From the NCBI RefSeq assembly GCF_900104065.1, contig NZ_FNLC01000001.1, positions 372,001 through 436,000 of the forward strand: 64,000 nt of DNA, given 5' to 3'. Every line of letters starts with the position of its first letter. The first letter of the stretch is position 1. The translations under genes were made by a program, and so were the position numbers. This document shows, one piece after another, positions 1-64,000 of the stretch. The notes beneath the pieces are model-generated. The model worked only from the letters and a program-made list of their open reading frames with translations, had not been told where the DNA came from and made no database searches. Source of the DNA: Natronobacterium texcoconense. Lineage in GTDB: Archaea > Halobacteriota > Halobacteria > Halobacteriales > Natrialbaceae.

Positions 1-1
1 G

Positions 2-1309
2 GGCGTCTCGCGGGCGAGTCTCGAGCGCCTGGACGACCAGGTAGCCCAGGCCCACGAGCGGATCGAACGTGGCATGGAAAACGCCGAGCACGGCTACGAG
101 GCGCTGAACCTTCCGGAACGGACGGATCCCGACGAGATCCGGACCGCCGTCGAACCGGTCGCCGACGCCGAGGCGCTGATCACCGTCGGCATCGGTGGCA
201 GTTCGCTCGGTGCGGCGACGATCGTCGACGCGCTCGAAAGCGACACGGAGACCGTCTTCCTCGACAACGTCGACCCCGATTGGATCTCGCGGCGACTCGA
301 GTCGCTGCCGCTCGAGGAGACGGCGATCAACGTCGTCTCCCGCTCGGGGACGACGGCGGAGACGCTGGCGAACTTCCTCGTCGTCCGCGAGGCCTTCGAG
401 TCCGAAGGTGTCGACTGGACCGAGCGGACGATCGTTACGACCGGCGAATCCGGCCCGCTGCGGGACCTCGCTGACCGTCACGACCTCCCGTCGTTGAAGG
501 TTCCCGACGGCGTTCCCGGCCGCTTCTCCGCGCTGTCTGCAGTCGGAATGGTCGCCGCCGCGGTCTGTGGCCACGACCTGGAGGCCTTGCTCGAGGGGGC
601 CGCCGCCGAACGCGAGACGCTGACTGGATCGCTGTTCGACTGTCCGGCCTACGCCTACGGTGCGACGACCTACGCCCTCGACCAGCGCGGCGCGGGGACG
701 AACGCCGTGATGCCGTACGCCGAGTCGCTCGAGACGTTCGCCGAGTGGTTCGCCCAGCTATGGGCCGAAAGTCTGGGCAAGGACGAACTCGGCCAGACGC
801 CCGTCCGGGCGCTGGGCGTGACCGACCAGCACTCCCAGCTCCAGCTGTACCGTGCCGGCCCACGCGACAAGCTCGTCACGTTCCTCACCGCCGGAACCGA
901 CGAGAATCGACCGATCCCCGAGACCGACGTCGAGGATCTCGCCTACCTCGGCGGATCGACGCTCGGCGACCTACTCGAGGCCGAGTTCGAGGCGACGGAG
1001 GCGAGTCTCGCCGCCGCAGGTCGGCCGAACGTCCGCCTCGAGATCGACCGCGTCGACGAGTACGAACTCGGCGGCCTGCTGTACGGGATGGAGGCAGCCT
1101 GCGTCCTCGCGGGCGAACTCTACGGCGTGAACACGTTCGAACAGCCGGCCGTCGAGTGGGCAAAGAAGGCGACTCGCGGCCTGCTGGGTGGAGGGGTCTC
1201 GGAATCGGATTCCGATTCCGAGGCTCGTCGGGACGCGGAGCGTTCAGACGGCGAGTTCGAGGAAGCCGAGGCCGTCGCCGAGAAGTCGGAGCTCCGCGTC
1301 GAACGATAG
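2..1309 (+). CDS. pgi: Glucose-6-phosphate isomerase (5' end outside window)
   Basis: Interconverts glucose 6-phosphate and fructose 6-phosphate in the cytoplasm, in gluconeogenesis and hexose metabolism. The reading frame is open to the first base of the window, so an ATG at 74 is probably internal and the true start lies upstream. Visible motifs are the phosphate-binding VGIGGSSLGA and SRSGTTAET segments, the WAESLGK glutamate, the TDQHSQ histidine and the C-terminal VEWAKK lysine, so the catalytic set is complete. The last 40 or so residues are a Ser/Asp/Glu-rich tail with a repeated SDSD run, beyond the conserved fold. The next gene begins 61 bases downstream on the same strand. Confidence 0.95.
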   Translation, partial: GVSRASLERLDDQVAQAHERIERGMENAEHGYEALNLPERTDPDEIRTAVEPVADAEALITVGIGGSSLGAATIVDALESDTETVFLDNVDPDWISRRLESLPLEETAINVVSRSGTTAETLANFLVVREAFESEGVDWTERTIVTTGESGPLRDLADRHDLPSLKVPDGVPGRFSALSAVGMVAAAVCGHDLEALLEGAAAERETLTGSLFDCPAYAYGATTYALDQRGAGTNAVMPYAESLETFAEWFAQLWAESLGKDELGQTPVRALGVTDQHSQLQLYRAGPRDKLVTFLTAGTDENRPIPETDVEDLAYLGGSTLGDLLEAEFEATEASLAAAGRPNVRLEIDRVDEYELGGLLYGMEAACVLAGELYGVNTFEQPAVEWAKKATRGLLGGGVSESDSDSEARRDAERSDGEFEEAEAVAEKSELRVER

Positions 1310-1370
1310 ACCGTTCGATCCGTCGCGTTGCGGAGGTCATATGAGGATTCACACGAAATGGAGATAACGA

Positions 1371-2510
1371 ATGACCGATACTGTACGGGCCGACGACGCC
1401 GGCTCTGCCGGTTCCGACGCCGCCTCCGCCCTCGGGACGGGAATCGCGGCCGTGACGATGGCCGCTATCCTCGTGCCCGTTCGCCGCGGCGTCGACGAGC
1501 CGGCCGTCCTCGCCGCCGGTGGTTTTGCCCTCGCCGCCGTCCTCGCGTTTCTCGCACGCCGACACGCTGGTATCGACCACCGGAACGCTGCTATCGTCGC
1601 CTCCGTCTCGAGTCTCGCAGTCGTGTTGTTCTCCGGATACGCGCTGAACCGGGGACTTCTGGCGGTAGTCGAGATCCCGATCCCGTTGTCAGGGGGGGTG
1701 TGGTCGGTGTCGCTCGTCGTGGTCGCGTTTGCGCTTGCGGGGCTGGGTGTCGGACTCGGCGCTGCTGATTACTTCGGGGTCGGTGCGTCCGGACTCAAAC
1801 GACGAGCACTGCAGACGGCGCTGCTGTCGGGACTGGGAATCATCGGGCTGTTCGTCGCGGAGCTAGCGACGCTCGTCGTCGCGGTTCCAACCCTGATAAT
1901 GCTGGGGATACCGGAGCCGTCAGCCGTCCAGTTGATCGTCCTCAGCCAACTCGGAATGGCGCTCGGTACGGGCGCTCTTGCCGTGGGTTATCTCAGCCTC
2001 CGACAGCACAACCTGTCGTTTATCGACCTGCGTGTACCGTCGAAGCGGGACGTCGTCTGGGCCGTCGGCGGACTGATCGTCCTCTTCGGAACGCTGTTTC
2101 TGATCTCGTTTTTCTTCGAGGCGACCGGCGTCGAGAGCGCGGACCACGGGACGACCGACCAGGCACAGGAAACGCCACAGATTCTGCTCGTCCTGATTCC
2201 GGCGTCGATCCTGGTCATCGGCCCGTTCGAGGAACTGCTCTACCGGAACGTGATCCAGAAGGAACTGTACAGCACGTTCTCCCGGTATGGAGCGGTCGTC
2301 GTCGGGAGCGTCATCTTCGCGATCGTTCACACCGCCGCGTACTGGACGGCTGGCCCGGGTGCAGTCATCGCAAGCCTCGGCGTGGTCTTCGGTCTCTCGA
2401 TCGTGCTGGGAATCCTCTACGAGCGCACGGAGAACCTGCTCGTGCCGGCGCTCGTTCACGGGGTCTACAACGCGATCCTCTTCGGGAACCTCTATCTGAT
2501 CTACGGCTGA
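1371..2510 (+). CDS. CPBP-family intramembrane metalloprotease
   Basis: A 379-residue polytopic membrane protein with roughly eight hydrophobic segments. The three motifs of the CPBP (CAAX protease and bacteriocin-processing, Abi) family are present: EELLYR with the glutamate pair at residues 287-288, then an IVHTAAY histidine, then LVPALVHGVYN near the C-terminus. The family cleaves or processes substrates within the membrane; haloarchaeal substrates are not known. It follows pgi on the same strand, but the two have no evident functional link. An acidic loop near residues 250-265 carries a run of charged and polar residues before the catalytic half. Confidence 0.85.
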   Translation: MTDTVRADDAGSAGSDAASALGTGIAAVTMAAILVPVRRGVDEPAVLAAGGFALAAVLAFLARRHAGIDHRNAAIVASVSSLAVVLFSGYALNRGLLAVVEIPIPLSGGVWSVSLVVVAFALAGLGVGLGAADYFGVGASGLKRRALQTALLSGLGIIGLFVAELATLVVAVPTLIMLGIPEPSAVQLIVLSQLGMALGTGALAVGYLSLRQHNLSFIDLRVPSKRDVVWAVGGLIVLFGTLFLISFFFEATGVESADHGTTDQAQETPQILLVLIPASILVIGPFEELLYRNVIQKELYSTFSRYGAVVVGSVIFAIVHTAAYWTAGPGAVIASLGVVFGLSIVLGILYERTENLLVPALVHGVYNAILFGNLYLIYG

Positions 2511-2577
2511 CCGGCTCGCCGGTCGGTAGACGCGTCTCTCGGTCGCACAAATCACCGGCGAGTTCGGTCAGTACGCG

Positions 2578-3036
2578 TCAGGATGGATTCTTGCGTGCGA
2601 GTGAGGAGCCACAGATCGGACAGCGGTCTTTCTCCTCGTCGAACTCGCGACCACAGCCCTGACACTGCCAGTGCCAGTGACGCTGTTCGTCGATCCCCTC
2701 GCGGGCGATCACTTCGACGTCGACGTTGAGTTTCTCCGCGACGTTTTGCATCGCGTAATCGTCGGTCACGAGCGTCCCGTCGAGTTCGAAACTGGCCGCA
2801 ATGAGTCGAACGTCGGTGTCGGACAGCACCTCGAGGTCGCCGGACTCTTTGGCCGCCCGCCGGACCTTCTCGGTGGTGTCCTCGTTGGGAATGTGGATGT
2901 GCATCCCGGAGCCTTCCATCGCGTCGTAGCGATAGGCGCTCTCGTCCTCGAGTTCTTCGCGGACGAGCGGGATCGTTGCAGTCTGTTCTGTCGTGTGAAA
3001 GTCGTGGATGAAAGCGGAGGAGTCGAGAACGTACAT
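2578..3036 (-). CDS. nob1: NOB1-like PIN-domain endoribonuclease with zinc ribbon
   Basis: A protein of 152 residues: an N-terminal PIN nuclease domain (acidic residues in MYVLDSSAF, SDTDVR and VTDDYAM) followed by a C-terminal zinc ribbon (CQGC and CPIC pairs). This is the architecture of archaeal NOB1, which cuts the 3' end of 16S rRNA during 40S-type subunit maturation. The start at 3036 is preferred over one seven codons upstream because that would overlap the preceding gene and add unconserved residues. It lies 4 bases downstream of a PRC-barrel gene on the same strand, so the two are almost certainly cotranscribed. Confidence 0.88.
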   Translation of the reverse strand: MYVLDSSAFIHDFHTTEQTATIPLVREELEDESAYRYDAMEGSGMHIHIPNEDTTEKVRRAAKESGDLEVLSDTDVRLIAASFELDGTLVTDDYAMQNVAEKLNVDVEVIAREGIDEQRHWHWQCQGCGREFDEEKDRCPICGSSLARKNPS

Positions 3037-3040
3037 ACCG

Positions 3041-3286
3041 TTAGCGCTTGACGACAATGTAATCTTTCACCGCCTGAACGCGGCTGACTGGCACGAGAAA
3101 CCGACCGCCGTCGTCGACGTCGAAGTCGACTGCGCGGGCCGGAAGTTCGTCATCGGGTTCGATAACCAGGTCGCGAAGCTTTCCCGATTTGAGGTCCATC
3201 GTGATGTTGTAGAGAAGCCCGAGCTCCGTTCCGTCGGAACCCATGACGGCCTTCCCCGAGAGATTCTCTGCGAGTATCTCGCTCAT
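3041..3286 (-). CDS. PRC-barrel domain protein, CdpB-type candidate
   Basis: An 81-residue protein consisting of a single PRC-barrel domain (AENLSGKAVMGSDG, then LYNITMDLKSGKL), with a basic end. PRC-barrel proteins were first noted in photosynthetic reaction centre H subunits and RimM. In haloarchaea, small stand-alone PRC proteins (CdpB1 and CdpB2) act in FtsZ-based division with SepF. The size and single-domain form match that group, but which paralogue this is cannot be settled from sequence reading alone. It is the first gene of a two-gene unit with the NOB1-like nuclease, separated by 4 bases. Confidence 0.8.
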   Translation of the reverse strand: MSEILAENLSGKAVMGSDGTELGLLYNITMDLKSGKLRDLVIEPDDELPARAVDFDVDDGGRFLVPVSRVQAVKDYIVVKR

Positions 3287-3409
3287 GCATACCCGTATTT
3301 ACTAATCGGTATTAAAATCCATGGGGTTGAGGGTCGTTCCGGCGCAGTCCGCCGATTTTCGATCGTTCGTTCGCCGCCAGGGAATTACCGGCTTCCCGTC
3401 GAGAAGTCT

Positions 3410-4594
3410 TCACTCCAGGGTGACCGCCCGCACCGCGGCGCTGCCGTGAGAGAGGTACGCGACGTCGCCGACGACCAGCGGTGGCGCGGTCGCGAGGCCG
3501 ACGTCCCACCGAGAGACCGGTTCCGGAGAGTCCGCGTCGGGATCCAGGACGTGAACGTGTTCGTCGAACCCGAGCACGTACAGCCAGTCGTTCGTGGCGG
3601 CGATTTCGTAGTTGTGCAGTTCTCCGTTCCAGCCCCGGCCGTCCGTGTCGGTGTCCCACGTCCACGCCTGCTCCCCTTCGACGGTCACTGCGTGCACGAC
3701 GCCGTCGCGATCGACGACGTGAATCTGGTCGCCGACGATCGTCGGCGTCGAGAGGACCGAGTCGGCGTCTGTCTCGTATCGCCATCGTTCGTCGCCGGTG
3801 TCTCCCTCCAGACCGACGACAGTCCCGTTCCGGGTCGCGACGACCACGAGATCGCGGTAGAGCGTCACGGCGATCGGATCGGTCACGGACCGAAACCAGA
3901 CGGCGTCCCCCTCGTGAGTTATCCGTTCGACGCCCTCTCCGCTTACGGCCGCGACGACGCCCGAATCGTCGACGGCGAGTTGTCCAATCGACCCAGCTAC
4001 CTCGACGATCCACTCCTCTTCTCCGCTCTCCGAGGACAGGCTAGCGAGTGTGCCACGGTGTCCGCCGACGTACACCGAGTCGTCGTAGGGGATCGGAGCG
4101 GTCTCGGTGATCGCAACGTCCGACCGCCACACGGCGTCGCCGGTCTCGACGTCACGTGCCACCAGGAACGTATCGCCAGTCGTTCGCGTATAGACGTGCT
4201 GCTCGTCGGCTGCGAACGGATAGAACGCGTTTCCGTCGTGCTCGGACCACAGCAGTTCTCCGCTTCGCGCATCGAGCGCGACCGTCTCGCGGTTGTTGTT
4301 GATATAGAACAGTCGCTCGTCTGAGAGCACCGGTTCGACGTAGACGCCCGTACTCGAGTCGTCGTGAGACCAGGCGAGACGGTCCGGGTTTGCTCCGCTC
4401 TCGATCGGAACGTGGCCCGAGTTCCGTGCATCGACTCGAGGTCGCGGAGCGTCCACGTCGACCGACTCGAGCGTCGTTCCGTCCTCGTCGTCGGGGAGTG
4501 ACGCCGTATCGTCGGCGCGGAAACCGGTACAGCCAGCGACGACAGCGGATCCGGCGGCGACAAGCAGCTGCCGGCGGGTTGGAGGACCGTTCAC
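3410..4594 (-). CDS. PQQ-like beta-propeller lipoprotein
   Basis: About 394 residues. The N-terminus has a twin-arginine stretch (TRRQLLVAAG) leading to a lipobox cysteine (VVAGC), so the protein should be exported folded by Tat and anchored as a lipoprotein. The body is a series of PQQ/BamB-like blades with repeated motifs such as VALDARSGELLW, LVVARDVETGDAVW and VVGLEGDTGDERW. Such propellers usually act as protein-interaction scaffolds or PQQ-enzyme relatives; no catalytic residues are evident. A GTG start at 4594 is chosen because a near-perfect Shine-Dalgarno sequence lies 10 bases ahead of it and would be inside the coding region if an upstream ATG were used. Confidence 0.82.
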   Translation of the reverse strand: MNGPPTRRQLLVAAGSAVVAGCTGFRADDTASLPDDEDGTTLESVDVDAPRPRVDARNSGHVPIESGANPDRLAWSHDDSSTGVYVEPVLSDERLFYINNNRETVALDARSGELLWSEHDGNAFYPFAADEQHVYTRTTGDTFLVARDVETGDAVWRSDVAITETAPIPYDDSVYVGGHRGTLASLSSESGEEEWIVEVAGSIGQLAVDDSGVVAAVSGEGVERITHEGDAVWFRSVTDPIAVTLYRDLVVVATRNGTVVGLEGDTGDERWRYETDADSVLSTPTIVGDQIHVVDRDGVVHAVTVEGEQAWTWDTDTDGRGWNGELHNYEIAATNDWLYVLGFDEHVHVLDPDADSPEPVSRWDVGLATAPPLVVGDVAYLSHGSAAVRAVTLE

Positions 4595-4604
4595 GACACA
4601 AAAA

Positions 4605-4612
4605 TCACCTCC
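4605..4612 (-). promoter_or_regulatory. Shine-Dalgarno site deciding the start of the PQQ lipoprotein
   Basis: The minus strand reads GGAGGTGA, an excellent match to the anti-Shine-Dalgarno end of 16S rRNA, 10 bases before a GTG codon at 4594. An in-frame ATG at 4615 overlaps this site, so the GTG is the likelier start. Many haloarchaeal genes are leaderless, which makes this strong site notable. Confidence 0.65.
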
Positions 4613-4760
4613 CATAACAATTAATATTCTGCCACGTCTCGCCGTTTTCGACGTCGCTTTCGATGGGACGCGGTTTACTGACTCTCTGGGACGACCGTGA
4701 CGATGGGTTTAACTACCGCCCTGCGGACCCTCTAGGCAAGACCTTCTCGGGTGGTTCACC

Positions 4761-6560
4761 ATGTCGGATACAGATACGCGCGACCCTACATCTCTCAGAA
4801 CGCCGATCGTCGCCGTCCTCGGACACGTCGATCACGGCAAGACGAGTCTCCTCGATAAAGTCCGCGGCTCCGCGGTTATCGAGGGTGAAGCAGGTGCGAT
4901 TACTCAGCACATCGGTGCGACGGCCGTCCCGCTCGACATCGTCTCCTCGATTGCGGGCGACCTCGTCAATCCGGAGGACTTCGACCTCCCCGGACTCCTG
5001 TTCATCGACACGCCGGGGCACCACTCCTTTACGACGCTTCGTTCCCGTGGCGGTGCGCTCGCGGACATCGCGATTCTCGTCGTCGACGTCAACGACGGCT
5101 TCCAGCCGCAGACGCTCGAGGCGCTCGACATCCTCCGGCGGTCGGAGACGCCGTTTATCGTCGCGGCGAACAAGATCGACACCGTTCCCGGCTGGAACGA
5201 GAACGAGGATTCGCCGATCAACGCGACCTACGAGTCCCAGAGCGATCGCGTTCAGGGACGACTCGACGAACAGCTCTACGAAATCATCGGCAACCTCTCG
5301 GACGAGGGCTTCTCCGCCGACCTCTACTGGCGGGTGCAGAACTTCCAGCGTAACGTCGGCGTCGTCCCCGTCTCGGCGATGACAGGCGAGGGCGTCCCGG
5401 ACCTGCTCGCCGTCATGATGGGGCTCTCCCAGCGGTACATGAAAGAGGAGATGGAGATCGACGTTGCAGGCCCCGGCGTCGGTACCGTCCTCGAGGTCAA
5501 AGAGGAGAAAGGGTTCGGGAAGACGGTCGACATCGTCCTCTACGACGGAACGATCAAGGCCGACGATCAGATCGTCGTCGGCGGCCAGAACGAGCCGATC
5601 GTCACCGACGTCAGGGCGCTGCTCCAGCCCCGACCGCTCGCGGAGATCCGAACGGAGAGTCGGTTCGAGAAAGTCGACGAGGTCGGTGCTGCAGCCGGTA
5701 TCAAGGTCGCAGCACCCGATCTCGAGGACGCGATGGCCGGCGCGCCCGTCCGGGTCGTCCGGGATCGCGACCTCGAGCACGTCGTCCACGAGGTCGAGGC
5801 CGAACTCGCCGATATCGCGGTCGACACCGCAGAACAGGGTGTCGTCGTCAAGGCGGACACGCTGGGTAGCCTCGAGGCGATGGCGGACGCGCTGGACGAG
5901 GCCGAGGTTCCGATCGTGCGTGCGGAGGTCGGCGACGTCGCCCCGCGTGACGTCTCGGTCGCGTCGACGGCAGAGGATCCAAAACAGCAGGTGATTCTCG
6001 GGTTCAACGTCGATACGCTCTCGGACGCCGACCATCGCGCGGAGGTCGACGACGTACGCATATTCACCGACGAGGTCATCTACCAGCTTATCGAGGACTA
6101 CGAGGAGTTCGTCGAGGAGATCGAGCAAGCCCAGCAGGATACGATTCTCGAGAACATTACGCGACCTGCCCGGTTCCGAATTCTCCCGGATCATACGTTC
6201 CGCCAGAACGATCCCGCGGTCGTCGGCGTCGAAGTCGACGCCGGCACCCTGCAGAACAACACGAACGTCGTGAAATTCGACGGCAACGAACCCGAACGCG
6301 TCGGGGGGATCAAGGGCATTCAGGAACAGGGCGAGGACGTCGACGAGGCCCGCAACGGCGACCGCGTCTCGGTTGCGATCGACGGGCCGACCGTCGGCCG
6401 CGACATCGAGGAAGGCGACCGTCTCTGGGCCGAGATTCCCGAGAAACACGCGAAAATCTTGGAGCAGGAACTCACCGACGAGATTCCCGGGGACGAACTC
6501 GAGGCGCTGAACATGTACCTCGACAAGCAGCGCAATCGCGATCCGTTCTGGGGCAAATAA
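4761..6560 (+). CDS. infB: Translation initiation factor aIF5B (IF-2)
   Basis: A 599-residue ribosomal-subunit-joining GTPase that helps place initiator tRNA. The G domain is complete: GHVDHGKT at residues 21-28, DTPGHHSF for the switch II region and NKID for base recognition. The C-terminal half contains the aIF5B domain II, the alpha/beta/alpha domain III and the terminal barrel. The length is usual for the archaeal factor, which lacks the long N-terminal extension of the eukaryotic form. It is divergent from the PQQ lipoprotein. A 59-residue membrane protein gene follows 49 bases downstream. Confidence 0.97.
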   Translation: MSDTDTRDPTSLRTPIVAVLGHVDHGKTSLLDKVRGSAVIEGEAGAITQHIGATAVPLDIVSSIAGDLVNPEDFDLPGLLFIDTPGHHSFTTLRSRGGALADIAILVVDVNDGFQPQTLEALDILRRSETPFIVAANKIDTVPGWNENEDSPINATYESQSDRVQGRLDEQLYEIIGNLSDEGFSADLYWRVQNFQRNVGVVPVSAMTGEGVPDLLAVMMGLSQRYMKEEMEIDVAGPGVGTVLEVKEEKGFGKTVDIVLYDGTIKADDQIVVGGQNEPIVTDVRALLQPRPLAEIRTESRFEKVDEVGAAAGIKVAAPDLEDAMAGAPVRVVRDRDLEHVVHEVEAELADIAVDTAEQGVVVKADTLGSLEAMADALDEAEVPIVRAEVGDVAPRDVSVASTAEDPKQQVILGFNVDTLSDADHRAEVDDVRIFTDEVIYQLIEDYEEFVEEIEQAQQDTILENITRPARFRILPDHTFRQNDPAVVGVEVDAGTLQNNTNVVKFDGNEPERVGGIKGIQEQGEDVDEARNGDRVSVAIDGPTVGRDIEEGDRLWAEIPEKHAKILEQELTDEIPGDELEALNMYLDKQRNRDPFWGK

Positions 6561-6609
6561 AAGTCAGACGTCCGATATTACTTTGTAGTATCGAACGAGA
6601 ACGGTCGGT

Positions 6610-6789
6610 ATGGTTTCCCGTGAAAACAAGGTCGTTGGCGGATTTGTTGTGGTCGCACTCGTCCTCACTTACGGCGGATTTTGGCTGACTGATCTCCCAT
6701 CGGAGATTCTGCTGGGGACGCTGATTTTCGCTGGTGTCATCGCACCGATGGTCGTAAACAACTACCTCGATACCCGAGAATCCGTCTGA
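6610..6789 (+). CDS. Small two-helix membrane protein downstream of infB
   Basis: A 59-residue protein beginning MVSRENKVVGG. It has two hydrophobic stretches (about residues 10-22 and 32-47) joined by a short loop, TDLPSEI, and ends with a charged tail. It is very short and easily missed. Codon usage matches its neighbours, with G or C in many third positions. The 49-base gap to infB suggests read-through transcription. No function is recognised; the charge pattern suggests an integral membrane protein with both ends on the same side. Confidence 0.7.
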   Translation: MVSRENKVVGGFVVVALVLTYGGFWLTDLPSEILLGTLIFAGVIAPMVVNNYLDTRESV

Positions 6790-7017
6790 CCGATACGGAC
6801 TGTTGTACACACGGTTTCGTACTCCAACGTTCCTTCTAGAAAGTACCAAAGCCAAGGTCGTGATCGTTCGTTTCCGAAAGCGTCGCTGCCGTCCACTCGA
6901 CAGTTACTCCTCGATCAGTTAGCGACGTGACGCGCTAGTGGCGGTCCAACCCTGAACTGATGGGTCGATCCAGCGGTGTGGGCCGGTTCGCCCCATCAGA
7001 CGACGTTTGGAACGGTA

Positions 7018-7437
7018 CTAGTAGTCTCGTTCGACTTGGCGACTCGGTTCGTCGCTCGAGCGGTCGGTGTTCCGGTAGGCCGTTTCTGCATCCGCGACCG
7101 ATTCGGTTTTGACCAGTCGTTCGACGCGACGTTCGAACTCCCGTTCGTCGATGTCGCCGCTGGCGTATCGTTCACGAAGCGTTTCGAGGGCTCCGTGTTG
7201 GTCGCTGTTTTCGCTCGTATTCTGGTCCCGATTTCGATCTCCGGCTCGAGTTTCGTACCAGTACGTAACCTGGGTTGCAACGGGTAGTACGCAGGCGAAT
7301 CCGATCACGAACAGTATCCAGAAATTCGACCACCCGATAAACAACAGGCTCATCGCCAGTCCGACAGTGAGGGTCGTGATTGCAGTCGCAACGGCCGAAG
7401 TGAGTGGAAAGTCCCCCCAATCGCTGTGCTGTGTCAC
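7018..7437 (-). CDS. SHOCT-domain membrane protein
   Basis: A 139-residue protein with two N-terminal transmembrane segments (about residues 14-35 and 36-58), a polar linker rich in Asn, Asp and Glu, and a C-terminal SHOCT-type helix pair (LETLRERYASGDIDEREFERR). SHOCT motifs are short oligomerisation or tethering modules found at protein ends, commonly in haloarchaeal membrane proteins of unknown role. The tail after the motif is polar and probably disordered. The 228 bases between this gene and the small membrane gene before it contain no gene or RNA that I can recognise. Confidence 0.8.
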   Translation of the reverse strand: MTQHSDWGDFPLTSAVATAITTLTVGLAMSLLFIGWSNFWILFVIGFACVLPVATQVTYWYETRAGDRNRDQNTSENSDQHGALETLRERYASGDIDEREFERRVERLVKTESVADAETAYRNTDRSSDEPSRQVERDY

Positions 7438-7585
7438 GATACCTCATATGTAGCTATCCAGTTATTAATACTTTGTAACGCCGGTTCTTTTCGAGGGCGG
7501 AGACACCATACACCCGTTCTGGCTGTGCGTCGACTTTCCTCAACAAGCAACGCAACCGCGGTCGTCCGGGGCGGGTACCCTGCAG

Positions 7586-8125
7586 TTAGCTACAGCGGTC
7601 GTCCATCGAGAGATCCCCGGAGAACGGCTCGTCGATCACGTCGAACTCCGCACGGATCATCCTCTCTCCTTTCTCGTGGTCGACGTCGTCGCCGGCGAGG
7701 TGTGCCTCGGGCTGGGTACGGACGCTTGGTTCCCAGTGCGCTCTGATTTCCGTTCGCTCGCCGTGCGGGAACAGTCGGACGTGTAGCTGCGACTTTTCGT
7801 CGTCGGAGAACCGAACGAGGTTGCCGTGTTCGTAGACGACATCGTCGTCCCGACGATACGCGTGAAGATACGACGGGTAAAACTCAGCAAATCCCTTCCG
7901 TTCGAACTCTGCGATCGCCTCTTCCGTCGACATCTCGAGGACGCCGACGTATCCCGCTTCCGACGGCGTACAGACGGCAAGAGCCTGCGGTACGTACTCG
8001 TTCGCGCGTTCGTACGAAACTCGAGCGACCGTATTTCGGACTCTCGAGGGTGAGACGAACTGGGCGGCTCCACCAGCCGTAAGCAGTCCGGCCCCCGCAG
8101 CAGCCACGAACCTGCGCCGGTTCAT
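7586..8125 (-). CDS. Exported haloarchaeal protein of unknown function
   Basis: A 179-residue protein with an N-terminal twin-arginine signal (MNRRRFVAAAGAG) followed by an alanine-rich hydrophobic core, so it is predicted to pass the membrane by Tat. No lipobox cysteine follows, so it is either secreted or held by the signal helix. The mature part is acidic, with a segment LVRFSDDEKSQLHVRLFPHGERTEIRAHWEPS that looks like successive beta strands. No family function is recognised. It is monocistronic by spacing, with 89 bases to the next gene downstream. Confidence 0.72.
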   Translation of the reverse strand: MNRRRFVAAAGAGLLTAGGAAQFVSPSRVRNTVARVSYERANEYVPQALAVCTPSEAGYVGVLEMSTEEAIAEFERKGFAEFYPSYLHAYRRDDDVVYEHGNLVRFSDDEKSQLHVRLFPHGERTEIRAHWEPSVRTQPEAHLAGDDVDHEKGERMIRAEFDVIDEPFSGDLSMDDRCS

Positions 8126-8214
8126 CGACGTGTAAAACGAGTACGGGCGGGGAACCGAACCGGCTGCAACTGTCCAGCTATTATCCGCTCGAGTTCCCGC
8201 GCCGCGCCGTCAGG

Positions 8215-8589
8215 TCATTCCGCGCGCTCGAGTCGCACCCGCGCTCCGCCCTCGAGGTCCGCGAGCGGCGCGGTGTCTGCGAGCGTGGCGACGACGGTTA
8301 CTGGCGAGGCCGCACGCGGTTCGCCGTCGATGCTGGCCGGTGTCTCGCCCCAGAACAGACAGAGCTTGTTCCCCGCGGGCCAGTAGGCGATCGCTCCCTC
8401 GGGAACGACTTCTCGGGCGTTCTCTGGTGGCGCGTCGATCGGCACGTCGAAGTACAGTTCCGCGCCCCAGCGAACGGCGTCGCCTTCCACTGGAAGCGCC
8501 TCCTCGAGTGCCGCCCGCGTGTCGGGCGTCTCGTCGGTCCAGGTTGCCTCGAGAACGCGGTCGGCGACGGTGACGGTGAGATCCGACAT
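8215..8589 (-). CDS. Cyclophilin-like fold protein
   Basis: A 124-residue protein matching the cyclophilin-like family typified by Thermotoga TM1367: an N-terminal strand LTVTVADRVLEATW, a TRAALEEALP helix, then the core IAYWPAGNKLCLFWGETP and a final strand pair. The family has a cyclophilin-like barrel but is not proven to have prolyl isomerase activity; the substrate is unknown. It has no signal sequence, so it is cytoplasmic. Upstream on the same strand lies the tandem membrane-protein pair. Confidence 0.78.
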   Translation of the reverse strand: MSDLTVTVADRVLEATWTDETPDTRAALEEALPVEGDAVRWGAELYFDVPIDAPPENAREVVPEGAIAYWPAGNKLCLFWGETPASIDGEPRAASPVTVVATLADTAPLADLEGGARVRLERAE

Positions 8590-8610
8590 GGCTGTGCCGA
8601 CGGAGCCCGA

Positions 8611-9507
8611 TTATTTCGATCCGTCGACCGTCTCTCCCCTGCGGACGCGCTCGATGCCCTCGAACGTGCCCTCCGGGTCGTCGATGGCCTCGCGGTCACA
8701 GGGGAGGTCGAACCAGCCCCGGCGCTCGAGAACGAGTTCCTCGTCGGTCAACCGGACAGCCTCGATTTTGTCCCACGGCACGAGTCGTTTCGACAGCGGT
8801 TTCTCGACGAGGACGCCGGCTTCGTGGGCGTGTAACTCCGGTGGATTTCGCCTGTTTACCGGGTCGAACTCGTCCCAGCCGCCCGCCCCAGGCATCCACA
8901 GCGGGTGCAGCATGACGACGCCGTAGCCGATCAGGAACAGCCCGGAGAGGCCGTAGCCGGCACGGAGGAGCCATATTCCAGCCGGAATCGACAGGATCAA
9001 CAGCGGCGTCGCGACGTACTCGCTCGAGAGGGGGCCAGCACGGTGCAACGGCCAGGTCGCCGTCGGCTCGTCGGCCGCGAGCGCGTCGACGTACCGGTTG
9101 CGGGCCATCCGTGCGGTGCCGATAGACAGCGGGATCGAGACGACGAACAGGATGCCAACGAGGAGAGCGAGTCGACTCGAGAGCGAGACGAGTTCGTACG
9201 CGTATGCGACGAGGGTCCCTCCGAGCGCGATCGAGGGCAGGTAACAGCAGAGTCGCCGTTGTCGATTCCGGCCGAGTCGCTGGGGGAGCCCCGGACTGCG
9301 ATCCAGGAGAACGATTCCGGCGATCGTGACGATCGTCACGACGGTGGGGAACGTCGAGACGACCGTCTCGTTCTCCCAGCCTGCGAGGAGGCCGGCCGCC
9401 GAGACGGCTCCGGCTACCAGTATACCGGCGTAGAACCCGACGGCTGCCTTGAATCCGACGTCGATCTCTCCGACGCCGGGGAGGGGGCGGGTTTTGGAGG
9501 TTGCCAT
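8611..9507 (-). CDS. Membrane protein with C-terminal PH-like domain, tandem copy 1
   Basis: A 298-residue protein with about six transmembrane segments in its first 200 residues and a soluble C-terminal domain containing VPWDKIEAVRLTDEELVLERRGWFDL, which resembles the strand pattern of bacterial PH domains. The gene immediately upstream on the same strand is a paralogue sharing the motifs FKAAVGFY/FKAGIGFY, LPQRLGRNRQRR, ARNRYVDAL and the PH-like end. The start at 9507 is chosen because conservation with the paralogue begins just after it, whereas the frame stays open far upstream. Function unknown. Confidence 0.75.
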   Translation of the reverse strand: MATSKTRPLPGVGEIDVGFKAAVGFYAGILVAGAVSAAGLLAGWENETVVSTFPTVVTIVTIAGIVLLDRSPGLPQRLGRNRQRRLCCYLPSIALGGTLVAYAYELVSLSSRLALLVGILFVVSIPLSIGTARMARNRYVDALAADEPTATWPLHRAGPLSSEYVATPLLILSIPAGIWLLRAGYGLSGLFLIGYGVVMLHPLWMPGAGGWDEFDPVNRRNPPELHAHEAGVLVEKPLSKRLVPWDKIEAVRLTDEELVLERRGWFDLPCDREAIDDPEGTFEGIERVRRGETVDGSK

Positions 9508-9574
9508 ACGATCGTGTTGTACGGCTGATGGTATAAAACGGGCCGGTCGAGCATCGACGCGCTGCGAGCTGGAG

Positions 9575-10468
9575 CTATCCGTTCTCGACGTGGAGTCGCT
9601 CGAGTGTCGCGTGAACCGATTCCGGATCGTCGATGACCGACCGATCACAGCGGAGGTCGAACCAGCGTCGACGCTCGAGGACGAGTTCGCCCTCCGTGAG
9701 TCGAACGCCGTCGATCCGATCCCAGGGAACCAGTTTCTGCTCGAACCGATCGACGACGACGCCGGCTTCGTACGCCTCGAGGTCGGCGTTGCCCCAGCGA
9801 TCCTCGCCATCCGGGAGTCCCCAGGCGTCCCACCCGCGCCGGTCGCTGAGCCACAGCAACAGGGCCAACGAGCCGTAGCCGACGAACCAGACGCCGGTGC
9901 CGTTGCCGGATGCGATCGAAGAGAACCCGGAAACGACCAGCAAGACACCGCCGCCGGCGGCGATCATTCCCCAGAGACCGGTGTCGAACGTCGTCCTGTG
10001 CCACGTCCAGGCGACTTCCGGTTCGTCGCCAGTGATGGCGTCGACGTACCGGTTGCGGGACATCTGTGCGATTCCGACGGCGGTCGCTCCGGTGACGAAC
10101 GTGAGTGCGATCGCCGCGATGGTGAGCCGAGGAGTGGACTCGAGCGGCAGGACTGCTGGTACGAGGAGGGCTGTTGCGAACACGGCGGCGGGGAGCGCGG
10201 GAAGCAGTCGCCGCCGTCGATTTCGGCCGAGCTGTTCCGGGAGACCGGAGAGCCGATCGCCGAAGACGAGCGCGACGAGTAACGTGGCGACGACGGTGCT
10301 GGGCGTGGTCACGAGAACCGCTGCCGTCGACGCGTCGGCTGCGATAGCGGCGAGTGCGACGACGCCGGCGACGACGATCCCGAGATAGAAGCCGATGCCC
10401 GCTTTGAAAGCGAGGTCGGGACCGTCGACGACCGAAGTGGGAGTCTGTCGTCGATCGTGAGACGTCAC
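9575..10468 (-). CDS. Membrane protein with C-terminal PH-like domain, tandem copy 2
   Basis: A 297-residue paralogue of the next gene downstream, 67 bases away. Shared features are the N-terminal FKAGIGFYLG helix, the LPEQLGRNRRRR basic loop, the MSRNRYVDAI loop and the C-terminal VPWDRIDGVRLTEGELVLERRRWFDLR block ending in a short acidic helix. The soluble tail is the most conserved part, so it is probably the functional unit, perhaps binding lipid headgroups or partner proteins at the inner face. Both copies are intact, which suggests that the pair is kept rather than decaying. Confidence 0.75.
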   Translation of the reverse strand: MTSHDRRQTPTSVVDGPDLAFKAGIGFYLGIVVAGVVALAAIAADASTAAVLVTTPSTVVATLLVALVFGDRLSGLPEQLGRNRRRRLLPALPAAVFATALLVPAVLPLESTPRLTIAAIALTFVTGATAVGIAQMSRNRYVDAITGDEPEVAWTWHRTTFDTGLWGMIAAGGGVLLVVSGFSSIASGNGTGVWFVGYGSLALLLWLSDRRGWDAWGLPDGEDRWGNADLEAYEAGVVVDRFEQKLVPWDRIDGVRLTEGELVLERRRWFDLRCDRSVIDDPESVHATLERLHVENG

Positions 10469-10619
10469 GGTTCACCAGTTGTCGTGTTGCTATATAGTAA
10501 CTTGGAGTCAGCAGTCGACTCGAACGCTCGAAGAGAGACGCTGTACCAGTGTACTCGATGATTTCGTCCGTTGCTACTGCCCCTGTAACCCTTAACACGC
10601 TGCTCGTGGTCCGTGGGGT

Positions 10620-11042
10620 ATGCTCGCACACCTTCGACAGTACAAACACGAGGAAGTCCAGTTCGACGACAACAGGACCACAGGCGAGTCCCAGACGGAG
10701 GACGCGGTCGACAAGGAACCCGAGGAGTACTTCGGCAAGAACATCGACGAATTCGATCTCGAGACCTGGGAGACGGTCGAACACGAGGACGACCCGATCC
10801 AGCGACGCGAGGTCACGCTCGACGGCGTCACCGCCGTTTCCGTCCCGAAGGAACCGACCGACGAGGACGATCCGGACCTCCCCGGACAGACGCTCCAGTT
10901 ACGAATGGGTGGCGGCATCGAGTTCCTCGCGAACGCCGAAATCGTCGAAGTTCAGGACCAGAACCCACAGAGCGAAGCCGAGGGGAAAGTCTCGAAGGAG
11001 GACGATCCCCAGGGGAAGGCGTCGATGGACGACGAGCCGTAG
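10620..11042 (+). CDS. Conserved acidic protein of unknown function
   Basis: A 140-residue, highly acidic soluble protein. It begins MLAHLRQYKHEEVQFDDN, has a glutamate and aspartate rich middle, then a compact likely beta segment (REVTLDGVTAVSVPKEP and LQLRMGGGIEFLANAEIVEVQD), and a disordered acidic end. No catalytic motif or known domain is recognised. It reads in the same direction as pyrG, with a gap of about 180 bases, so linkage is uncertain. Confidence 0.65.
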   Translation: MLAHLRQYKHEEVQFDDNRTTGESQTEDAVDKEPEEYFGKNIDEFDLETWETVEHEDDPIQRREVTLDGVTAVSVPKEPTDEDDPDLPGQTLQLRMGGGIEFLANAEIVEVQDQNPQSEAEGKVSKEDDPQGKASMDDEP

Positions 11043-11223
11043 TCGGCCGGCCGAATCGGTCGTCAGCTACGTTTTCCTCGAGTGATGGGTCTCGACCCGT
11101 CGCCATCCGGGACGGAGTCGCGTCACCCTCGGGTATCGGACGTGTCACACTCGAGAATGACAGCGCGTACCGGAGACGGTACGGTCCCGAAATCGTTTTC
11201 AACTGCTCCCGCGGACACTCGGT

Positions 11224-12891
11224 ATGCCGACGGAATCGGACACTCATTATGACCCCTCGCTGGGGAACAAGTTCATCTTCGTCACCGGCGGCGTCATGTC
11301 GGGACTCGGCAAAGGGATCACGGCCGCGAGCACCGGCCGGCTCCTGAAAAACGCCGGGTTCGACGTCACCGCGGTGAAGATCGACCCGTACCTGAACGTC
11401 GACGCCGGGACGATGAACCCCTACCAGCACGGGGAGGTGTACGTTCTGGAAGACGGTGGCGAGGTCGACCTCGACCTGGGGAACTACGAACGGTTCCTCG
11501 ATATCGACATGACCTCGGACCACAACATTACGACGGGGAAGACCTACCAGCACGTCATCGAGAAGGAACGCGCCGGCGACTATCTGGGCAAGACGGTCCA
11601 GATCATCCCTCACATCACCGACGACATCAAACGGCGGATCCGGGAGGCCGCCGAAGGCACCGACGTCTGTATCATCGAAGTCGGCGGCACTGTGGGGGAC
11701 ATCGAGGGGATGCCCTACCTCGAGGCGCTTCGCCAGTTCGCCCACGAGGAACCGGAAGAGAACGTCCTGTTCGCCCACGTCACTCTCGTCCCGTACTCGA
11801 AGAACGGCGAGCAAAAGACGAAGCCGACCCAGCACTCGGTCAAGGAGGTTCGATCGATCGGCCTCCAGCCCGACGTGATCGTCGGCCGCTGTGAGGATCG
11901 ACTCGACCCCGAGACCAAAGAGAAGATCGCGCTGTTCTGTGACATTCCGACGGAGGCAGTGTTCTCGAATCCCGACGTCGAGGACGTCTACCACGTCCCG
12001 CTGATGGTCGAAGAGGAAGGACTCGACCAGTACGTCCTCGAGCACTTCGGGATGGCTGACGAGGCGCTCCCGGCGGGCGAGCGATCGAACGAGTGGCGCG
12101 AGATCGTCACCACGGAGAAGTCCGGCGAGGTCGACGTCGCGCTGGTCGGCAAGTACGACTTAGAGGACGCCTATATGTCGATCCACGAGTCGCTGAAACA
12201 CGCCGGCTTCGAGGTCGGTGTCGACGTCAACGTCCACTGGGTTCCGGCCGACGAGATGGCAGACAGCTACGACGACCAGTTAGCGGACGTCGACGGGATC
12301 ATCGTCCCCGGCGGCTTCGGGATGCGCGGTTCGGAAGGGAAGATTCGCGCGGTCCAGTACGCCCGCGAGAACGACGTTCCGTTCCTCGGACTCTGTCTTG
12401 GCTTCCAGATGGCCGTCGTCGAGTACGCACGCAACGTGCTCGGACTCGAGGGTGCCCACTCCGCGGAGATGGACGAGGAGACGCCCCATCCGGTCATCGA
12501 CATCCTGCCGGAACAGTACGAGGTCGAGGACATGGGCGGCACGATGCGACTCGGCGAGCACACGACGGTTATCGAACCCGAGACGCTCGCGTACGAACTG
12601 TACGGCGACACCTCCTGTAGCGAGCGCCACCGCCACCGCTACGAGGTCAACCCCGAGTACTTCGATCAGTTCGAGGACGAACCGCTGACGTTCTCCGGCA
12701 CTGCGGGCAACCGCATGGAGATCCTCGAACTCGAGACCCACCCCTACTTCGTGGGAACACAGTTCCACCCCGAGTACACGTCCCGTCCCGGACAGCCCAG
12801 CCCGCCGTTCCTGGGGCTGGTCGAGGCCGTTCTCGAACAGAGCACCGACGAAGATACCGATACGGAGAGCGAAACGGAGGTTACCCACTGA
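11224..12891 (+). CDS. pyrG: CTP synthase
   Basis: A 555-residue enzyme that makes CTP from UTP with glutamine and ATP. The N-terminal amidoligase domain has [15 protein letters not shown] and [11 protein letters not shown]. The C-terminal class I glutamine amidotransferase domain has the oxyanion loop (PGGFGMRG), the nucleophile LCLGFQ with Cys at about residue 391, and the HPEYTSR catalytic pair. Ammonia passes between the domains. Its stop codon overlaps the guaA start by one base (TGATG), so the two nucleotide amidation genes are translationally coupled. Confidence 0.97.
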
Positions 12892-13808
12892 TGGTCGACA
12901 CTGACACGTTCGTACCCGACGCAGTCGAAGAGATCGAAGACGAAATCGGCGACGCAAACGCCGTCATCGCCCTCTCGGGCGGCGTCGACTCCTCGGTCGC
13001 CGCGGCACTCGCATACGAGGCCATCGGCGACCGGCTCACCCCGGTCTACGTCGACACCGGCCTGATGCGCAAAGGCGAGACCGACCAGATCCGCGAGACG
13101 TTCGACTACATGGAGTCGCTGCGGATCGTCGACGCCAAGGATCGCTTCCTCGAGGCGCTCTCGGGCGTCACCGACCCCGAGGAGAAGCGCTCGATCATCG
13201 GCGAGCAGTTCATCCGTGAGTTCGAGCGCGAGGCGAAAGACGCCGACGCGGACTATCTCGTCCAGGGGACGATCTACCCCGACCGTATCGAGAGCGAGGG
13301 TGGGATCAAGTCCCACCACAACGTCGGCGGCCTCCCAGAGGTCGTCGACTTCGACGGCATCGTCGAACCCGTCCGCGACCTCTACAAGGACGAAGTGCGG
13401 GAGGTCGCACGCCACCTCGGTCTCGACGAAATCGTCGCCGAACGGATGCCGTTCCCCGGCCCCGGCCTCGCAGTCCGCGTCATCGGTGAAGTCACCGAGG
13501 AGAAACTCGAGGTCGCACGTCACGCCTGCCACGTCGTCGAAGACGAACTCGAGGAGTACGAACCGTGGCAAGCCCTCGCCGCGGTGATCGGCAAGGCGAC
13601 GGGTGTCAAGGGCGACAACCGCGTCCACGGCTGGGTCGTCTCCGTCCGTTCGGTCGACTCCCGTGACGGCATGACCGCCAAAGCCCAGGAGATCGACTGG
13701 GACACCCTCCAGCGCATCCAGTCGCGCATCACCGGCCAGAACGAAAACGTCGCCCGAGTCGTCTACGACGTGACCCACAAACCACCGGCGACCATCGAGT
13801 ACGAATGA
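12891..13808 (+). CDS. guaAb: GMP synthase, ATP-pyrophosphatase subunit B
   Basis: A 305-residue protein equal to the C-terminal half of bacterial GuaA: a PP-loop ([11 protein letters not shown]) that adenylates XMP, then the dimerisation domain ending in [17 protein letters not shown]. Archaea split GMP synthetase into this part and a separate glutaminase subunit, which is not in the window. It is embedded in a tight unit, overlapping pyrG by 1 base and the following DUF7126 gene by 4 bases, consistent with coordinated pyrimidine and purine amination. Confidence 0.96.
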
Positions 13809-14128
13809 CGCACGTGATCGTCGCCGGCACGGACGAAACCGAGGTCGCAGCCGCGTTCGAGCAGGATGGCGCCGACGTGACGCGACTGCAGGGTATCATC
13901 TCGCGGCCGCAACTCGAGGAGGCTGGTATCGTCGACGCCGACCTCTACGTCCTGACCGACGTCGACCAGGCGACGACGATCCCGATCGTCTGTGATCTCA
14001 ACGACGAGCTTCGCACGGTCGTCTACGCGGACCGGACGGTCCCGGAGTTCGTCACTGCCCAGCTCGACCTGGCAGTCGATCCACAGTTGATCGGTCCGGA
14101 CGTGCTCGCCGAGGAGCTACTCGACTGA
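13805..14128 (+). CDS. DUF7126-type protein coupled to guaA
   Basis: A 107-residue soluble protein. It starts with a strand and loop [17 protein letters not shown], then [28 protein letters not shown] and [18 protein letters not shown], a pattern of alternating strands and helices like a small Rossmann or TrkA-N-like fold without a clear nucleotide motif. It overlaps guaA by 4 bases (ATGA). Position and coupling suggest a role near GMP or CTP synthesis, perhaps regulatory, but nothing in the sequence proves this. Confidence 0.75.
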
Positions 14129-14526
14129 CTCCCCCCGTCGCGCAATTCGACCGAACCACGTTTTACAGTTAAAACTATTAAGAATTCCTATATTTGCGCA
14201 TAGTGGGCTATACCGTTCGATATCAGAGCATTAAATCCGAGTTAAATTCGGTAGAATCGGCGTAAGGATACTATACCGTCGCCTCCGTTCAAGTAGTCTC
14301 CGGCCATAGGATCTGATGGAGGTCGACGGGTAAACTCCACCGAGGCACCCGACGCCTGTTCCCGTGACTTCCAGCAATCCCACCACAGCACCCTTCCCCC
14401 CACCATTGCCACACCGTTCGAACGTGGGCTACTGCACCGGCCTGCGTTGCCTTGCGGTTCTGGCGTTCGAGGCGCTTCCCACCGCGCCTCGACATGGACT
14501 TTTACACTTCCCAGCACTGGCGCCGA
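14129..14526. other. Unexplained 400-base gap: AT-rich block next to a structured GC-rich block
   Basis: Between the stop codons of two convergent genes. Bases 14150-14260 are unusually AT-rich for this genome. Bases 14275-14500 are GC-rich and include a perfect 9-bp stem with an 8-base loop at 14467-14492. On the minus strand a 68-codon frame (14289-14495) is open, and a second frame (14242-14517) is also open, with odd composition (many Trp, Gly, Cys and Arg). Neither looks like a normal haloarchaeal protein. A non-coding RNA or a decayed element is likelier. I could not match it to SRP RNA, RNase P RNA or a tRNA. Confidence 0.4.
14467..14492. repeat. Perfect 9-bp inverted repeat
   Basis: TCGAGGCGC, then an 8-base spacer, then GCGCCTCGA. 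It lies about 35 bases beyond the cyclo-ligase stop codon, so it could end that minus-strand transcript or be part of a structured RNA. No T-run follows on either strand, which argues against a simple intrinsic terminator. Confidence 0.6.
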
Positions 14527-15231
14527 TCACCGCTCGAGTTCCTGTAACACCGGAATCTCCTCGAGTCGTTCGTCCGTGAGCTGTTCCCAGTCGATACCGG
14601 CGGGTTTCGCCGCTCTGTCCGGCCGATAGACGTCCTCGGGCGTGACGATCAGGTCCATCGGGACGTCGTGTTCGTCCGTCGTGACGGCATCGGCGTCGAC
14701 CAACTGTTTCTCGTGTACTGTCGTCGCGACCGTCGTCTCGTCGTCGACCAGATCCAGTTCGCGCAAGATTGCGTACTCGAGGTCGCTGTATCCTTCGCCT
14801 TTCCCGATCCGCCCGCCGTCTTCGGTGACGGCGACGCTTCCGGAGACGATCAGGTCGATCGGTTCGACGTCCGCTGGACCGACCTGCGTGCCGTGTTTCG
14901 AGGACCCGGAGACGGTCGTCGCCGCGTCGTAGTCCTCGAGTTCGGCCGGGTCGAGCCGCAGGAAACACTGCTCGTCGGCGAGTCGCGGGACGGCCATGTA
15001 GACTGTCTTGCCGTCACGCAGGGCCGCCCGACGGACGGGCAGTTGCGGCGCGTCCGGGTTCGCTTTGATCGTCGTTGCCTCCGTCCACTCGGGCTGGTCT
15101 ACGAGCCGTTCCGCTGCTTCGTCGGCTCCGGCGAAGTTCGGAATTCGGCCGTGCGGTGGAAACGGAAACCGCGCGACGTCGCTTTCCTCGAGGTCGTCCC
15201 AGGTCGCCTCGCGAACTGCCTGTTTGTCCAT
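14527..15231 (-). CDS. 5-formyltetrahydrofolate cyclo-ligase
   Basis: A 234-residue member of the MTHFS family, which converts 5-formyl-THF to 5,10-methenyl-THF with ATP. Diagnostic features are [14 protein letters not shown] at the N-terminus, the [11 protein letters not shown] loop and, most clearly, the signature [13 protein letters not shown] around residue 145, followed by [10 protein letters not shown] and [12 protein letters not shown]. It supplies one-carbon folates needed by PurN- and PurH-type transformylases, one of which is encoded at 23.7 kb. A MoaB-like gene lies 42 bases upstream on the same strand. Confidence 0.88.
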
Positions 15232-15273
15232 AGGCGACGGTACTCGCCGTCTCCCCTAATACCACCTGAACGC

Positions 15274-15825
15274 TTACGTGTCACCGGTCTCGTTTTCCCC
15301 GTCCTCGTCTTCGTCGGGAACGTCCGCCAGATCGACGAGATGCCGTGCCTCCGGAAGGATTATCGACTCTGTTCCGAGCCGTGCGCCGCCGACGTTGCCG
15401 GGGAGACAGAAGACCGGTTTCCCGTCGGCGACGCCAGCGAGGGTTCGCGACGCGACGGCGCGTGTCCCAACCTCCTCGTAGGCGAGCGTCGTGAACAGTT
15501 CGCGAAACGCGGTCAGTTCCTTGTCTAGCAGTGGCTCGACTGCCTCGACAGCGACGTCGTCGGGTTCGACGCTCGCCGCGCCCGCCGTAATCACGAGGTC
15601 GACGTCGCCGCGTTCGATGACTCGCAACACGATCGACTGGACGCCGTCGTGGTCCGGGCTGACGTGTTCTCTGGTAGCGACCTCGTGACCGGCTTCCTCG
15701 AGTGCGGCGACGATCGTCTCGCCGGCTTCGTCGGTCGACAGCGTTCGATCCGCAGCGATGGTGACGACGGCGACAGCGAGTGGGTCGTCGCTGGTTGCGG
15801 CCGTCGTCTCCCGTCTCTCGTCCAT
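15274..15825 (-). CDS. MoaB/MogA-like protein with altered substrate motif
   Basis: A 183-residue protein with the MoaB/MogA fold: VAVVTIAADRTLSTDEAG, a core TAGAASVEPDDVAVEAV, then EEVGTRAVASRTLAGVADGKPVFCLPGN. In functional molybdopterin adenylyltransferases the core reads roughly TGGTG followed by a D-(V)-T-P-E run that binds molybdopterin. Here the glycines are replaced (TAGAAS). The rest of the fold is kept, so it is not obviously a pseudogene. It may be a paralogue with a shifted role; a canonical MoaB elsewhere in the genome would support that. Confidence 0.75.
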   Translation of the reverse strand: MDERRETTAATSDDPLAVAVVTIAADRTLSTDEAGETIVAALEEAGHEVATREHVSPDHDGVQSIVLRVIERGDVDLVITAGAASVEPDDVAVEAVEPLLDKELTAFRELFTTLAYEEVGTRAVASRTLAGVADGKPVFCLPGNVGGARLGTESIILPEARHLVDLADVPDEDEDGENETGDT

Positions 15826-15925
15826 GCGTTCGTTTCGACGACCCGTCAGTAAAACAGTGGTCGTTACGTCACCACGAGCGGATATCGCCTGATTTTATAG
15901 ACGGAGTTTCCTACGGTCCATCTGT

Positions 15926-16966
15926 ATGCAAGCGGTCAAAATCGTCGAGCATGGCGACACGGACGTCATCGAATACGGCGAATATCCTGATCCTGACGTC
16001 GGACGCGACGAAGTCCTAGTCGACGTGAAAGCGGGCGCGCTCAACCACCTCGACGTCTGGGTTCGCCGTGGGCTGCCGACGCTCGACCTCGAGATGCCCC
16101 ACGTGCCGGGCAGCGACGCGGCCGGCGTCGTCGTCGCGACCGGCGATGACGTCACCCGCTTCGTCGAGGGAGACCGTGTCGCCGTCTCAGCGGGGGTCAA
16201 CTGCGGCGAGTGTGAGTTCTGTCGAGATGGCGATCCAACCCTCTGTGTGAACTTTCACCTGCTCGGCGAACACGTTCCCGGCGTCCACGCCGAATACGCC
16301 GCAGTCCCGTCGGACAATCTGATCCCGGTCCCCGACGGCGTCGACTGGTCGGTCGCCGGCTCGAGCTGTCTCGTCTTCCAGACCGCCTGGCGGATGCTGA
16401 TCGACCGTGCAGACCTCGAGCCCGGGGAGAAGATACTGATCCTGGGTGCAAGCGGTGGGGTCGGTCACGCTGCGCTCCAGATCGCCGACTACGCGGGTGC
16501 GGAAGTGTATGCCACCGGCAGTACCGAAGAGAAACTCCGATACGCCGAGAACCACGGCGCGGACTACGTCTGCAACTACGAGGAGGAGAACTTCGCGGAG
16601 TGGGTGCGAGCCGAGACGGGCGGTCGCGGCGTCGACGTCGTCGTCGACTACATCGGTGCAGGCACCTGGCGCGACTCGATCAAGAGCCTGGCAAAGAACG
16701 GCCGCCTCGTCACCTGCGGCGGGACGGCAGGACCGAACCCCGAGACCGACATCCCGCGGATCTTCTGGAATCAGCTCCAGATCATCGGCTCGACGATGGG
16801 GACGCCGGGCCAGGTCGACGACGTGATGGAACTGGTCTGGGAGGGCACCTTCGAGCCGTCGATCCGTGCGGAACTCCCGATGAGCGAGACCGCACGCGCC
16901 CACGAGATCGTCGAAGGGCGTGAGGGATTCGGCAAGGTCGTCGTTCGTCCGGACAGCGAGCTTTGA
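15926..16966 (+). CDS. Zinc-containing alcohol dehydrogenase / quinone oxidoreductase
   Basis: A 346-residue medium-chain dehydrogenase. The N-terminal catalytic domain has HVPGSDAAG, and a structural zinc lobe with four cysteines (CGECEFCRDGDPTLC). The Rossmann domain has ILGASGGVGHAALQIA for NAD(P) binding. The presence of the zinc lobe and the first-ligand region places it with zinc-dependent alcohol dehydrogenases rather than zinc-free crotonase-type quinone reductases. Substrate not predictable. Promoter-like AT-rich sequence (ATTTTATAG at about 15892) lies about 30 bases ahead of the ATG, consistent with a leaderless transcript. Confidence 0.9.
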   Translation: MQAVKIVEHGDTDVIEYGEYPDPDVGRDEVLVDVKAGALNHLDVWVRRGLPTLDLEMPHVPGSDAAGVVVATGDDVTRFVEGDRVAVSAGVNCGECEFCRDGDPTLCVNFHLLGEHVPGVHAEYAAVPSDNLIPVPDGVDWSVAGSSCLVFQTAWRMLIDRADLEPGEKILILGASGGVGHAALQIADYAGAEVYATGSTEEKLRYAENHGADYVCNYEEENFAEWVRAETGGRGVDVVVDYIGAGTWRDSIKSLAKNGRLVTCGGTAGPNPETDIPRIFWNQLQIIGSTMGTPGQVDDVMELVWEGTFEPSIRAELPMSETARAHEIVEGREGFGKVVVRPDSEL

Positions 16967-17027
16967 TGGTCGCCGTCCGGCCGTCGGAACCGTGAATGCT
17001 TTCACGAACCGGCCGAAACGTCCGATC

Positions 17028-17330
17028 GTGACCTCGAGCGACGACGGTGGCTACGTTCACGACCCATCCACGTTCGACGAGGACAGCGATAGCCGCGACG
17101 AGGACGAGGAGTGGGTCGACGATCCCGCCCACCCCGCGACGGCCGATCGCGAGTTCGACTGGCGTGGCTGGATCCTCGTCGGCGTGATGTTCTTCGCCTT
17201 CATCGTCTCGCCGGCGATGATCCTCCTGGTACCGCCGGGCCTCGAGTACAGGTTCGCGCTGATCATTCTTCCGCTGTTCCCGGCAGCACTGCTCGCGCTG
17301 ACGGCGGTCTGGGCGACGACTCGCGCGTAA
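17028..17330 (+). CDS. Small acidic two-helix membrane protein
   Basis: About 100 residues from a GTG at 17028. It has an acidic N-terminal half (DPSTFDEDSDSRDEDEEW), then two transmembrane segments at about residues 46-67 and 73-94 separated by PPGLEYR. An alternative GTG at 16992 is in frame and would add 12 residues, but those look unlike the rest. No known function. It sits 61 bases after the dehydrogenase on the same strand and ends 9 bases before a convergent gene. Confidence 0.7.
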   Translation: MTSSDDGGYVHDPSTFDEDSDSRDEDEEWVDDPAHPATADREFDWRGWILVGVMFFAFIVSPAMILLVPPGLEYRFALIILPLFPAALLALTAVWATTRA

Positions 17331-17339
17331 AAGGGAGTG

Positions 17340-17648
17340 CTACTCGAGTGCCGTCTCGAGTCGTTCGGCGACGGCGGCCCCGTGTTCGACGTCTCGCTCC
17401 GGCGTTTCGGAGTCGTCGAGATAGCTGGTCAGTTCCTCGTGGAGCCGTCGCGCCTCCGGTCCGGTGAGAACGTCCGATTTTTCTCTCTCCTCGACCGTCT
17501 CGAATACGTCGAGTACCCAGGAGGGCGGTGATTCGTCTTCGTCTACGGCGTCGTCGATACAGTCTGTCAGGACGTGATGAACGACCCATCGCTCTTCTCT
17601 GGAGAGTGTCACTTCGAACGTCTCGGTTTCCGGTGGTTGGGAACTCAT
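17340..17648 (-). CDS. Small haloarchaeal helical protein of unknown function
   Basis: A 102-residue acidic, predicted all-helical protein: FEVTLSREERWVVHHVLTDCIDDAVDED followed by WVLDVFETVEEREKSDVLTG and a C-terminal helix. No membrane segment or catalytic motif. It resembles small haloarchaeal DUF families carried as single domains. Convergent with the preceding membrane-protein gene. It is followed upstream by a 178-base gap with no recognisable gene. Confidence 0.68.
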   Translation of the reverse strand: MSSQPPETETFEVTLSREERWVVHHVLTDCIDDAVDEDESPPSWVLDVFETVEEREKSDVLTGPEARRLHEELTSYLDDSETPERDVEHGAAVAERLETALE

Positions 17649-17826
17649 ATCGTCATACGGACCGGTGATTTTGGTCCTCGAGCGTGGCTACGAACGAGGA
17701 TGTGATAAAGCTTGTTGCCTGCTACCCTTTCTCACGAAATGGTGTGGCACGGTCGTCTCGGCGAGAACGGCGAGCAGCACCGCTTTCGAGGCGCGTATTG
17801 TCAAAAATGGAGTGACGATGTGACCC

Positions 17827-18387
17827 TCACTCGACGTCGCGACGCATCGCGATTTCGAACCAGGGGCAGAGACGAAGCTGTCGGTACCACTCGGGATTGG
17901 AGTGGAGCCGTTCGTAAGGCACCCACATCAGGCCGGCGACCTCTTCCTCGTCGGGGTCGAGCGTACGGTCGGTCAGCGTTAGCTTCAGTACCGCACACAC
18001 CTCGTGTTCGACGCCCGCGTTCTCGAAGTAACGTTTGTACTCGAACCGGTCGGTCAGTCGCAGGTCGTCGTACTGGTTCGGCGTGATCCCGAGTTCCTCC
18101 TCGAGACGCTGGCGGGTTGCCTCCTCCTGGCTCTGCCCCTGGACGGGATGGGAAGCGACGGTGCCGTCCCAGTAGGTCCCCCAGAGGCGTTTCTCGGGCG
18201 CTCGCTGAGCCAGCAGGATGTTGTCGTCCTCGTCGAAGACCAGCGACGTGAACGCGCGGTGGCGGATCCCGTCACCGGTGTGGGCCTCGAGCCGGTTGAC
18301 GAGTTCGACCTCGTTGTCGTCGGCATCGACTGCGATCACGTCCTGTTCGGCGTTCTCGTGGTCCATGTCGTCCTGCCGCGTACTCAT
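17827..18387 (-). CDS. Nudix protein related to type 1 IPP isomerase, catalytic Cys absent
   Basis: A 186-residue Nudix-fold protein that aligns along its length with type 1 isopentenyl-diphosphate isomerase: HRAFTSLVFDEDDNILL, KRLWGTYWDGTVASHP, QEEATRQRLEEELGI, then GVEHEVCAVLKLTL and EVAGLMWVPYERL. In characterised enzymes the segment before SHP or GHP carries the essential cysteine (SVCGHP in E. coli); here it reads TVASHP. The glutamate of the second active-site motif (HEVC) is present. Either the chemistry differs or the protein hydrolyses another diphosphate. Isoprenoid lipid synthesis makes an IPP isomerase plausible, but the name should be held lightly. Confidence 0.78.
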   Translation of the reverse strand: MSTRQDDMDHENAEQDVIAVDADDNEVELVNRLEAHTGDGIRHRAFTSLVFDEDDNILLAQRAPEKRLWGTYWDGTVASHPVQGQSQEEATRQRLEEELGITPNQYDDLRLTDRFEYKRYFENAGVEHEVCAVLKLTLTDRTLDPDEEEVAGLMWVPYERLHSNPEWYRQLRLCPWFEIAMRRDVE

Positions 18388-18457
18388 ACCTGCACAATTG
18401 CGGAGGGTCCTGAAACCAGTATCGCCTCGCAGCCATCCGACGTCGCCGCCGATCCCG

Positions 18458-19417
18458 TTATCCCTCGAACGGCCACAGTCCCCGCTTTTGTTCGTCCGGA
18501 TTCGGATCGTAGTCGTCGCCGACCGCGATCTCGAGCGCGCCCGGATCGGTCTCGATTCGCAGACGTTCGGTCTCGAGCATCTCCCCGTCGAGGCTGTACT
18601 GGACGGATTCGCCGCGGCTCTCGATCGTGACCGACGGCGTCCGCCGCCGGACGATACGGTCGCTCTCCTGGTCGAACAGGCGTTCGACGGTCGCATCGCC
18701 CAGCAGGTCGGTTGTCGGAGCGTCCTCGACGATCGTCACCTCGAGGAGGCCGTCTTCGACGTTCGCCTGGGCGGTCCGCGCCCCGGTGAATCGCCGGCAG
18801 TTTCCGACGAGCACGAACAGCGCCTTTCCTTCCCACGTCCGGGACGAATCGCCGTCCGGCCCCTCGCCGGTGTCTACCTGCAGTGGGGGTGAATCGAACG
18901 ATCCGATCGCGTCGAGGGTCTCTTTGACGTAGGCGAGGACTCCCAGTTCCGATTTGCTCTCCGTGGACGTCTCGCCGCTGGCTTTCGCGGTGACGCCGCC
19001 GACACAGGAGTTGGCGAACACCTGTCCGTTCGCGACGCCGAGGTCGATCGTTCGCCGGCGACCGGTTTCCGCGACCGCGAAGGCGTGTTCGATACCCTCG
19101 ACCCCGACGTTCGAGGCGAAGTTGTTGCCCGTCCCGGCCGGTACGACCGCGAGCGTCGTCGTCTCGAGTTCGCCCGCGGCCGCGATGCCGTTGACGGCCT
19201 CGTTGACGGTGCCGTCGCCGCCGGCTGCTGCGACGAGAGTCGCTTCCTCTGCGGCTACTTGGGCGAGTCGTTTCGCGTCGCCGGCTTCCTCGGTTCGTCG
19301 AATATCGAATCCGTAGTCGGCAGCCAGTTCGACGACGTCGTCGACGTGATCGCCGCTCCCGCTGACGGGGTTGAGTACGAGGACGCGGTTTCGCTCCGTT
19401 CGGCCGTCCGCCTCCAT
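18458..19417 (-). CDS. Diacylglycerol/lipid kinase family protein
   Basis: About 319 residues of the DAGK/YegS lipid kinase family. The catalytic domain opens with LVLNPVSGSGDHVDD, continues with the ATP-binding GGDGTVNEAVNG and then VVPAGTGNNFASNVG. The C-terminal beta-sandwich ends with SVQYSLDGEMLETERL, typical of the lipid-binding half. These kinases phosphorylate diacylglycerol, sphingosine or archaeal equivalents at the membrane face. The start at 19417 is preferred to one nine codons upstream because family similarity begins there. It is divergent from the PHP gene, with 56 bases between starts. Confidence 0.88.
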   Translation of the reverse strand: MEADGRTERNRVLVLNPVSGSGDHVDDVVELAADYGFDIRRTEEAGDAKRLAQVAAEEATLVAAAGGDGTVNEAVNGIAAAGELETTTLAVVPAGTGNNFASNVGVEGIEHAFAVAETGRRRTIDLGVANGQVFANSCVGGVTAKASGETSTESKSELGVLAYVKETLDAIGSFDSPPLQVDTGEGPDGDSSRTWEGKALFVLVGNCRRFTGARTAQANVEDGLLEVTIVEDAPTTDLLGDATVERLFDQESDRIVRRRTPSVTIESRGESVQYSLDGEMLETERLRIETDPGALEIAVGDDYDPNPDEQKRGLWPFEG

Positions 19418-19473
19418 ACCGTAGTACGTGCCGGGCGTAAACAAAAGAGACGTCCCGGCGTATGCTCTCGTAG

Positions 19474-20190
19474 ATGTACGCCGTCGATCTACACGCGCAC
19501 ACGCGATTCTTCCACGGTCGTCGACGGCTCGGCGATCGGTTCGACCCTGTCGGGGCTCGACTCCTCGCCGAAGCGACCGCTCGTCGCGGTCTCTCGGGGG
19601 TCGCGACGACGAATCACGACTACTACACGCCGTTCGATCCGGACGTCGACGTCGCCGTCCTCCCCGGGATCGAGATCACGACCGATCGCGGTCACGTTCT
19701 CGTCGTCGGTCCCGACCCGCCGCCGGCGACGGAACCGGGATCGCTCTCCCCGGCAGCGGCGGTCGAACTGGCACACGAACGCGACTGTGCCGCGATCGTC
19801 GCCCACCCGTTTCGAAACAGCACCGTCCGCGAACTCGAGGACGTCCTCTTCGACGCGATCGAGGTCAACGGCAAACATCCGCGCTCGCAGCCGCTCGTCG
19901 AGGAACTGGCGGCCGAACGGGAGCTACCGCTGGTCGGCGGCAGCGACGCACACTACCCGTTCGAAGTTGGACGGGCGTACACAGTCGTCGAGACCGACGC
20001 GGATCGACTCACGCCGTCCGCGCTCGTCGACGCGATTCGCGACGGCCGGGTGAGCGCCCGCGTCGGTCGGTCGTCGCTGGATCGTCTCCTGCGGCGGGGA
20101 TACAGGGCGATTCATCGACGGAAACGGGTGATCGACGCGATAGAGCGGCCGACACCGGGCGTCGGGACGCCACCGGGTGAGGAACAGTAA
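19474..20190 (+). CDS. PHP-domain phosphoesterase
   Basis: A 238-residue protein with the PHP metal-binding pattern: DLHAHTRF at the N-terminus, ATTNHDYYTP, GIEITTDRGHVLVVG, IVAHPF, and GGSDAHYPFEVG. These His and Asp residues form a multi-metal centre in polymerase PHP domains and in stand-alone phosphoesterases. The substrate is unknown. The tail includes a basic stretch (RLLRRGYRAIHRRKR), perhaps for nucleic-acid contact. It is convergent with the Lrp gene, with only 6 bases between their stop codons. Confidence 0.87.
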   Translation: MYAVDLHAHTRFFHGRRRLGDRFDPVGARLLAEATARRGLSGVATTNHDYYTPFDPDVDVAVLPGIEITTDRGHVLVVGPDPPPATEPGSLSPAAAVELAHERDCAAIVAHPFRNSTVRELEDVLFDAIEVNGKHPRSQPLVEELAAERELPLVGGSDAHYPFEVGRAYTVVETDADRLTPSALVDAIRDGRVSARVGRSSLDRLLRRGYRAIHRRKRVIDAIERPTPGVGTPPGEEQ

Positions 20191-20196
20191 CTCGAG

Positions 20197-20610
20197 TTAG
20201 CCCAGTTGTTCGTCGAGAATGAGTCGGGTCATCGTGCTCACGACCTCGTCCTGGTTGCGGGCTTTCGTGATGAGGTCGTTGACGCCGCGCGTGTCCGCGG
20301 CGTCGACGATGAGGACGATGTCCTGTTCGCCCGAGACCATCCAGACGAGGTCTACCTCCTCCCAGTCGGCCATCCGCTCGGAGACGTTCTTCGTGTCGAC
20401 GTCGACCGCGACGCTGATCTCGAGCATCGCCTTGACGTTGCCTGTCCGGGTCGAGATCGTGAACCGTTCGATGATCTCGTCGTCCATCATCCGTTCGACG
20501 CGGTTGCGGACGGTCCCCTCGCTGGTGCCGATCTCGTCGGCGATCTCGGTGTAGGGTGTCCGGGCGTCTCGCCGGAGAATATCGAGGATCTGTCGATCGA
20601 GTTCGTCCAT
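20197..20610 (-). CDS. Lrp/AsnC-family transcription regulator beside carA
   Basis: A 137-residue regulator: winged HTH at residues 1-48 (DELDRQILDILRRDARTPYTEIADEIGTSEGTVRNRV, cut here into its recognisable halves), then a RAM ligand-binding domain with DVDTKNVSERMADWEEVDLVWMV and GVNDLITKARNQDEV. Lrp proteins form dimers and octamers and respond to amino acids or related metabolites. It is divergent from carA with a palindromic site in the shared 102-base intergenic region, an arrangement also known for the Trh3 regulator and carA in Halobacterium. Autoregulation and control of carA are likely, by inference. Confidence 0.88.
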   Translation of the reverse strand: MDELDRQILDILRRDARTPYTEIADEIGTSEGTVRNRVERMMDDEIIERFTISTRTGNVKAMLEISVAVDVDTKNVSERMADWEEVDLVWMVSGEQDIVLIVDAADTRGVNDLITKARNQDEVVSTMTRLILDEQLG

Positions 20611-20646
20611 GGAGATCCGAGGATACGTGGAACGGGCACTTACCGA

Positions 20647-20661
20647 TTACGAAATTCGTAA
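20647..20661. promoter_or_regulatory. Palindromic operator between lrp and carA
   Basis: TTACGAA-A-TTCGTAA, a perfect 7-bp inverted repeat with a one-base centre, 37 bases ahead of the lrp start and about 50 ahead of the carA start. Lrp-family operators are usually such short palindromes. A single extra half site TTCGTAA occurs again at 20707-20713, ending on the first base of the carA start codon. Confidence 0.6.
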
Positions 20662-20678
20662 CTGAGTTTCGAAGACAA

Positions 20679-20686
20679 CACTTATG
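20679..20686 (+). promoter_or_regulatory. Probable TATA element of carA
   Basis: ACTTATGG lies about 27 bases ahead of the carA ATG, the distance expected when the transcript starts at the start codon (leaderless). It sits between the palindrome and the TTCGTAA half site, so a regulator bound at both could block TBP or the start site. Confidence 0.45.
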
Positions 20687-20712
20687 GCCGTGGGATCAAT
20701 ACGTAGTTCGTA

Positions 20713-21789
20713 ATGACGGAAGCCTACGTTGCACTGGAAGGCGGCCACGTGATCGAGGGGCGTGGTCGTGCTCCGGGAACTGCTCGTGGCGAACTGGTTT
20801 TCACGACAGCATACACAGGATACGAGGAGAGCCTGACCGACCCGTCCTACGAGGAACAGGTGCTCACCTTCTCCTATCCGCTGATCGGCAACTACGGCGT
20901 CCGAGAGGAACGGTTCGAGGACGACCGCGTCCACCCCCGTGCCGTCCTCGCGAAGGAACTGACCGACGACGTCGCCGGATGGCTCGAGTCCGAGGGCGTG
21001 CCGGCGATCGACCACCTCGACACCCGCGAAGTCGTCACCGAGATCCGTGACGGCGGCGCGATGAAGTGTGGCATCGCCGTCGGCGAGGACGTCACCGAAG
21101 AAGACGCCCTGGCCGAACTCGAGGAGTGCAAGACGATGAGCGAACACACCGAGATCGGCGCACAGGTCAGCGTCGACGAACCGGTCGTCCACGGCGCGGA
21201 CAACGATGGCGAGACCGTCGCGCTGGTCGACTGTGGAGCGAAGGGATCGATCGTCGACTCCCTCGTCGCTCGTGACGCCGAAGTCCACGTCCTCCCCTAC
21301 GACGCGACCGTCGCCGACGTCGAAGACGTCGATCCCGACGTGCTGTTCATCTCGAACGGCCCTGGCGACCCCGCGAACTACGAGGGCGCGATCGAACTCG
21401 TCCAGGAGTTCGTCGACGACACGCCCGTCGCCGGCATCTGTCTCGGCCAGCAGATCGTCGCCGAAGCACTCGGCGGCACCACCGAGAAGATGGACTTCGG
21501 TCATCGCGGCGTCAACCAGCCTGTACTCGACGTAGAGTCCGGCCAGGTCGTCATGACCACGCAGAACCACGGCTACACCGTCGCCGAACCGGGCGACCAC
21601 CTCGAGGTCACCCAGATCAACGTCAACGACGACACCCCCGAAGGGCTCGACGGGATCGACCATGACGTCATCACCCGCCAGTACCACCCCGAAGCCAACC
21701 CCGGCCCGGAGGACACCCTCGACTTCTTCGACGACGTCCTCTCGATGGCCGAGGGCCGAAGCCAGCGAGCAGTTCCCGCGGACGACTGA
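20713..21789 (+). CDS. carA: Carbamoyl-phosphate synthase small subunit
   Basis: A 358-residue glutaminase subunit that frees ammonia for the large subunit CarB, feeding pyrimidine and arginine synthesis. The N-terminal CPSase domain opens TEAYVALEGGHVIEGRG. The class I amidotransferase domain has SNGPGDPANYEG, the nucleophile GICLGQQ with Cys at about residue 243, MTTQNHGYTV and the HPEANPGPEDT histidine-glutamate pair. carB is not in the window on either side. The divergent Lrp gene and the shared palindrome suggest metabolite-responsive control. Confidence 0.96.
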   Translation: MTEAYVALEGGHVIEGRGRAPGTARGELVFTTAYTGYEESLTDPSYEEQVLTFSYPLIGNYGVREERFEDDRVHPRAVLAKELTDDVAGWLESEGVPAIDHLDTREVVTEIRDGGAMKCGIAVGEDVTEEDALAELEECKTMSEHTEIGAQVSVDEPVVHGADNDGETVALVDCGAKGSIVDSLVARDAEVHVLPYDATVADVEDVDPDVLFISNGPGDPANYEGAIELVQEFVDDTPVAGICLGQQIVAEALGGTTEKMDFGHRGVNQPVLDVESGQVVMTTQNHGYTVAEPGDHLEVTQINVNDDTPEGLDGIDHDVITRQYHPEANPGPEDTLDFFDDVLSMAEGRSQRAVPADD

Positions 21790-21831
21790 TCCGACCGTCT
21801 ACTCTCTCGACTTCGAACTTCGAAACTCCAG

Positions 21832-22572
21832 TTAGCTATCGGTGAAGCCGTAGCTGACGGTCGTCGACGCCGAGACGCTCACCGGATCGGCGTCGATCTC
21901 CGTACTCGGTCCTGCGTCGTCGGCCTCTGCAACGGCATCGTAGGCTGTCCTGTGACTGACCGTGTGGACCTGGACGTCGCTCGTGCTCACCGACGTCGTT
22001 CCCGTCAGCGAGACGCCGCGGTTGGCCGCGATGTGTTCGGCCTCTTCGTCCGCGTTCTCGAGTGCCTCGTCGATCGCCTCCTTCCGGAGTTCGTCGCGAG
22101 TCTCCTCCTGTACCGTGAAGTTGACGCGGCCGATGTCGTCGGCTCCGGCCTCGACCGCGGCGTCGATCACCTCGCCGACCCGGTCGACGTCCTCGACGGT
22201 TACCTCGAACGAGTGTGAGCCGCGGATCTCCTCGACGTCGCCGTCCCGTCCCGTAACCGGCCTAACCCGATAGCCGCCCTCTTCGACGTGGTCTTCGGGA
22301 ATGCCGAGTTCGTCGAACGTCTCGCGCAACTGGTCGGCACCCTCGGCCAGTTCGTCGGTCACCTCGTCGGCGGACTCGCCGCGTGCCTCGACGCCGACGC
22401 TGACCGTCGCCTCGTCGGGTTCGGTCTCGACTTCGCCGCTCGTACTGACGACGATCTCGTTGTCGCCGTTTCCGGACGCAGCCTGTTCATCGTCGGTCGC
22501 ACTGCCGATACAGCCGGCAAGTGTCGCAGCAGCGCCGACGCCCGACGCCGCGAGGAACTGTCGTCGATCCAT
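21832..22572 (-). CDS. SIMPL-domain (DUF541) lipoprotein
   Basis: A 246-residue protein with the signal MDRRQFLAASGVGAAATLAGC, i.e. a Tat motif with a lipobox cysteine, then a SIMPL/DUF541 domain: IVVSTSGEVETEPDEATVSV, DQLRETFDELGIPEDHV, FEVTVEDVDRVGEVIDAAVEAGAD and a final strand VSVSASTTVSYGF (each shown in part). The family is extracytoplasmic; its members have been tied to stress tolerance and surface functions, without a defined activity. The start at 22572 is chosen because the signal motif begins exactly there. Confidence 0.85.
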   Translation of the reverse strand: MDRRQFLAASGVGAAATLAGCIGSATDDEQAASGNGDNEIVVSTSGEVETEPDEATVSVGVEARGESADEVTDELAEGADQLRETFDELGIPEDHVEEGGYRVRPVTGRDGDVEEIRGSHSFEVTVEDVDRVGEVIDAAVEAGADDIGRVNFTVQEETRDELRKEAIDEALENADEEAEHIAANRGVSLTGTTSVSTSDVQVHTVSHRTAYDAVAEADDAGPSTEIDADPVSVSASTTVSYGFTDS

Positions 22573-22768
22573 ACACGACGCAAGGACGGCAACCGAAAAG
22601 TCACCTCTGCAAGGTGAAACGCGTCTTTCATCCGGTTTACTGTAAGTCATTTCCGCCGCAACCGCTATTCGGGTCGCGGTTGCGCCGGTACATCGTTACA
22701 GCAATCCGTATCAGTGCCACTCGGGCACAGCTTACTTGATTTCCGGCGACTATTATCAGACGAACGAT

Positions 22769-23638
22769 ATGCCGGCCGACAGACTCCTCGTCCCCGTCGC
22801 CAACCCGGAGACCGCCGACAGGCTGCTCGACACCGCCACCGACATCGCGCGCGACCGCAACCTCGAGATTCTCGTCGTCACGGTCGTCACCGTCCCGATG
22901 CAGCTATCGCTCGAGCAAGCCAGCGACGAACTCGAGATAGAGGACCACCGCGAAGTCCTCGAGTACGCACTCGAACGCGCCCGCGAGCACGACGTCTCCG
23001 CGACGGGCCGCATTCGATTCGGTCGGAGCGTCGCGGACGGCATTCTCGCGATCGCTGGAGACGAGGACGAACGAATCGAGACTCTCCTGCTCGGCTGGCG
23101 CGGTCGACCGCGTCGGCGCGACGTCGTCCTCGGGAGTTACATCGACGAGATCCTCGCGAACGCGCCGTGTGACGTCCTCGTCAAGCGGATCGATCGTGAG
23201 GCCTCCGGCGAGATCGATTCGGTCCTCGTCCCCGTCGCGGGCGGACCGAACACCGACCTGGCCGCACGAGTCGCCGGATCGCTCGCACGCGCCCACGACG
23301 CCCGGATCGAACTCCTCACCGTCGTTTCGGACCGCGAGGAAGAGATGGTCGCCGACGCCCGTGACCTGCTGACTCGCACCTCGTCGGAACTGGGTGCCGT
23401 CACGTCGGTCGAACAGACCGTCCTCGAGGGCGACGTCCGGGAGACGATCCTCGAGCGCACGGGAGATCACGACGTGACGGTCATCGGCGCGGCCGAGAGC
23501 GGACTCCTTCGACGCGTTCTCGTCGGCGAGATTCCGGAGACGATCGGTCGCGAGGCCGACAGCGCGGTCGTGATGGCGAAACGTCGGCAGGGCGTCTCCG
23601 AGACGGTTTGGCGACGCGTCCGAAATCTTCTGGGGTGA
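22769..23638 (+). CDS. Tandem universal stress (UspA-type) protein
   Basis: About 289 residues with two Usp repeats. The first starts DRLLVPVANPETADRLLD and contains ETLLLGWRGRPRRRDVVLGS. The second starts DSVLVPVAGGPNTDLAARVAG and ends VTVIGAAESGLLRRVLVGE. In the second half the GxxG-type nucleotide loop is partly kept; in the first it is replaced by a basic loop, so ATP binding by both halves is doubtful. Usp proteins modulate stress survival or transporter activity. The ATG at 22769 starts eleven codons inside the open frame and fits the family better than an upstream ATG. Confidence 0.83.
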   Translation: MPADRLLVPVANPETADRLLDTATDIARDRNLEILVVTVVTVPMQLSLEQASDELEIEDHREVLEYALERAREHDVSATGRIRFGRSVADGILAIAGDEDERIETLLLGWRGRPRRRDVVLGSYIDEILANAPCDVLVKRIDREASGEIDSVLVPVAGGPNTDLAARVAGSLARAHDARIELLTVVSDREEEMVADARDLLTRTSSELGAVTSVEQTVLEGDVRETILERTGDHDVTVIGAAESGLLRRVLVGEIPETIGREADSAVVMAKRRQGVSETVWRRVRNLLG

Positions 23639-23729
23639 CGTCTAGCGGTCGTTCAGGTACTCTGGCGGCCAGCTCCTCGAGCGATTTGTGTTGCTCGCCG
23701 CTCGAACCGGGACACTCCCTCGCTACTGC

Positions 23730-25370
23730 TCAGTCGTGTCTGAAAGACCGCTGACCCGTGAACACCATCGCGATATCGTGCTCGTCCGCAGCCTCGATGA
23801 CCGAATCGTCGTTCTTCGATCCACCGGGCTGGATCACGGCCTCGATACCCGCTTTCGCGGCCTCCTCGATGCCGTCCGGGAACGGGAAGAACGCGTCCGA
23901 GGCCATGACTGCACCGTCGGCGTCTTTCCCTTCGGCGTGCTCGTCCGCTTTCATCGCTGCGAGTCGCACCGCGTCGACGCGGGACACCTGGCCCATCCCG
24001 ATGCCGACCGTCTCCGTCCCGTCGGCGAAGAGAATACCGTTGGACTTGACGTGCTTGAGCGTCTGCCAGGCGAACAGCATCGACTCGAGTTCTTCCTCCG
24101 TGGGTTCGCGTTCGGTGACGACCTCGAGGTCGTCGACCGAGATCGACTGCAGGTCGCGTTCCTGGACGAGTCGGCCGCCGACGAGCGGCTTTTCGGTAAA
24201 TCGTTCCGTCGGTTCGTCGTCCAGTTCACCGACGTCGAGGACGCGGAGGTTCCCCTTCTCGAAGAGCACCTCGAGTGCGTCGTCGGTGTAGCCGGGGGCG
24301 ACGACGACCTCCTTGAAGGAGTCGATGATCCGCTCGGCCGTCTCAGCGTCGCACTCGCGGTTGAGCGCGACGATGCCGCCGAAGGCGCTCATCGGATCCG
24401 TCGAGAGCGCCTTCTCGTAGGCCTCCGCGAGGGAGTCGCCGGTCGCACAGCCCGCGGGGTTGGTGTGTTTGATGACCGCCGCAGCGGGTTCGTCGAACTC
24501 CTTGATCAGGTTCAGCGCGCCGTCGGCGTCGTTGTAGTTGTTGTACGAGAGGTCCTTCGCGCCCTCGTTCAACTGTTCGGCGTGGACGACGCTGGCCTCG
24601 TCGCAGGTGTAGTCGGCGTACACCGCGGCGTCCTGGTGTGGGTTCTCGCCGTAGCGAAGCGTGTCGATACGGTCGCTCGAGACGAGCCGTCGACCTGGAA
24701 GCCCGTCGTGATCGCCGCCCTCGGTACTCGCGACGTCGACGTCGACGGTTACCTCGCCCGCCTCGAGATCCACGTCCACGGCACCCTCGGCGAACCACTT
24801 GACTGCTCGCGGGTACGCGCGGAACTCGCCTTCGTAGAGGACACGTTCTTTCAGCGACTCGCTGTCGTCGCCCTCGTAGACCGGAATCGGCTCCTGGGTG
24901 ACGATCGGTCCGCCGTCGACCTCGTTCTCGACGACGTTGCCGTCCTCGTCCGTCGCGTCGGTCACGACGTGAACAGTACAGCCCGTCACCGAGACGTCGG
25001 CCTCGAGCGCGTCGCCCCAGGCGTCCGTGCCGGGGAACGCGGGCAGCAGCGAGGGATGGACGTTCAGCGTCGTCGGCTGAGCCTCGAGGAACGTGTCCGA
25101 GAGAATTCGCATGTAGCCGTCGAGACAGACCAGCTCGAACTCGTAGTCGGCGAGCGCCTCGTTGACGGCTTCCTCGTGTTCACGGCGACTCATCCCCTCG
25201 GCGAGCGGGACGACCTCGGTCGGAATCCCGCGTTCGGCGGCGGCCTCGAGCACCGGCGCGTTCTCGTCGTTCGTCAGGACGACGGCGAGGTCGGCTCCGC
25301 CAGGTCGTCTGTCGGCGATGTTCAACAGGTTACGCCCTCGGTTGCCGGCCATCCCGGCGATTCGCGTCAT
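23730..25370 (-). CDS. purH: Fusion of GAR-transformylase-like (PurN) and AICAR transformylase (PurH C-terminal) domains
   Basis: A 546-residue two-domain protein. Residues 1 to about 205 match PurN-type formyltransferases: MAGNRGRNLLNIAD, DGYMRILSD, LNVHPSLLP with the Asn/His pair, and EVDGGPIVTQEP. From about 215 to the end it matches the AICAR transformylase domain of PurH: RYGENPHQDAAVY, VIKHTNPAGCATG with the catalytic Lys-His, SAFGGIVALN, SDAFFPFPDGI and MVFTGQRSFRH. The methylglyoxal-synthase-like IMP cyclohydrolase domain normally in front of PurH is absent, so IMP closure must be done by another enzyme (PurO-type). The gene is divergent from purB across a 176-base region. Confidence 0.92.
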   Translation of the reverse strand: MTRIAGMAGNRGRNLLNIADRRPGGADLAVVLTNDENAPVLEAAAERGIPTEVVPLAEGMSRREHEEAVNEALADYEFELVCLDGYMRILSDTFLEAQPTTLNVHPSLLPAFPGTDAWGDALEADVSVTGCTVHVVTDATDEDGNVVENEVDGGPIVTQEPIPVYEGDDSESLKERVLYEGEFRAYPRAVKWFAEGAVDVDLEAGEVTVDVDVASTEGGDHDGLPGRRLVSSDRIDTLRYGENPHQDAAVYADYTCDEASVVHAEQLNEGAKDLSYNNYNDADGALNLIKEFDEPAAAVIKHTNPAGCATGDSLAEAYEKALSTDPMSAFGGIVALNRECDAETAERIIDSFKEVVVAPGYTDDALEVLFEKGNLRVLDVGELDDEPTERFTEKPLVGGRLVQERDLQSISVDDLEVVTEREPTEEELESMLFAWQTLKHVKSNGILFADGTETVGIGMGQVSRVDAVRLAAMKADEHAEGKDADGAVMASDAFFPFPDGIEEAAKAGIEAVIQPGGSKNDDSVIEAADEHDIAMVFTGQRSFRHD

Positions 25371-25422
25371 AGGCGTATGCCCATCCGCAATGGGGAAAGC
25401 CGTTGCGGTCTCGAGCAGCTAA

Positions 25423-25440
25423 GTATACACATACATGTAT
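25423..25440. promoter_or_regulatory. Paired palindromes between purH and purB
   Basis: GTATAC (25423-25428) followed closely by ATACATGTAT (25431-25440), both self-complementary, inside an AT-rich stretch of the divergent purine-gene intergenic region. Such a site could bind a dimeric regulator shared by both genes, or just be promoter DNA for purH reading leftward. The call is positional only. Confidence 0.4.
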
Positions 25441-25546
25441 AATTATGGCGGTATTATCGAACGCTGTTCTTCCAATATGCACGCACGTGTGTTCGAACCC
25501 GCGTCGTTTCGATACCCTTTTGGACCGTGCTGGAAAGACTCGCACA

Positions 25547-26932
25547 ATGACCGACACCGACGCCCTGTACGCCGTCTCGCCGCTGGACGGCCGGTACGGT
25601 AGCCGAACTGCACCGCTGTCGCCGTACGCCAGCGAAGCCGCGCTCATGCGCGCTCGCGTCCGCGTCGAAGTCGAGTACCTGCTCGCGCTGGCCGATCTCG
25701 AGGCGACGCCCCTCGAGATCGATTCGGACGAACGCGACAAACTCCGTGGCCTCTACCAGCACTTCGCCGAAGAGGACGCACGACTGATCAAGAAACTCGA
25801 GACGGAAGGGTACGCGGAGTTCGAAGCGACGAACCACGACGTGAAGGCCGTAGAGTACTTCGTCCGTCACCGACTTCCCGAGGACAGCGACGCCTCGGCC
25901 TGGATCCACTTCGGACTGACAAGCGAGGACGTCAACAACCTCGCCCACCGGCTGCTCGTCCAGGACGGCGTCTCCGAGGTCCTGCTCCCGGAGCTGTACG
26001 AGGTTCGAAACGCGCTGGGGGAGATGGCACGCGAGCACCGTGACCTCCCGATGCTCGCACGCACCCACGGCCAGCCCGCGACGCCGACCACCTTCGGCAA
26101 GGAGATGGCCGTCTACGCATCGCGACTCGCCCGTTCGACCGGCCGGATCCACGCCGCCGTCGACAACCTCCGTGGCAAACTCGGCGGTGCGTCGGGCACC
26201 TACGCCGCTCACGAAGCTGCCTATCCCGACGTCGACTGGCAGACCTTCGCCGAGGAGTTCGTCACGGGTCTCGGCCTCGAGTTCGAACCGCTGACCACGC
26301 AGGTCAACCCGTGTGACGACCTCGCGGCGCTGTTCGACGCGATTCGGGGCGCCAACGACGTCCTGTTAGACCTGGATCTGGACATGTGGCTCTACGTCTC
26401 CGACCGCTACCTCGGACAGCAAGCCGTCGAGGGCGAGACTGGCTCGTCGACGATGCCCCACAAGGTCAATCCGATCGACTTCGAGAACAGCGAGGGCAAC
26501 CTCTCGAAGGCCAATTCGGACCTCGGGTTCCTCGCCGACTATATTACCACCTCGCGGCTCCAGCGTGACCTCTCGGACTCGACGGTCAAGCGTAACATCG
26601 GCGCGGCCTTCGCCCACTGTCTGATCGGCTACACGAAGACCGCTGCGGGTCTCGAGAAAGTCGTCCCCAACGAGACGGTCATGCGCAAGGACCTCGAGTC
26701 GACCCCCGAGATCATCGGCGAGGCCGTCCAGACGATCCTCCGCCGGGAGGGTCAAGAGGACGCTTACGAGCAGGTCAAGGCTCTTACGCGCGGGAAAGAC
26801 GTCACCCTCGAGGACTTCCGCGAGCTATTCGACGACCTCGAGGTCGACGAGTCGGTCCGCGAGGAACTGCGAGCCCTGACACCGTCAGGCTACACTGGCG
26901 TCGCCGACGAACTGGTCGACGACCTCGAATAG
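25547..26932 (+). CDS. purB: Adenylosuccinate lyase
   Basis: A 461-residue fumarase/aspartase superfamily enzyme acting twice in purine synthesis (SAICAR to AICAR, adenylosuccinate to AMP). The sequence starts MTDTDALYAVSPLDGRYG. Family signatures are HFGLTSEDVNNLAHRL, ARTHGQPATPTTFGKE and the flexible catalytic loop GSSTMPHKVNPIDFEN. Its product AICAR is the substrate of the divergent purH gene. The frame stays open upstream for about 48 codons, but those residues are unconserved and the ATG at 25547 fits the family start. Confidence 0.96.
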   Translation: MTDTDALYAVSPLDGRYGSRTAPLSPYASEAALMRARVRVEVEYLLALADLEATPLEIDSDERDKLRGLYQHFAEEDARLIKKLETEGYAEFEATNHDVKAVEYFVRHRLPEDSDASAWIHFGLTSEDVNNLAHRLLVQDGVSEVLLPELYEVRNALGEMAREHRDLPMLARTHGQPATPTTFGKEMAVYASRLARSTGRIHAAVDNLRGKLGGASGTYAAHEAAYPDVDWQTFAEEFVTGLGLEFEPLTTQVNPCDDLAALFDAIRGANDVLLDLDLDMWLYVSDRYLGQQAVEGETGSSTMPHKVNPIDFENSEGNLSKANSDLGFLADYITTSRLQRDLSDSTVKRNIGAAFAHCLIGYTKTAAGLEKVVPNETVMRKDLESTPEIIGEAVQTILRREGQEDAYEQVKALTRGKDVTLEDFRELFDDLEVDESVREELRALTPSGYTGVADELVDDLE

Positions 26933-26953
26933 TCTCTCGTCGAACGCGCCCGA

Positions 26954-27355
26954 CTACCTTCCCATGGCCCGCACCTGATCGGGTTCGATCGAGATGATGA
27001 CCCGTTCGGTCTCGATCGGGCTCGGATACTCGTCTTCACCCATGTATCGCTGTGTCAGTTCGTCGATGTGCTCGCGTGCGTTCTCCGTCGTGATCTCGTC
27101 GACTTCGCCCGTCACCGAGAGCATTCGATAGGGGTCGTCGGGATCGGTCATACTCACGCCGATCCGCGAGTCGTTCCGGACGTTTTTCTCCTTGCGTCGG
27201 TCGCGCTCGGTGTTGACGAGAATGCGGTCCGCGTCGGCGTCGTAGTCGACCCAAACCGGCGTGACGTGGGGCGAGCCGTCGGGCAGCAGCGTGGAGATGT
27301 GCGCGAACGTCTTCTTCTCGAACAGGTTCTGAAAGTCGTCTGGGATCGAGGCCAT
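26954..27355 (-). CDS. Pyridoxamine 5'-phosphate oxidase-like (PPOX) protein
   Basis: A 133-residue split-barrel protein: FQNLFEKKTFAHISTLLPDG, HVTPVWVDYDADADRILVN, then NVRNDSRIGVSM and YRMLSVTGEVDEIT. This pattern is that of single-domain PPOX proteins, often F420- or FMN-dependent reductases in archaea and actinobacteria. A basic run (ERDRRKEKN) lies at the position that usually contacts the cofactor phosphate. Substrate unknown. The start at 27355 is preferred over one 12 codons upstream. It is convergent with purB. Confidence 0.83.
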   Translation of the reverse strand: MASIPDDFQNLFEKKTFAHISTLLPDGSPHVTPVWVDYDADADRILVNTERDRRKEKNVRNDSRIGVSMTDPDDPYRMLSVTGEVDEITTENAREHIDELTQRYMGEDEYPSPIETERVIISIEPDQVRAMGR

Positions 27356-27470
27356 ACACGGACTGCACCGTCGTGCTACTAATTCGTCCACCCTTACGTT
27401 CCGGCTCCGAGACCGGTCAGATTATTTGGCGACTCTCCGGAAATCGTCGGCGACCTCGAAAGCGAGTAAA

Positions 27471-28049
27471 TCACGCGCGAGGACCCTGGCAGTCCCCTCG
27501 TTCCCCGCGCCGAACGTACTCGAGTCCGGGACGTCCGTCGACGTACCACAGCGCGAGGGCGAGTCCGACCAGGACGAACTCGAGGGCGAGAAACGTCGCC
27601 GGATCGGTAAACGGCGTGACGACGAGTGCGACGAGTTCCGGCGGTTCGAACACCTGTTCGCTGTAGCCGAAGGTTCCGTGGGACACGATCGGCCACAGCA
27701 GGAACTCGGTCCCGAACGGATACCCCAGGAAGAACCGCGGCGGGAGGTCGGCAAGCAGGTGCGACAGGTGCGCGACGACGAACGCGGTCGCCGTCTCGAC
27801 TCGATCGAAGACGAGCGCGACAGCGTAGACGGCGACGATCAGGACGCCGGCGAACAGAAGCGAGTGACCGAGATCACGCCCAGTCGGAAAGACGCCGAGA
27901 AACCAGAGCGGTTTGTCGAGCAGGTCGGCGAACTGCGAGCCGACGAGCACGGCGAGTACCGGTGCTGGTTTCGGTGGTCGACGGAATCGGCCTCGAGCGT
28001 ACAGCGAGTACAGCAGGTAGGCGACGGCGAGATGGCCCCATGGATACAT
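27471..28049 (-). CDS. DUF457-type membrane-bound metal-dependent hydrolase
   Basis: A 192-residue membrane protein with about five hydrophobic segments. The N-terminus has MYPWGHLAVAYLLYS and then GSQFADLLDKPLW, and further on GHSLLFAG and AHLSHLLADLPP. These histidine and aspartate pairs within membrane segments are the mark of the YdjM/DUF457 family, assigned as membrane metal-dependent hydrolases mainly on this pattern. The C-terminal tail is short and basic. Its activity has not been shown. Confidence 0.8.
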   Translation of the reverse strand: MYPWGHLAVAYLLYSLYARGRFRRPPKPAPVLAVLVGSQFADLLDKPLWFLGVFPTGRDLGHSLLFAGVLIVAVYAVALVFDRVETATAFVVAHLSHLLADLPPRFFLGYPFGTEFLLWPIVSHGTFGYSEQVFEPPELVALVVTPFTDPATFLALEFVLVGLALALWYVDGRPGLEYVRRGERGDCQGPRA

Positions 28050-28271
28050 CGGGGCGGGCTACACCGGCCGTGCGGTAAGCGGTTGTGTCGGTTTGCACGG
28101 AGTGGAAGCATTGGCCCAGAAGCAGCAGTGATCGGCTGGTGACTGCAACTGTCGAACAGTAGTCAATAAAGAGGGGTCACTGGACGAACGCGGCGGATTC
28201 GCACAATGTCTGGCAGTATCAGACCGGGCGAAATAGGGTGCCGATTGGAGCCTGCTCGAGCGACGGTGGCC

Positions 28272-28421
28272 TCACTCGTCCTCGAGCGCTGCGTAAATCT
28301 CGGAGTGACGACGGCCGTCGATCTTCCCCATCTCGAGGGCGATTTCGTGACGTTTCTCGTCGGTATCGGCCGACTGGAACCGCTCGTACAGTCGGCGGAC
28401 TTCGTCGTCGATTTCGGCCAC
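28272..28421 (-). CDS. Small acidic helical protein (49 residues)
   Basis: A short gene from a GTG at 28421. The product starts VAEIDDEVRRLYERF, continues SADTDEKRHEIALEMG and ends with a helix terminating in ALEDE. Codon usage fits real haloarchaeal coding (third positions rich in G and C) and the protein is amphipathic and helical, whereas other frames over this stretch give arginine-rich shadow translations. It lies 35 bases downstream of dapE on the same strand. Function unknown. Confidence 0.6.
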   Translation of the reverse strand: MAEIDDEVRRLYERFQSADTDEKRHEIALEMGKIDGRRHSEIYAALEDE

Positions 28422-28456
28422 GGTTCCAGCGTCCGCTCACAACGCAATAATCGTTT

Positions 28457-29536
28457 CTACGCGCCCAACTCGAGCAGCGTCGCCTCGAGCGCGTCCGCCG
28501 CTTCCTCTACCTCGGGAAGCCGAACGTATTCCCGCTGGGCGTGCGCGACCCCGCCCTTCTCGTCGGCCAGTACGCCGGGGCCGAAGACGACCGTCGGCGC
28601 GTCGTCGGCGAAGAAACCGGCCTCGGTCGCCGCGCCGAACGGCCGTACGTCGCCGCCGCTTGCCTCATGGAGCGTTCCCACGAGTTCGTCGTCTTCGTCG
28701 GTCACGAACGCCTTCGGGAACGGCGTGTCGGGACGGATGAGGTCGACCGTCACCTCGAGTTCCGACTCCTCGGCGACCGCTCGCTCGAGGTGCGTCTCCA
28801 GCCCCTCGCGGAACGAGTCGGCCGTCTCTGGCGGGACGCTCCGTCGATCGAACGTGAATCGACAGGTCTCGGGAACGCGGTTCGGTGCCTCGCCGCCCTC
28901 GAGGACGGTCGGCGTCAGTTTCGGCTCGCCGAGCACGTCGTCCTCGCCGGGTCCAGCTTCGTCGTCGTAGGTTCGGAGCGCCTCGAGAACGTGCTCGAGG
29001 CCGAAGACGGGGTTTTTCTCGGCGGGGACGCTCGCGGCGTGACCGCTTTCGCCTTCGATAGTGATCGTTCCCTCACACTGGCCTCGAGCGGCGATACAGA
29101 CGTCGAGGTCGGTGGGTTCGCCGACGATGTAGCCGTCCGCGGAGAGCCTGTCCTGCAGTCCCGCCGCGCCGGTCATCAGGGTCTCCTCGTCGGGCGTGAT
29201 CGCGAGCGTCAGTTTGCCGGCCGTGGGATCGACGCGCAGGAAGGCTGCGAGCAACGCAGCGAGTGGCCCCTTCGCGTCACAGGCTCCGCGCCCGCGAACG
29301 ACGTCGCCATCCCGTTCGTAGGGAACGTGGGGTGCGACGGTGTCGATGTGGGTGTTCAGAACAAGGTGGGGCTCGCCGTCCCCCTTGCTCGCCAGCACGT
29401 TCCCGAGGTCGTCGACTTCAGGCTCGAGGCCGGCGTCCTCGAGGGTCTCGACCAGTAGCTCGCGCATCTCGGCGACGTCCTCGTGGGAGGGCGTCCGGAC
29501 AGCCTCGGCGTGGAACGTGGCGATGTCGAAACTCAT
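28457..29536 (-). CDS. dapE: Succinyl-diaminopimelate desuccinylase (M20 family)
   Basis: A 359-residue M20 zinc peptidase. Ligand motifs are LVLNTHIDTVAPHV, GRGACDAKGPLAALLAA, PDEETLMTGAAG and the C-terminal HAQREYVRLP. The sequence alone does not separate DapE from acetylornithine deacetylase. The context with lysA, dapD, dapB and dapA makes desuccinylation of N-succinyl-LL-diaminopimelate the best call. The start at 29536 is favoured by the M20 N-terminus (DIATFHAEAVRTPS). The gene is separated from lysA by a lipoprotein gene on the opposite strand, so it has its own promoter. Confidence 0.85.
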   Translation of the reverse strand: MSFDIATFHAEAVRTPSHEDVAEMRELLVETLEDAGLEPEVDDLGNVLASKGDGEPHLVLNTHIDTVAPHVPYERDGDVVRGRGACDAKGPLAALLAAFLRVDPTAGKLTLAITPDEETLMTGAAGLQDRLSADGYIVGEPTDLDVCIAARGQCEGTITIEGESGHAASVPAEKNPVFGLEHVLEALRTYDDEAGPGEDDVLGEPKLTPTVLEGGEAPNRVPETCRFTFDRRSVPPETADSFREGLETHLERAVAEESELEVTVDLIRPDTPFPKAFVTDEDDELVGTLHEASGGDVRPFGAATEAGFFADDAPTVVFGPGVLADEKGGVAHAQREYVRLPEVEEAADALEATLLELGA

Positions 29537-29701
29537 TGTGTGGGTTTCGTCGATCTCGTCGACGAACGTGGATACTCGTCGTTCCCACTGGCGGGTGATA
29601 AGCACAGTCTTTCGTTCGATAGCACGGCTCTGCTGTCGTCCTGTCCAGCTCGGCACCTGTCGAACGAACGTTATTTCCTGCTGTGGTTTCAACCGTGTGT
29701 C

Positions 29702-30355
29702 ATGCCCTCCGACAGACGGACGTTTCTCGCCATCTGCGGGACGGGTTCGGCAACGGCGCTCGCCGGATGTGCCGACGTTCGTACGTCGACTCGAGACGTC
29801 GTTACTCCGCACGATCCAATCGAGGCGTCACTCAGTTCTAAACGGGTGATCGGCGTACGAAACGGACACGCCTACGAACTGTTCGACGCGCATCCGTTTG
29901 TGGACGAGGACCTTCCGCTCGAGGAGAACGACGCACTGACAGTCTTCTCACAGCGTATCGAACCAGAAGCGTATCCGGACCTCCCCGACGGAGCCCACGT
30001 CGCACCGATGGTCCCCGACGAAGTCGTCGTCTATCCTGCCTACGAGGATACGCTCGAGAACGAACCGGAGTATGCGGTACCCGAGCCTCCGCTCACCGTC
30101 GATTCGGTCGTGACCGATCGACTTCGTGAATCGTTCGACGAGTTCGTCTTCGACGGTCGAGTGACGTTGGCCGACCGAGACGACGCCGCGTCGAGCGATT
30201 CGTCGATGCCGTTCCTCGCGGGTGATACGACCAGTTACCGTCTGAGTCAAGAAGCATTTAGCGAGCTCAGAATCGGCGATCTGTTTCGGTTTCGGCCATC
30301 CTACAGCCAGCCGAAATACGTGCCGGCAGCTCTCGAGCGGTGGACGGAGTACTGA
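29702..30355 (+). CDS. Tat lipoprotein of unknown function, inside the DAP gene region
   Basis: A 217-residue protein with a Tat-type signal and lipobox (SDRRTFLAICGTGSATALAGC). The mature part has no recognised domain; it contains VVVYPAYEDTLENEPEYA and ends in YVPAALERWTEY. Its stop codon directly touches the lysA stop codon (no bases between), so it and lysA converge completely. Encoded on the opposite strand to its lysine-gene neighbours, it looks like a later insertion between lysA and dapE. Confidence 0.7.
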   Translation: MPSDRRTFLAICGTGSATALAGCADVRTSTRDVVTPHDPIEASLSSKRVIGVRNGHAYELFDAHPFVDEDLPLEENDALTVFSQRIEPEAYPDLPDGAHVAPMVPDEVVVYPAYEDTLENEPEYAVPEPPLTVDSVVTDRLRESFDEFVFDGRVTLADRDDAASSDSSMPFLAGDTTSYRLSQEAFSELRIGDLFRFRPSYSQPKYVPAALERWTEY

Positions 30356-31591
30356 TTACTGCTCGAGTCGCGTCACGTCCTCGAGCGTCTCGCGCCGTCG
30401 TGCGACGCGAGCGTCGCCGTCCTTGAGTGCGACCTCCGCTGGCTTTGGCTGGGAGTGGAACTGGTTTGCCAGTTCGTAGCCGTAGGAGCCGGCGTTGCCG
30501 ATGGCGAGGACGTCGCCGCGTTCGGGTTCGGCGATCGGTCGGTCGTGGGCGAAGACGTCCGCGCTGGTACAGACGGGGCCGCCGACGGTCGCCTCGATCG
30601 GCTCGCGGTCGGGCGCGGAGACGTTCAGCATGGGGTGGTAGGAGCCGAACATCGCGGGCCGGATCAGCGTCGAGAGGCTGGCGTCGATGCCGACGACGGT
30701 GGTGTCGGGCGCTTCCTTGATCGTGTTGACCTCCGTCAGGATGAGGCCCGCGTCGGCGACGATATAGCGGCCGGGCTCGAGTTTCAGCTGTGCCTCGAGG
30801 TCGCCGACGGCGTCGCGGACCATCTCCGACGTTCGCTCGAGGTCCAGCGGCGGTTCGTCCTCGCGGTAGGGGACGCCGTAGCCGCCGCCGACGTCGACGA
30901 ACTCCAGTTCGTCGTCGCCGATCCGCCGGGCCATCTCGCCGACGCGTTCGATCGCCTCGCAGTGGTCCTCGAGGTCGTCGGTCAACACGCCGCTGCCGGC
31001 GTGGGCGTGGATGCCGACCAGTTCGAACTCCTCGCGAACTCGGTCGGCGACGTCGGGGACGCGCTCGTAGGGAATCCCGAACTTCGCGTCGGCACCGGTC
31101 GCGACCTTCTCGTGATGGCCGGTTCCGATCCCGGGGTTGATCCGGATCGCAATGCGCCCGTCGTAGCCCCGTTCTGCGAGGCGCTCGAGGGTGTCGGTCG
31201 CACCGATGGTGATCGTCAGCCCCGGATTGTCGGCCCCGAGGTCGGCCGCGTAGTCGAGGTCGCGATCCGGCGGGTTCACCGCGGTGTACTGCAGTTCGTT
31301 CGGGTCCGCGCCTGCGTCGATCGACCGCTGCAGTTCGCCCCAGGCCGCACACTCGATCGTCCCGCCGGCCTCGAGGACTGCCTCGAGGACGGCCTTGCCC
31401 GTGTGTGCCTTGGCGGCATACATGACGTCCGCGTCCGGGAACGCGGCCGAGAAACGGGTGTAGTTCTCCTTCACGCGGTCGAGATCCATCACGTACAGCG
31501 GCGTCTCGTACTCGTCGGCGATCGACTCGAGTCGCGACAGGTCCCAGTCCGAGAGCCGGCGGACGGCCGGCGAGTCGGCGAGGTCGGTCAT
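30356..31591 (-). CDS. lysA: Diaminopimelate decarboxylase
   Basis: A 411-residue PLP enzyme of the alanine-racemase/ODC fold III. It has the cofactor lysine in MYAAKAHTGKAVL, the HAHAGSGVL loop, FVDVGGGYGVPY for phosphate binding, EPGRYIVADAG and the C-terminal GNAGSYGYELANQF. It turns meso-diaminopimelate into lysine, the final step of the pathway. The N-terminal 20 residues are a haloarchaeal-type lead-in. It is separated from dapD by an aldo/keto reductase and a lipoprotein gene. Confidence 0.93.
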   Translation of the reverse strand: MTDLADSPAVRRLSDWDLSRLESIADEYETPLYVMDLDRVKENYTRFSAAFPDADVMYAAKAHTGKAVLEAVLEAGGTIECAAWGELQRSIDAGADPNELQYTAVNPPDRDLDYAADLGADNPGLTITIGATDTLERLAERGYDGRIAIRINPGIGTGHHEKVATGADAKFGIPYERVPDVADRVREEFELVGIHAHAGSGVLTDDLEDHCEAIERVGEMARRIGDDELEFVDVGGGYGVPYREDEPPLDLERTSEMVRDAVGDLEAQLKLEPGRYIVADAGLILTEVNTIKEAPDTTVVGIDASLSTLIRPAMFGSYHPMLNVSAPDREPIEATVGGPVCTSADVFAHDRPIAEPERGDVLAIGNAGSYGYELANQFHSQPKPAEVALKDGDARVARRRETLEDVTRLEQ

Positions 31592-31700
31592 TGGTCAGTG
31601 CAAGTAACCGCGTGGATTCAAGGGTTTGGGTTCGGAACGGGGCGTAGCCGAGATGACTGCAGATACGCGGGTTGTACCCTAATTCAGTTTTCCGTCTCTA

Positions 31701-32363
31701 TTAGACATCGTCCATTCTTTCACGATCGGTCCACCGCCGCGTACACAGAATAGGGACATCTGCTGTATACTCCCGTTCTTCGAACAGCATCGTGACTTCA
31801 ATATATGGCGGAACGACCTCGACGAGGGTATCGAGATCAGTGTCCGGTTCCTCCACTAGCTCGTCACCTTCATAGTAGTACGTAATCTCGACACTGATTC
31901 CTATACCGACTTCTCGGTCGAATATCGACGGGTCCGGGTCTTGACTCGATTTATCCTCGTCGACGTCTTGCTTTCGTACCGTTCCTATCGAAGAGCCTGC
32001 ATCAGATATGCCTTCGTCGGACAGTACCGACCGTATCTTATCGTCACCAGCCGCCGTCGCTCGACGCCTCCCCCACTCGTCGAACGGCATCTCTCTGTCG
32101 GGGGGATCGTCGTACTCGATTCGGACCTCGTCTTTCTCTTCCAGATACTCGTATTCGCGTTCGGGAGTTGCCTCTACTGAAATCGGATCAGCGGTACCCA
32201 GGACGGAAATCTCTTCGATACGAGCCTCTTGTCCGCCAGCATCGTCACTGGATCCGTGGTCGTCTAGGTCGTCCTCCGCGCTATCGTCCAACTGGGCCGA
32301 ATCCAGACACCCTGTCGTAGTTACTGCCAAAGGAACACTGCCCAGTAGAACCCTCCGTTTCAT
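31701..32363 (-). CDS. Lipoprotein of unknown function
   Basis: A 220-residue lipoprotein: MKRRVLLGSVPLAVTTTGC is a signal and lipobox, followed by a very acidic linker and a mature domain with SVEATPEREYEYLEEK and an ISVEITYYYEGDELVEE strand-like stretch. Codons are noticeably more AT-rich at third positions than in the flanking genes, suggesting recent arrival. Upstream is a clear TATA-like TTTTAAA about 20 bases ahead of the start. It lies between lysA and an aldo/keto reductase, interrupting the lysine genes. Confidence 0.75.
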   Translation of the reverse strand: MKRRVLLGSVPLAVTTTGCLDSAQLDDSAEDDLDDHGSSDDAGGQEARIEEISVLGTADPISVEATPEREYEYLEEKDEVRIEYDDPPDREMPFDEWGRRRATAAGDDKIRSVLSDEGISDAGSSIGTVRKQDVDEDKSSQDPDPSIFDREVGIGISVEITYYYEGDELVEEPDTDLDTLVEVVPPYIEVTMLFEEREYTADVPILCTRRWTDRERMDDV

Positions 32364-32377
32364 ACCATTGCCATTAA

Positions 32378-32387
32378 CTTTTAAATG
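32378..32387 (-). promoter_or_regulatory. TATA-like element of the 31.7-kb lipoprotein
   Basis: On the minus strand CATTTAAAAG lies 15-24 bases ahead of the lipoprotein ATG, in the most AT-rich part of this intergenic stretch. The spacing suggests a leaderless or very short-leader transcript. Confidence 0.45.
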
Positions 32388-32468
32388 TAAGTGTTTTGTC
32401 CTTGGGACGATAGACCCCGAACCCGCGGGACCCTCCCGCTAAACGAGTGTGAACGGCCCGACGGAAGA

Positions 32469-33233
32469 CTACTCTGGGAACAACTCCTCAGTTTCGTCGA
32501 TCCCGTCGATCCGCCGCCGATCCTCGGACTCGAGTTCGACCTCCAGTGCCTTTAGGTTCGCCTCGAGATGCTCGCGACTGCTGGCTTTCGGAATCGGAAC
32601 GATACCGTCTTTCTCCGCGAGCCAGGCGAGACAGATCGCCTCGGGCGTCGTGTTGTGTTTCTCCGCCACCGAGACGACCGCGTCGATCTCTCCCGCTCGT
32701 CCGTTGGCCAGTGGCGAGTACGCGACCAGTGGATAACCATTCTCGCGAGCGTGCTCGAGTAACTCGCCGGGCTGAAAGAGCGGATGATACTCGACCTGGT
32801 GGGCCGCGATGGGGTGCTCGAGAACGTCCGCTGCCCGCTCGAGTTCGTCGACGGTGAAGTTACTCAGCCCCACACCGCCGATCACGCCCTCGTCGGAGAG
32901 GGCGTCGAACGCCGGCAGCGTCCGTTCGGGATCGTACGTCTCGATCGGGCGGTGGACGTACAGCAGATCGATCGATTCGAGGTCGAGTCGCTCGAGGCTT
33001 TCCCGAGTGGTTCGGCGCACGTCGTCGGGTGTGAGGCTGTCAGCCCAGACTTTCGTCGCGACGGTGACGTCCTCCCGCGGAACTGAACTCCTGGCCAGCC
33101 CCTCGCCGACGACGGCCTCGTTCCCGTAGATCTGGGCTGTGTCGAGGTGTCTGTAGCCGACCTCGAGAGCCGTCGAGATCGTGTCCGGCTCCTCGATCCC
33201 CATGGTTCCGAGGCCGATCCGTGACAGTGTCAT
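32469..33233 (-). CDS. Aldo/keto reductase
   Basis: A 254-residue NADPH-dependent reductase with the AKR catalytic tetrad: DTAQIYGNEAVVGEGL (Asp and Tyr), VATKVWADSL (Lys) and YVHRPIETYDPE (His). NADP-binding residues follow in IPIPKASSREHLEANL. Length is near the short end for the family, typical of prokaryotic single-domain AKRs. Substrate unknown; its place beside dapD does not imply a lysine role. Starts at ATG 33233, about 80 bases from the dapD stop. Confidence 0.9.
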   Translation of the reverse strand: MTLSRIGLGTMGIEEPDTISTALEVGYRHLDTAQIYGNEAVVGEGLARSSVPREDVTVATKVWADSLTPDDVRRTTRESLERLDLESIDLLYVHRPIETYDPERTLPAFDALSDEGVIGGVGLSNFTVDELERAADVLEHPIAAHQVEYHPLFQPGELLEHARENGYPLVAYSPLANGRAGEIDAVVSVAEKHNTTPEAICLAWLAEKDGIVPIPKASSREHLEANLKALEVELESEDRRRIDGIDETEELFPE

Positions 33234-33314
33234 ACCTCGCGTTGTCGTCGTGATCGGAAGAACGCTCGTATCCCCGGTCCGAAGCCGGCGGGCAAAACGT
33301 GGTGAAAACGAGCC

Positions 33315-34151
33315 TTACTCGCGCAGCGCGTCCTCGCGCTCGGTCGCCTCGAGCGTTTCCGTCTCGAGGTCGGTGGCGACGACGGCGGGCTTGTACGCGC
33401 CGCCCTCGAAGAGGTCGTGGTCGCTGACCGAGGAGTCGACGAACCGGGTGAAGGCACGACGGTTTGCGGGCAGTTCGCCGTAGAGAATTTCCTCTTCGAC
33501 GAGGTCGTAGACGGGGATGCGCGGCGTCAGTAGCGTGTTCTCGCCGACGACGCTGTTCTCGCCGACGACGAAGCCGCTGGTGACGCGGCACCCTGCACCG
33601 AGCGAGACGTTGTCCTCGACGATGACGGGTGCGTCCTCGACTGGCTCGAGAACGCCCCCGATGAGGGTGTTCGCGCCGAGCTTGACGTTCTCGCCGATCT
33701 GTGCACAGGAGCCGACCGTGTCACAGGAGTCGACGAGCGTCCCGTCGCCGACGTACGCGCCGATGTTGACGAAACTCGGGCTCATCATGATGCAGTCCGA
33801 GCCGAGGTAGGCACCGCGTCGGATCGTCGTTCCGTCGGGCGTGTTTCGGGTGCCGCGGGCACCGAGGTCGGCGGTCTGGCGCAGCGGGAGCACGTCGTAG
33901 TGGTCGACGTCGCCGTACTCGTAGGCCTGGTTCTCCCGCAGGCCGAAGTTCAGCAGGATGCCCTGCTTGACCCACTCGTTTGCCTCCCACTCGCCGTTGC
34001 GTTTCTCGGCGGCGCGGATCTCGCCGGCCTCGAGCGCCTCGAGGAACGCTTCCAGGGTCGCGTGCTCGTCCTGACCGGCCGTCTCGACGGTTACCTCGCC
34101 GCTGTCGTACTCCGTCCACAGCTGTTCGATGTCGGACTCGAGTGTACTCAT
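33315..34151 (-). CDS. dapD: Tetrahydrodipicolinate N-succinyltransferase
   Basis: A 278-residue left-handed beta-helix (hexapeptide repeat) succinyltransferase. It adds succinate to tetrahydrodipicolinate, which defines this as the succinylase branch of the DAP pathway. The hexapeptide coils run through the middle (VNIGAYVGDGTLVDSCDTV, KLGANTLIGGVLEPV, VIVEDNVSLGAGCRVTSG, VGENSVVGENTLL). Its start overlaps the dapB stop by 4 bases (ATGA), so the genes are translationally coupled. It is the last gene of the dapA-dapB-dapD unit. Confidence 0.94.
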   Translation of the reverse strand: MSTLESDIEQLWTEYDSGEVTVETAGQDEHATLEAFLEALEAGEIRAAEKRNGEWEANEWVKQGILLNFGLRENQAYEYGDVDHYDVLPLRQTADLGARGTRNTPDGTTIRRGAYLGSDCIMMSPSFVNIGAYVGDGTLVDSCDTVGSCAQIGENVKLGANTLIGGVLEPVEDAPVIVEDNVSLGAGCRVTSGFVVGENSVVGENTLLTPRIPVYDLVEEEILYGELPANRRAFTRFVDSSVSDHDLFEGGAYKPAVVATDLETETLEATEREDALRE

Positions 34152-34921
34152 TCGTCGATCACGTCCGAAAACTCGTATCGACCTGCCTTCTGTCCAGCGA
34201 TCCAGACTGCCGCGTCGACCGCGCCAGCCGCGAAGACGCCGCGATCCTCGGCACGGTGGGTCAGCCGGACCTCCTCGTCGTTGCCCGCGAGGACGACCTC
34301 GTGTTCGCCAGTGATATTGCCGGCTCGCAGCGCGTGAACGCCGATCTCGCCCTCCTCACGGGGTTCTTCTCCCTCGCGGCCGTGATTTCGACCCGCAAAC
34401 TCGCCGTTGTCCTCGATCTCCTCGAGCAACCTGTTCGCGGTCCCGCTGGGGGCGTCGCGCTTGCCGTTGTGGTGGGTCTCGACCAGTTCGACGTCGTAGC
34501 CCGGCAGGTTCCGGACTGCCTGTCCGACGACGTTGACCAGCGCCTGGACGCCGCGTGCGAAGTTCGGCGCGTGCAGGAGTGGGATTGACTCGCCGGCCTC
34601 CTCGAGTTCGGTGAACGCCTCGTCACTGAAGCCCGTCGTCCCCGTCACGAAGGCGACGGTCGCGTCGGCCTCGACGCAGGCGCGGGCGTACTCGAGGGCG
34701 GAGTCGGGCCCCGTGAAGTCGACGACTGCGTCGGGTTCGTGTGTGGCGAGCAGGGAGTCGAACTCGGCTGCCGGCTCGAGGGGGACCCCCTCGACGCGCT
34801 CCCCGTCGGGGTCGCGGTTGACCGCGAACGCGACCTCGGCATCTTCGTGATCGCCGACGGCGGCGACGACCTCCCGTCCCATCCGGCCGGTCGCGCCGGT
34901 GACGGCGATCCTGACCGTCAT
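34148..34921 (-). CDS. dapB: 4-hydroxy-tetrahydrodipicolinate reductase
   Basis: A 257-residue Rossmann-fold reductase producing tetrahydrodipicolinate. It has the nucleotide-binding AVTGATGRMGREVV at the N-terminus, VTGTTGFSDE, and the substrate motif ETHHNGKRDAPSGTA with the catalytic His and Lys. It is coupled at both ends by 4-base overlaps, with dapA before and dapD after. Confidence 0.95.
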   Translation of the reverse strand: MTVRIAVTGATGRMGREVVAAVGDHEDAEVAFAVNRDPDGERVEGVPLEPAAEFDSLLATHEPDAVVDFTGPDSALEYARACVEADATVAFVTGTTGFSDEAFTELEEAGESIPLLHAPNFARGVQALVNVVGQAVRNLPGYDVELVETHHNGKRDAPSGTANRLLEEIEDNGEFAGRNHGREGEEPREEGEIGVHALRAGNITGEHEVVLAGNDEEVRLTHRAEDRGVFAAGAVDAAVWIAGQKAGRYEFSDVIDE

Positions 34922-35847
34922 CGATCACCCTCCGGACCGCCGTCCGCGAGCGCGGGCGACTCCGTCTCGAGGTCGGCGAGCACAGTTTCGAGGTCGTCGC
35001 GGTACTCCTCCGAGAGCCGAGTGAGCGGCGAACGCATCCGGGCGGGGCCGTAGCCGCGGATCTCCATTGCCTCCTTGACTGGGATCGGGTTGGTTTCGAC
35101 GAACAGTTCCCGGAACAGCGGACCGAGTTCGTGGTGGAGTTCCCGGGCGCGTGCGTAGTCGTCCTCGAGTGCCGCGCCGACCATCGCACAGGTCCGTTCG
35201 GGTTCGATGTTCGCCGCGACGCTGATCGCGCCCGTCCCGCCGACGGAAATGGTCGGCAGCGTCAGCGCGTCGTCACCCGAGAGGACGGCGAAGTCCTCGT
35301 CTCGAGTGCGTTCGGCGATTTCGCCGATTTGTCCGAGGTCGCCGCTTGCAGCCTTGTAGCCCGTGATGTTCTCGTGGGAAGCGAGTGCGACAGCAGTGTC
35401 GGGGTCGATAGACCGTCCCGTCCGCGAGGGGACGTTGTAGACGATCTGTGGTAGATCGACCGCGTCCGCGATCGTCTCGTAGTGGTCGATCAGGCCCCGC
35501 TGTTCGGGCTTGTTGTAGTACGGCGAGATGAGCAGGAGTCCGTCCGCGCCAGCGTCGGCCGAGCGTTCGGATAGCTCGAGCGCCTCGCGGGTGTTGTTCG
35601 ACCCCGAACCCGCGATGACGGGGACGTCGTCGACGGCGTCGATGACCGCTTCGACGACCTGGACGTGTTCGTCGTGTGACAGCGTCGCCGATTCGCCCGT
35701 GGAACCGACGGGGACGAGGCCGTCGACGCCGGCCTCCTCGAGTCGCTGTGCGTCCTGCTGCAGTGTTTCGAAGTCGATACGCTCGTCTTCGTCGAAGGGC
35801 GTACACATCGCCGGGAAGACGCCCGAAAGGTCGATATCGTCTGTCAT
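34918..35847 (-). CDS. dapA: 4-hydroxy-tetrahydrodipicolinate synthase
   Basis: A 309-residue TIM-barrel aldolase condensing pyruvate with aspartate semialdehyde, the first committed step. It has GVDGLVPVGSTGES, SPYYNKPEQRGLIDHY, the YNVPSRTGRSI tyrosine segment and the Schiff-base lysine in ITGYKAASGDL. Family relatives include KDG aldolases, but the fused dapB-dapD coupling fixes the role. It is first in its operon; the 5' flank is a 374-base gap shared with the divergent htpX. Confidence 0.93.
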   Translation of the reverse strand: MTDDIDLSGVFPAMCTPFDEDERIDFETLQQDAQRLEEAGVDGLVPVGSTGESATLSHDEHVQVVEAVIDAVDDVPVIAGSGSNNTREALELSERSADAGADGLLLISPYYNKPEQRGLIDHYETIADAVDLPQIVYNVPSRTGRSIDPDTAVALASHENITGYKAASGDLGQIGEIAERTRDEDFAVLSGDDALTLPTISVGGTGAISVAANIEPERTCAMVGAALEDDYARARELHHELGPLFRELFVETNPIPVKEAMEIRGYGPARMRSPLTRLSEEYRDDLETVLADLETESPALADGGPEGDR

Positions 35848-36221
35848 ATTTCTGTAGTTTCTGGTATCTGCTGGTCGGTCGTTTGTTCCATAACCGGTCG
35901 GCGTCCGAACCGCGCCCGAGACGAGGTCGCTACGCTCGCCACGAGCACTATTCAGACGCGTTTTTTAGGAAAAGGAACCGCGCCCGCTCCGCTCACGGGA
36001 AACCGGCCGACGACGCGAACGGAGCGTATCATACGCGGTAAACCACGGGGAACGGACTTATGGATTTCGTTATCCGCCAGTTTGGTTCCGTTCGTACTGG
36101 ACGTGACTCGAGCAGTGACACTGTTCGTCGAGAACGGGATCGGAGTACAGGCTCGATTACGTCGAGCCGTCGGGCGATATATCCCGCGAAATTTATACAT
36201 CCTGATTCCCTATGATCGCCT
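35848..36221. other. 374-base divergent intergenic region dapA/htpX
   Basis: No coding region is supported on either strand. It holds the promoters of dapA (leftward) and htpX (rightward). A run of six T at 35961-35966 on the plus strand and a good TATA box near the htpX start are the only clear elements. There is room for an upstream regulatory region controlling lysine synthesis, but I see no conserved riboswitch fold such as a bacterial lysine riboswitch. Confidence 0.5.
36190..36198 (+). promoter_or_regulatory. TATA box of htpX
   Basis: AATTTATAC lies about 25 bases ahead of the htpX ATG, ideal spacing for a leaderless archaeal transcript. Confidence 0.6.
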
Positions 36222-37046
36222 ATGACAGACTTCGGACTGAAACTGCGGATGTTCGTCGTCGGCTCGATGCTGGCGGCACTGTACCTGTTCGTCGGGGCCG
36301 TCGGGTACGCGTTTCTCGGGACGCAAGGCTTGCCGATCGTCCTCCTGCTACTGATCACGTTCCCGTTCGCCCAGTACAAGTTGGGCACCTGGATGGCGAC
36401 CAGGAAAGCCGAAGAGATGCCGGAAAAGGGGCAGTACGCAGAGATCCACCGGATGACCGAGTCGCTTTCCCGCGACATGGGCATCAAAAAGCCCAAGCTG
36501 ATGGTCCAGCAGATGGGCGTCCCCAACGCCTTCGCGACTGGCCGCAAGGGTAACGGCGTCGTCGTCGTCAGCGAGGAACTCATCCGACTGCTCGACCGCG
36601 ACGAACTCGAGGGCGTCGTCGCTCACGAACTCGCCCACATCAAGAACCGCGACGTCCTGATGATGACGATCGGAAGCTCGATCGGGATGATGGTCGGCTA
36701 CGCCGTCTACTTCGTCTACGTGTTCGCGGGCGAGGACAACCCCGGCGGCTTCATCGCGGGCTGGATCCTTTCAATGTTCGCCCAGATGCTCGTCACGGTG
36801 CTGGTGATGGCGATTTCGCGCTACCGCGAGTACGTCGCCGACGACGACGCACGCCAGTACATCGGCAGCGGCGACCCGCTCGCACGAGCACTCGAGAAGA
36901 TCTCGAAGGGCGCCGAGAACCGTGAGTCGACGATCGACGACAGTCAGGCTGCCCTCTGTATCTTCAACTCCGAGCGCGGTCTGTTCGAGTCGCTGTTCGC
37001 ATCCCACCCGCCGACCGAGAAGCGAATCGAGAAGCTCCGACGCTGA
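36222..37046 (+). CDS. htpX: HtpX-type M48 zinc metalloprotease
   Basis: A 274-residue membrane protease for quality control of membrane proteins. It has two N-terminal transmembrane helices, the zinc motif VVAHELAHIKNRD with His 135, Glu 136 and His 139, a second membrane pair (about 150-195), and the third-ligand segment REYVADDDA. The C-terminus FASHPPTEKRIEKL is the usual end of the family. A second, larger M48 protease is encoded at 51.3 kb. Confidence 0.95.
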   Translation: MTDFGLKLRMFVVGSMLAALYLFVGAVGYAFLGTQGLPIVLLLLITFPFAQYKLGTWMATRKAEEMPEKGQYAEIHRMTESLSRDMGIKKPKLMVQQMGVPNAFATGRKGNGVVVVSEELIRLLDRDELEGVVAHELAHIKNRDVLMMTIGSSIGMMVGYAVYFVYVFAGEDNPGGFIAGWILSMFAQMLVTVLVMAISRYREYVADDDARQYIGSGDPLARALEKISKGAENRESTIDDSQAALCIFNSERGLFESLFASHPPTEKRIEKLRR

Positions 37047-37199
37047 TACGGAACGCTGTACCGAGTTTCCAGTGTGACCGCAAGGTAGACCGTGGTCACA
37101 CCGGCAATAACGTCCGGTGGACCGTATGATTCTGCCGACCGATCGCGGAAATTCGTACGATCGACGCGATTTTTACGGTACGCCGTCACAATCTAACCC

Positions 37200-37697
37200 G
37201 TGACGGAAATACACCCCGGTCAGCGTGTCGCCGTTCTGGTCGACGCGCAGAATCTCTATCACACTGCACAGAGTCTCTATAGCCGTAATATCGACTATTC
37301 GTCGTTACTCGAGAAGGCAGTCCAGGACCGACAGCTCACGCGCGCGATCGCGTACGTCATCCGCGCGGACTCGCCCGAGGAGGAGAGTTTCTTCGACGCG
37401 CTGGTCGATATCGGCTTCGAGACGAAGATCAAAGACATCAAAACGTTCTCCGACGGGACGAAGAAGGCCGACTGGGACGTCGGCATGAGTTTAGACGCCG
37501 TTACCCTCGCGAACCACGTCGACACGGTCGTTCTCTGTACGGGCGACGGTGACTTCTCGCGACTCTGTTCGCACCTGCGTCACGAAGGCGTTCGCGTCGA
37601 AGTGATGGCGTTCGAGTCCTCGACTGCCGAAGAACTGATCGGCGAGGCCGACACGTTTCTCGATCTCGGTGAGCGACACGAGACGTTCCTTCTCTGA
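37200..37697 (+). CDS. NYN-domain (LabA/DUF88-like) putative ribonuclease
   Basis: A 165-residue PIN-like NYN-domain protein. It starts with GTG and carries the acidic motif VAVLVDAQNLYHTAQ, the ADWDVGMSLDAV loop and VVLCTGDGDFSRLCSHL. These three Asp clusters form the expected metal site of a nuclease acting on RNA. Targets unknown; bacterial relatives include LabA. It has its own 153-base upstream region and is monocistronic. Confidence 0.88.
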   Translation: MTEIHPGQRVAVLVDAQNLYHTAQSLYSRNIDYSSLLEKAVQDRQLTRAIAYVIRADSPEEESFFDALVDIGFETKIKDIKTFSDGTKKADWDVGMSLDAVTLANHVDTVVLCTGDGDFSRLCSHLRHEGVRVEVMAFESSTAEELIGEADTFLDLGERHETFLL

Positions 37698-37788
37698 GAC
37701 GGACGGCTGTCGGCCATCGACGGCGCAATCGCAGGACGGTACGTGACTGTACAGTAACTCGGGACAGGAAAGGGAGACGACGTCCAGA

Positions 37789-37968
37789 CTATCGTACTCC
37801 AGTCAACGCTTCTCGTGCCGTAGACACAAGCAACGCACCTGCTCCGACGACGAGTGCGAGACAGGTCAGCGCGTAGAGAACGTGGGACTCGAGCATCGTC
37901 GGCCCGACGAACGTCAGGGTACTCACGCCGAGTAACCCGGTGCCGAGCGCGACTTGCGTGAAATCCAT
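37789..37968 (-). CDS. Small two-helix membrane protein (59 residues)
   Basis: A short gene starting MDFTQVALGTGLLGV. The product has two hydrophobic helices (about residues 5-24 and 30-49) with LESHVL between and a basic end TAREALTGVR. Coding is supported by the clean two-helix pattern and by third-position usage. It is convergent with the NYN gene and divergent from the PUA gene. Function unknown. Confidence 0.65.
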   Translation of the reverse strand: MDFTQVALGTGLLGVSTLTFVGPTMLESHVLYALTCLALVVGAGALLVSTAREALTGVR

Positions 37969-38098
37969 TCACTGCCGAGTATCGAAGCAGACTATATAAT
38001 GTTCCTGATTGTGTGCTACCTGTGCTATCAACAAGCACGGTGGGGAGTTGCGAGCCGAGGTCGAAGGGTTTTCGACGCCTACCGCCTAACCTCGCCCA

Positions 38099-38593
38099 AT
38101 GAGCGAACCAGCCGACGGGAACGCGGGACTGTCGACGTTGCGGACGATCGCGGACTACCAGTTCGGTGCTGGCGCTGGCGAAGCACTGTTCCCACCCGAG
38201 GAGACCGACTCGCTGACGATCAAGCGAACGTCCTCGGGTCGTCCCCAGCAGGTTCACGCCGATTCCGGCCGTCTCGTCTCCTTCGGCATCGACGGTCGGT
38301 TCACGCTCGGTCTCGAGGGCGGCCGCCGCCTCGCGTCGGCGCTCGAGGCGCCAGCCTACCGTGTCGTCGTCGACGACGAGAGCGAACCGTTCGTCCGCGA
38401 CGAGAAGAACGTCTTCGCGAAGTTCGTCCTCGAGGCGGGCGAGGAGATCCGGCCGGGCGACGAGGTGTTGGTCGTCCACGAACGCGGCGAGTTGCTCGCG
38501 GTCGGACGGGCAGAACTCGATGCGGCCGCTATCGCCGACTTCGAGACGGGAATGGCCGTCAACGTCCGTGAGGGAGTTCCGGCGGATAGCTGA
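38099..38593 (+). CDS. PUA-domain RNA-binding protein
   Basis: A 164-residue protein: a short N-terminal domain (LRTIADYQFGAGAGEALFP) and a C-terminal PUA domain (YRVVVDDESEPFVRDEKNVFAKFVL, GDEVLVVHERGELLAVGRAEL, each quoted in part). This DUF1947/PUA pairing is typical of archaeal RNA-modifying or ribosome-associated factors. It lies just before NAC and a tRNA methyltransferase gene, all on one strand, which fits a translation-related cluster. Confidence 0.85.
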   Translation: MSEPADGNAGLSTLRTIADYQFGAGAGEALFPPEETDSLTIKRTSSGRPQQVHADSGRLVSFGIDGRFTLGLEGGRRLASALEAPAYRVVVDDESEPFVRDEKNVFAKFVLEAGEEIRPGDEVLVVHERGELLAVGRAELDAAAIADFETGMAVNVREGVPADS

Positions 38594-38701
38594 GACGAGA
38601 CTCCCCTCGCGAACACTTCTGCGATCGAACGACGTCTTCTCGAGTCGGACTGCTGGTGTGGAACGACAAAGTAAAAGGTCGCGGGCGGCGACGTGTCGGG
38701 T

Positions 38702-39085
38702 ATGTTTGGAGGAGGCGGTGGCGGACTCAATCCGCGCAAGATGGAACAGATGATGCAACAGATGGGTATCGACGTCGAGGACATCGACGCCGAAGAGGTC
38801 ATCATCCGCACGAGCGAACACGACCTCGTCTTCAACGACGCCGAGGTCACGAAGATGGACGCTCGCGGACAGGAGACCTACCAGATCATCGGCACGCCCG
38901 AGGAAGTCGAAGCCGGCAGCGCCGGCGGCGACGCAGGTGGTGCCGACGAATCCGGTGGCTCTGCGATTCCCGACGACGACGTCGACCTCGTCGCGACCCG
39001 CGCCGGCGTGGGCGAGGACGAGGCTCGCGAGGCCCTGGAAGCCAACGACGGCGACCTCGCCGCGGCAGTCGAGGACCTCGAGTAG
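38702..39085 (+). CDS. nac: Nascent polypeptide-associated complex protein (alpha-NAC)
   Basis: A 127-residue ribosome-associated chaperone. It starts [14 protein letters not shown], has the NAC domain ([26 protein letters not shown]), an acidic Gly/Asp-rich linker and a C-terminal UBA domain ([19 protein letters not shown]). Archaea have only this homodimeric form. A start three codons upstream is possible, but MFGGG is the conserved beginning. TrmI follows after 5 bases, so the two are probably cotranscribed. Confidence 0.93.
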
Positions 39086-39090
39086 CCGAC

Positions 39091-39849
39091 GTGACCGAAA
39101 CCGACGCGACCGACGACCGCAACCCCGTCTTGCTCGTCCGGGGCGACCGCGAGTTTCTCGTCCAGCCCGGCGAGGAGATGGGCACCGACCTCGGCGTGCT
39201 CGAGGTGCCCGAAGACGTCGAACCCGGCCAGACGCTCGAGACGCATCTCGAGGAGGAGTTTCACGTCCGCAGACTTCGCGGCCCGGACCTGTTTCACCAC
39301 TTCGAGCGTACGGGCGCGCCGATGGTGCCCCGCGATGTCGGCCTGGTGATCGGCGAGACCGGCATCTCGCGGGGCGACCGCGTGCTCGACGCCGGCACCG
39401 GAACGGGCGTGCTCGCGGCGTCGATGGCCCGTGCGGGTGCCGAGGTCGTCACCTACGAGCGAGACGCCGACTTCGCGGACGTCGCCCGCGAGAACATGGA
39501 ACTGGGCGGCGTCGAAGACGATGTCGACGTCCGAACCGGTGACGTACTGGAGAACCTCGACGACCTCGAGTCCTCCTCGTTCGACGTCCTCACGCTCGAT
39601 ACGGGCGACGCGGACGACGTCGTCGAGCACGCACCAGACCTGCTGGTCGAAGGCGGCTTCGTCGCAGTCTACAGTCCGTTCATCGAGTCGACCCGCGAGG
39701 TCGTCGAAACCGCTCGAGACGTCGATCTCTCGAACGTCCGCACGCGCGAGACCATCCAGCGCGAGATGCAGTTCGACGACCGCGGCTCGAGACCGTCGAC
39801 TGCACCCGTTGGTCATACGGGATATCTGACGATAGCGCGCAACGAGTAG
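39091..39849 (+). CDS. tRNA (adenine-N1)-methyltransferase TrmI-like
   Basis: A 252-residue SAM-dependent methyltransferase starting with GTG 6 bases after NAC ends. It has a small N-terminal barrel, then the Rossmann core: GDRVLDAGTGTGVLAASMAR (motif I), VVTYERDADFADVARENM (motif II), and FDVLTLDTGDADDVVEH (motif IV region). Archaeal TrmI methylates A57/A58 of tRNA, part of heat and salt stability of the T arm. The GTG at 39091 is chosen because the reading frame upstream passes through the NAC gene. Confidence 0.87.
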   Translation: MTETDATDDRNPVLLVRGDREFLVQPGEEMGTDLGVLEVPEDVEPGQTLETHLEEEFHVRRLRGPDLFHHFERTGAPMVPRDVGLVIGETGISRGDRVLDAGTGTGVLAASMARAGAEVVTYERDADFADVARENMELGGVEDDVDVRTGDVLENLDDLESSSFDVLTLDTGDADDVVEHAPDLLVEGGFVAVYSPFIESTREVVETARDVDLSNVRTRETIQREMQFDDRGSRPSTAPVGHTGYLTIARNE

Positions 39850-39864
39850 CGATTTTGTCAGGCC

Positions 39865-40521
39865 TCACTCGCCGAATAGGGTACCGAGCGTTTTCGCTTC
39901 GGCTTTTCGCAGGTGTTCCGCGGCGGTCGAGGTCGCACACTCGAGTTCGCGGGCGACGTCCTCGGTCGTCGCTCTCCGCGGAATCTCGTAGTGGCCGAGT
40001 TCGACGGCGGTCCTGACCGCTTCCCGTTGCCGATCCGATAGCCTGTCGGTTACGTGATCGGGTGCCACTCGACGTCCACCCACCGAGTCGATATCGACGC
40101 TGGCACCCGCCGGAACGTTCTCGACTGCGGTCTGAATGTCCTCGTCCCGGCCGACGACCGTGAACGTGTAGCTTCCGTCCGGGTTCCACTCCGCCGGCGG
40201 AACCGTCATCAGACTCCCTCGTTTGAAGTTCTCCCACAGTTCCCGGGCATCGGTCGTTCCGACGCCGGCTACGAAACAGTAACACTCGTCGTCGGCAATC
40301 GAGAGCAGTTCGTGTTCCTCGACGTCGGGATCGCGCTCGAGGAGCGTCTCGAAGCGCTCGAGATCGCCACGGACGTGTAACAGGAACGCTGCCGTCGGTG
40401 CTGTAATGTTCCAGTTCACGACCCGAACCGAAACGAACTGATCCTCGTTGCGTGTCGCGTCTTCGTACGCGAGCGGCAGATCGAGGTCGCGGGGACGGAT
40501 CGTTATCCGAACGCGTTTCAT
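39865..40521 (-). CDS. Bacterio-opsin activator (BAT)-type HTH regulator
   Basis: A 218-residue regulator: an N-terminal sensor domain without PAS or GAF, beginning MKRVRITIRPRDLDLPL, and the haloarchaeal HTH_10 end (LSDRQREAVRTAVELGHYEIPRR, then DVARELECATSTAAEHLRKAE, quoted in part). The C-terminal half closely parallels the end of the 809-residue BAT protein at 60.8 kb. The target is unknown. Convergent with TrmI. Confidence 0.88.
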   Translation of the reverse strand: MKRVRITIRPRDLDLPLAYEDATRNEDQFVSVRVVNWNITAPTAAFLLHVRGDLERFETLLERDPDVEEHELLSIADDECYCFVAGVGTTDARELWENFKRGSLMTVPPAEWNPDGSYTFTVVGRDEDIQTAVENVPAGASVDIDSVGGRRVAPDHVTDRLSDRQREAVRTAVELGHYEIPRRATTEDVARELECATSTAAEHLRKAEAKTLGTLFGE

Positions 40522-40639
40522 ACGACCGACGTTCGATGGACGAGCAAAAGACCGTTCGGGGCCGCTCGACGTCGCTCGTATAAACCCGGCAGAAATTTGC
40601 GGCTATACTGATTCTTGGCGTGGAGCCGATCGATTATCC

Positions 40640-40912
40640 GTGATCCGAACCCTCACGAAACTGATCGGTGAACGGAACCGCTATCGCGAGACGATCGCCG
40701 TCCGTGAAGAAACGGGGCTGTCGATCGATATGGCTCTCGTCGTCGCGAGTATCCTCACGTCGCTCGTCGTCATCCCCGGAGTGGTCCTGTACCTGTTTAC
40801 CGTCCGCGGCGTTCCGACCAGTAGCGCGGGCTATCTCGGAGCGGGAGTGCTCGCGATGCTTCCCGGTCTCATGATGGGCGCTACGGCGCTGTGGGTAGCG
40901 GCACGCGGCTGA
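40640..40912 (+). CDS. Small membrane protein (90 residues)
   Basis: From a GTG at 40640, the product begins VIRTLTKLIGERNRYRETIA, a basic and polar lead, followed by two transmembrane segments (about residues 33-57 and 65-88). The frame is open much further upstream across the divergent BAT gene, but that part is a shadow. Function unknown. Downstream lies the hairpin-rich repeat. Confidence 0.6.
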   Translation: MIRTLTKLIGERNRYRETIAVREETGLSIDMALVVASILTSLVVIPGVVLYLFTVRGVPTSSAGYLGAGVLAMLPGLMMGATALWVAARG

Positions 40913-40993
40913 TCGGCGGAGAGACCCGAAGCGTGGTCAGTAGTTTCCCGGGTCGTTCGGGTGATACAACGGAGCGACAGTACTGCGTGATCT

Positions 40994-41314
40994 GGCCGGG
41001 AGCGGACTCCGAGCGATGCGAGGAGTCCACGACCCGGGGAAGGGCAGGCCGTCACACCGTTATCGACCGCGAGCAGCCAGCGGCTGCGAGCGAAGCGAGG
41101 CGGCAAGACCGCCTCGGAACCGCGAACGGTAACACCGTGAGCGGGCCGACGACTGATGTGGAGGGCCGTTCGCGGCCCGGAACGGAGGGAGGAGTGCTTT
41201 TCATCAAAGCTGAGCGAGATCTTCGATCTCGCGAGGTCCAAAAGAGCGCTCCGCGCTCTTTTGAAGATTTTGCCGAGGGTGCGCCGTGAGGCGCACCCGC
41301 AGCGCAAAAGTTTG
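40994..41314. repeat. Hairpin-array repeat element, copy A
   Basis: Between convergent genes, ending against the TFS stop codon. It holds a series of perfect stems: 41004-41028, 41073-41087 (loop AGC), 41097-41115, 41126-41138 (loop AAC), 41163-41178 (loop TTCG), 41214-41232 (8 bp, loop TTC), 41239-41263 (11 bp, loop TCC) and 41277-41298 (9 bp, loop GTGA). The last is enclosed by TTTTGC/GCAAAA (41268-41273 with 41304-41309). Exact words are shared with the element at 54.1 kb, e.g. 15 bases at 41035-41049 and 18 bases at 41139-41156. Confidence 0.85.
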
Positions 41315-41623
41315 TTAGTTGTCGTCCTCGCGCCACTTGTGCTCGCACTCGGAGCAGATGAAGAAGCGGGTCTCGGATTCGTCGGCCGAGCGGATCTGTT
41401 GCATGTACCAGTAGGCGCGGTCGTGGCCACATTCGGGACAGTGGGCGTCGGTTTCGGGCAGCGACGTCTCTTCGGAGGATTCGATTATCTCGCTTGCTTC
41501 CTGGCTGTCCGTGACGACGTACTGGTCCGCGTCACCTTTCGGTTCCGTGTAGCCACAGCTACCGCACTCCCAGAGGCCGTCGTCGGCTTTCATCATCGAA
41601 CCGCATTCGTCGCAAAATTCCAT
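41315..41623 (-). CDS. tfs: Transcription factor S (TFIIS/RPB9-like)
   Basis: A 102-residue RNA polymerase cleavage-stimulating factor with two zinc ribbons. The N-terminal one has MEFCDECGSMM and LWECGSCGYTEP. The C-terminal one has HCPECGHDRAYWYMQQ and FFICSECEHKWRE. The loop RSADESE supplies the acidic pair (Asp-Glu) that catalyses RNA cleavage in backtracked complexes, so it is an active TFS. The true start is the ATG at 41623 in front of MEFC. Its stop codon abuts the hairpin element on the right-hand side. Confidence 0.95.
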   Translation of the reverse strand: MEFCDECGSMMKADDGLWECGSCGYTEPKGDADQYVVTDSQEASEIIESSEETSLPETDAHCPECGHDRAYWYMQQIRSADESETRFFICSECEHKWREDDN

Positions 41624-41750
41624 CGTTGTCCGGGCTACGTTGGCGGAGGGTCTTAAGCCACCCGTTTGCCGTCGTCGCTGACTGTCGTCTCGGCCTCGAG
41701 GGTGGCAGTCCAGACACCGACTCGAGAGTCGATGCATCAGATGAAGTAAA

Positions 41751-42044
41751 CACTCGAGTTATATCGCCTACACCCGATGGGGCCGGGAGTCGGACGGGTT
41801 CGCGCCCGCAATCTCGAGAGGATCGGACGCGCTCTACCGACACACTTTCGGCGGCGTCGCGGCGCTCGACCCCGACGACGGTGAACCGATCTGGAGCGAC
41901 GAGAACGAGTTCGATTCCCCGTGGGCGGCCGTCGACGAGCTCGAGCACGTCGACCTCACGGCGGGAACGCAGCCCGCTGTCGTCGACGGAACGGTAGTCG
42001 TGACTACGCTTTCGGGTGGCGTATACGCGGTTGGCGAGGGTTGA
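41751..42044 (+). pseudogene. 3' remnant of a PQQ-propeller protein
   Basis: An open frame without a start codon, ending in TGA at 42042. The translation contains GGVAALDPDDGEPIWSDEN, then QPAVVDGTVVVTTLSGGVYAV and a short end. This is the typical beta-propeller blade pattern (strand, turn, GE-x-x-W, then the next strand). About 97 residues of the C-terminal part survive. It follows the TFS promoter side with no start, so it is a truncated relic, perhaps of a gene like the lipoprotein at 3.4 kb. Nothing suggests it is expressed. Confidence 0.65.
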
Positions 42045-42051
42045 TTAGCGC

Positions 42052-42309
42052 CTAGCCTTCGCCTTCGGACTGGTAGGGTTCGCCGACGGCTTCTCGCGGG
42101 AGGACGTTGTGGAGTGCCGTCTTGAGGTCGTCGACCGAGTCGAATCGATCCCTGCGACTTTTCTCGACGAGCGATCCGAGATTGCGTTCTCCGTCGGCCA
42201 GCAGGAGGGTCACGTCCGCGAACTCGTCCGCTGCTTCGTCGTTCGTTGCGGGGTAGTCGAGTTCCTTGAGCGTCTCTTCGACTCGGCTCAGATTCACCTC
42301 ACGAGTCAT
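42052..42309 (-). CDS. DUF5789/DUF2795-like small protein
   Basis: An 85-residue acidic protein: SRVEETLKELDYPATNDEAADEF is the DUF2795-like helix-loop-helix pattern, followed by NLGSLVEKSRRDRFDSVDDL and a polar tail. It is a common small haloarchaeal family without a known role. Convergent with the pseudogene, 7 bases apart. Confidence 0.8.
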   Translation of the reverse strand: MTREVNLSRVEETLKELDYPATNDEAADEFADVTLLLADGERNLGSLVEKSRRDRFDSVDDLKTALHNVLPREAVGEPYQSEGEG

Positions 42310-42442
42310 ACCCCACCCTACGTTCGCTACTGGCTTGTAACTCGTTTACACCTGTGCGGACTGTTCCAGTGACGCCGACAGTCCCGTGGGCTAACGTTTC
42401 GGTTCGAAACTATAATCGGCCGCGACGACGCAAGGTGTGATA

Positions 42443-43732
42443 ATGCGGCAGCTCTTCGAGCGGTTCCTCGCGCTGTTTGCCGTCGACCGGCGGGTGCTCG
42501 CGCTCGCGTTCGCGCGGATGGCAGACGGAGTCGGAAACTCGTTTCTGATCGTTGTCATCCCGCTGTACGTGGGCAGCGAGATCATCACCGGTGCGACGTT
42601 CGGGCTCGCGGAGTCGATGATCATCGGGATCATCCTCTCGCTGTTTGGCTTTCTCAACAGCAGTTTTCAGCCGCTTACGGGTCGTCTCTCGGATCGGCGC
42701 GGGAAGCGAAAGCTGTTCATCCTGATCGGACTCGGCGGGCTCGCGGTGACGAACCTGGCCTACGTCGTCGCCGAGACGTACGTCCAGCTCGTCGTCATCC
42801 GCGGGCTGCAGGGAATCAGCGTCGCGTTCATCATTCCGGCGTCGGTCGCGCTGGTCAACGAACTCGCGACGACGGGCGACCGCGGCGGGAACATGGGCGT
42901 CTACAACACGTTCCGCTTGATCGGGTTCGGTGCAGGTCCGGTCGCTGCGGGCGCGGTCGTCAATCTCGGTCCCTATGTACTGCCCGGCGGCGTGACGATC
43001 ACCGGCTACGACGCCGCGTTCTACGTCGCTGCGATCACGGCGACGATCAGCTACCTGCTGGTGACCGTGCTGATCACCGATCCCGAATCAACGCGAGCTA
43101 ACGCGGGCGCAGACCTCTCCATCGACGTCTTCGATCGCTCGGGGTCAAATCTGCTCGATCCGATCTTCACGCTCGGCGTCGCCTCGCTCTTTATGGCGAC
43201 TGCGATCGCGCTGTTCGCGACGATCCAGCCCCAGGTCAACGAACAACTGAACCAGGGCGCGACCTGGTTCGGCCTGCAGTTTGCGGCGTTCGTCGTCGCC
43301 CAGATCCTGTTGCAGACGCCGATCGGTCGGGCCTGCGACCGCTACGGCCGACGGCCGTTCATCGTCGCCGGAATGGTACTCCTGATCCCCTCGACGCTGG
43401 TCCAGGGGTTCGTCTCCACCTCCGAGACGATGTTCCTCGCACGCCTCGTCCAGGGGATTGCCGGTGCGATGGTCTTTGCACCCTCGCTCGCCCTCGCCGG
43501 CGACCTCGCGGGCGAAGGCGAATCCGGGTCGAAACTCTCGGTGCTGACGATGGCCTTCGGCTTCGGAATCGCCATCGGCCCACTCTCCTCGGGCGCGCTC
43601 GTCGGCTACGGCTTCGAGGTGCCGTTCGTCTTCGGCACCGTCGTCGCGACGCTGGGTGCGATTCTGGTCTATACGCAGGTCGAAGAGACGCTCGAGACCA
43701 CCGCACCGGTCCCGGTCGTCGGTGACGACTAA
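42443..43732 (+). CDS. Major facilitator superfamily transporter
   Basis: A roughly 429-residue protein with 12 predicted transmembrane segments. The conserved MFS loop between helices 2 and 3 reads LTGRLSDRRGKRKLFI, and its second-half counterpart TPIGRACDRYGRRPFIV. It is likely a drug or metabolite exporter by general similarity; the substrate is unknown. The start at 42443 (MRQLFERF) follows an AAGGTGTGA Shine-Dalgarno-like word. It is followed by a long hairpin-rich gap of 575 bases. Confidence 0.92.
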   Translation: MRQLFERFLALFAVDRRVLALAFARMADGVGNSFLIVVIPLYVGSEIITGATFGLAESMIIGIILSLFGFLNSSFQPLTGRLSDRRGKRKLFILIGLGGLAVTNLAYVVAETYVQLVVIRGLQGISVAFIIPASVALVNELATTGDRGGNMGVYNTFRLIGFGAGPVAAGAVVNLGPYVLPGGVTITGYDAAFYVAAITATISYLLVTVLITDPESTRANAGADLSIDVFDRSGSNLLDPIFTLGVASLFMATAIALFATIQPQVNEQLNQGATWFGLQFAAFVVAQILLQTPIGRACDRYGRRPFIVAGMVLLIPSTLVQGFVSTSETMFLARLVQGIAGAMVFAPSLALAGDLAGEGESGSKLSVLTMAFGFGIAIGPLSSGALVGYGFEVPFVFGTVVATLGAILVYTQVEETLETTAPVPVVGDD

Positions 43733-43884
43733 CGCTTACGAATATTCACCAGACACCGGTTTACGTCTAGAATAGTCAGGAATCTACTCGATTGGAACGA
43801 ACGTCGCGAGAGATCCACTAGTCGAGTGGCAATTTTGCCACGGCGCGCGCGGAGTCACGGCGAACGGCGAGTGAGCCGTGGCTC

Positions 43885-44085
43885 GACCTCGCGCGAGGTC
43901 TTCACGAGCGCAGCGAGTGAAGGCTTGTCAGAGCTTGCTCTGGCAGTGGAGGAGCGAACGACCGTCGGGAGTGAGCGTTAGCGCGGAACCGACGGTTCCG
44001 CGAACCGTGCGAATAGTGCGAGACGAACGTCTCGCAGACCGTGCGAGTGGGCCATCGGCCCACGAGCAGAGGGCGCGAAGCGCCC
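43885..44085. repeat. Hairpin-array repeat element, third site
   Basis: Six or seven perfect stem-loops in 200 bases between two same-strand genes: 43885-43900 (self-complementary), 43901-43921 (5-bp stem), 43929-43942 (6 bp, 2-base spacer), 43983-44001 (8 bp, loop GAC), 44018-44035 (7 bp, loop GAAC), 44047-44063 (7 bp, loop ATC) and 44071-44085 (6 bp, loop GAA). Linkers share words such as CCGTGCGA and GAGCAGA. The stems differ in sequence, but their spacing and loop size are uniform, as in the element at 41 kb. No gene is supported in the whole 43733-44307 gap. Confidence 0.8.
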
Positions 44086-44307
44086 GTGAGCAGAAGTCGG
44101 CTGGGGAGGACGTGGCTACTCATCGTTGCCACGATAGCAGGACGGCAACGGTTGAACCACTCGAGCGGCTCGCAGATCGTTTCCTTCCCACGAGGCCAGG
44201 GAGTTTGCAACGATTCCAATCACCTCGTCTTTCAAAGCACGTGATCCGAACGCTACCAGAGAGACGGGACGCAACGCAAAAGTACCGGTTCCCCATACCT
44301 TTCGACG

Positions 44308-44817
44308 ATGACGCTTTCGGACGAGGCCACGGAACGGCTGGCCGACGTGGTGGAACTACAGCCGACGAAAAACGCCGAACTGCAGGAACGATGGGGGATG
44401 GAAAGCGGCAGCGAGGTCCATCAGTACTTAGAGAACGAACTCGGCGACTACTACTTCCGGGACGACAACAGCCTAATTCGCGCGACGAGCGAGGCGGCCG
44501 ACCTCGTCGACGTCGAGCCAGGAATCGAGAGCGACCCCGACGAGGAGGGTGCACCGTCGCGGATCCGGGTGCCGGAACTGCAGGCCCGTATCGTCGAAGT
44601 GCTCGCTGGCCCCGACGAGGAATCCGAGAGCGTCGTTTCGGTCCTGCACTCGCTACGGGAGACCTACGACTACGGGGACGACCTAGAGGCCGAAGACGTC
44701 CGCTCGGGTCTCCAGCGACTCCGGCGCAAGGACGTCGTCGAGGTCGAGTACCGGACCGTCCCCACGTTCCGACTTGCCGTCGAACGCGAGGACCTCGAGG
44801 TCGACGTCACCGACTGA
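44308..44817 (+). CDS. DUF5797 family protein
   Basis: A 169-residue acidic protein with two winged-helix-like segments: SDEATERLADVVELQPTKNAEL with WGMESGSEVHQYLENEL near the start, and LQARIVEVLAGPDEESESV with VRSGLQRLRRKDVVEVEYR near the end. The pattern suggests a DNA- or RNA-binding or transcription-linked protein. It is a single-domain haloarchaeal family. The gene before it on the same strand is 575 bases away across a hairpin array. A ProRS-like gene follows on the same strand. Confidence 0.85.
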   Translation: MTLSDEATERLADVVELQPTKNAELQERWGMESGSEVHQYLENELGDYYFRDDNSLIRATSEAADLVDVEPGIESDPDEEGAPSRIRVPELQARIVEVLAGPDEESESVVSVLHSLRETYDYGDDLEAEDVRSGLQRLRRKDVVEVEYRTVPTFRLAVEREDLEVDVTD

Positions 44818-44835
44818 TCTCCGAACTTCCCAATC

Positions 44836-45028
44836 TATTTATCTTCGGCGTCCGACACTCGAGTTGCATGTTCCGAATTGCACGACTCAGCAACCGCGGG
44901 TCCGACGCGGCCCGCGGCTGGGTTCCGCGACGATCGTAACGGCAGTACTGGTTTTGCTCGAGTAGTTGACGGACTGATCGCGAAACCGGCCAGCGACGAG
45001 CACGCCGCTTGCAACAGGGGTGATCGCG
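44836..45028 (+). promoter_or_regulatory. Promoter and possible structured leader of the ProRS-like gene
   Basis: A strong TATA-like TATTTAT at 44836-44842 implies a transcript start near 44866, some 160 bases ahead of the gene. In the leader a 7-bp stem (44894-44900 with 44911-44917) is visible. GTTGC at 44863-44867 can pair with GCAAC at 44890-44894 or with GCAAC at 45011-45015, next to the Shine-Dalgarno-like GGGGTGA at 45017-45023. Long leaders are unusual in haloarchaea, so regulation at RNA level is possible but unproven. Confidence 0.4.
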
Positions 45029-46291
45029 ATGCGGCGTAGCGAGACGCTTCTGTTCACGAGCCGCGAGGCCGACGGCCACGAGAACGAGACCGTTGCACGG
45101 ACGTTGCGAGCGGGTCTGGTCCGACAGTTCGGCAGCGGGCGCTACGGGTTCACGCCCACGGGCCAGCGCGTCCGCGAGAACGTCGTCTCCGTGGTCCAGC
45201 GGGAGATGGACGCCATCGGCGGCCAGCGGATTAGCCTTCCCTCGCTGAACGACAGCGGCATCTGGCGACGGAGCGGCCGCTGGGAGAGCTTCGAGGGCGA
45301 GATGTTCACCTTCGAGAACCGCGACGGGAAACGGATGTGTCTGGCTCCCTCCCACGAGGAAGGCGTCGCACACCTCGTCGACGGCGTCGTCCGCTCCTAC
45401 GACGACTTACCCCTTCTGCTGTACCAGGTCGAGTCGAAGTACCGTGACGACCACGCGCGAAACGGTCTCGTCCGGACGAAGGAGTTCACGATGAAAGACG
45501 CCTACAGCCTCCACGCGAGCCACGACTCGCTGTCCGAGTATTACGAACGCGTTCGGGAGGCCCACGTCCGGATCTTCGATGCGCTCGAGCTCGAGTCCGC
45601 CGTCACGACGGCCGACAACAGCGTCATGGGTGGCTCGAGTTCGGAGGAGTTCGTCGCAGTCGCCGACGAGGGAACGGTCGCCCTTCGCTGGTGTTCCGCG
45701 GCGGACTGTCGGTTCGGCGTCACCGACGAGTCACCCAGAAGCGATCTGTCGGGTGGCGACGCCTGTCCCGACTGCGGGGATCGGCTCGAAGCCGGCGAGG
45801 GAACCGAGATTGCTCACGTCTTCGAACTCGGGACGCGCTACTCCGAGCCCATGGGTCTCACTATCGACACGGCCGACGGCGGCGAACGCGACGTGGTGAT
45901 GGGGAGCTACGGCATCGGCATCGAACGGCTCCTCCACGTTCTCGTCGAGCAACACGGCGACGCGGACGGCTGTCGCTGGCCCGATACCGCCGTCGGCACT
46001 GTCGCTCCCTTCGACGTCTCGATCGTTCCCCTCGAGTACGACGGCGACCTGCAGGAGGTTGCCGATCGGCTGTACGAGACACTCGAGGGCGACGTGCTCC
46101 TGTTTGACGACCGCGAGGGGACGATCGGCGAGCGGTTCGCCGAGAGCGACCTGCTGGGGGTTCCCTGGAAGGTGATCCTCGGAAATCGATTCCGGGAGAC
46201 CGGTGAGATCGAACTCGAGTCGCGAGACGGTGACACGCGATACGTCTCTCTCGAGGAGGTTCCCGCTATCGTCGAGTCGTCGACGGAGTAG
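45029..46291 (+). CDS. Short bacterial-type prolyl-tRNA synthetase homologue
   Basis: A 420-residue class II synthetase. The N-terminus RAGLVRQFGSGRYGFTPTG and IWRRSGRW follows the bacterial ProRS pattern. Motif 2 reads ESKYRDDHARNGLVRTKEF with the MKDAYSLH extension, and motif 3 GSYGIGIERLL. The large editing insertion of bacterial ProRS is missing. Between motifs 2 and 3 there is only a short piece with a four-cysteine pattern (WCSAADC and CPDCGDRL), perhaps a zinc ribbon. The anticodon-binding domain is present (PFDVSIVPLEY, DDREGTIGERFAESDLLGVP). Archaea normally use the archaeal-type ProRS, so this may be a second copy. Confidence 0.87.
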   Translation: MRRSETLLFTSREADGHENETVARTLRAGLVRQFGSGRYGFTPTGQRVRENVVSVVQREMDAIGGQRISLPSLNDSGIWRRSGRWESFEGEMFTFENRDGKRMCLAPSHEEGVAHLVDGVVRSYDDLPLLLYQVESKYRDDHARNGLVRTKEFTMKDAYSLHASHDSLSEYYERVREAHVRIFDALELESAVTTADNSVMGGSSSEEFVAVADEGTVALRWCSAADCRFGVTDESPRSDLSGGDACPDCGDRLEAGEGTEIAHVFELGTRYSEPMGLTIDTADGGERDVVMGSYGIGIERLLHVLVEQHGDADGCRWPDTAVGTVAPFDVSIVPLEYDGDLQEVADRLYETLEGDVLLFDDREGTIGERFAESDLLGVPWKVILGNRFRETGEIELESRDGDTRYVSLEEVPAIVESSTE

Positions 46292-46380
46292 CGGACCTCG
46301 ATCGACCGTCGAACGGTTCTTTCACCGATTTCTTCGCGACGCAGACAGCTATTTGTGTCGTTCGGTCGATACTATTCGGC

Positions 46381-46971
46381 ATGTTCACCGACACGCTCGA
46401 GACCGACTCGCTCGTCCTGCAGCAGTTCGGTCGCGATCAGGTCGACGTCTTCGAATTGTACGAACTGTTCGCCGAGGCCGAGGCGCGCGAGGACGTTGTG
46501 GACGTGTTCGAGTACGTTCCACAGGAGCCGTACGCGACGGTGAAGGAGGCTCACGAGCAGTTGACCGAGGCGGAGTCGAAGTGGAGCGACCGCGAAGCCG
46601 CACAGTACGCTGTCTACACGGCGGACGGTGAACTCGCGGGTTACACCGGGCTGTTCCTCGAGTGGCCGCGACACACGGGCCGGATCGGATTTATCCTCGG
46701 TAGATCCTACTGGGGGAACGGCTACGCGGGCGAGTGTGCGATTGCGCTGACCGAACTCGCGTTCGATCGCCTCGATCTCGAGGTCGTCGCGATCGGATAC
46801 GAGGACGGGAACGACCGTTCGAAACGGGCAATCGAGAAATTCGTCGAGCGCGTCGGCGGACAGTACGAGGGCTGCCTGCGTAACTGGACGCCGATCGGTG
46901 ACGACGTCGAAGACCACCATCGGTATACGGTGACTCGAGAAGAGTTCCGACAGGCACGAAACCGCGCGTAA
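46381..46971 (+). CDS. GNAT-family N-acetyltransferase (RimJ/RimL type)
   Basis: A 196-residue acetyltransferase: FTDTLETDSLVLQQFGRDQV at the start, RIGFILGRSYWGNGYAGECAIAL as the acetyl-CoA loop, and LVVAIGYEDGN-type strand (EVVAIGYEDGNDRSKRAI) before the C-terminal domain. It belongs to the ribosomal-protein-alanine acetyltransferase branch, which also includes small-molecule resistance enzymes. The substrate cannot be told. Convergent with the DUF5787 gene, 6 bases apart. Confidence 0.88.
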   Translation: MFTDTLETDSLVLQQFGRDQVDVFELYELFAEAEAREDVVDVFEYVPQEPYATVKEAHEQLTEAESKWSDREAAQYAVYTADGELAGYTGLFLEWPRHTGRIGFILGRSYWGNGYAGECAIALTELAFDRLDLEVVAIGYEDGNDRSKRAIEKFVERVGGQYEGCLRNWTPIGDDVEDHHRYTVTREEFRQARNRA

Positions 46972-46977
46972 CGAGAG

Positions 46978-48033
46978 TCAACCGCTCGTCGAATCCAGGC
47001 CTGGCCGTCGCCGACGTCGACGATCCGCGAGCAGTTTTTTGAATCGCTTTCCGGGACCACCCTCGATCGGCCACCCCTTCGTCCGCCACGCGGGTGGTTC
47101 GGGCTCGTAGTCGGGACAGCCGCCGGAACACTCGCGTGCGGTCGGCTGGTGGTCCTTCGCTTCGCAGTAGGGGAGTAACTGACCGTCCTGCTCGCGAAGC
47201 TGGAAGTGTCGACAATCAGGTCGCATCGTGTCGGCGAACGACCGCCAGCCCCGTTCGTAGGCGCGCTCGGCGATGGCGAGCCGTCGTTCTGCCTTCCACT
47301 CCGAATCGACGTACTCGAAGCGGGCTGCCGACCCATCGCGAGAGCCACCGTCGGGCCGCTCGAGGATGCGCGTTCCCGGCTCCTCGACTGCGAGCGTGCG
47401 AGGGTACCAAGCGACCTCGGTCTCGAGCGTCTCGGGATCGAACGCCAGCACGCCCGCTTCGACCGGCAGATCCTCGAGCAACACGGGCTCGACCGACTCG
47501 CCCGTCGTCCGGGTCGCGACCCAGACCTCGTCGGCCAGGCCGAGCGCGACGTCGTACTCGAGTTGTTCGCCCAGCCGACGGGCCGCCGCCCGATCGAGGT
47601 CGGGTTTGTTCTCGACGGCGATGATCCGCTCGACCCAGTCGGGGTATGGCCACTTCCGACGGATCTGGATGCGGTTGCCTTGCTTGCGGGTCTCGAGAAT
47701 CCCGCGGTCGTCGGCGCGGTGGATCGATTCGCGGACGTAGCGCCACGGGTAGCCGGGATCCGGGAGGGCGTCGCGGTAGTAGGTCCACTCCGCGGGCGCG
47801 TTCCGGACGACGTGCAGGAGATCGCCGTCGAGTCGCTTCGGACCGAACTTCGCGCGCTGGCGGAGGGCGTTGGGGTCGCACTCGAGGACGATAGTGTCCC
47901 AGCGCCGGCGTCCGGTTCCGAGCTGTCGGGCGACGAAGACGGCCGACTCCGTCGTCTCTTCGGGCGGCCACTCCCGTTCCGCCCACCAGCAGGTTCGTAG
48001 CTCGAAGCCGAATTCGGCGGTGTACCGGCTCAC
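46978..48033 (-). CDS. DUF5787 family protein, possible PD-(D/E)XK-like nuclease with Cys cluster
   Basis: About 351 residues from a GTG at 48033 (start VSRYTAEFGFELRTCWW). A YPDW segment at about residues 130-133 is followed by IIAVENKPD at about 137-145, giving a PD-x8-ExK spacing, and then a LGEQLEYDVALGLADEVWVAT helix-strand run seen in this nuclease superfamily. Four cysteines lie at about residues 274, 290, 302 and 306 (DCRHF, YCEAK, ECSGGCPDY). Cas4- and AddB-type nucleases hold an Fe-S cluster with such cysteines. DUF5787 has no published activity known to me. The nuclease call is an inference from motif spacing. Confidence 0.7.
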   Translation of the reverse strand: MSRYTAEFGFELRTCWWAEREWPPEETTESAVFVARQLGTGRRRWDTIVLECDPNALRQRAKFGPKRLDGDLLHVVRNAPAEWTYYRDALPDPGYPWRYVRESIHRADDRGILETRKQGNRIQIRRKWPYPDWVERIIAVENKPDLDRAAARRLGEQLEYDVALGLADEVWVATRTTGESVEPVLLEDLPVEAGVLAFDPETLETEVAWYPRTLAVEEPGTRILERPDGGSRDGSAARFEYVDSEWKAERRLAIAERAYERGWRSFADTMRPDCRHFQLREQDGQLLPYCEAKDHQPTARECSGGCPDYEPEPPAWRTKGWPIEGGPGKRFKKLLADRRRRRRPGLDSTSG

Positions 48034-48070
48034 GGCTGTCCTTGGAAGCGACGCGAAGAAAAGGAATCGA

Positions 48071-48808
48071 TCAGTCCGCGGGGACGCGTTCGGCAACTCT
48101 CTCGTGGGTATCGACCACGTGTCCGCCCGCCTCCGCGACGGCGACGCCGATCAGCCGGAAACTGACGAGTGCGGCGACGAAGGGGATCGCCGGCAGGACG
48201 ACGATGCCGACCACCGTGAGCAGGCAGACGACGGCGACGACCGGGACCACCAGCGGGAGCAACTGGAGGACCGCCATCGAGAGGAAGTAGCGGCCGCTCA
48301 GAGCGATCCCCTGGAGAGTAGAGCGATCGAACGCGGCGCGTACGGTCCTGGTCCGTGCGTAGACCGCGAGTGCGGCCGGCAGGAGGTAATAGATCACCAG
48401 CGTGACCGCGACGAACACGAGCGCGAGCAGCGCCGCGATCGCCGCCGCGACGAGGCTGACCCCCCAGATCGCGGTCTCGCTCGTCACCAGCGGTGCGAGC
48501 ACACCGAGGGCGAAGTAACCGACGCCACCGAGAACGGCTCCCGCGACTGCGCCCGCGACGAGCGGACCGACGAGATAACAACACGCGATCGCCACGGCCC
48601 CGACGCCACGTCTCGAGAGTTCGCGCCAGCCCTCGAGCGGTGGCGGTTCCTCGGCACCCTCGAGCGTCGTCTCGAGGACGCGAACGCAGTAGCCGGCGAG
48701 CAAGACGGCGGGAACGAGCAGGACGGACCCGAGGACGAGCAGGCTTCCACGGACCGTCCGATCGAGCCACGCGCCACGAAACGGGTACGACGGAGCGTCG
48801 TCGAGCAT
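48071..48808 (-). CDS. DUF4013 membrane protein
   Basis: A 245-residue protein with about six transmembrane segments: an N-terminal soluble lead (SYPFRGAWLDRTV), then VLGSVLLVPAVLLAGY, and a set of glycine- and valine-rich helices to the end (PFVAALVSFRLIGVAVAEAG). This is the DUF4013 pattern, common in methanogens and haloarchaea, without a known role. It lies upstream of and same-strand with DUF5787, 37 bases apart. Confidence 0.85.
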   Translation of the reverse strand: MLDDAPSYPFRGAWLDRTVRGSLLVLGSVLLVPAVLLAGYCVRVLETTLEGAEEPPPLEGWRELSRRGVGAVAIACCYLVGPLVAGAVAGAVLGGVGYFALGVLAPLVTSETAIWGVSLVAAAIAALLALVFVAVTLVIYYLLPAALAVYARTRTVRAAFDRSTLQGIALSGRYFLSMAVLQLLPLVVPVVAVVCLLTVVGIVVLPAIPFVAALVSFRLIGVAVAEAGGHVVDTHERVAERVPAD

Positions 48809-48899
48809 CGGTTCGTCTGGCTTCGCTATGCCAGCGGAGTCGCAAAAAGGTACTGTCGCAACTCGAGGCGGCGGCGAAATCGACAGGACGAGTGGACGA

Positions 48900-49334
48900 C
48901 TACTCTTCGTCTTCTTCGCGTTCGTCGAGGAACTCGTGGGCCTGCTCGAGAATTTCGCGTGGACCGTCCTGCGTGACGGTGTTCACTGCCTGTTCGTAAT
49001 CGCGCCACTGCAGGTCGCGATGCTCGTTAGAGAGTTCCGCACTGGCCTCGTAGGATTTCGCGATAAAGAGGTGAACGGTCTTGTGGATCGTCTTGCCGTT
49101 CGCCTCGAAGACGTAGTCGTAGTCCTCGCGAAAGCCGTCGAGTAGCCGGAACTCCTCGATACCTGCCTCTTCCTTTACTTCGCGGATCGCCGTCTGTTGT
49201 AGCTCTTCATCTCCTTCGACACCGCCCTTGGGAAACTCCCAGTCGCCTGGGCGGCTCTTGAGTAGAAGATACTCGCGCCGGCCCCGCGTATCGCGGAAGA
49301 GGATTGCGCCTGCGCTCGTAGCTTCGACTGCCAT
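48900..49334 (-). CDS. Nudix hydrolase (diadenosine tetraphosphatase-like)
   Basis: A 144-residue Nudix protein: EATSAGAILFRDTRGR at the start, FPKGGVEGDEELQQTAIREVKEEAG as the complete 23-residue Nudix box (quoted in part, with the catalytic Glu run REVKEEAG), and a C-terminal WRDYEQAVNTV helix. The type resembles eukaryotic bis(5'-nucleosyl)-tetraphosphatases, which clear Ap4A. Starts at ATG 49334, directly before the S10-like gene in the opposite direction. Confidence 0.9.
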   Translation of the reverse strand: MAVEATSAGAILFRDTRGRREYLLLKSRPGDWEFPKGGVEGDEELQQTAIREVKEEAGIEEFRLLDGFREDYDYVFEANGKTIHKTVHLFIAKSYEASAELSNEHRDLQWRDYEQAVNTVTQDGPREILEQAHEFLDEREEDEE

Positions 49335-49465
49335 TAACTGCAGTACTGGGCCCGACGTTAAGAGAATATCGGACTGTTCGTTACGCGAACACCCCTCGCA
49401 GTCTCGCGTCGGCCCCATCTCAGCAGGCTTTTACCCGCTGGCCGTTGACGATGTGCTAACCAGCT

Positions 49466-49801
49466 ATGACCTTCGTCACCCGCCTCACGCTCCAGAGCGG
49501 CGACCGCGCCGCCCTCGAGAGTATCGTCGACGACATCAAAACGACTGCCGAGCGGAAAGGTGCAGAACTGAAAGGGCCACACTCCCATCCGCCGACAGAT
49601 CTCTCGGTGCCACAGCGCTGTCGCCTGCACGCCGACGACGACCGGCACTTCTCCTCCTGGAGCTACACCGTCTTCACTCGCGAACTCGAGATTCACGGCC
49701 ACGACAACCTCGCGCGTAACATCGCCGAACAGAACTTCCCGGATTCGGTCCACATCGAGGCCGAGGTCGAACAGATTCACAGCGCCGGTCGCGGAAACTG
49801 A
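49466..49801 (+). CDS. uS10/mL48-family ribosomal protein paralogue
   Basis: A 111-residue S10-like protein: FVTRLTLQSGDRAALESIV, then KGPHSHPPTDLSVPQRCRL (the loop that contacts rRNA in uS10) and YTVFTRELEIHGHDNLARNIAEQ (in part). The length and motifs match uS10, but it is not in an rps10 context next to tuf, so it is a second copy in the genome. Its use may be in alternative ribosomes or in a non-ribosomal role. Confidence 0.8.
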   Translation: MTFVTRLTLQSGDRAALESIVDDIKTTAERKGAELKGPHSHPPTDLSVPQRCRLHADDDRHFSSWSYTVFTRELEIHGHDNLARNIAEQNFPDSVHIEAEVEQIHSAGRGN

Positions 49802-49937
49802 CCGGATCGATAGCTCGGCGCGAAGGCATCGACGACGACTTCCGGCCGTCACAGCCGTTCTCGAAGCGTCGACGGCTGCCAGGACACGAACTTCCGTCTC
49901 CGATAGCACTTTTTAGGATCGGCACCCAGTACGGGCC

Positions 49938-51218
49938 ATGACAGCAGACGACCTCGTCGAACTTCGTCGTGACCTCCACCGCAAACCCGAACCCGCCTGG
50001 CGGGAATTTTACACGACGGCACGCATCGTCGACGAACTCGAGTCCCGATTCGGCGACGAACTCGCCGAACTCCACGTCGGTCCCGACGCGCTCGCGACCG
50101 ACCATCGCCTCGCCGTTCCCGACGACGCGGAACTGACTCACGCGTTCGAGCGTGCCAGAGAGACCGGCGTCGACGAGGACGTCCTCGAGTCCCTCGAAGG
50201 CGGCTACACCGGTGCCGTCGCCGTCCTCGAGAAAGGTGACGGACCGACCGTCGGCCTACGGGTCGACATCGACGGTCTCCCGCGAAAGGAGAGCGACGAT
50301 CCGGACCACGAACCCACAGCAGAGGGCTTCCGGTCGGAACACGAGGGCGCGATGCATGCCTGCGGTCACGACGCCCACGCGACGATCGGCGTCGGCGTCC
50401 TCGAGGCGATCACGGACAGTGACTTCGAAGGGACGCTGAAGGTGTTCTTCCAGCCCGCAGAGGAGGTCATCGGCGGCGGCAAGTCGATGGCAAAGAGCGA
50501 ACACATCGAGGACGTCGACTATCTGCTCGCGACCCACATCGGCCTCGACCACCCGACCGGCGAGGTCGTCGCCGGCATCGACGGCTTCCTTGCCGTCTCC
50601 CATCTCGAGGCCGAGTTCTCCGGCGAACCGGCCCACGCCGGCGGCCACCCCGAACAGGGCCGCAACGCTGTTCAGGCGATGGCGACGGCCGTCCAGAACC
50701 TCTACGCCATCCCGCGCAACAGCGATGGGCCGACCCGCATCAACGCGGGCGTCGTCGAGGGTGGCAGCGCCGCGAACGTCATTCCCGAATCGGCCAGCAT
50801 CGTCGCCGAAGTGCGCGGCGAGACGACCGAACTCATGGAGTACATGGTCGAAAAAGCCGAACGCGTCCTCGAGTCCGCCGCCGAGATGCACGACTGCGAG
50901 GTCGAGGTCGAACTCGGCGCGCAGGCACCGAGTGCTACGAGCGATCAGGAACTCGTCGACGTGGTTCACGACGTCGCCACAGACCTCAGGAACGTCGAGA
51001 ACGTCCTCGAGCGCGACGAACTCGGCGGCAGCGAGGACGCGACGTTCCTGATGCGCGAGGTCCAGCAAAACGGCGGGCTGGCGTGTTACGTCGGCGTCGG
51101 CACGGACCACCCCGGCGGCCACCACACCGCGACGTTCGACGTCGACGAACCGAGTATCGGCTACGGCGTGGAGACGCTCGCCGGCGCGATTGAGCAGATA
51201 GCGGACGAACGGCCGTAA
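49938..51218 (+). CDS. M20-family amidohydrolase
   Basis: A 426-residue metal-dependent amidohydrolase: LVELRRDLHRKPEPAWREFYT at the start, HACGHDAHATIGVG with zinc ligands, and FQPAEEVIGGG. The C-terminal motif has GTDHPGGHHTATFD. Resembles aminobenzoyl-glutamate utilisation and N-acyl-amino-acid hydrolase families. It is not part of the lysine DAP genes. It reads alone after the S10 paralogue, with 136 bases between. Confidence 0.88.
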   Translation: MTADDLVELRRDLHRKPEPAWREFYTTARIVDELESRFGDELAELHVGPDALATDHRLAVPDDAELTHAFERARETGVDEDVLESLEGGYTGAVAVLEKGDGPTVGLRVDIDGLPRKESDDPDHEPTAEGFRSEHEGAMHACGHDAHATIGVGVLEAITDSDFEGTLKVFFQPAEEVIGGGKSMAKSEHIEDVDYLLATHIGLDHPTGEVVAGIDGFLAVSHLEAEFSGEPAHAGGHPEQGRNAVQAMATAVQNLYAIPRNSDGPTRINAGVVEGGSAANVIPESASIVAEVRGETTELMEYMVEKAERVLESAAEMHDCEVEVELGAQAPSATSDQELVDVVHDVATDLRNVENVLERDELGGSEDATFLMREVQQNGGLACYVGVGTDHPGGHHTATFDVDEPSIGYGVETLAGAIEQIADERP

Positions 51219-51340
51219 CGAACCCCGGAGCCAAAATATTCTTGGGAATTCTATCAGTACAGATAGTTGATAGTGTGTCCGTTCCTACTAGTCGGTGATC
51301 GACGCTCGCCACGAAATTCCACGCTCGAGGTGTCCGTCGG

Positions 51341-52858
51341 TTGATCCGTCTGACGCGTCTGGGGCTCTGGCTGCGAATGGCTGTCGGCGGGGTCGTCGGC
51401 CTCGTTTCGCTGTCTGCGGTGCTGGCGCTCGAGTTCCTGCTGGTGAGCATGCTTTCGATCGTCGGACTGGTCCTTTCGTACCTCGCCGTGTCTTTGGTCT
51501 CGTTTGTCGTCGTACTTTTTGTGGGGGTAGTGGAGATGATAGCAGAATTTTTGTTGATGACTCTGCTGCCGATCGGCGGACTAGGCCCGTACCTCAACGC
51601 GCTGGCAGACGGACTTCTGAACCCTGATATGTGGGTGAGAGTGAGCGTCGTCCTCTTCGCCGTCGGATTCGTCCTTTGGCTGCACGCGTATCGGCTCACG
51701 GGTTCGCTGCTCCGAAGCATCCCGGACCACATCGCCGTTGCCTATCCCATGATAGTGGGGTTGATTGCATCCTACGCGGGCCTGTTGTGGCTTCTACTGG
51801 ACTTTCTGATGCGGCTAAGCACCGGATTGTTAGTCGCCGCCAATATTTTCCTTTTCTACTGGTTTCTCTTGTTCGTTGCATCCGCCATAGATAGCGATTC
51901 TAACTCGGACTCGTCTTCGGATCTCGATTCGCCGCCGTCGCTCGAGCGCGTCCTCGCGGAGGTGAAACGGACGACTCGAGGAATCGGTGACGTAGCCGGG
52001 TGGCCGGGGTACCTGGTCGTGGCTACGGTAGCCGTAGCAGCACTGTGGGGCGTACACGTCGCGGCCACGACCGTGTCGACCTCCCGACTGTTCGTCGTAC
52101 TCGGCGGCACGATCGGTGCGCTCGTCGTCGTCGGCCACCTCGCGTTCGTCGCTCGAGCCGAGTGGAACCGGGATGCCGCGGTGTTGAGAGACGCGAAAGC
52201 GGCGGCCGGGTCCGACGAACCTGCGCCACCCGAACTGCAGGCGCGAGTGAACCGACTGGCCGTGAATGCGAACGTCGTACCCTCGGACGTTCGGGTCGGC
52301 CGTGCACGAACGCCGATCGCGGTCACGGTCGGCTACCGCCCCTCGACGACGACGCTCGTCGTCTCGCGTGGACTCCTCGAGTCGCTCGACGACCGGGAAC
52401 TGGACGCGGTGCTCGCTCACGAACTCGCCCACGTCGCGAACCGGGACGCGGCCGTGTTGACCGCGCTCTCGATTCCGGCCGCCCGGGCACGTGCCTCGAT
52501 CGCGTACTACGGCGCGGTTCCGTACCTCGCGTTTCTGGCTTCCCTCGCCCGGACGACGACGCGGTGGTCCGTCGCGATCGTCGCTCGAGCGAGAGAACAC
52601 GCTGCCGACGACGGTGCAGCCGAGATTACCGGCGACCCGGCCGCGCTGGCGAGCGCGCTGGAAACGCTCGACGACGAACTCGAGATCGCACCGACTCGCG
52701 ATCTCCGGACCTCTTCGGCGGCGGCGTTCTCGATCGTGCCGCCGCCGTGGGAGGAACACCGGTTTTTCGACCGCACCCGACGATTCGTCGCACGCCGACT
52801 CTTCGGGACGCACCCGCCGACGGAGAAGCGTATCGAGCGGCTTCGCACTCGCGTGTAG
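51341..52858 (+). CDS. Large M48-family membrane metalloprotease
   Basis: About 505 residues from a TTG at 51341 (a later ATG at 51377 would shorten it by 12). The first 180 residues hold about five transmembrane segments. A serine- and aspartate-rich linker follows, then two further helices and the protease domain with VLAHELAHVANRDAA, with His 360, Glu 361 and His 364. The third-ligand region is REHAADDGAAEI. Ends in GTHPPTEKRIERLR, as HtpX does. It is much larger than HtpX because of its membrane half. Confidence 0.88.
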   Translation: MIRLTRLGLWLRMAVGGVVGLVSLSAVLALEFLLVSMLSIVGLVLSYLAVSLVSFVVVLFVGVVEMIAEFLLMTLLPIGGLGPYLNALADGLLNPDMWVRVSVVLFAVGFVLWLHAYRLTGSLLRSIPDHIAVAYPMIVGLIASYAGLLWLLLDFLMRLSTGLLVAANIFLFYWFLLFVASAIDSDSNSDSSSDLDSPPSLERVLAEVKRTTRGIGDVAGWPGYLVVATVAVAALWGVHVAATTVSTSRLFVVLGGTIGALVVVGHLAFVARAEWNRDAAVLRDAKAAAGSDEPAPPELQARVNRLAVNANVVPSDVRVGRARTPIAVTVGYRPSTTTLVVSRGLLESLDDRELDAVLAHELAHVANRDAAVLTALSIPAARARASIAYYGAVPYLAFLASLARTTTRWSVAIVARAREHAADDGAAEITGDPAALASALETLDDELEIAPTRDLRTSSAAAFSIVPPPWEEHRFFDRTRRFVARRLFGTHPPTEKRIERLRTRV

Positions 52859-52938
52859 AGTTGGGGAGTCGCGTTCGCGTGCAGACTCTCGAGCGAGACA
52901 CCCACCTCCGTTTTGACGCGTCGCTACGAACGATCTGT

Positions 52939-53748
52939 ATGGCCAACGACTCCGACCACACCACGCCCTACCGCGTCGCGGAGATGACCTGGCAGGAGAT
53001 CGAGGACGCACTCGAGGAGACCACCACGCTGTTGCTCCCCGTCGGCAGCACCGAACAGCACGGTCACCACATGCCGCTGGGCGTCGACGTCTACATGCCC
53101 GAGGCGATCGGCGAGCGGGTCGCCGAATCCAGCCCCGCATTGCTCGCGCCGCCAATCTGGTACGGTGTCAGCCCCCACCACACGTTCAAACCCGGCACGT
53201 TCACGGTCTCGACGGAGACGTTCCAGCACTACGTGTTCGATATCTGTGCCTCCGCCGGCGAGTGGGGGATCGAGAACGTTCTCCTGTTGAACGGCCACTA
53301 CCTCGCTCAGGACCCCGAACTCGAGATCGTCGTCCGCCGGCTTCGGGAGGAGCGTGGCCTCGAGGCCTTCCACGTGCCGCTCGTGAACCTCTTCGCCGAG
53401 GTCGCCGAGGAGATTCGTACCGCCGAGGTCTCCTTTCACGCCTCGGAGTTCGAGACGTCGATCATGCTCGAACTGTTTCCCGAGTTCGTCCACATGGACC
53501 GCGCCGAGGCCGTCGATCCGCCCGCGGAATCCCGGCCGCTGACGGACTACGACGCGCTCGGCGAGAACCAGGTCGGCTGGTCGCTCAGCGCCGAAGACAT
53601 GACCGAACTCACGCCGACGGGCAACATCGGCGATCCGACCGTCGCGACCGCGGAGAAAGGCGAAGCACTCGTCGAGGCGGCCGTCTCGGGGATTCGAGAG
53701 TTAGTCGAGGACCTCGAGTCCGGGAACGGCTCCGTAGCTGCTCCCTGA
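52939..53748 (+). CDS. Creatininase-family amidohydrolase
   Basis: A 269-residue protein. The creatininase motifs are LLPVGSTEQHGHHMPLGVDV (Glu, His and Asp metal ligands), LLLNGHYLAQDP and VSFHASEFETSIMLEL. The family hydrolyses cyclic amides such as creatinine and includes archaeal enzymes of cofactor synthesis (MftE- and ArfB-like). Archaeal flavin or F420 synthesis is one possible role. The frame is open a long way upstream, overlapping the M48 gene, but that part is a shadow; the ATG at 52939 is the real start. Confidence 0.88.
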   Translation: MANDSDHTTPYRVAEMTWQEIEDALEETTTLLLPVGSTEQHGHHMPLGVDVYMPEAIGERVAESSPALLAPPIWYGVSPHHTFKPGTFTVSTETFQHYVFDICASAGEWGIENVLLLNGHYLAQDPELEIVVRRLREERGLEAFHVPLVNLFAEVAEEIRTAEVSFHASEFETSIMLELFPEFVHMDRAEAVDPPAESRPLTDYDALGENQVGWSLSAEDMTELTPTGNIGDPTVATAEKGEALVEAAVSGIRELVEDLESGNGSVAAP

Positions 53749-54128
53749 TACGGAGAACCTGGTACCGTCGGCATCGCTCGTGGTCGGCTCCGGTTCGGAC
53801 CGGTCGTAGACTTCGCCCGTAGATCGGCCGCCGTCGGCGACTCCGAACAGTGGGTCGAGACGACGACGGTCGCCCCTGGCACGGTTACCGCCGCCGAGAT
53901 AGGACGCCGGTCCCGGACCGGTCCACGTCGTCGATCACGGGCTCCGAGAGTCGTCCGGAAGGGATGTATCGCCACGGTCGACGTCGAAGGAGAACCGGAG
54001 AAGGTCGTCGACAATCCGGATTCCTGACGGCCGATCACCGATTCGATTCCAGTTATTTCGGCGGTTTTCGCGTAGTCGAAACGCGTGGCCAGGAGGGACG
54101 GTCGCCGCAACGCGTGGCGACCGTCGTG
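53749..54128. other. Intergenic stretch with a possible gene relic
   Basis: Between creatininase and the repeat copy B. The plus frame ending in TGA at 54027 is open from at least 53782 and contains GDSEQWVETTTVAPGTVTAAEIG and later CIATVDVEGEPEKVVDN, separated by an arginine-rich piece that suggests a frameshift. It looks like the remains of a small exported protein, but I do not recognise it. No start codon or promoter is convincing. Confidence 0.3.
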
Positions 54129-54325
54129 ACTCGGGGAAGGGCAGGCTGTCGCCCGATAACGACCGTGAGCGAAGCCGAAGGCTGAGCGAGCGGGCCGACG
54201 ACTGACTTGAAGTGAGTGAAACGAACGGAAAGGAAGGAGGAGGCTTTTTATCGAAATTTTACCGAGGGACGTTGCGAGCGAGACGATTTTGTCTCGCTCG
54301 CAACAGACCGCAGAGTAAAATTTCG
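54129..54325. repeat. Hairpin-array repeat element, copy B
   Basis: Related to the element at 41 kb. Shared exact words are 15 bases at 54132-54146 and 18 bases at 54188-54205. Its 3' part is a composite stem: an outer 11-bp pair CGAAATTTTAC/GTAAAATTTCG (54252-54262 with 54315-54325) enclosing a 14-bp stem (54271-54284 with 54291-54304, loop GATTTT). The outer stem matches copy A with a compensatory change (TTTTAC/GTAAAA here, TTTTGC/GCAAAA there). It ends against the stop codon of the geranylgeranyl reductase gene. Confidence 0.85.
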
Positions 54326-54328
54326 TTG

Positions 54329-55735
54329 TTAGTATTTCGGGTCGGCTCCGGTCGTCTCGTATACCGCGTCCATCAGTTCGTCGCGGCGTTCCTGCCAGGC
54401 CTCGAGACCATCGGGACTCGAGGGGTAGTTTTCGTAGTGCTCGAGCAGGTCGTCAGCACAGCGTTTCGTCTGGTAGAGGTTCCAGATAGTTCCCCAGTGG
54501 CCGCGGCTCTTGACGAGACTCTCGAGGGCGAGTTTCGGGCCGATACTGGTGCTGCCGGAGTACAGTGCCTCGGCGAGTTTGTCACCGGGCATCGCGGCGA
54601 GCAGTCCCATCAGGTCGTCGACGTCGACGGCAGTCGAGAGGATGTTGTAGACGTCGAGTGCGGCGTAGCGGGCACCGAAGTGGTCCATCACCAGTTCGTT
54701 GTACTCCCAGAACGTTTCTTCGCTGAAGTCGCCGGTCTCGAGTCCCTCGATGGCTCGTTCGGCGGCGTACTTGCCGGCGTAGGCAGCACCGGCGATGCCA
54801 CCGCCCGTGGTGGGGTTGACGTGGCCTGCGGCGTCACCGACGGCCATGTAGCCCGGGTGGACCGCCGAATCGTACGGTCGGCGGGTGGGCAGGGCAGCGC
54901 CGAGTTTGTCGTCGACCTCGGCGCCGTCGAACTCCGCGCGGTTCTCGAGGTCGTGTTTGAGGTCCTCGACGAGTTTCATCGGTTCCTCGGTCATCTGGAA
55001 GCCCAGACCGGCGTTGATCTCGGTTTCGGTCCGCGGGAAGTACCAGAGGTAGCCTGCGGCGCGTTCGGTGGGCTTGAACACGAGCGCGTCGGACCACTCG
55101 ACTGGGTCTTCGACGTGGACGATCTCGCGGTAGGCCGAACAGAAGTGGCTGTAGTCGACGTTGGTGTCGAACGTCGAGTCGGAGAAGTCGACCTCGTCCT
55201 GCAGCACCGACAGCGAACCGGCGGCGTCGATGACGACGTCGGCGTCGTAGCTAACTGGCTCGCCGGCGTTCATCCCTTCGACGCCGGTGACCCGTCCCGT
55301 CTCGTCCTGATTGACCGTCTGGACGACGGTGTCGTAGTGGAACTCGGCCCCTGCCTCGTCTGCGCCTTCGATGATGCGCTTGCCGTACTCCCAGCGGTCG
55401 ATGACGGCGAGTTCGCCGGGCACCGGAATCTCGAGGACGGTGTCTTCCTGTGGGATCTCGAACCGACCGTGGTCGACTTCGGTGTTGGTGATCGCGGGCT
55501 CGAGCTGGGACTTCGGAATCGCGTCCGGGAAGTCGCTGGCCCCCTTGAGCGCGTCGCCACAGGCGATGTGGCCCGCCTCCTCCTCGGACTTGCGCTCGAT
55601 CACGACGGCGTCGTACCCCTCGCGTGCGACGGTCGCTGCGGCGTAACATCCTGCCGTACCGGCACCGACGACGACGACGTCCGGTGAATGGGTCGTAGAC
55701 GTCGTGCCGGCGGCCGACTGCTCCTGCGTACTCAT
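54329..55735 (-). CDS. Geranylgeranyl reductase family protein
   Basis: A 468-residue flavoprotein reducing the isoprenoid chains of archaeal lipids or quinones. The FAD-binding start is VVVVGAGTAGCYAAATVAREGYDAVVIE (quoted in part). Later motifs are GLGFQMTEEPMKLVEDL and YMAVGDAAGHVNPTTGGGIAGA. The true start at 55735 (MSTQEQSAAG) is chosen because the frame upstream is unrelated. A 2Fe-2S ferredoxin gene starts on the other strand 112 bases away, a plausible electron source. Confidence 0.9.
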   Translation of the reverse strand: MSTQEQSAAGTTSTTHSPDVVVVGAGTAGCYAAATVAREGYDAVVIERKSEEEAGHIACGDALKGASDFPDAIPKSQLEPAITNTEVDHGRFEIPQEDTVLEIPVPGELAVIDRWEYGKRIIEGADEAGAEFHYDTVVQTVNQDETGRVTGVEGMNAGEPVSYDADVVIDAAGSLSVLQDEVDFSDSTFDTNVDYSHFCSAYREIVHVEDPVEWSDALVFKPTERAAGYLWYFPRTETEINAGLGFQMTEEPMKLVEDLKHDLENRAEFDGAEVDDKLGAALPTRRPYDSAVHPGYMAVGDAAGHVNPTTGGGIAGAAYAGKYAAERAIEGLETGDFSEETFWEYNELVMDHFGARYAALDVYNILSTAVDVDDLMGLLAAMPGDKLAEALYSGSTSIGPKLALESLVKSRGHWGTIWNLYQTKRCADDLLEHYENYPSSPDGLEAWQERRDELMDAVYETTGADPKY

Positions 55736-55847
55736 AGCAACAGTGTCTATACCGCGGTAAGAAAACGTTTTATGTAGACTTTCCGTCGGAGCTGATAGAA
55801 CAGAATTGTGATAAAGAGTTTTGAGACGGTCCTTCGTAGCCACTCGC

Positions 55848-56192
55848 ATGACCGAATACACCGTCGAGTTCGTCGGAACGGGTGAGACGATCACCTGCTC
55901 GGACAAGGAAACGATCCTCAGCCGCTGTCTCGAGGAGGGTATCGCCCAGGAGTACTCCTGTCGCGTCGGGATGTGTCTGGCGTGTTCGGCCGAGATCGTC
56001 GAGGGCGAGGTGACCCAGCCTGCTGCGCGTGCGTTCACCGAGGAGGAGGCCGAGAACTACGCGCTGACCTGTATGGCCCGTCCGCAGTCGGACCTGAAAC
56101 TCGAGCGCGGGAAGTATCCGCCGAGCATCGACGACGACGTCGCGGCCGAGGCCGGTGCCGACGTCGATACCGGGTCGCCGGCGGACGACTGA
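55848..56192 (+). CDS. 2Fe-2S ferredoxin
   Basis: A 114-residue plant-type ferredoxin: the first strand EYTVEFVGTGETITCSD, the cluster-binding loop QEYSCRVGMCLACSAEIVEG with three cysteines, and the fourth in ALTCMARPQSDLKLE. The acidic tail (DDDVAAEAGADVDTG) is a halophilic trait. It is divergent from the geranylgeranyl reductase gene. The ATG at 55848 is nine codons inside an open frame and gives the standard family start. Confidence 0.92.
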   Translation: MTEYTVEFVGTGETITCSDKETILSRCLEEGIAQEYSCRVGMCLACSAEIVEGEVTQPAARAFTEEEAENYALTCMARPQSDLKLERGKYPPSIDDDVAAEAGADVDTGSPADD

Positions 56193-56281
56193 GTTCTTCC
56201 TGACTGCTGTACAGACGCCGGTCGTGTACTGCGGGTGCACGGCCGCGTCACGTGTTACTCCGGGTAGCCCTACCTTCGGGT

Positions 56282-57415
56282 ATGCGACGACTCTCGAGGC
56301 GGGGCGTGCTCTCGCTCGCAGCGGTGGGGATCGCTGGCTGTCTCGAGAGCGGTGGTTCCGGTACCTACGACGGAAACGACGGGGGCGGCGAGGCTGTAGC
56401 GAACGGGATGACTGCGACGCCCGACGAGCGCGCGCTCGAGGAAGCACCGATGCCGACGCGGGACGACCAGTTGCCGGTCGAGTACGAACTCGACGCGTTG
56501 CGCGAGAACGTCGTCAGGGGTGTCGTCCCGCAGGACGGGATTCCCTCGATCGACGACCCGGCGTTCGAACCCGTCGGCGAGGGAGTCGATCGACTCGACG
56601 ACGACCCCGTCTTTGGCGTCGTCAGGAACGGCGAGGCCAGGGCCTACCCGCAGTCGATTCTGACCCACCACGAGATCGTCAACGACGTGATCGGCGGCGA
56701 ACCGGTCGCGGTCACGTACTGCCCGCTGACGGGGACGGCGATGGGGTTCGAACGCGGGGAGACGGAGTTCGGCGTCTCTGGTCACCTCCTCAACAGCAAT
56801 CTCGTGATGTACGACCGCGCTGGAGAGAACTACTGGCCCCAGATGCTCGGCACCGCGATCGAGGGCGACCTCGAGGCAGCGTCGCTCGCGGAGTTTCCCG
56901 TGGTCTGGACGACCTGGGAACGGTGGCGGCAGGCGTATCCGGATTCCGTCGTCCTCGCTCACGATACAGGCTACGCCAGGGATTACAGCGACGACCCGTA
57001 CGGATCGTACAATCCACGCCGAGGGTACTACGCGGAGGACAGCGACTGGCTCTTCGATCCGCTCACGACTGACGATCGATTTCCGCCGAAACAGATGTTC
57101 CTCTGTGCCCGGCCCGACGACGGCCCACTCGCGGTCTCGCTCGAGGCGCTCCGGGAACACGGTGTCTACGGGATCGGACGCGACGGTCACGACTACCTGG
57201 CGGCGTACGATCCCGACCTCGACGTCGGCCACCTCTACCGGGCCGACGACGCCGAGGAGTTTTCGTTCACCGAGGACGACGGTACCGCGACGGTGATCGA
57301 TCCCGACGGCGAGGAACAGCCACCCGACGACGTGGACCGCGAACAGGTGTACGCTTACGACGCGATGTGGTTCGCCTGGGCTGGGTTTTATCCGTCCACG
57401 ACCGTCCATGATTGA
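56282..57415 (+). CDS. DUF3179 lipoprotein
   Basis: About 377 residues. MRRLSRRGVLSLAAVGIAGC is a Tat signal with lipobox. The mature protein is a DUF3179 domain: VRGVVPQDGIPSIDDPAF, VTYCPLTGTAMGFERG (a cysteine and threonine pair conserved in the family), HLLNSNLVMYDRAGENYWPQ and WPDSVVLAHDTGYARDY-like segments. The family is extracytoplasmic and of unknown function. Its stop overlaps the start of the next gene by 8 bases. Confidence 0.87.
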   Translation: MRRLSRRGVLSLAAVGIAGCLESGGSGTYDGNDGGGEAVANGMTATPDERALEEAPMPTRDDQLPVEYELDALRENVVRGVVPQDGIPSIDDPAFEPVGEGVDRLDDDPVFGVVRNGEARAYPQSILTHHEIVNDVIGGEPVAVTYCPLTGTAMGFERGETEFGVSGHLLNSNLVMYDRAGENYWPQMLGTAIEGDLEAASLAEFPVVWTTWERWRQAYPDSVVLAHDTGYARDYSDDPYGSYNPRRGYYAEDSDWLFDPLTTDDRFPPKQMFLCARPDDGPLAVSLEALREHGVYGIGRDGHDYLAAYDPDLDVGHLYRADDAEEFSFTEDDGTATVIDPDGEEQPPDDVDREQVYAYDAMWFAWAGFYPSTTVHD

Positions 57416-58025
57416 CCTTCGCTCTCGACTCGTCGTCACCGTCCGAGCCTGCCGGTTCGCTCTCGAGCGACTCGACGGAATCGTCGTTGCGGTCGTCACC
57501 GGCCTCGGCTACCTGCTCGCGTATCTCTGGATGACGGATCTACTGACGATCCGTGCCGACGCCGACGTCGGCTGGCTGTTCGTCGACGACCCTCTCGTCC
57601 GTGCCCTCGAGCGTCGCGGACCGCTGTCGTTCGAACCGATCGCGCTCCTCGAGTTCGGCTACGGAACGTTACTGGTGTCGCCGATCGACGCGTCGATCGG
57701 GCTGATGCTGGCGATGCTGGTCGGACTCAATCTCGCGCTGGCCTATCTTGCGATCGTTCAGCCGGCTGCCTGCGGGGTCGGTGCCGGTGCCGGCATCGCG
57801 GCTTCCGTTCCCGCGTTGCTGTCGGGGACGGTCTGCTGTGCGCCGGCGCTCGTTCTCGCGCTCGGGATACAGGTCAGTGGCGCACTGCTGGCGACGTTGC
57901 CGTGGCTGTTGCCGGTCGGCGTACTGCTGTTGCTCGGAAGTCTCGGCTACGTCGCAGGGAAAATTAACGTCGTGTCGAACGGGGAGCGTGACACCGACCC
58001 GGCTGGACTCCGAGCGGATCGGTGA
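57408..58025 (+). CDS. Membrane protein coupled to DUF3179
   Basis: A 205-residue protein with four or five transmembrane segments: LDGIVVAVVTGLGYLLAYLW, YGTLLVSPIDASIGLMLAML, LALAYLAIVQPAACG and SGTVCCAPALVLALG. The AACG and VCCAP cysteines in the last two helices could bind a metal or form a disulfide. It overlaps the DUF3179 lipoprotein gene by 8 bases, so the two are likely to act together at the membrane. Family not recognised. Confidence 0.75.
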   Translation: MIDLRSRLVVTVRACRFALERLDGIVVAVVTGLGYLLAYLWMTDLLTIRADADVGWLFVDDPLVRALERRGPLSFEPIALLEFGYGTLLVSPIDASIGLMLAMLVGLNLALAYLAIVQPAACGVGAGAGIAASVPALLSGTVCCAPALVLALGIQVSGALLATLPWLLPVGVLLLLGSLGYVAGKINVVSNGERDTDPAGLRADR

Positions 58026-58040
58026 AGCGATTCGAACGGA

Positions 58041-59216
58041 TCAGTCGACCATGTCGATGTCGTTGCCTTGTCCCGGCCCCATCTCGGGCTGGACGGACTC
58101 GCCGTCGGGCTGGCCGTAGATCTGTGGCGACTGGACGCCGGTGACGACGATCATCGTGCGCATGTTGCCCTCGAGGTTCTCGTCGATCGAGGTCCCCCAG
58201 ATGATACGGGCGTCGGGGTCGATGCGGTCGTAGATTTCCTCGACGACGCCTTCGGCCTCCTCGATGGACATGTCGTTGCCGCCGGTGACGTTGACGAGTG
58301 CGGAACTGGCACCGGAGATGTCGACGTCCAAAAGCGGCGAGCGGAGTGCGGTCTTGACGGAGTCTTCGGCTTTCGCCTCGGAGTCGGACTCGCCCAGACC
58401 GATCATCGCGACGCCGCCGCGTTCCATGACGGTCCGGACGTCGGCGAAGTCGAGGTTGACGAGACCTGGTTTCGTGATGAGTTCCGTGATGCCCTTGACC
58501 GAGCGCATCAGGACCTCGTCTGAGACCTTGAACGCCTGGCGGACCGGCAGTTTGCCGACCGAATCGAGCAGGCGATCGTTGGGGACGACGATCACTGTGT
58601 CGGAGACGTCACGCAGGCGCTCGAGACCTGCTTCGGCGTTCGTCCGTCGAACCTCACCTTCGGCGGTGAAGGGGGTCGTGACGATCGCGATCGTCAGCGC
58701 GCCGGCTTCGCGGGCGGCTTTCGCGACGACGGGTGCGGAACCGGTTCCGGTGCCGCCGCCGAGTCCGGCGGTGACGAAGACCATGTCGGAGCCATCGATA
58801 GCCTCGTAGATGTCCTGCTGGCTCTCGAGTGCGGCCTCTTCGCCGACCTGGGGGAGCGAGCCGGCACCGCGGCCGCCGGTTTTCTCCTCGCCCATCAGGA
58901 TCTTGGTGTCGGCCTCGATCTCCACGAGGTGCTGGACGTCGGTGTTTGCCGCGACGAGTTTCGCGCCGTGGATTCCCTCCTCGTGCATCCGGTCGATGGT
59001 GTTACCACCGGCACCGCCACAGCCGACGACCGTGATCTCGGTCTGGAGGTCCTTGAGAACGTCTTCGAGTTCGTCGTCGGTCATCGTTCCGCTGTCGCGG
59101 CTCTCGCTGCCTGCCGACGAGCCGCCGTTCTGGGGCGTCTCGTCAGCAGGGTGGGCAGGTATTTCCCCCTCCCCGTCCTCGGCCTCGTCGATGGCGTCGT
59201 CGATGAGTGAGTCCAT
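58041..59216 (-). CDS. ftsZ1: Cell division protein FtsZ1
   Basis: A 391-residue tubulin-like GTPase: [16 protein letters not shown], the nucleotide loop [13 protein letters not shown], and the T7 loop [11 protein letters not shown] for polymer contact. The N-terminal acidic extension ([18 protein letters not shown]) and the short [10 protein letters not shown] tail match haloarchaeal FtsZ1 rather than FtsZ2. FtsZ1 sets up the division ring together with FtsZ2 and SepF. A PRC-barrel protein of the CdpB type is also in the window at 3 kb, though not linked. Confidence 0.95.
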
Positions 59217-59370
59217 TCTTGGACCCTTCTAAACGATGGAGCATAATTACCTTTCCCCTACACGTCAGCCGTGCGTCAGACTGATTAAGGTCATGTTACC
59301 TGTCGATGTTTTCGTTTCGAAAAGAACGCCACGTGACTCAGTAGCAGCTAATTAATGTTAGGTTATCTAT

Positions 59371-60723
59371 TTATTCGATCGGGAACCGGTCTGTCTGCTG
59401 GCTCCGGACCAGATCCGGGCTGATACGCCGACCGTCGACCGTGACTGTTTCGCCGTTTGCCAGCGCACCGAACTTCGGTCCCTCCGGAACGCCCTCCTCG
59501 CGTGCCAGGGCCGGATCGAACCCGGTCTTCTCGGCGACGACGGCGTCTTCGCTCACCTCGACCGCGTCGTACTTCTCCTCCAGGAGCGTGGCCAGTTCGT
59601 CGACGATCGCCGCCTTCGGCTCCGGGCGGCCATCTCCCTCGAGCGAATCGGCGGGAACCGCGATTCGAGCGCCGACGCGACTGCCGCCGTTCTCGGTGGC
59701 GAACGCGACCGTGTGGGAGGCGACGATCTCCCGGACTCGGTCGGGGTCGATCCCCTCTGCGGTGTCGACGAGGTCTGCAGGCAACTCGAGGACGCCGACT
59801 GCCGCCGCCTCGCGCTCGCCGAACCGGATGCCGTCGTCGACCGACCCCAGTTTCGACTCGACCGCGTCGACGACCTCGAGCGGCCGATCGCCGACCTCGC
59901 GGAGCCACGTTTCGCTGACGACGCGGTAGCCGAGGTCGACGAGCGTCTCCTCGAGAACGGGCCAGTCGCCGTCGATCAGCGCGACTTCGGCCGCGCTCGC
60001 TTCGAACGCGTCCTCGAGGACGTCGCGGTGGGCGTCGGGGTGGCCCATCGCCTCGAGCGCCCACTCGGAGGCGACGTGGCCGACCGCCCAGGGGGTCTCG
60101 CGGACCACTCGTTCGAATCGGGGCGTGTAGTGGTTGCCGCCGAAGCCGACGACCTGTTTCTCGCGGGTCGGTTCGACGTCCCGCAACTCGAGGATCGCGC
60201 GGGCGACGGCCTCGGCACCTGTGGGGTCGTCCCACTGTTCGTCGTCGCTGCCCAGTTCCGCGAACAGCGAGGGACAGCCCACGTCGGTCGGGCCGTGGTG
60301 GGTACACTCCATCCCGACGTCGTACCCCTCGGGAGCGTATTCGTCGAAAGCCTCGAGAAGGGTTGTGAGGGCGTTCGGCGCAGCCGTGGCGACGGCGTGG
60401 TCTTCGCCGCCGAACTCCGCTGGGCCGAAGTTACCCGTGAAGTGGCCGGTCAGCAGCGGCCCCGTATCGCCCGAGTGCCGGGAGGCGAAGACCAGCAGGT
60501 CGGGATCGCAGTCAAAGGCGTCGGCAGGGCTCTCGAGTTCGAGATGCAGGTCGTCGAACGAGCGGAGTTCGACGTCCTCGAGGCGATAGTAGGTGCCGCC
60601 GCCGTCGGCGTCGGGCCGGTCGTCGTCCGTTCGTTCGGTCCAGTCGGCCAGTTTCCGGAGGTGATCGCAGACGTGGACCGACGCGCGGTCGGCTCGGCTC
60701 TCGACGATCGCCAGCTCGCTCAT
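59371..60723 (-). CDS. dtdA: D-aminoacyl-tRNA deacylase
   Basis: A 450-residue archaeal DtdA that hydrolyses D-aminoacyl-tRNAs, keeping D-amino acids out of protein. Family features are the start MSELAIVESRADRASV, LLVFASRHSGDTGPLLTGHFTGNFG (in part), MECTHHGPTDVGCPSLFAELG and VVGFGGNHYTPRFERV. Haloarchaeal members carry a C-terminal extension beyond the catalytic core, which accounts for its length. The ATG at 60723 is chosen because the frame upstream is unrelated. Confidence 0.93.
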   Translation of the reverse strand: MSELAIVESRADRASVHVCDHLRKLADWTERTDDDRPDADGGGTYYRLEDVELRSFDDLHLELESPADAFDCDPDLLVFASRHSGDTGPLLTGHFTGNFGPAEFGGEDHAVATAAPNALTTLLEAFDEYAPEGYDVGMECTHHGPTDVGCPSLFAELGSDDEQWDDPTGAEAVARAILELRDVEPTREKQVVGFGGNHYTPRFERVVRETPWAVGHVASEWALEAMGHPDAHRDVLEDAFEASAAEVALIDGDWPVLEETLVDLGYRVVSETWLREVGDRPLEVVDAVESKLGSVDDGIRFGEREAAAVGVLELPADLVDTAEGIDPDRVREIVASHTVAFATENGGSRVGARIAVPADSLEGDGRPEPKAAIVDELATLLEEKYDAVEVSEDAVVAEKTGFDPALAREEGVPEGPKFGALANGETVTVDGRRISPDLVRSQQTDRFPIE

Positions 60724-60848
60724 ACTCGTCGTCGGGCGCTGGTGCCCGTTAAGTCGCCCGTTTTGGCTGCCGGCCAGTTGCACGTTGCGAGAGCCACCCT
60801 CGTCTTTCCGGAGCTATATGTGGATAATTATCATCAAAGATTCGTAGG

Positions 60849-63278
60849 ATGACCGATACGGACAGAGACGACCCGTCCAGCGAGGGGGGTTCCGAGGAGG
60901 AAGATGCACTAACCGACGTACCGCTCGACGTTCGAAACGTGACTGCCGTCGTCGACGACTACGCCGCCGCGATCCTCGACGCCAGTGGGTGTGTCGCGGC
61001 GTGGAACGACGGCGCGAGCCAGGTTACGGGATACGACGAGGACGCGATCGTCGGGAGTCACTACCGCGTCCTCTTCCCGGAGTCAGACCGGGACGAGGGG
61101 AAACCTGAACGGCTACTCGAGCGGGCACGAACCGAGGGAGGAGCCGAAGACCGTGGCTGGCGCGTCCGACGTGACGGCGGTCGACTCTGGGTGAGGGAGG
61201 TACTCCTCGCCGTCAGCGTCGACGACGGCGACGTCGGCGCCGTCGCACACGAGGACGGCGAACCGGACGGCTACGGCTGGTTCGTCCAGGACCGGACCGA
61301 CGACCACGAGCGCGAAGGCGAACTGCGTGCCGAGAAAGCCTTCACCGAAAGCGTCCTCGACGCTCAGCCGGACATCCTCTATGCATACGATACCGACGGC
61401 GAGTTGCGCGACTGGAACGACCGACTCGAGGAGGTGACCGGCTACGACGCAGCCGAACTCGCGACGATCAGCCCGCTCGAGTTGATCGCACCGACGGATC
61501 GAAGACGGATCGACGCGGCGATCGACCGCGTCCTCGAGGAGGGAGAGCGCGTCACCGCCGAGGGAAACCTCCTGACGAAAGACGGCGATCGGATCCCCTA
61601 CCAGTTCAACAGCGCCCGCATCACCGACGAAACGGGGACCGTTCTCGGGTTCACCGGCGTCGGTCGCGACGTCAGCGAACGGAAGGAACGCGAGCGGGAA
61701 CTTCGGGAGGAACGGGCGTTCCTGGAGAGCGTATTCCAGGCCCAGCCGGACCTCGTCTACGCGTTCGACGCAACGCGGGGGTACCGCAAGTGGAACGACC
61801 GCGTGCCGGAGGTGACGGGATACACGGAGTCAGAACTGTCAGAGATGGAGCCACTCGAGTTTGTCGTGCCGGAACATCGGGATCGGATCGACGACGCGAT
61901 CGATCGCGTTCTCGAGAGCGGCGAACGCGTCGCTACCGAGGCGGATCTGTTGACCAAAGACGGGGAACGGATCCCCTACGAGTTCAACAGCGCTCGCATC
62001 ACCGGCGAGGACGGGGCAACCCTCGGGTTTACCGGCGTCGGCCGTAACGTCAGCGAGCGGAAAGAACGTGAGCGGGAACTCGAACGTCTCGACCGGCTCA
62101 ACGGCGCTATCCGGGCGATCGACGAGGCGATCGTGGTCGCAGAGGGCCGCCAAGAGATCGGATCCGCCACTGTGGAGCGACTCGCGCAGACGGATCTCTA
62201 CCAGTTCGCCGCGATCGGTCGCACGGAGTCGACTGGTGATCGACCAACTCTCGAGGCGTGGGCGGGAGAGGGTATCGACGCGGATGGTCTCGAGGATGTG
62301 CTGGCCTCGTTCGCGACTCCGCGAGGCGACGCTCCGAACGAATCGACGCTCGAGAAACGGCGCATCCGGGCGCATACGAACCTCCGAGAGAGCGACGTCG
62401 ACGCGTGGCGGACCGACGCTCGCGAGTACGAATACGGCGCAGTCACGGTCGTTCCGCTCGTCGCGGGCGAGCGCAAACTTGGATCTCTCCTGATCGCCGC
62501 TGCCGAGCCATCGCCGTTCGCCGATCGCGAACTCGAGGTGCTCGAGGAGTTCGGCGGAACCGTCGGTCACGCGATCCACGCGATGACGCTGCGACGACTG
62601 CTCTATACGGACACCGTCGTCGAACTCGAGTTCGAGTCGACCGATCGAGGTGACGTCTGCGTCGATCTCTCCCGGCGACTGAACTGTCGACTCACCGTCG
62701 ATCACGTCCTCCCGCTGACCGACGACGCGTTCGTCTACTACGTCACCGTCTCGGAGTGCGACCCGGACCGGATCCGCGAGGACGCAGTGGCACACGACGC
62801 GATCCGGGACGTCCGGTCGATCGACGTCGACGGCGACGAGAGCCACTGGGAACTGGTCGTCGCCGAAACGCCGATCGCCGGTCTGCTCGCCGAGTACGGC
62901 GCCCGAATCCGGGCGAAGACCGTCGACGACGGCGTCTCGACCGATCTCGTACAGGTCAGCCCCGACGCGGACGTCCGCGAACTCGTCGATGTCGTGACCT
63001 CGGTCTACCCCGACGCGACCCTGGTCTCGAAACACACCGTCGAGCGACCGGTCAGGACTCGCGGTGACTTCCGACAGACTGTCGAGGCGAGGGTGACCGA
63101 TAGACAGCAAGCCGCCCTCGAGGCGGCCTACTACGGCGGCTATTTCGAGTGGCCCCGACGCCGTAGCGACGCTGGCGATATCGCCGAACAGCTCGGAATC
63201 GCTCGCCAGACGTTCCACCAGCACCTCCGGGTCGCACAGCGGAAGTTGCTGACCGCCTATTTCGAGGGGGCGCCTTGA
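60849..63278 (+). CDS. PAS/GAF sensor with bacterio-opsin-activator HTH output
   Basis: An 809-residue cytoplasmic sensor-regulator with no membrane segment. Order: a first PAS domain (about 30-150), two very similar PAS domains (about 160-280 and 286-406) joined by a coiled link (VSERKERERELR), a GAF domain (about 415-575), the BAT domain, and a C-terminal HTH_10 (about 735-800: VTDRQQAALEAAYYGGYFEWPRR, in part, with AEQLGIARQTFHQHL). PAS 2 and PAS 3 are a tandem duplication with a 126-residue period. Haloarchaea use such proteins for light, oxygen and redox control; its own signal is unknown. Confidence 0.93.
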   Translation: MTDTDRDDPSSEGGSEEEDALTDVPLDVRNVTAVVDDYAAAILDASGCVAAWNDGASQVTGYDEDAIVGSHYRVLFPESDRDEGKPERLLERARTEGGAEDRGWRVRRDGGRLWVREVLLAVSVDDGDVGAVAHEDGEPDGYGWFVQDRTDDHEREGELRAEKAFTESVLDAQPDILYAYDTDGELRDWNDRLEEVTGYDAAELATISPLELIAPTDRRRIDAAIDRVLEEGERVTAEGNLLTKDGDRIPYQFNSARITDETGTVLGFTGVGRDVSERKERERELREERAFLESVFQAQPDLVYAFDATRGYRKWNDRVPEVTGYTESELSEMEPLEFVVPEHRDRIDDAIDRVLESGERVATEADLLTKDGERIPYEFNSARITGEDGATLGFTGVGRNVSERKERERELERLDRLNGAIRAIDEAIVVAEGRQEIGSATVERLAQTDLYQFAAIGRTESTGDRPTLEAWAGEGIDADGLEDVLASFATPRGDAPNESTLEKRRIRAHTNLRESDVDAWRTDAREYEYGAVTVVPLVAGERKLGSLLIAAAEPSPFADRELEVLEEFGGTVGHAIHAMTLRRLLYTDTVVELEFESTDRGDVCVDLSRRLNCRLTVDHVLPLTDDAFVYYVTVSECDPDRIREDAVAHDAIRDVRSIDVDGDESHWELVVAETPIAGLLAEYGARIRAKTVDDGVSTDLVQVSPDADVRELVDVVTSVYPDATLVSKHTVERPVRTRGDFRQTVEARVTDRQQAALEAAYYGGYFEWPRRRSDAGDIAEQLGIARQTFHQHLRVAQRKLLTAYFEGAP

Positions 63279-63333
63279 TGTGACATCCTCCTCGCTGTAA
63301 ACGGCGAGGCTTCCCACGCATGGGGAATACCAG
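63279..63333 (-). mobile_element. Right end of an IS200/IS605-type element
   Basis: Directly after the tnpB stop codon. Two short stems are visible: CCTCGC/GCGAGG (63290-63295 with 63304-63309) and TTCCC/GGGAA (63311-63315 with 63323-63327), a pattern usual at IS605 right ends. The exact boundary is uncertain, probably near 63281. Insertion is right beside the stop codon of the BAT gene, leaving it intact. The element continues beyond the window. Confidence 0.65.
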
Positions 63334-63999
63334 TTAGTCGTCGTCTCCAGAACCTTCGGTTCTGGCGGGCTGCACGAGACCTCCGGTCTCGTGAACGCTG
63401 GCAGAGGGTTCCGACTCTTGGAACGCCGTGAGAGTCATCTGCGCTGGTACGCTCTTCTCACGGTGAGCCGTGGCGGTGTCACAACCGCTCCCATCCCGAG
63501 GCGAGTCATCGCGCTCCGCCTTGTCAAGCGGGACGCTCTCTCCCCACGGGTCAACCCGTCGTGCGATATTTGCGGAAGCGTTGATGTCGGCCTGAAACGT
63601 CGAAACGTGGCAGTCGTCGTGTGGACACCGGAACTCGGCCTGTGAGTCCCGCCGACCGATACGGTGGCACAAGTGGCACATCTGCGAAGTGTACTCTGGA
63701 TTCACGTACTCGACTGGGATGCCTGCTTCCATCGCCTTGTCTTCGATGCGCCCTTGCAATCGGGCGAACGCCCACGAGTGAAGACGGCGGTTCATGTACC
63801 TCCCGTAGTTGAGACGCTCACGGATGTATGTCAAGTCCTCCATCACCAACACCGGGTTCTGGAACTGTCGGGCGTACTCGACGGCCTGCCGAGACGCCTT
63901 CTCCACGATGTCGGTGAGCGCGTTCTGGTAGTACGAGAACCGATCGTCAATCCGCCACTCGGCAGCGTCACGTTCTTGGAGGCGTTTCAGGGTCGTGTG
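63334..63999 (-). CDS. tnpB: TnpB (IS605 OrfB-type) RNA-guided nuclease, 5' end outside window
   Basis: The 3' part, at least 221 residues, of an IS200/IS605 TnpB. The frame is open to the right-hand edge, so a GTG at 63906 is internal. RuvC-type motifs are NPVLVMEDLTYIRER (Glu) and FQADINASANIARR (Asp). A zinc finger lies between them (QMCHLCHRIG and FRCPHDDC). The long Asp-rich C-terminal tail is common in haloarchaea. TnpB uses a right-end-derived RNA to cleave DNA. A TnpA transposase, if present, would be beyond the window. Confidence 0.9.
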   Translation of the reverse strand, partial: HTTLKRLQERDAAEWRIDDRFSYYQNALTDIVEKASRQAVEYARQFQNPVLVMEDLTYIRERLNYGRYMNRRLHSWAFARLQGRIEDKAMEAGIPVEYVNPEYTSQMCHLCHRIGRRDSQAEFRCPHDDCHVSTFQADINASANIARRVDPWGESVPLDKAERDDSPRDGSGCDTATAHREKSVPAQMTLTAFQESEPSASVHETGGLVQPARTEGSGDDD

Positions 64000-64000
64000 C

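What the first reader, a model, noticed from the sequence alone, without database searches (positions are those of the whole stretch)
54129..54325. Shared hairpin element with covarying stems against gene stop codons (copies A and B)
The elements at about 41.0-41.3 kb and 54.13-54.33 kb share exact 15- and 18-base words, the order of blocks and a final composite stem: a variable inner hairpin (9 bp in A, 14 bp in B) inside an outer stem. The outer stem differs between copies by a compensatory pair (TTTTGC/GCAAAA against TTTTAC/GTAAAA). Both copies lie between convergent genes and end directly at the stop codon of the minus-strand gene. That is too regular for chance. Possible roles are a two-way transcription end, an mRNA 3' stabiliser or a mobile repeat. 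Whether the family is already described I cannot say.
Basis: partly seen in the sequence, partly recalled or inferred. Interest (0 to 1): 0.68.

Follow-up and report, generated by a model that had tools for sequence, protein, structure and literature searches.

The report
Haloarchaeal gene-end hairpin cassette
Two look-alike hairpins in this salt-loving archaeon belong to a large, apparently undescribed family of folded DNA/RNA cassettes that sit within a few bases of the stop codons of many housekeeping genes across haloarchaea, probably marking and protecting the ends of their transcripts.

Summary
The two copies belong to a dispersed cassette family of the class Halobacteria. The own genome holds about 12 terminal hairpins. 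A covariance model finds it in 67 of 116 genomes and 31 of 45 genera, in at least seven families. The reversed control pattern is absent from all 61 genomes searched. The terminal stem pairs in 95% of cells, with double-sided changes at 10 of 21 pairs; slid versions reach at most 48%. At one locus, TFS in 23 Natrinema genomes, 249 of 253 cells are Watson-Crick.

In 103 of 143 copies the hairpin begins 0-6 nt after the stop codon of a minus-strand gene, facing one way. The same genes recur: TFS, thermosome, gyrB, uL16, aIF1A, PolD. Some copies follow SRP RNA. Convergence is not required: 60 convergent, 43 tandem. Abutting genes use TAA/TAG in 94 of 103 cases, against 46% elsewhere.

Best reading: a transcript 3'-end/boundary element with T4 on both strands, vertically retained, modules exchanged between copies. 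Termination is inferred, not shown. No described family was found (Rfam, papers searched).

The parts
40993..41049 (+). Copy A, distal block B1: GGCCGGGAG, hairpin GGACTCC/GGAGTCC, ending in the shared 15-mer CGGGGAAGGGCAGGC
   Evidence: Sequence; the 15-mer block is found upstream of 72/143 copies against 6 on the reverse strand
41139..41201 (+). Copy A, central block: 18-mer GAGCGGGCCGACGACTGA, small hairpin, purine-rich GGAACGGAGGGAGGAGTGCTTTT
   Evidence: Sequence; core motif upstream of 126/143 copies (36 on the reverse strand)
41205..41209 (+). Copy A, outer 5' arm CAAAG, paired with GTTTG at 41310-41314 across the inserted module
   Evidence: Sequence; pairing across the same kind of module is kept in TFS orthologues L410, L412, L420, L422, L433
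41210..41267 (+). Copy A, optional two-hairpin module inserted between the outer arm and TTTTGC
   Evidence: Present or absent among orthologous copies
41268..41314 (+). Copy A, terminal hairpin: TTTTGCCGAG - 9 bp inner hairpin - CGCAGCGCAAAA GTTTG
   Evidence: R1 hit 41245-41317, 53.8 bits, E=1.3e-10
41315..41623 (-). Transcription factor S (TFS); its TAA stop (41315-41317) abuts copy A
   Evidence: NCBIfam TIGR01384, 87 bits
54132..54249 (+). Copy B, distal and central blocks (15-mer 54132-54146, 18-mer 54188-54205, purine tract + T5 54227-54249)
   Evidence: Sequence
54252..54325 (+). Copy B, terminal hairpin: CGAAATTTTAC / GTAAAATTTCG outer stem with 14 bp inner hairpin 54271-54304
   Evidence: R1 hit 54234-54328, 50.9 bits, E=6.5e-10; fold z -6.6 (+), -9.8 (-)
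54329..55735 (-). Geranylgeranyl-reductase-family FAD protein; its TAA stop (54329-54331) lies 3 nt from copy B
   Evidence: TIGR02032, 235.7 bits over cut-off 158.8

Best explanation
The elements are members of one haloarchaeal family of modular, structured 3'-end cassettes. The invariant core is a hairpin set 0-6 nt beyond a stop codon: a covarying outer stem, T4 on both strands, a frequent mismatch just outside the T4/A4 tract, an asymmetric internal loop (CGAG facing GCAGM), and an inner hairpin whose sequence is free. In the Natrialbaceae copies examined it is usually extended by 100-300 nt of further hairpins and conserved single-stranded blocks. Most likely it acts as a transcript 3'-end and boundary element. 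The T4GC tract about 10 nt after the stop lets RNA polymerase stop or be released, the stem protects the 3' end and shields the gene from transcription coming from the other side, and the distal tract (GTGCTTTT...TTTT) does the same for opposing transcripts. Shown: position, orientation, pairing, covariation, conservation, spread. Inferred: termination, protection, shielding.
For: Hairpin abuts stop codons with fixed polarity in 103/143 copies. It also follows SRP RNA about 15 nt after its 3' end in G005 and G065, with degenerate versions by inspection in several others, so it marks transcript ends rather than translation. Neighbour orientation is only mildly skewed to convergence (60:43 against 241:322, p=0.005). 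T4 lies within 30 nt of the stop in 101/101 element genes against 72/535 others (partly by construction of the search pattern). In Haloferax volcanii a T stretch followed by C ends transcription in vivo and one hairpin ended 59% of transcripts (PMC7237163). Covariation. A minimal form, hairpin alone between two convergent stops, exists in L114 and L307. Recurrent housekeeping targets.
Against: No RNA data. T4 is shorter than the T5C described as strong. 20 of 143 copies lie before a + strand gene, some in divergent regions upstream of a conserved small + strand gene (L108, L169, L207), where no neighbouring gene ends. Wobbles lean to G-T rather than A-C on the + strand (11:3 in 125 genomes, p=0.06), which hints at a folded + strand, not the mRNA strand of the abutting gene. 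The 100-300 nt extension is unexplained by a plain terminator.
Confidence: 0.55

Rival explanations
1. A mobile repeat (REP/MITE-like) that inserts at stop codons and whose copies are homogenised by gene conversion; any effect on transcripts is secondary.
For: Dispersed, 1-27 copies per genome where present. TFS carries TGA in most genomes without the element and TAA/TAG with it (9/10 against 5/20 by hand count, p=0.001), and abutting genes overall are TAA/TAG-rich (94/103 against 246/530), as if the end of the element replaces part of the stop. Module types swap at one locus among Natrinema species.
Against: Same genes carry it across genera and families; orientation toward the gene is fixed; no terminal inverted repeats or target duplications were noticed in the copies read (not searched systematically); no hit in 2.9 million viral contigs and one in 72,556 plasmids; no linked transposase noticed, though not searched systematically. 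A gene-specific variant (CTAAA/TTTAG at thermosome) persists across genera.
Confidence: 0.2
2. A folded RNA transcribed from the + strand, running toward the stop codon: an antisense or independent small RNA whose 3' end overlaps the neighbouring gene's 3' end.
For: G-T over A-C bias on the + strand (11:3; 11 against 2 in the pair counts). Several conserved single-stranded purine blocks and multiple hairpins on that strand.
Against: Bias is weak and partly from the same data; not significant when all hairpins of the cassette are counted (23:15). In tandem arrangements it would need its own promoter and none was recognised by eye. No Rfam match in the window.
Confidence: 0.12
3. A DNA-level site (cruciform or protein-bound palindrome) for chromosome organisation or recombination at the ends of housekeeping genes.
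For: Almost no wobble intermediates in the outer stem, both strands fold about equally well, inner stem sequence is free while pairing is kept.
Against: Tight spacing to stop codons and SRP RNA 3' ends and the one-way polarity fit transcripts better; no conserved protein-binding arm sequence apart from T4.
Confidence: 0.1

Closest known systems
Haloferax volcanii transcription termination sites (T stretch + C; hairpin motif S12), PMC7237163
   Same: T stretch at intergenic 3' ends; some sites with an upstream hairpin
   Different: Those are described as motifs at single sites, not as a shared repeat family; here a conserved modular cassette, fixed 0-6 nt from the stop, T4 inside the stem arms and not after the hairpin
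Bacterial REP/BIME and similar intergenic palindromes (PMC3733652, PMC2817692)
   Same: Dispersed imperfect palindromes in intergenic regions
   Different: REPs are 20-40 bp, usually exceed 100 copies per genome and have associated transposases; this is 60-330 nt, up to about 27 copies, kept at orthologous genes class-wide with fixed orientation
MITEs (PMC10969869)
   Same: Non-coding, dispersed, structured
   Different: No terminal inverted repeat or target duplication noticed; no parent element identified
Bacterial intrinsic terminators
   Same: GC-rich hairpin at gene ends
   Different: No T run after the hairpin; T4 lies in the 5' arm in both directions

Membership tests
Rfam release 15 families | Match at or above gathering score | tested here: not met
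   No match in the window; in 15 element loci only the neighbouring SRP RNA and tRNA matched
Archaeal T-stretch terminator | T run shortly downstream of the gene | tested here: met
   T4 within 30 nt of the stop in 101/101 element genes against 72/535 others; T4 was required by the search pattern, but T4-T5 is also kept in most TFS orthologues found by protein search
Archaeal T-stretch terminator | RNA 3' ends map to the T run | not testable with these tools
Bacterial-type intrinsic terminator | Stable hairpin followed by a U tract | tested here: not met
   No T run follows the hairpin on either strand; T4 sits in the arms
REP/BIME | 20-40 bp palindrome in high copy | tested here: not met
   60-330 nt cassette, 1-27 copies per genome
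REP/BIME | Association with a RAYT transposase | not tested
   Not searched
MITE | Terminal inverted repeats and target-site duplication | tested here: inconclusive
   None noticed by eye at the ends of 24 copies or of the TFS copies; no systematic search and no clean empty site in a close relative was found

The most novel reading that the evidence does not exclude
A class-wide 3'-end system of haloarchaea: a swappable structured cassette, including the stop-codon-proximal arm, that defines transcript ends of a shared set of housekeeping genes and of SRP RNA, is recognised by a dedicated factor through its mismatch and asymmetric loop, and is kept in repair by gene conversion between copies.
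Probability: 0.25. Interest if true: 0.8.

Novelty: new variant of a known kind. Interest (0 to 1): 0.62.

Why it matters
Signals for transcript ends in archaea are poorly defined beyond T runs. This family gives a concrete, sequence-defined, genetically tractable 3'-end element present at named genes (TFS, thermosome, gyrB, uL16) in haloarchaea. It also offers a rare case where pairing is kept while arms and modules are replaced wholesale, at the same locus in many species, so mechanism and concerted evolution can both be tested.

Tried and rejected
Kink-turn: considered on the + strand, rejected by inspection because the needed A is A or C in the copies. Coding potential: ORFs crossing the elements run antisense into genes and the cassettes vary in length. 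Viral origin: no match. Two bacterial pattern hits, L290 and L323, have no inner hairpin and were set aside as chance. Strand choice from all hairpins of the cassette: 23 G-T against 15 A-C, not informative. Rfam with relaxed threshold on RNA-like flanks of L144, L310, L313: nothing. Literature searches found no description; only open-access papers are held, so this is not proof of novelty. An initial guess that the GEEQLIA gene is CetZ was wrong; it is ribosomal protein uL16.

Full report
What was checked. The window is 372001-436000 of contig 1 of a 4.0 Mb haloarchaeal genome. Named relatives place it in the Natrialbaceae: for example, a contig of same-genus genome G002 has the length of one of Halobiforma haloterrestris. 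Copy A abuts the stop codon of transcription factor S; copy B that of a geranylgeranyl-reductase-family protein. In copy A a 58-nt two-hairpin module splits the outer stem; allowing for it, a second compensatory difference between A and B is seen (CAAA/TTTG against CGAA/TTCG).

Copies and chance. A pattern for the terminal hairpin finds 9 exact copies in the own genome and copies in 44 of 61 family genomes; the same pattern read backwards finds none. A covariance model built from 60 copies gives 14 hits at E<=0.001 in the own genome; two of them are the same hairpins read on the other strand, so about 12 are distinct. It has hits in 67 of 116 genomes of the class, in at least seven families. 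Named hosts include Natrinema, Haloterrigena, Natronorubrum, Halopiger, Haloprofundus, Haloferax profundi and marinum, Halobacterium and Halomarina. The exact pattern has no match in 2.9 million viral contigs, and a distant search with copy B finds one of 72,556 plasmid records.

Structure. In 60 aligned copies 95.4% of cells pair; 10 of 21 pairs change on both sides; structures slid by 1-3 columns reach at most 48% and none of 500 shuffles matches the pairing or the covariation score. One outer pair occurs as GC 27, AT 20, TA 8 and CG 3. Between the outer arm and T4 lies a position that is most often a G-G mismatch. At the single TFS locus of 23 Natrinema genomes the 11-bp arm is Watson-Crick in 249 of 253 cells, the four others being C-C on the coding strand; even the T4 tract changes once with compensation (GTTT/AAAC), and pairing is kept across a 53-58 nt inserted module. 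Changes in the arms come as whole alleles (CGAAA..GC or CAACC..AC), which points to replacement between copies rather than stepwise mutation; this is inference.

Place. I took about 140 copies with 5 kb of context and called genes with a simple codon model. In 123 of 143 the gene on the GCAG side is on the minus strand, and in 103 its stop codon lies 5-11 nt from the A4 arm, that is 0-6 nt from the outer stem. The polarity is one-way; only L114 and L307 were seen with a stop codon close on the other side too, with the bare hairpin between two convergent genes. The opposite neighbour is convergent in 60 and tandem in 43, against 241 and 322 for other genes. Genes served include TFS, thermosome, gyrB, ribosomal protein uL16, aIF1A, PolD large subunit, TbsP, an acyl-CoA dehydrogenase, an AsnC-type domain protein, a small GTPase and MvaD (thermosome and gyrB named from their C-terminal sequences). 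In G065 the hairpin begins 15 nt after SRP RNA, in G005 likewise, with degenerate versions in some others.

Stop codons. Genes next to an element end in TAA 59, TAG 35, TGA 9; other genes nearby TGA 284, TAA 131, TAG 115 (p=8e-19; related genes are not independent). For TFS, genomes with the element have TAA/TAG and most of those without have TGA. Either the arm of the element supplies part of the stop, or strong stops are selected next to the hairpin; the data do not separate these.

How it may work. Position at transcript ends of both coding and non-coding genes, T4 on both strands, and a protected stem argue for a transcript 3'-end and boundary element. Haloferax terminates at T stretches ending in C and a tested hairpin terminated 59% (PMC7237163). 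Against a plain terminator: T4 is short, the extension is long, some copies lie upstream of + strand genes, and a weak excess of G-T over A-C on the + strand hints at a folded + strand. Termination has not been shown.

Known or new. There is no Rfam match and no description in the papers searched. It resembles REP-type palindromes and archaeal terminators but fails the size, copy number and hairpin-then-U-tract tests. I rate it a new variant of a known kind, gene-end structured repeats.

Noticed in passing
L108, L169, L207 (element to +50); own genome C5:52227-52298: In several genera the element sits in a divergent region 50 nt before a conserved + strand gene (MASFTVVVGDPDSG...), not at any gene's 3' end.
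   Followed up: partly
L141, L192, L194, L196, L208, L210: A subset of copies is followed by a shared block GGTTGGCACGTGTAGTGA... and, in several, TTCTGAATAAGAAACCGTG further on; perhaps another repeat family.
   Followed up: no
L144, L310, L313, right flank of the hairpin: A conserved flank (GGTCGATGTACGCCCGGAACAC...) shared by three genera with no Rfam match; looks like the end of an unrecognised RNA or small gene.
   Followed up: partly
window 41210-41267; L028, L029, L410, L422: A reusable two-hairpin module (CTGAGCGG...CGAGGTCC...GAAGA or ...CTCGAGA) inserted at exactly one point of the stem, in some orthologues and not others.
   Followed up: partly
inner hairpins of all copies: Loops of three bases are hypervariable, TTC and GAA being commonest, while stem types recur across genera.
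   Followed up: no
G000:C1 copies: All five full-scoring copies on the 1.46 Mb contig C1 of the own genome lie on the + strand; too few to judge.
   Followed up: no
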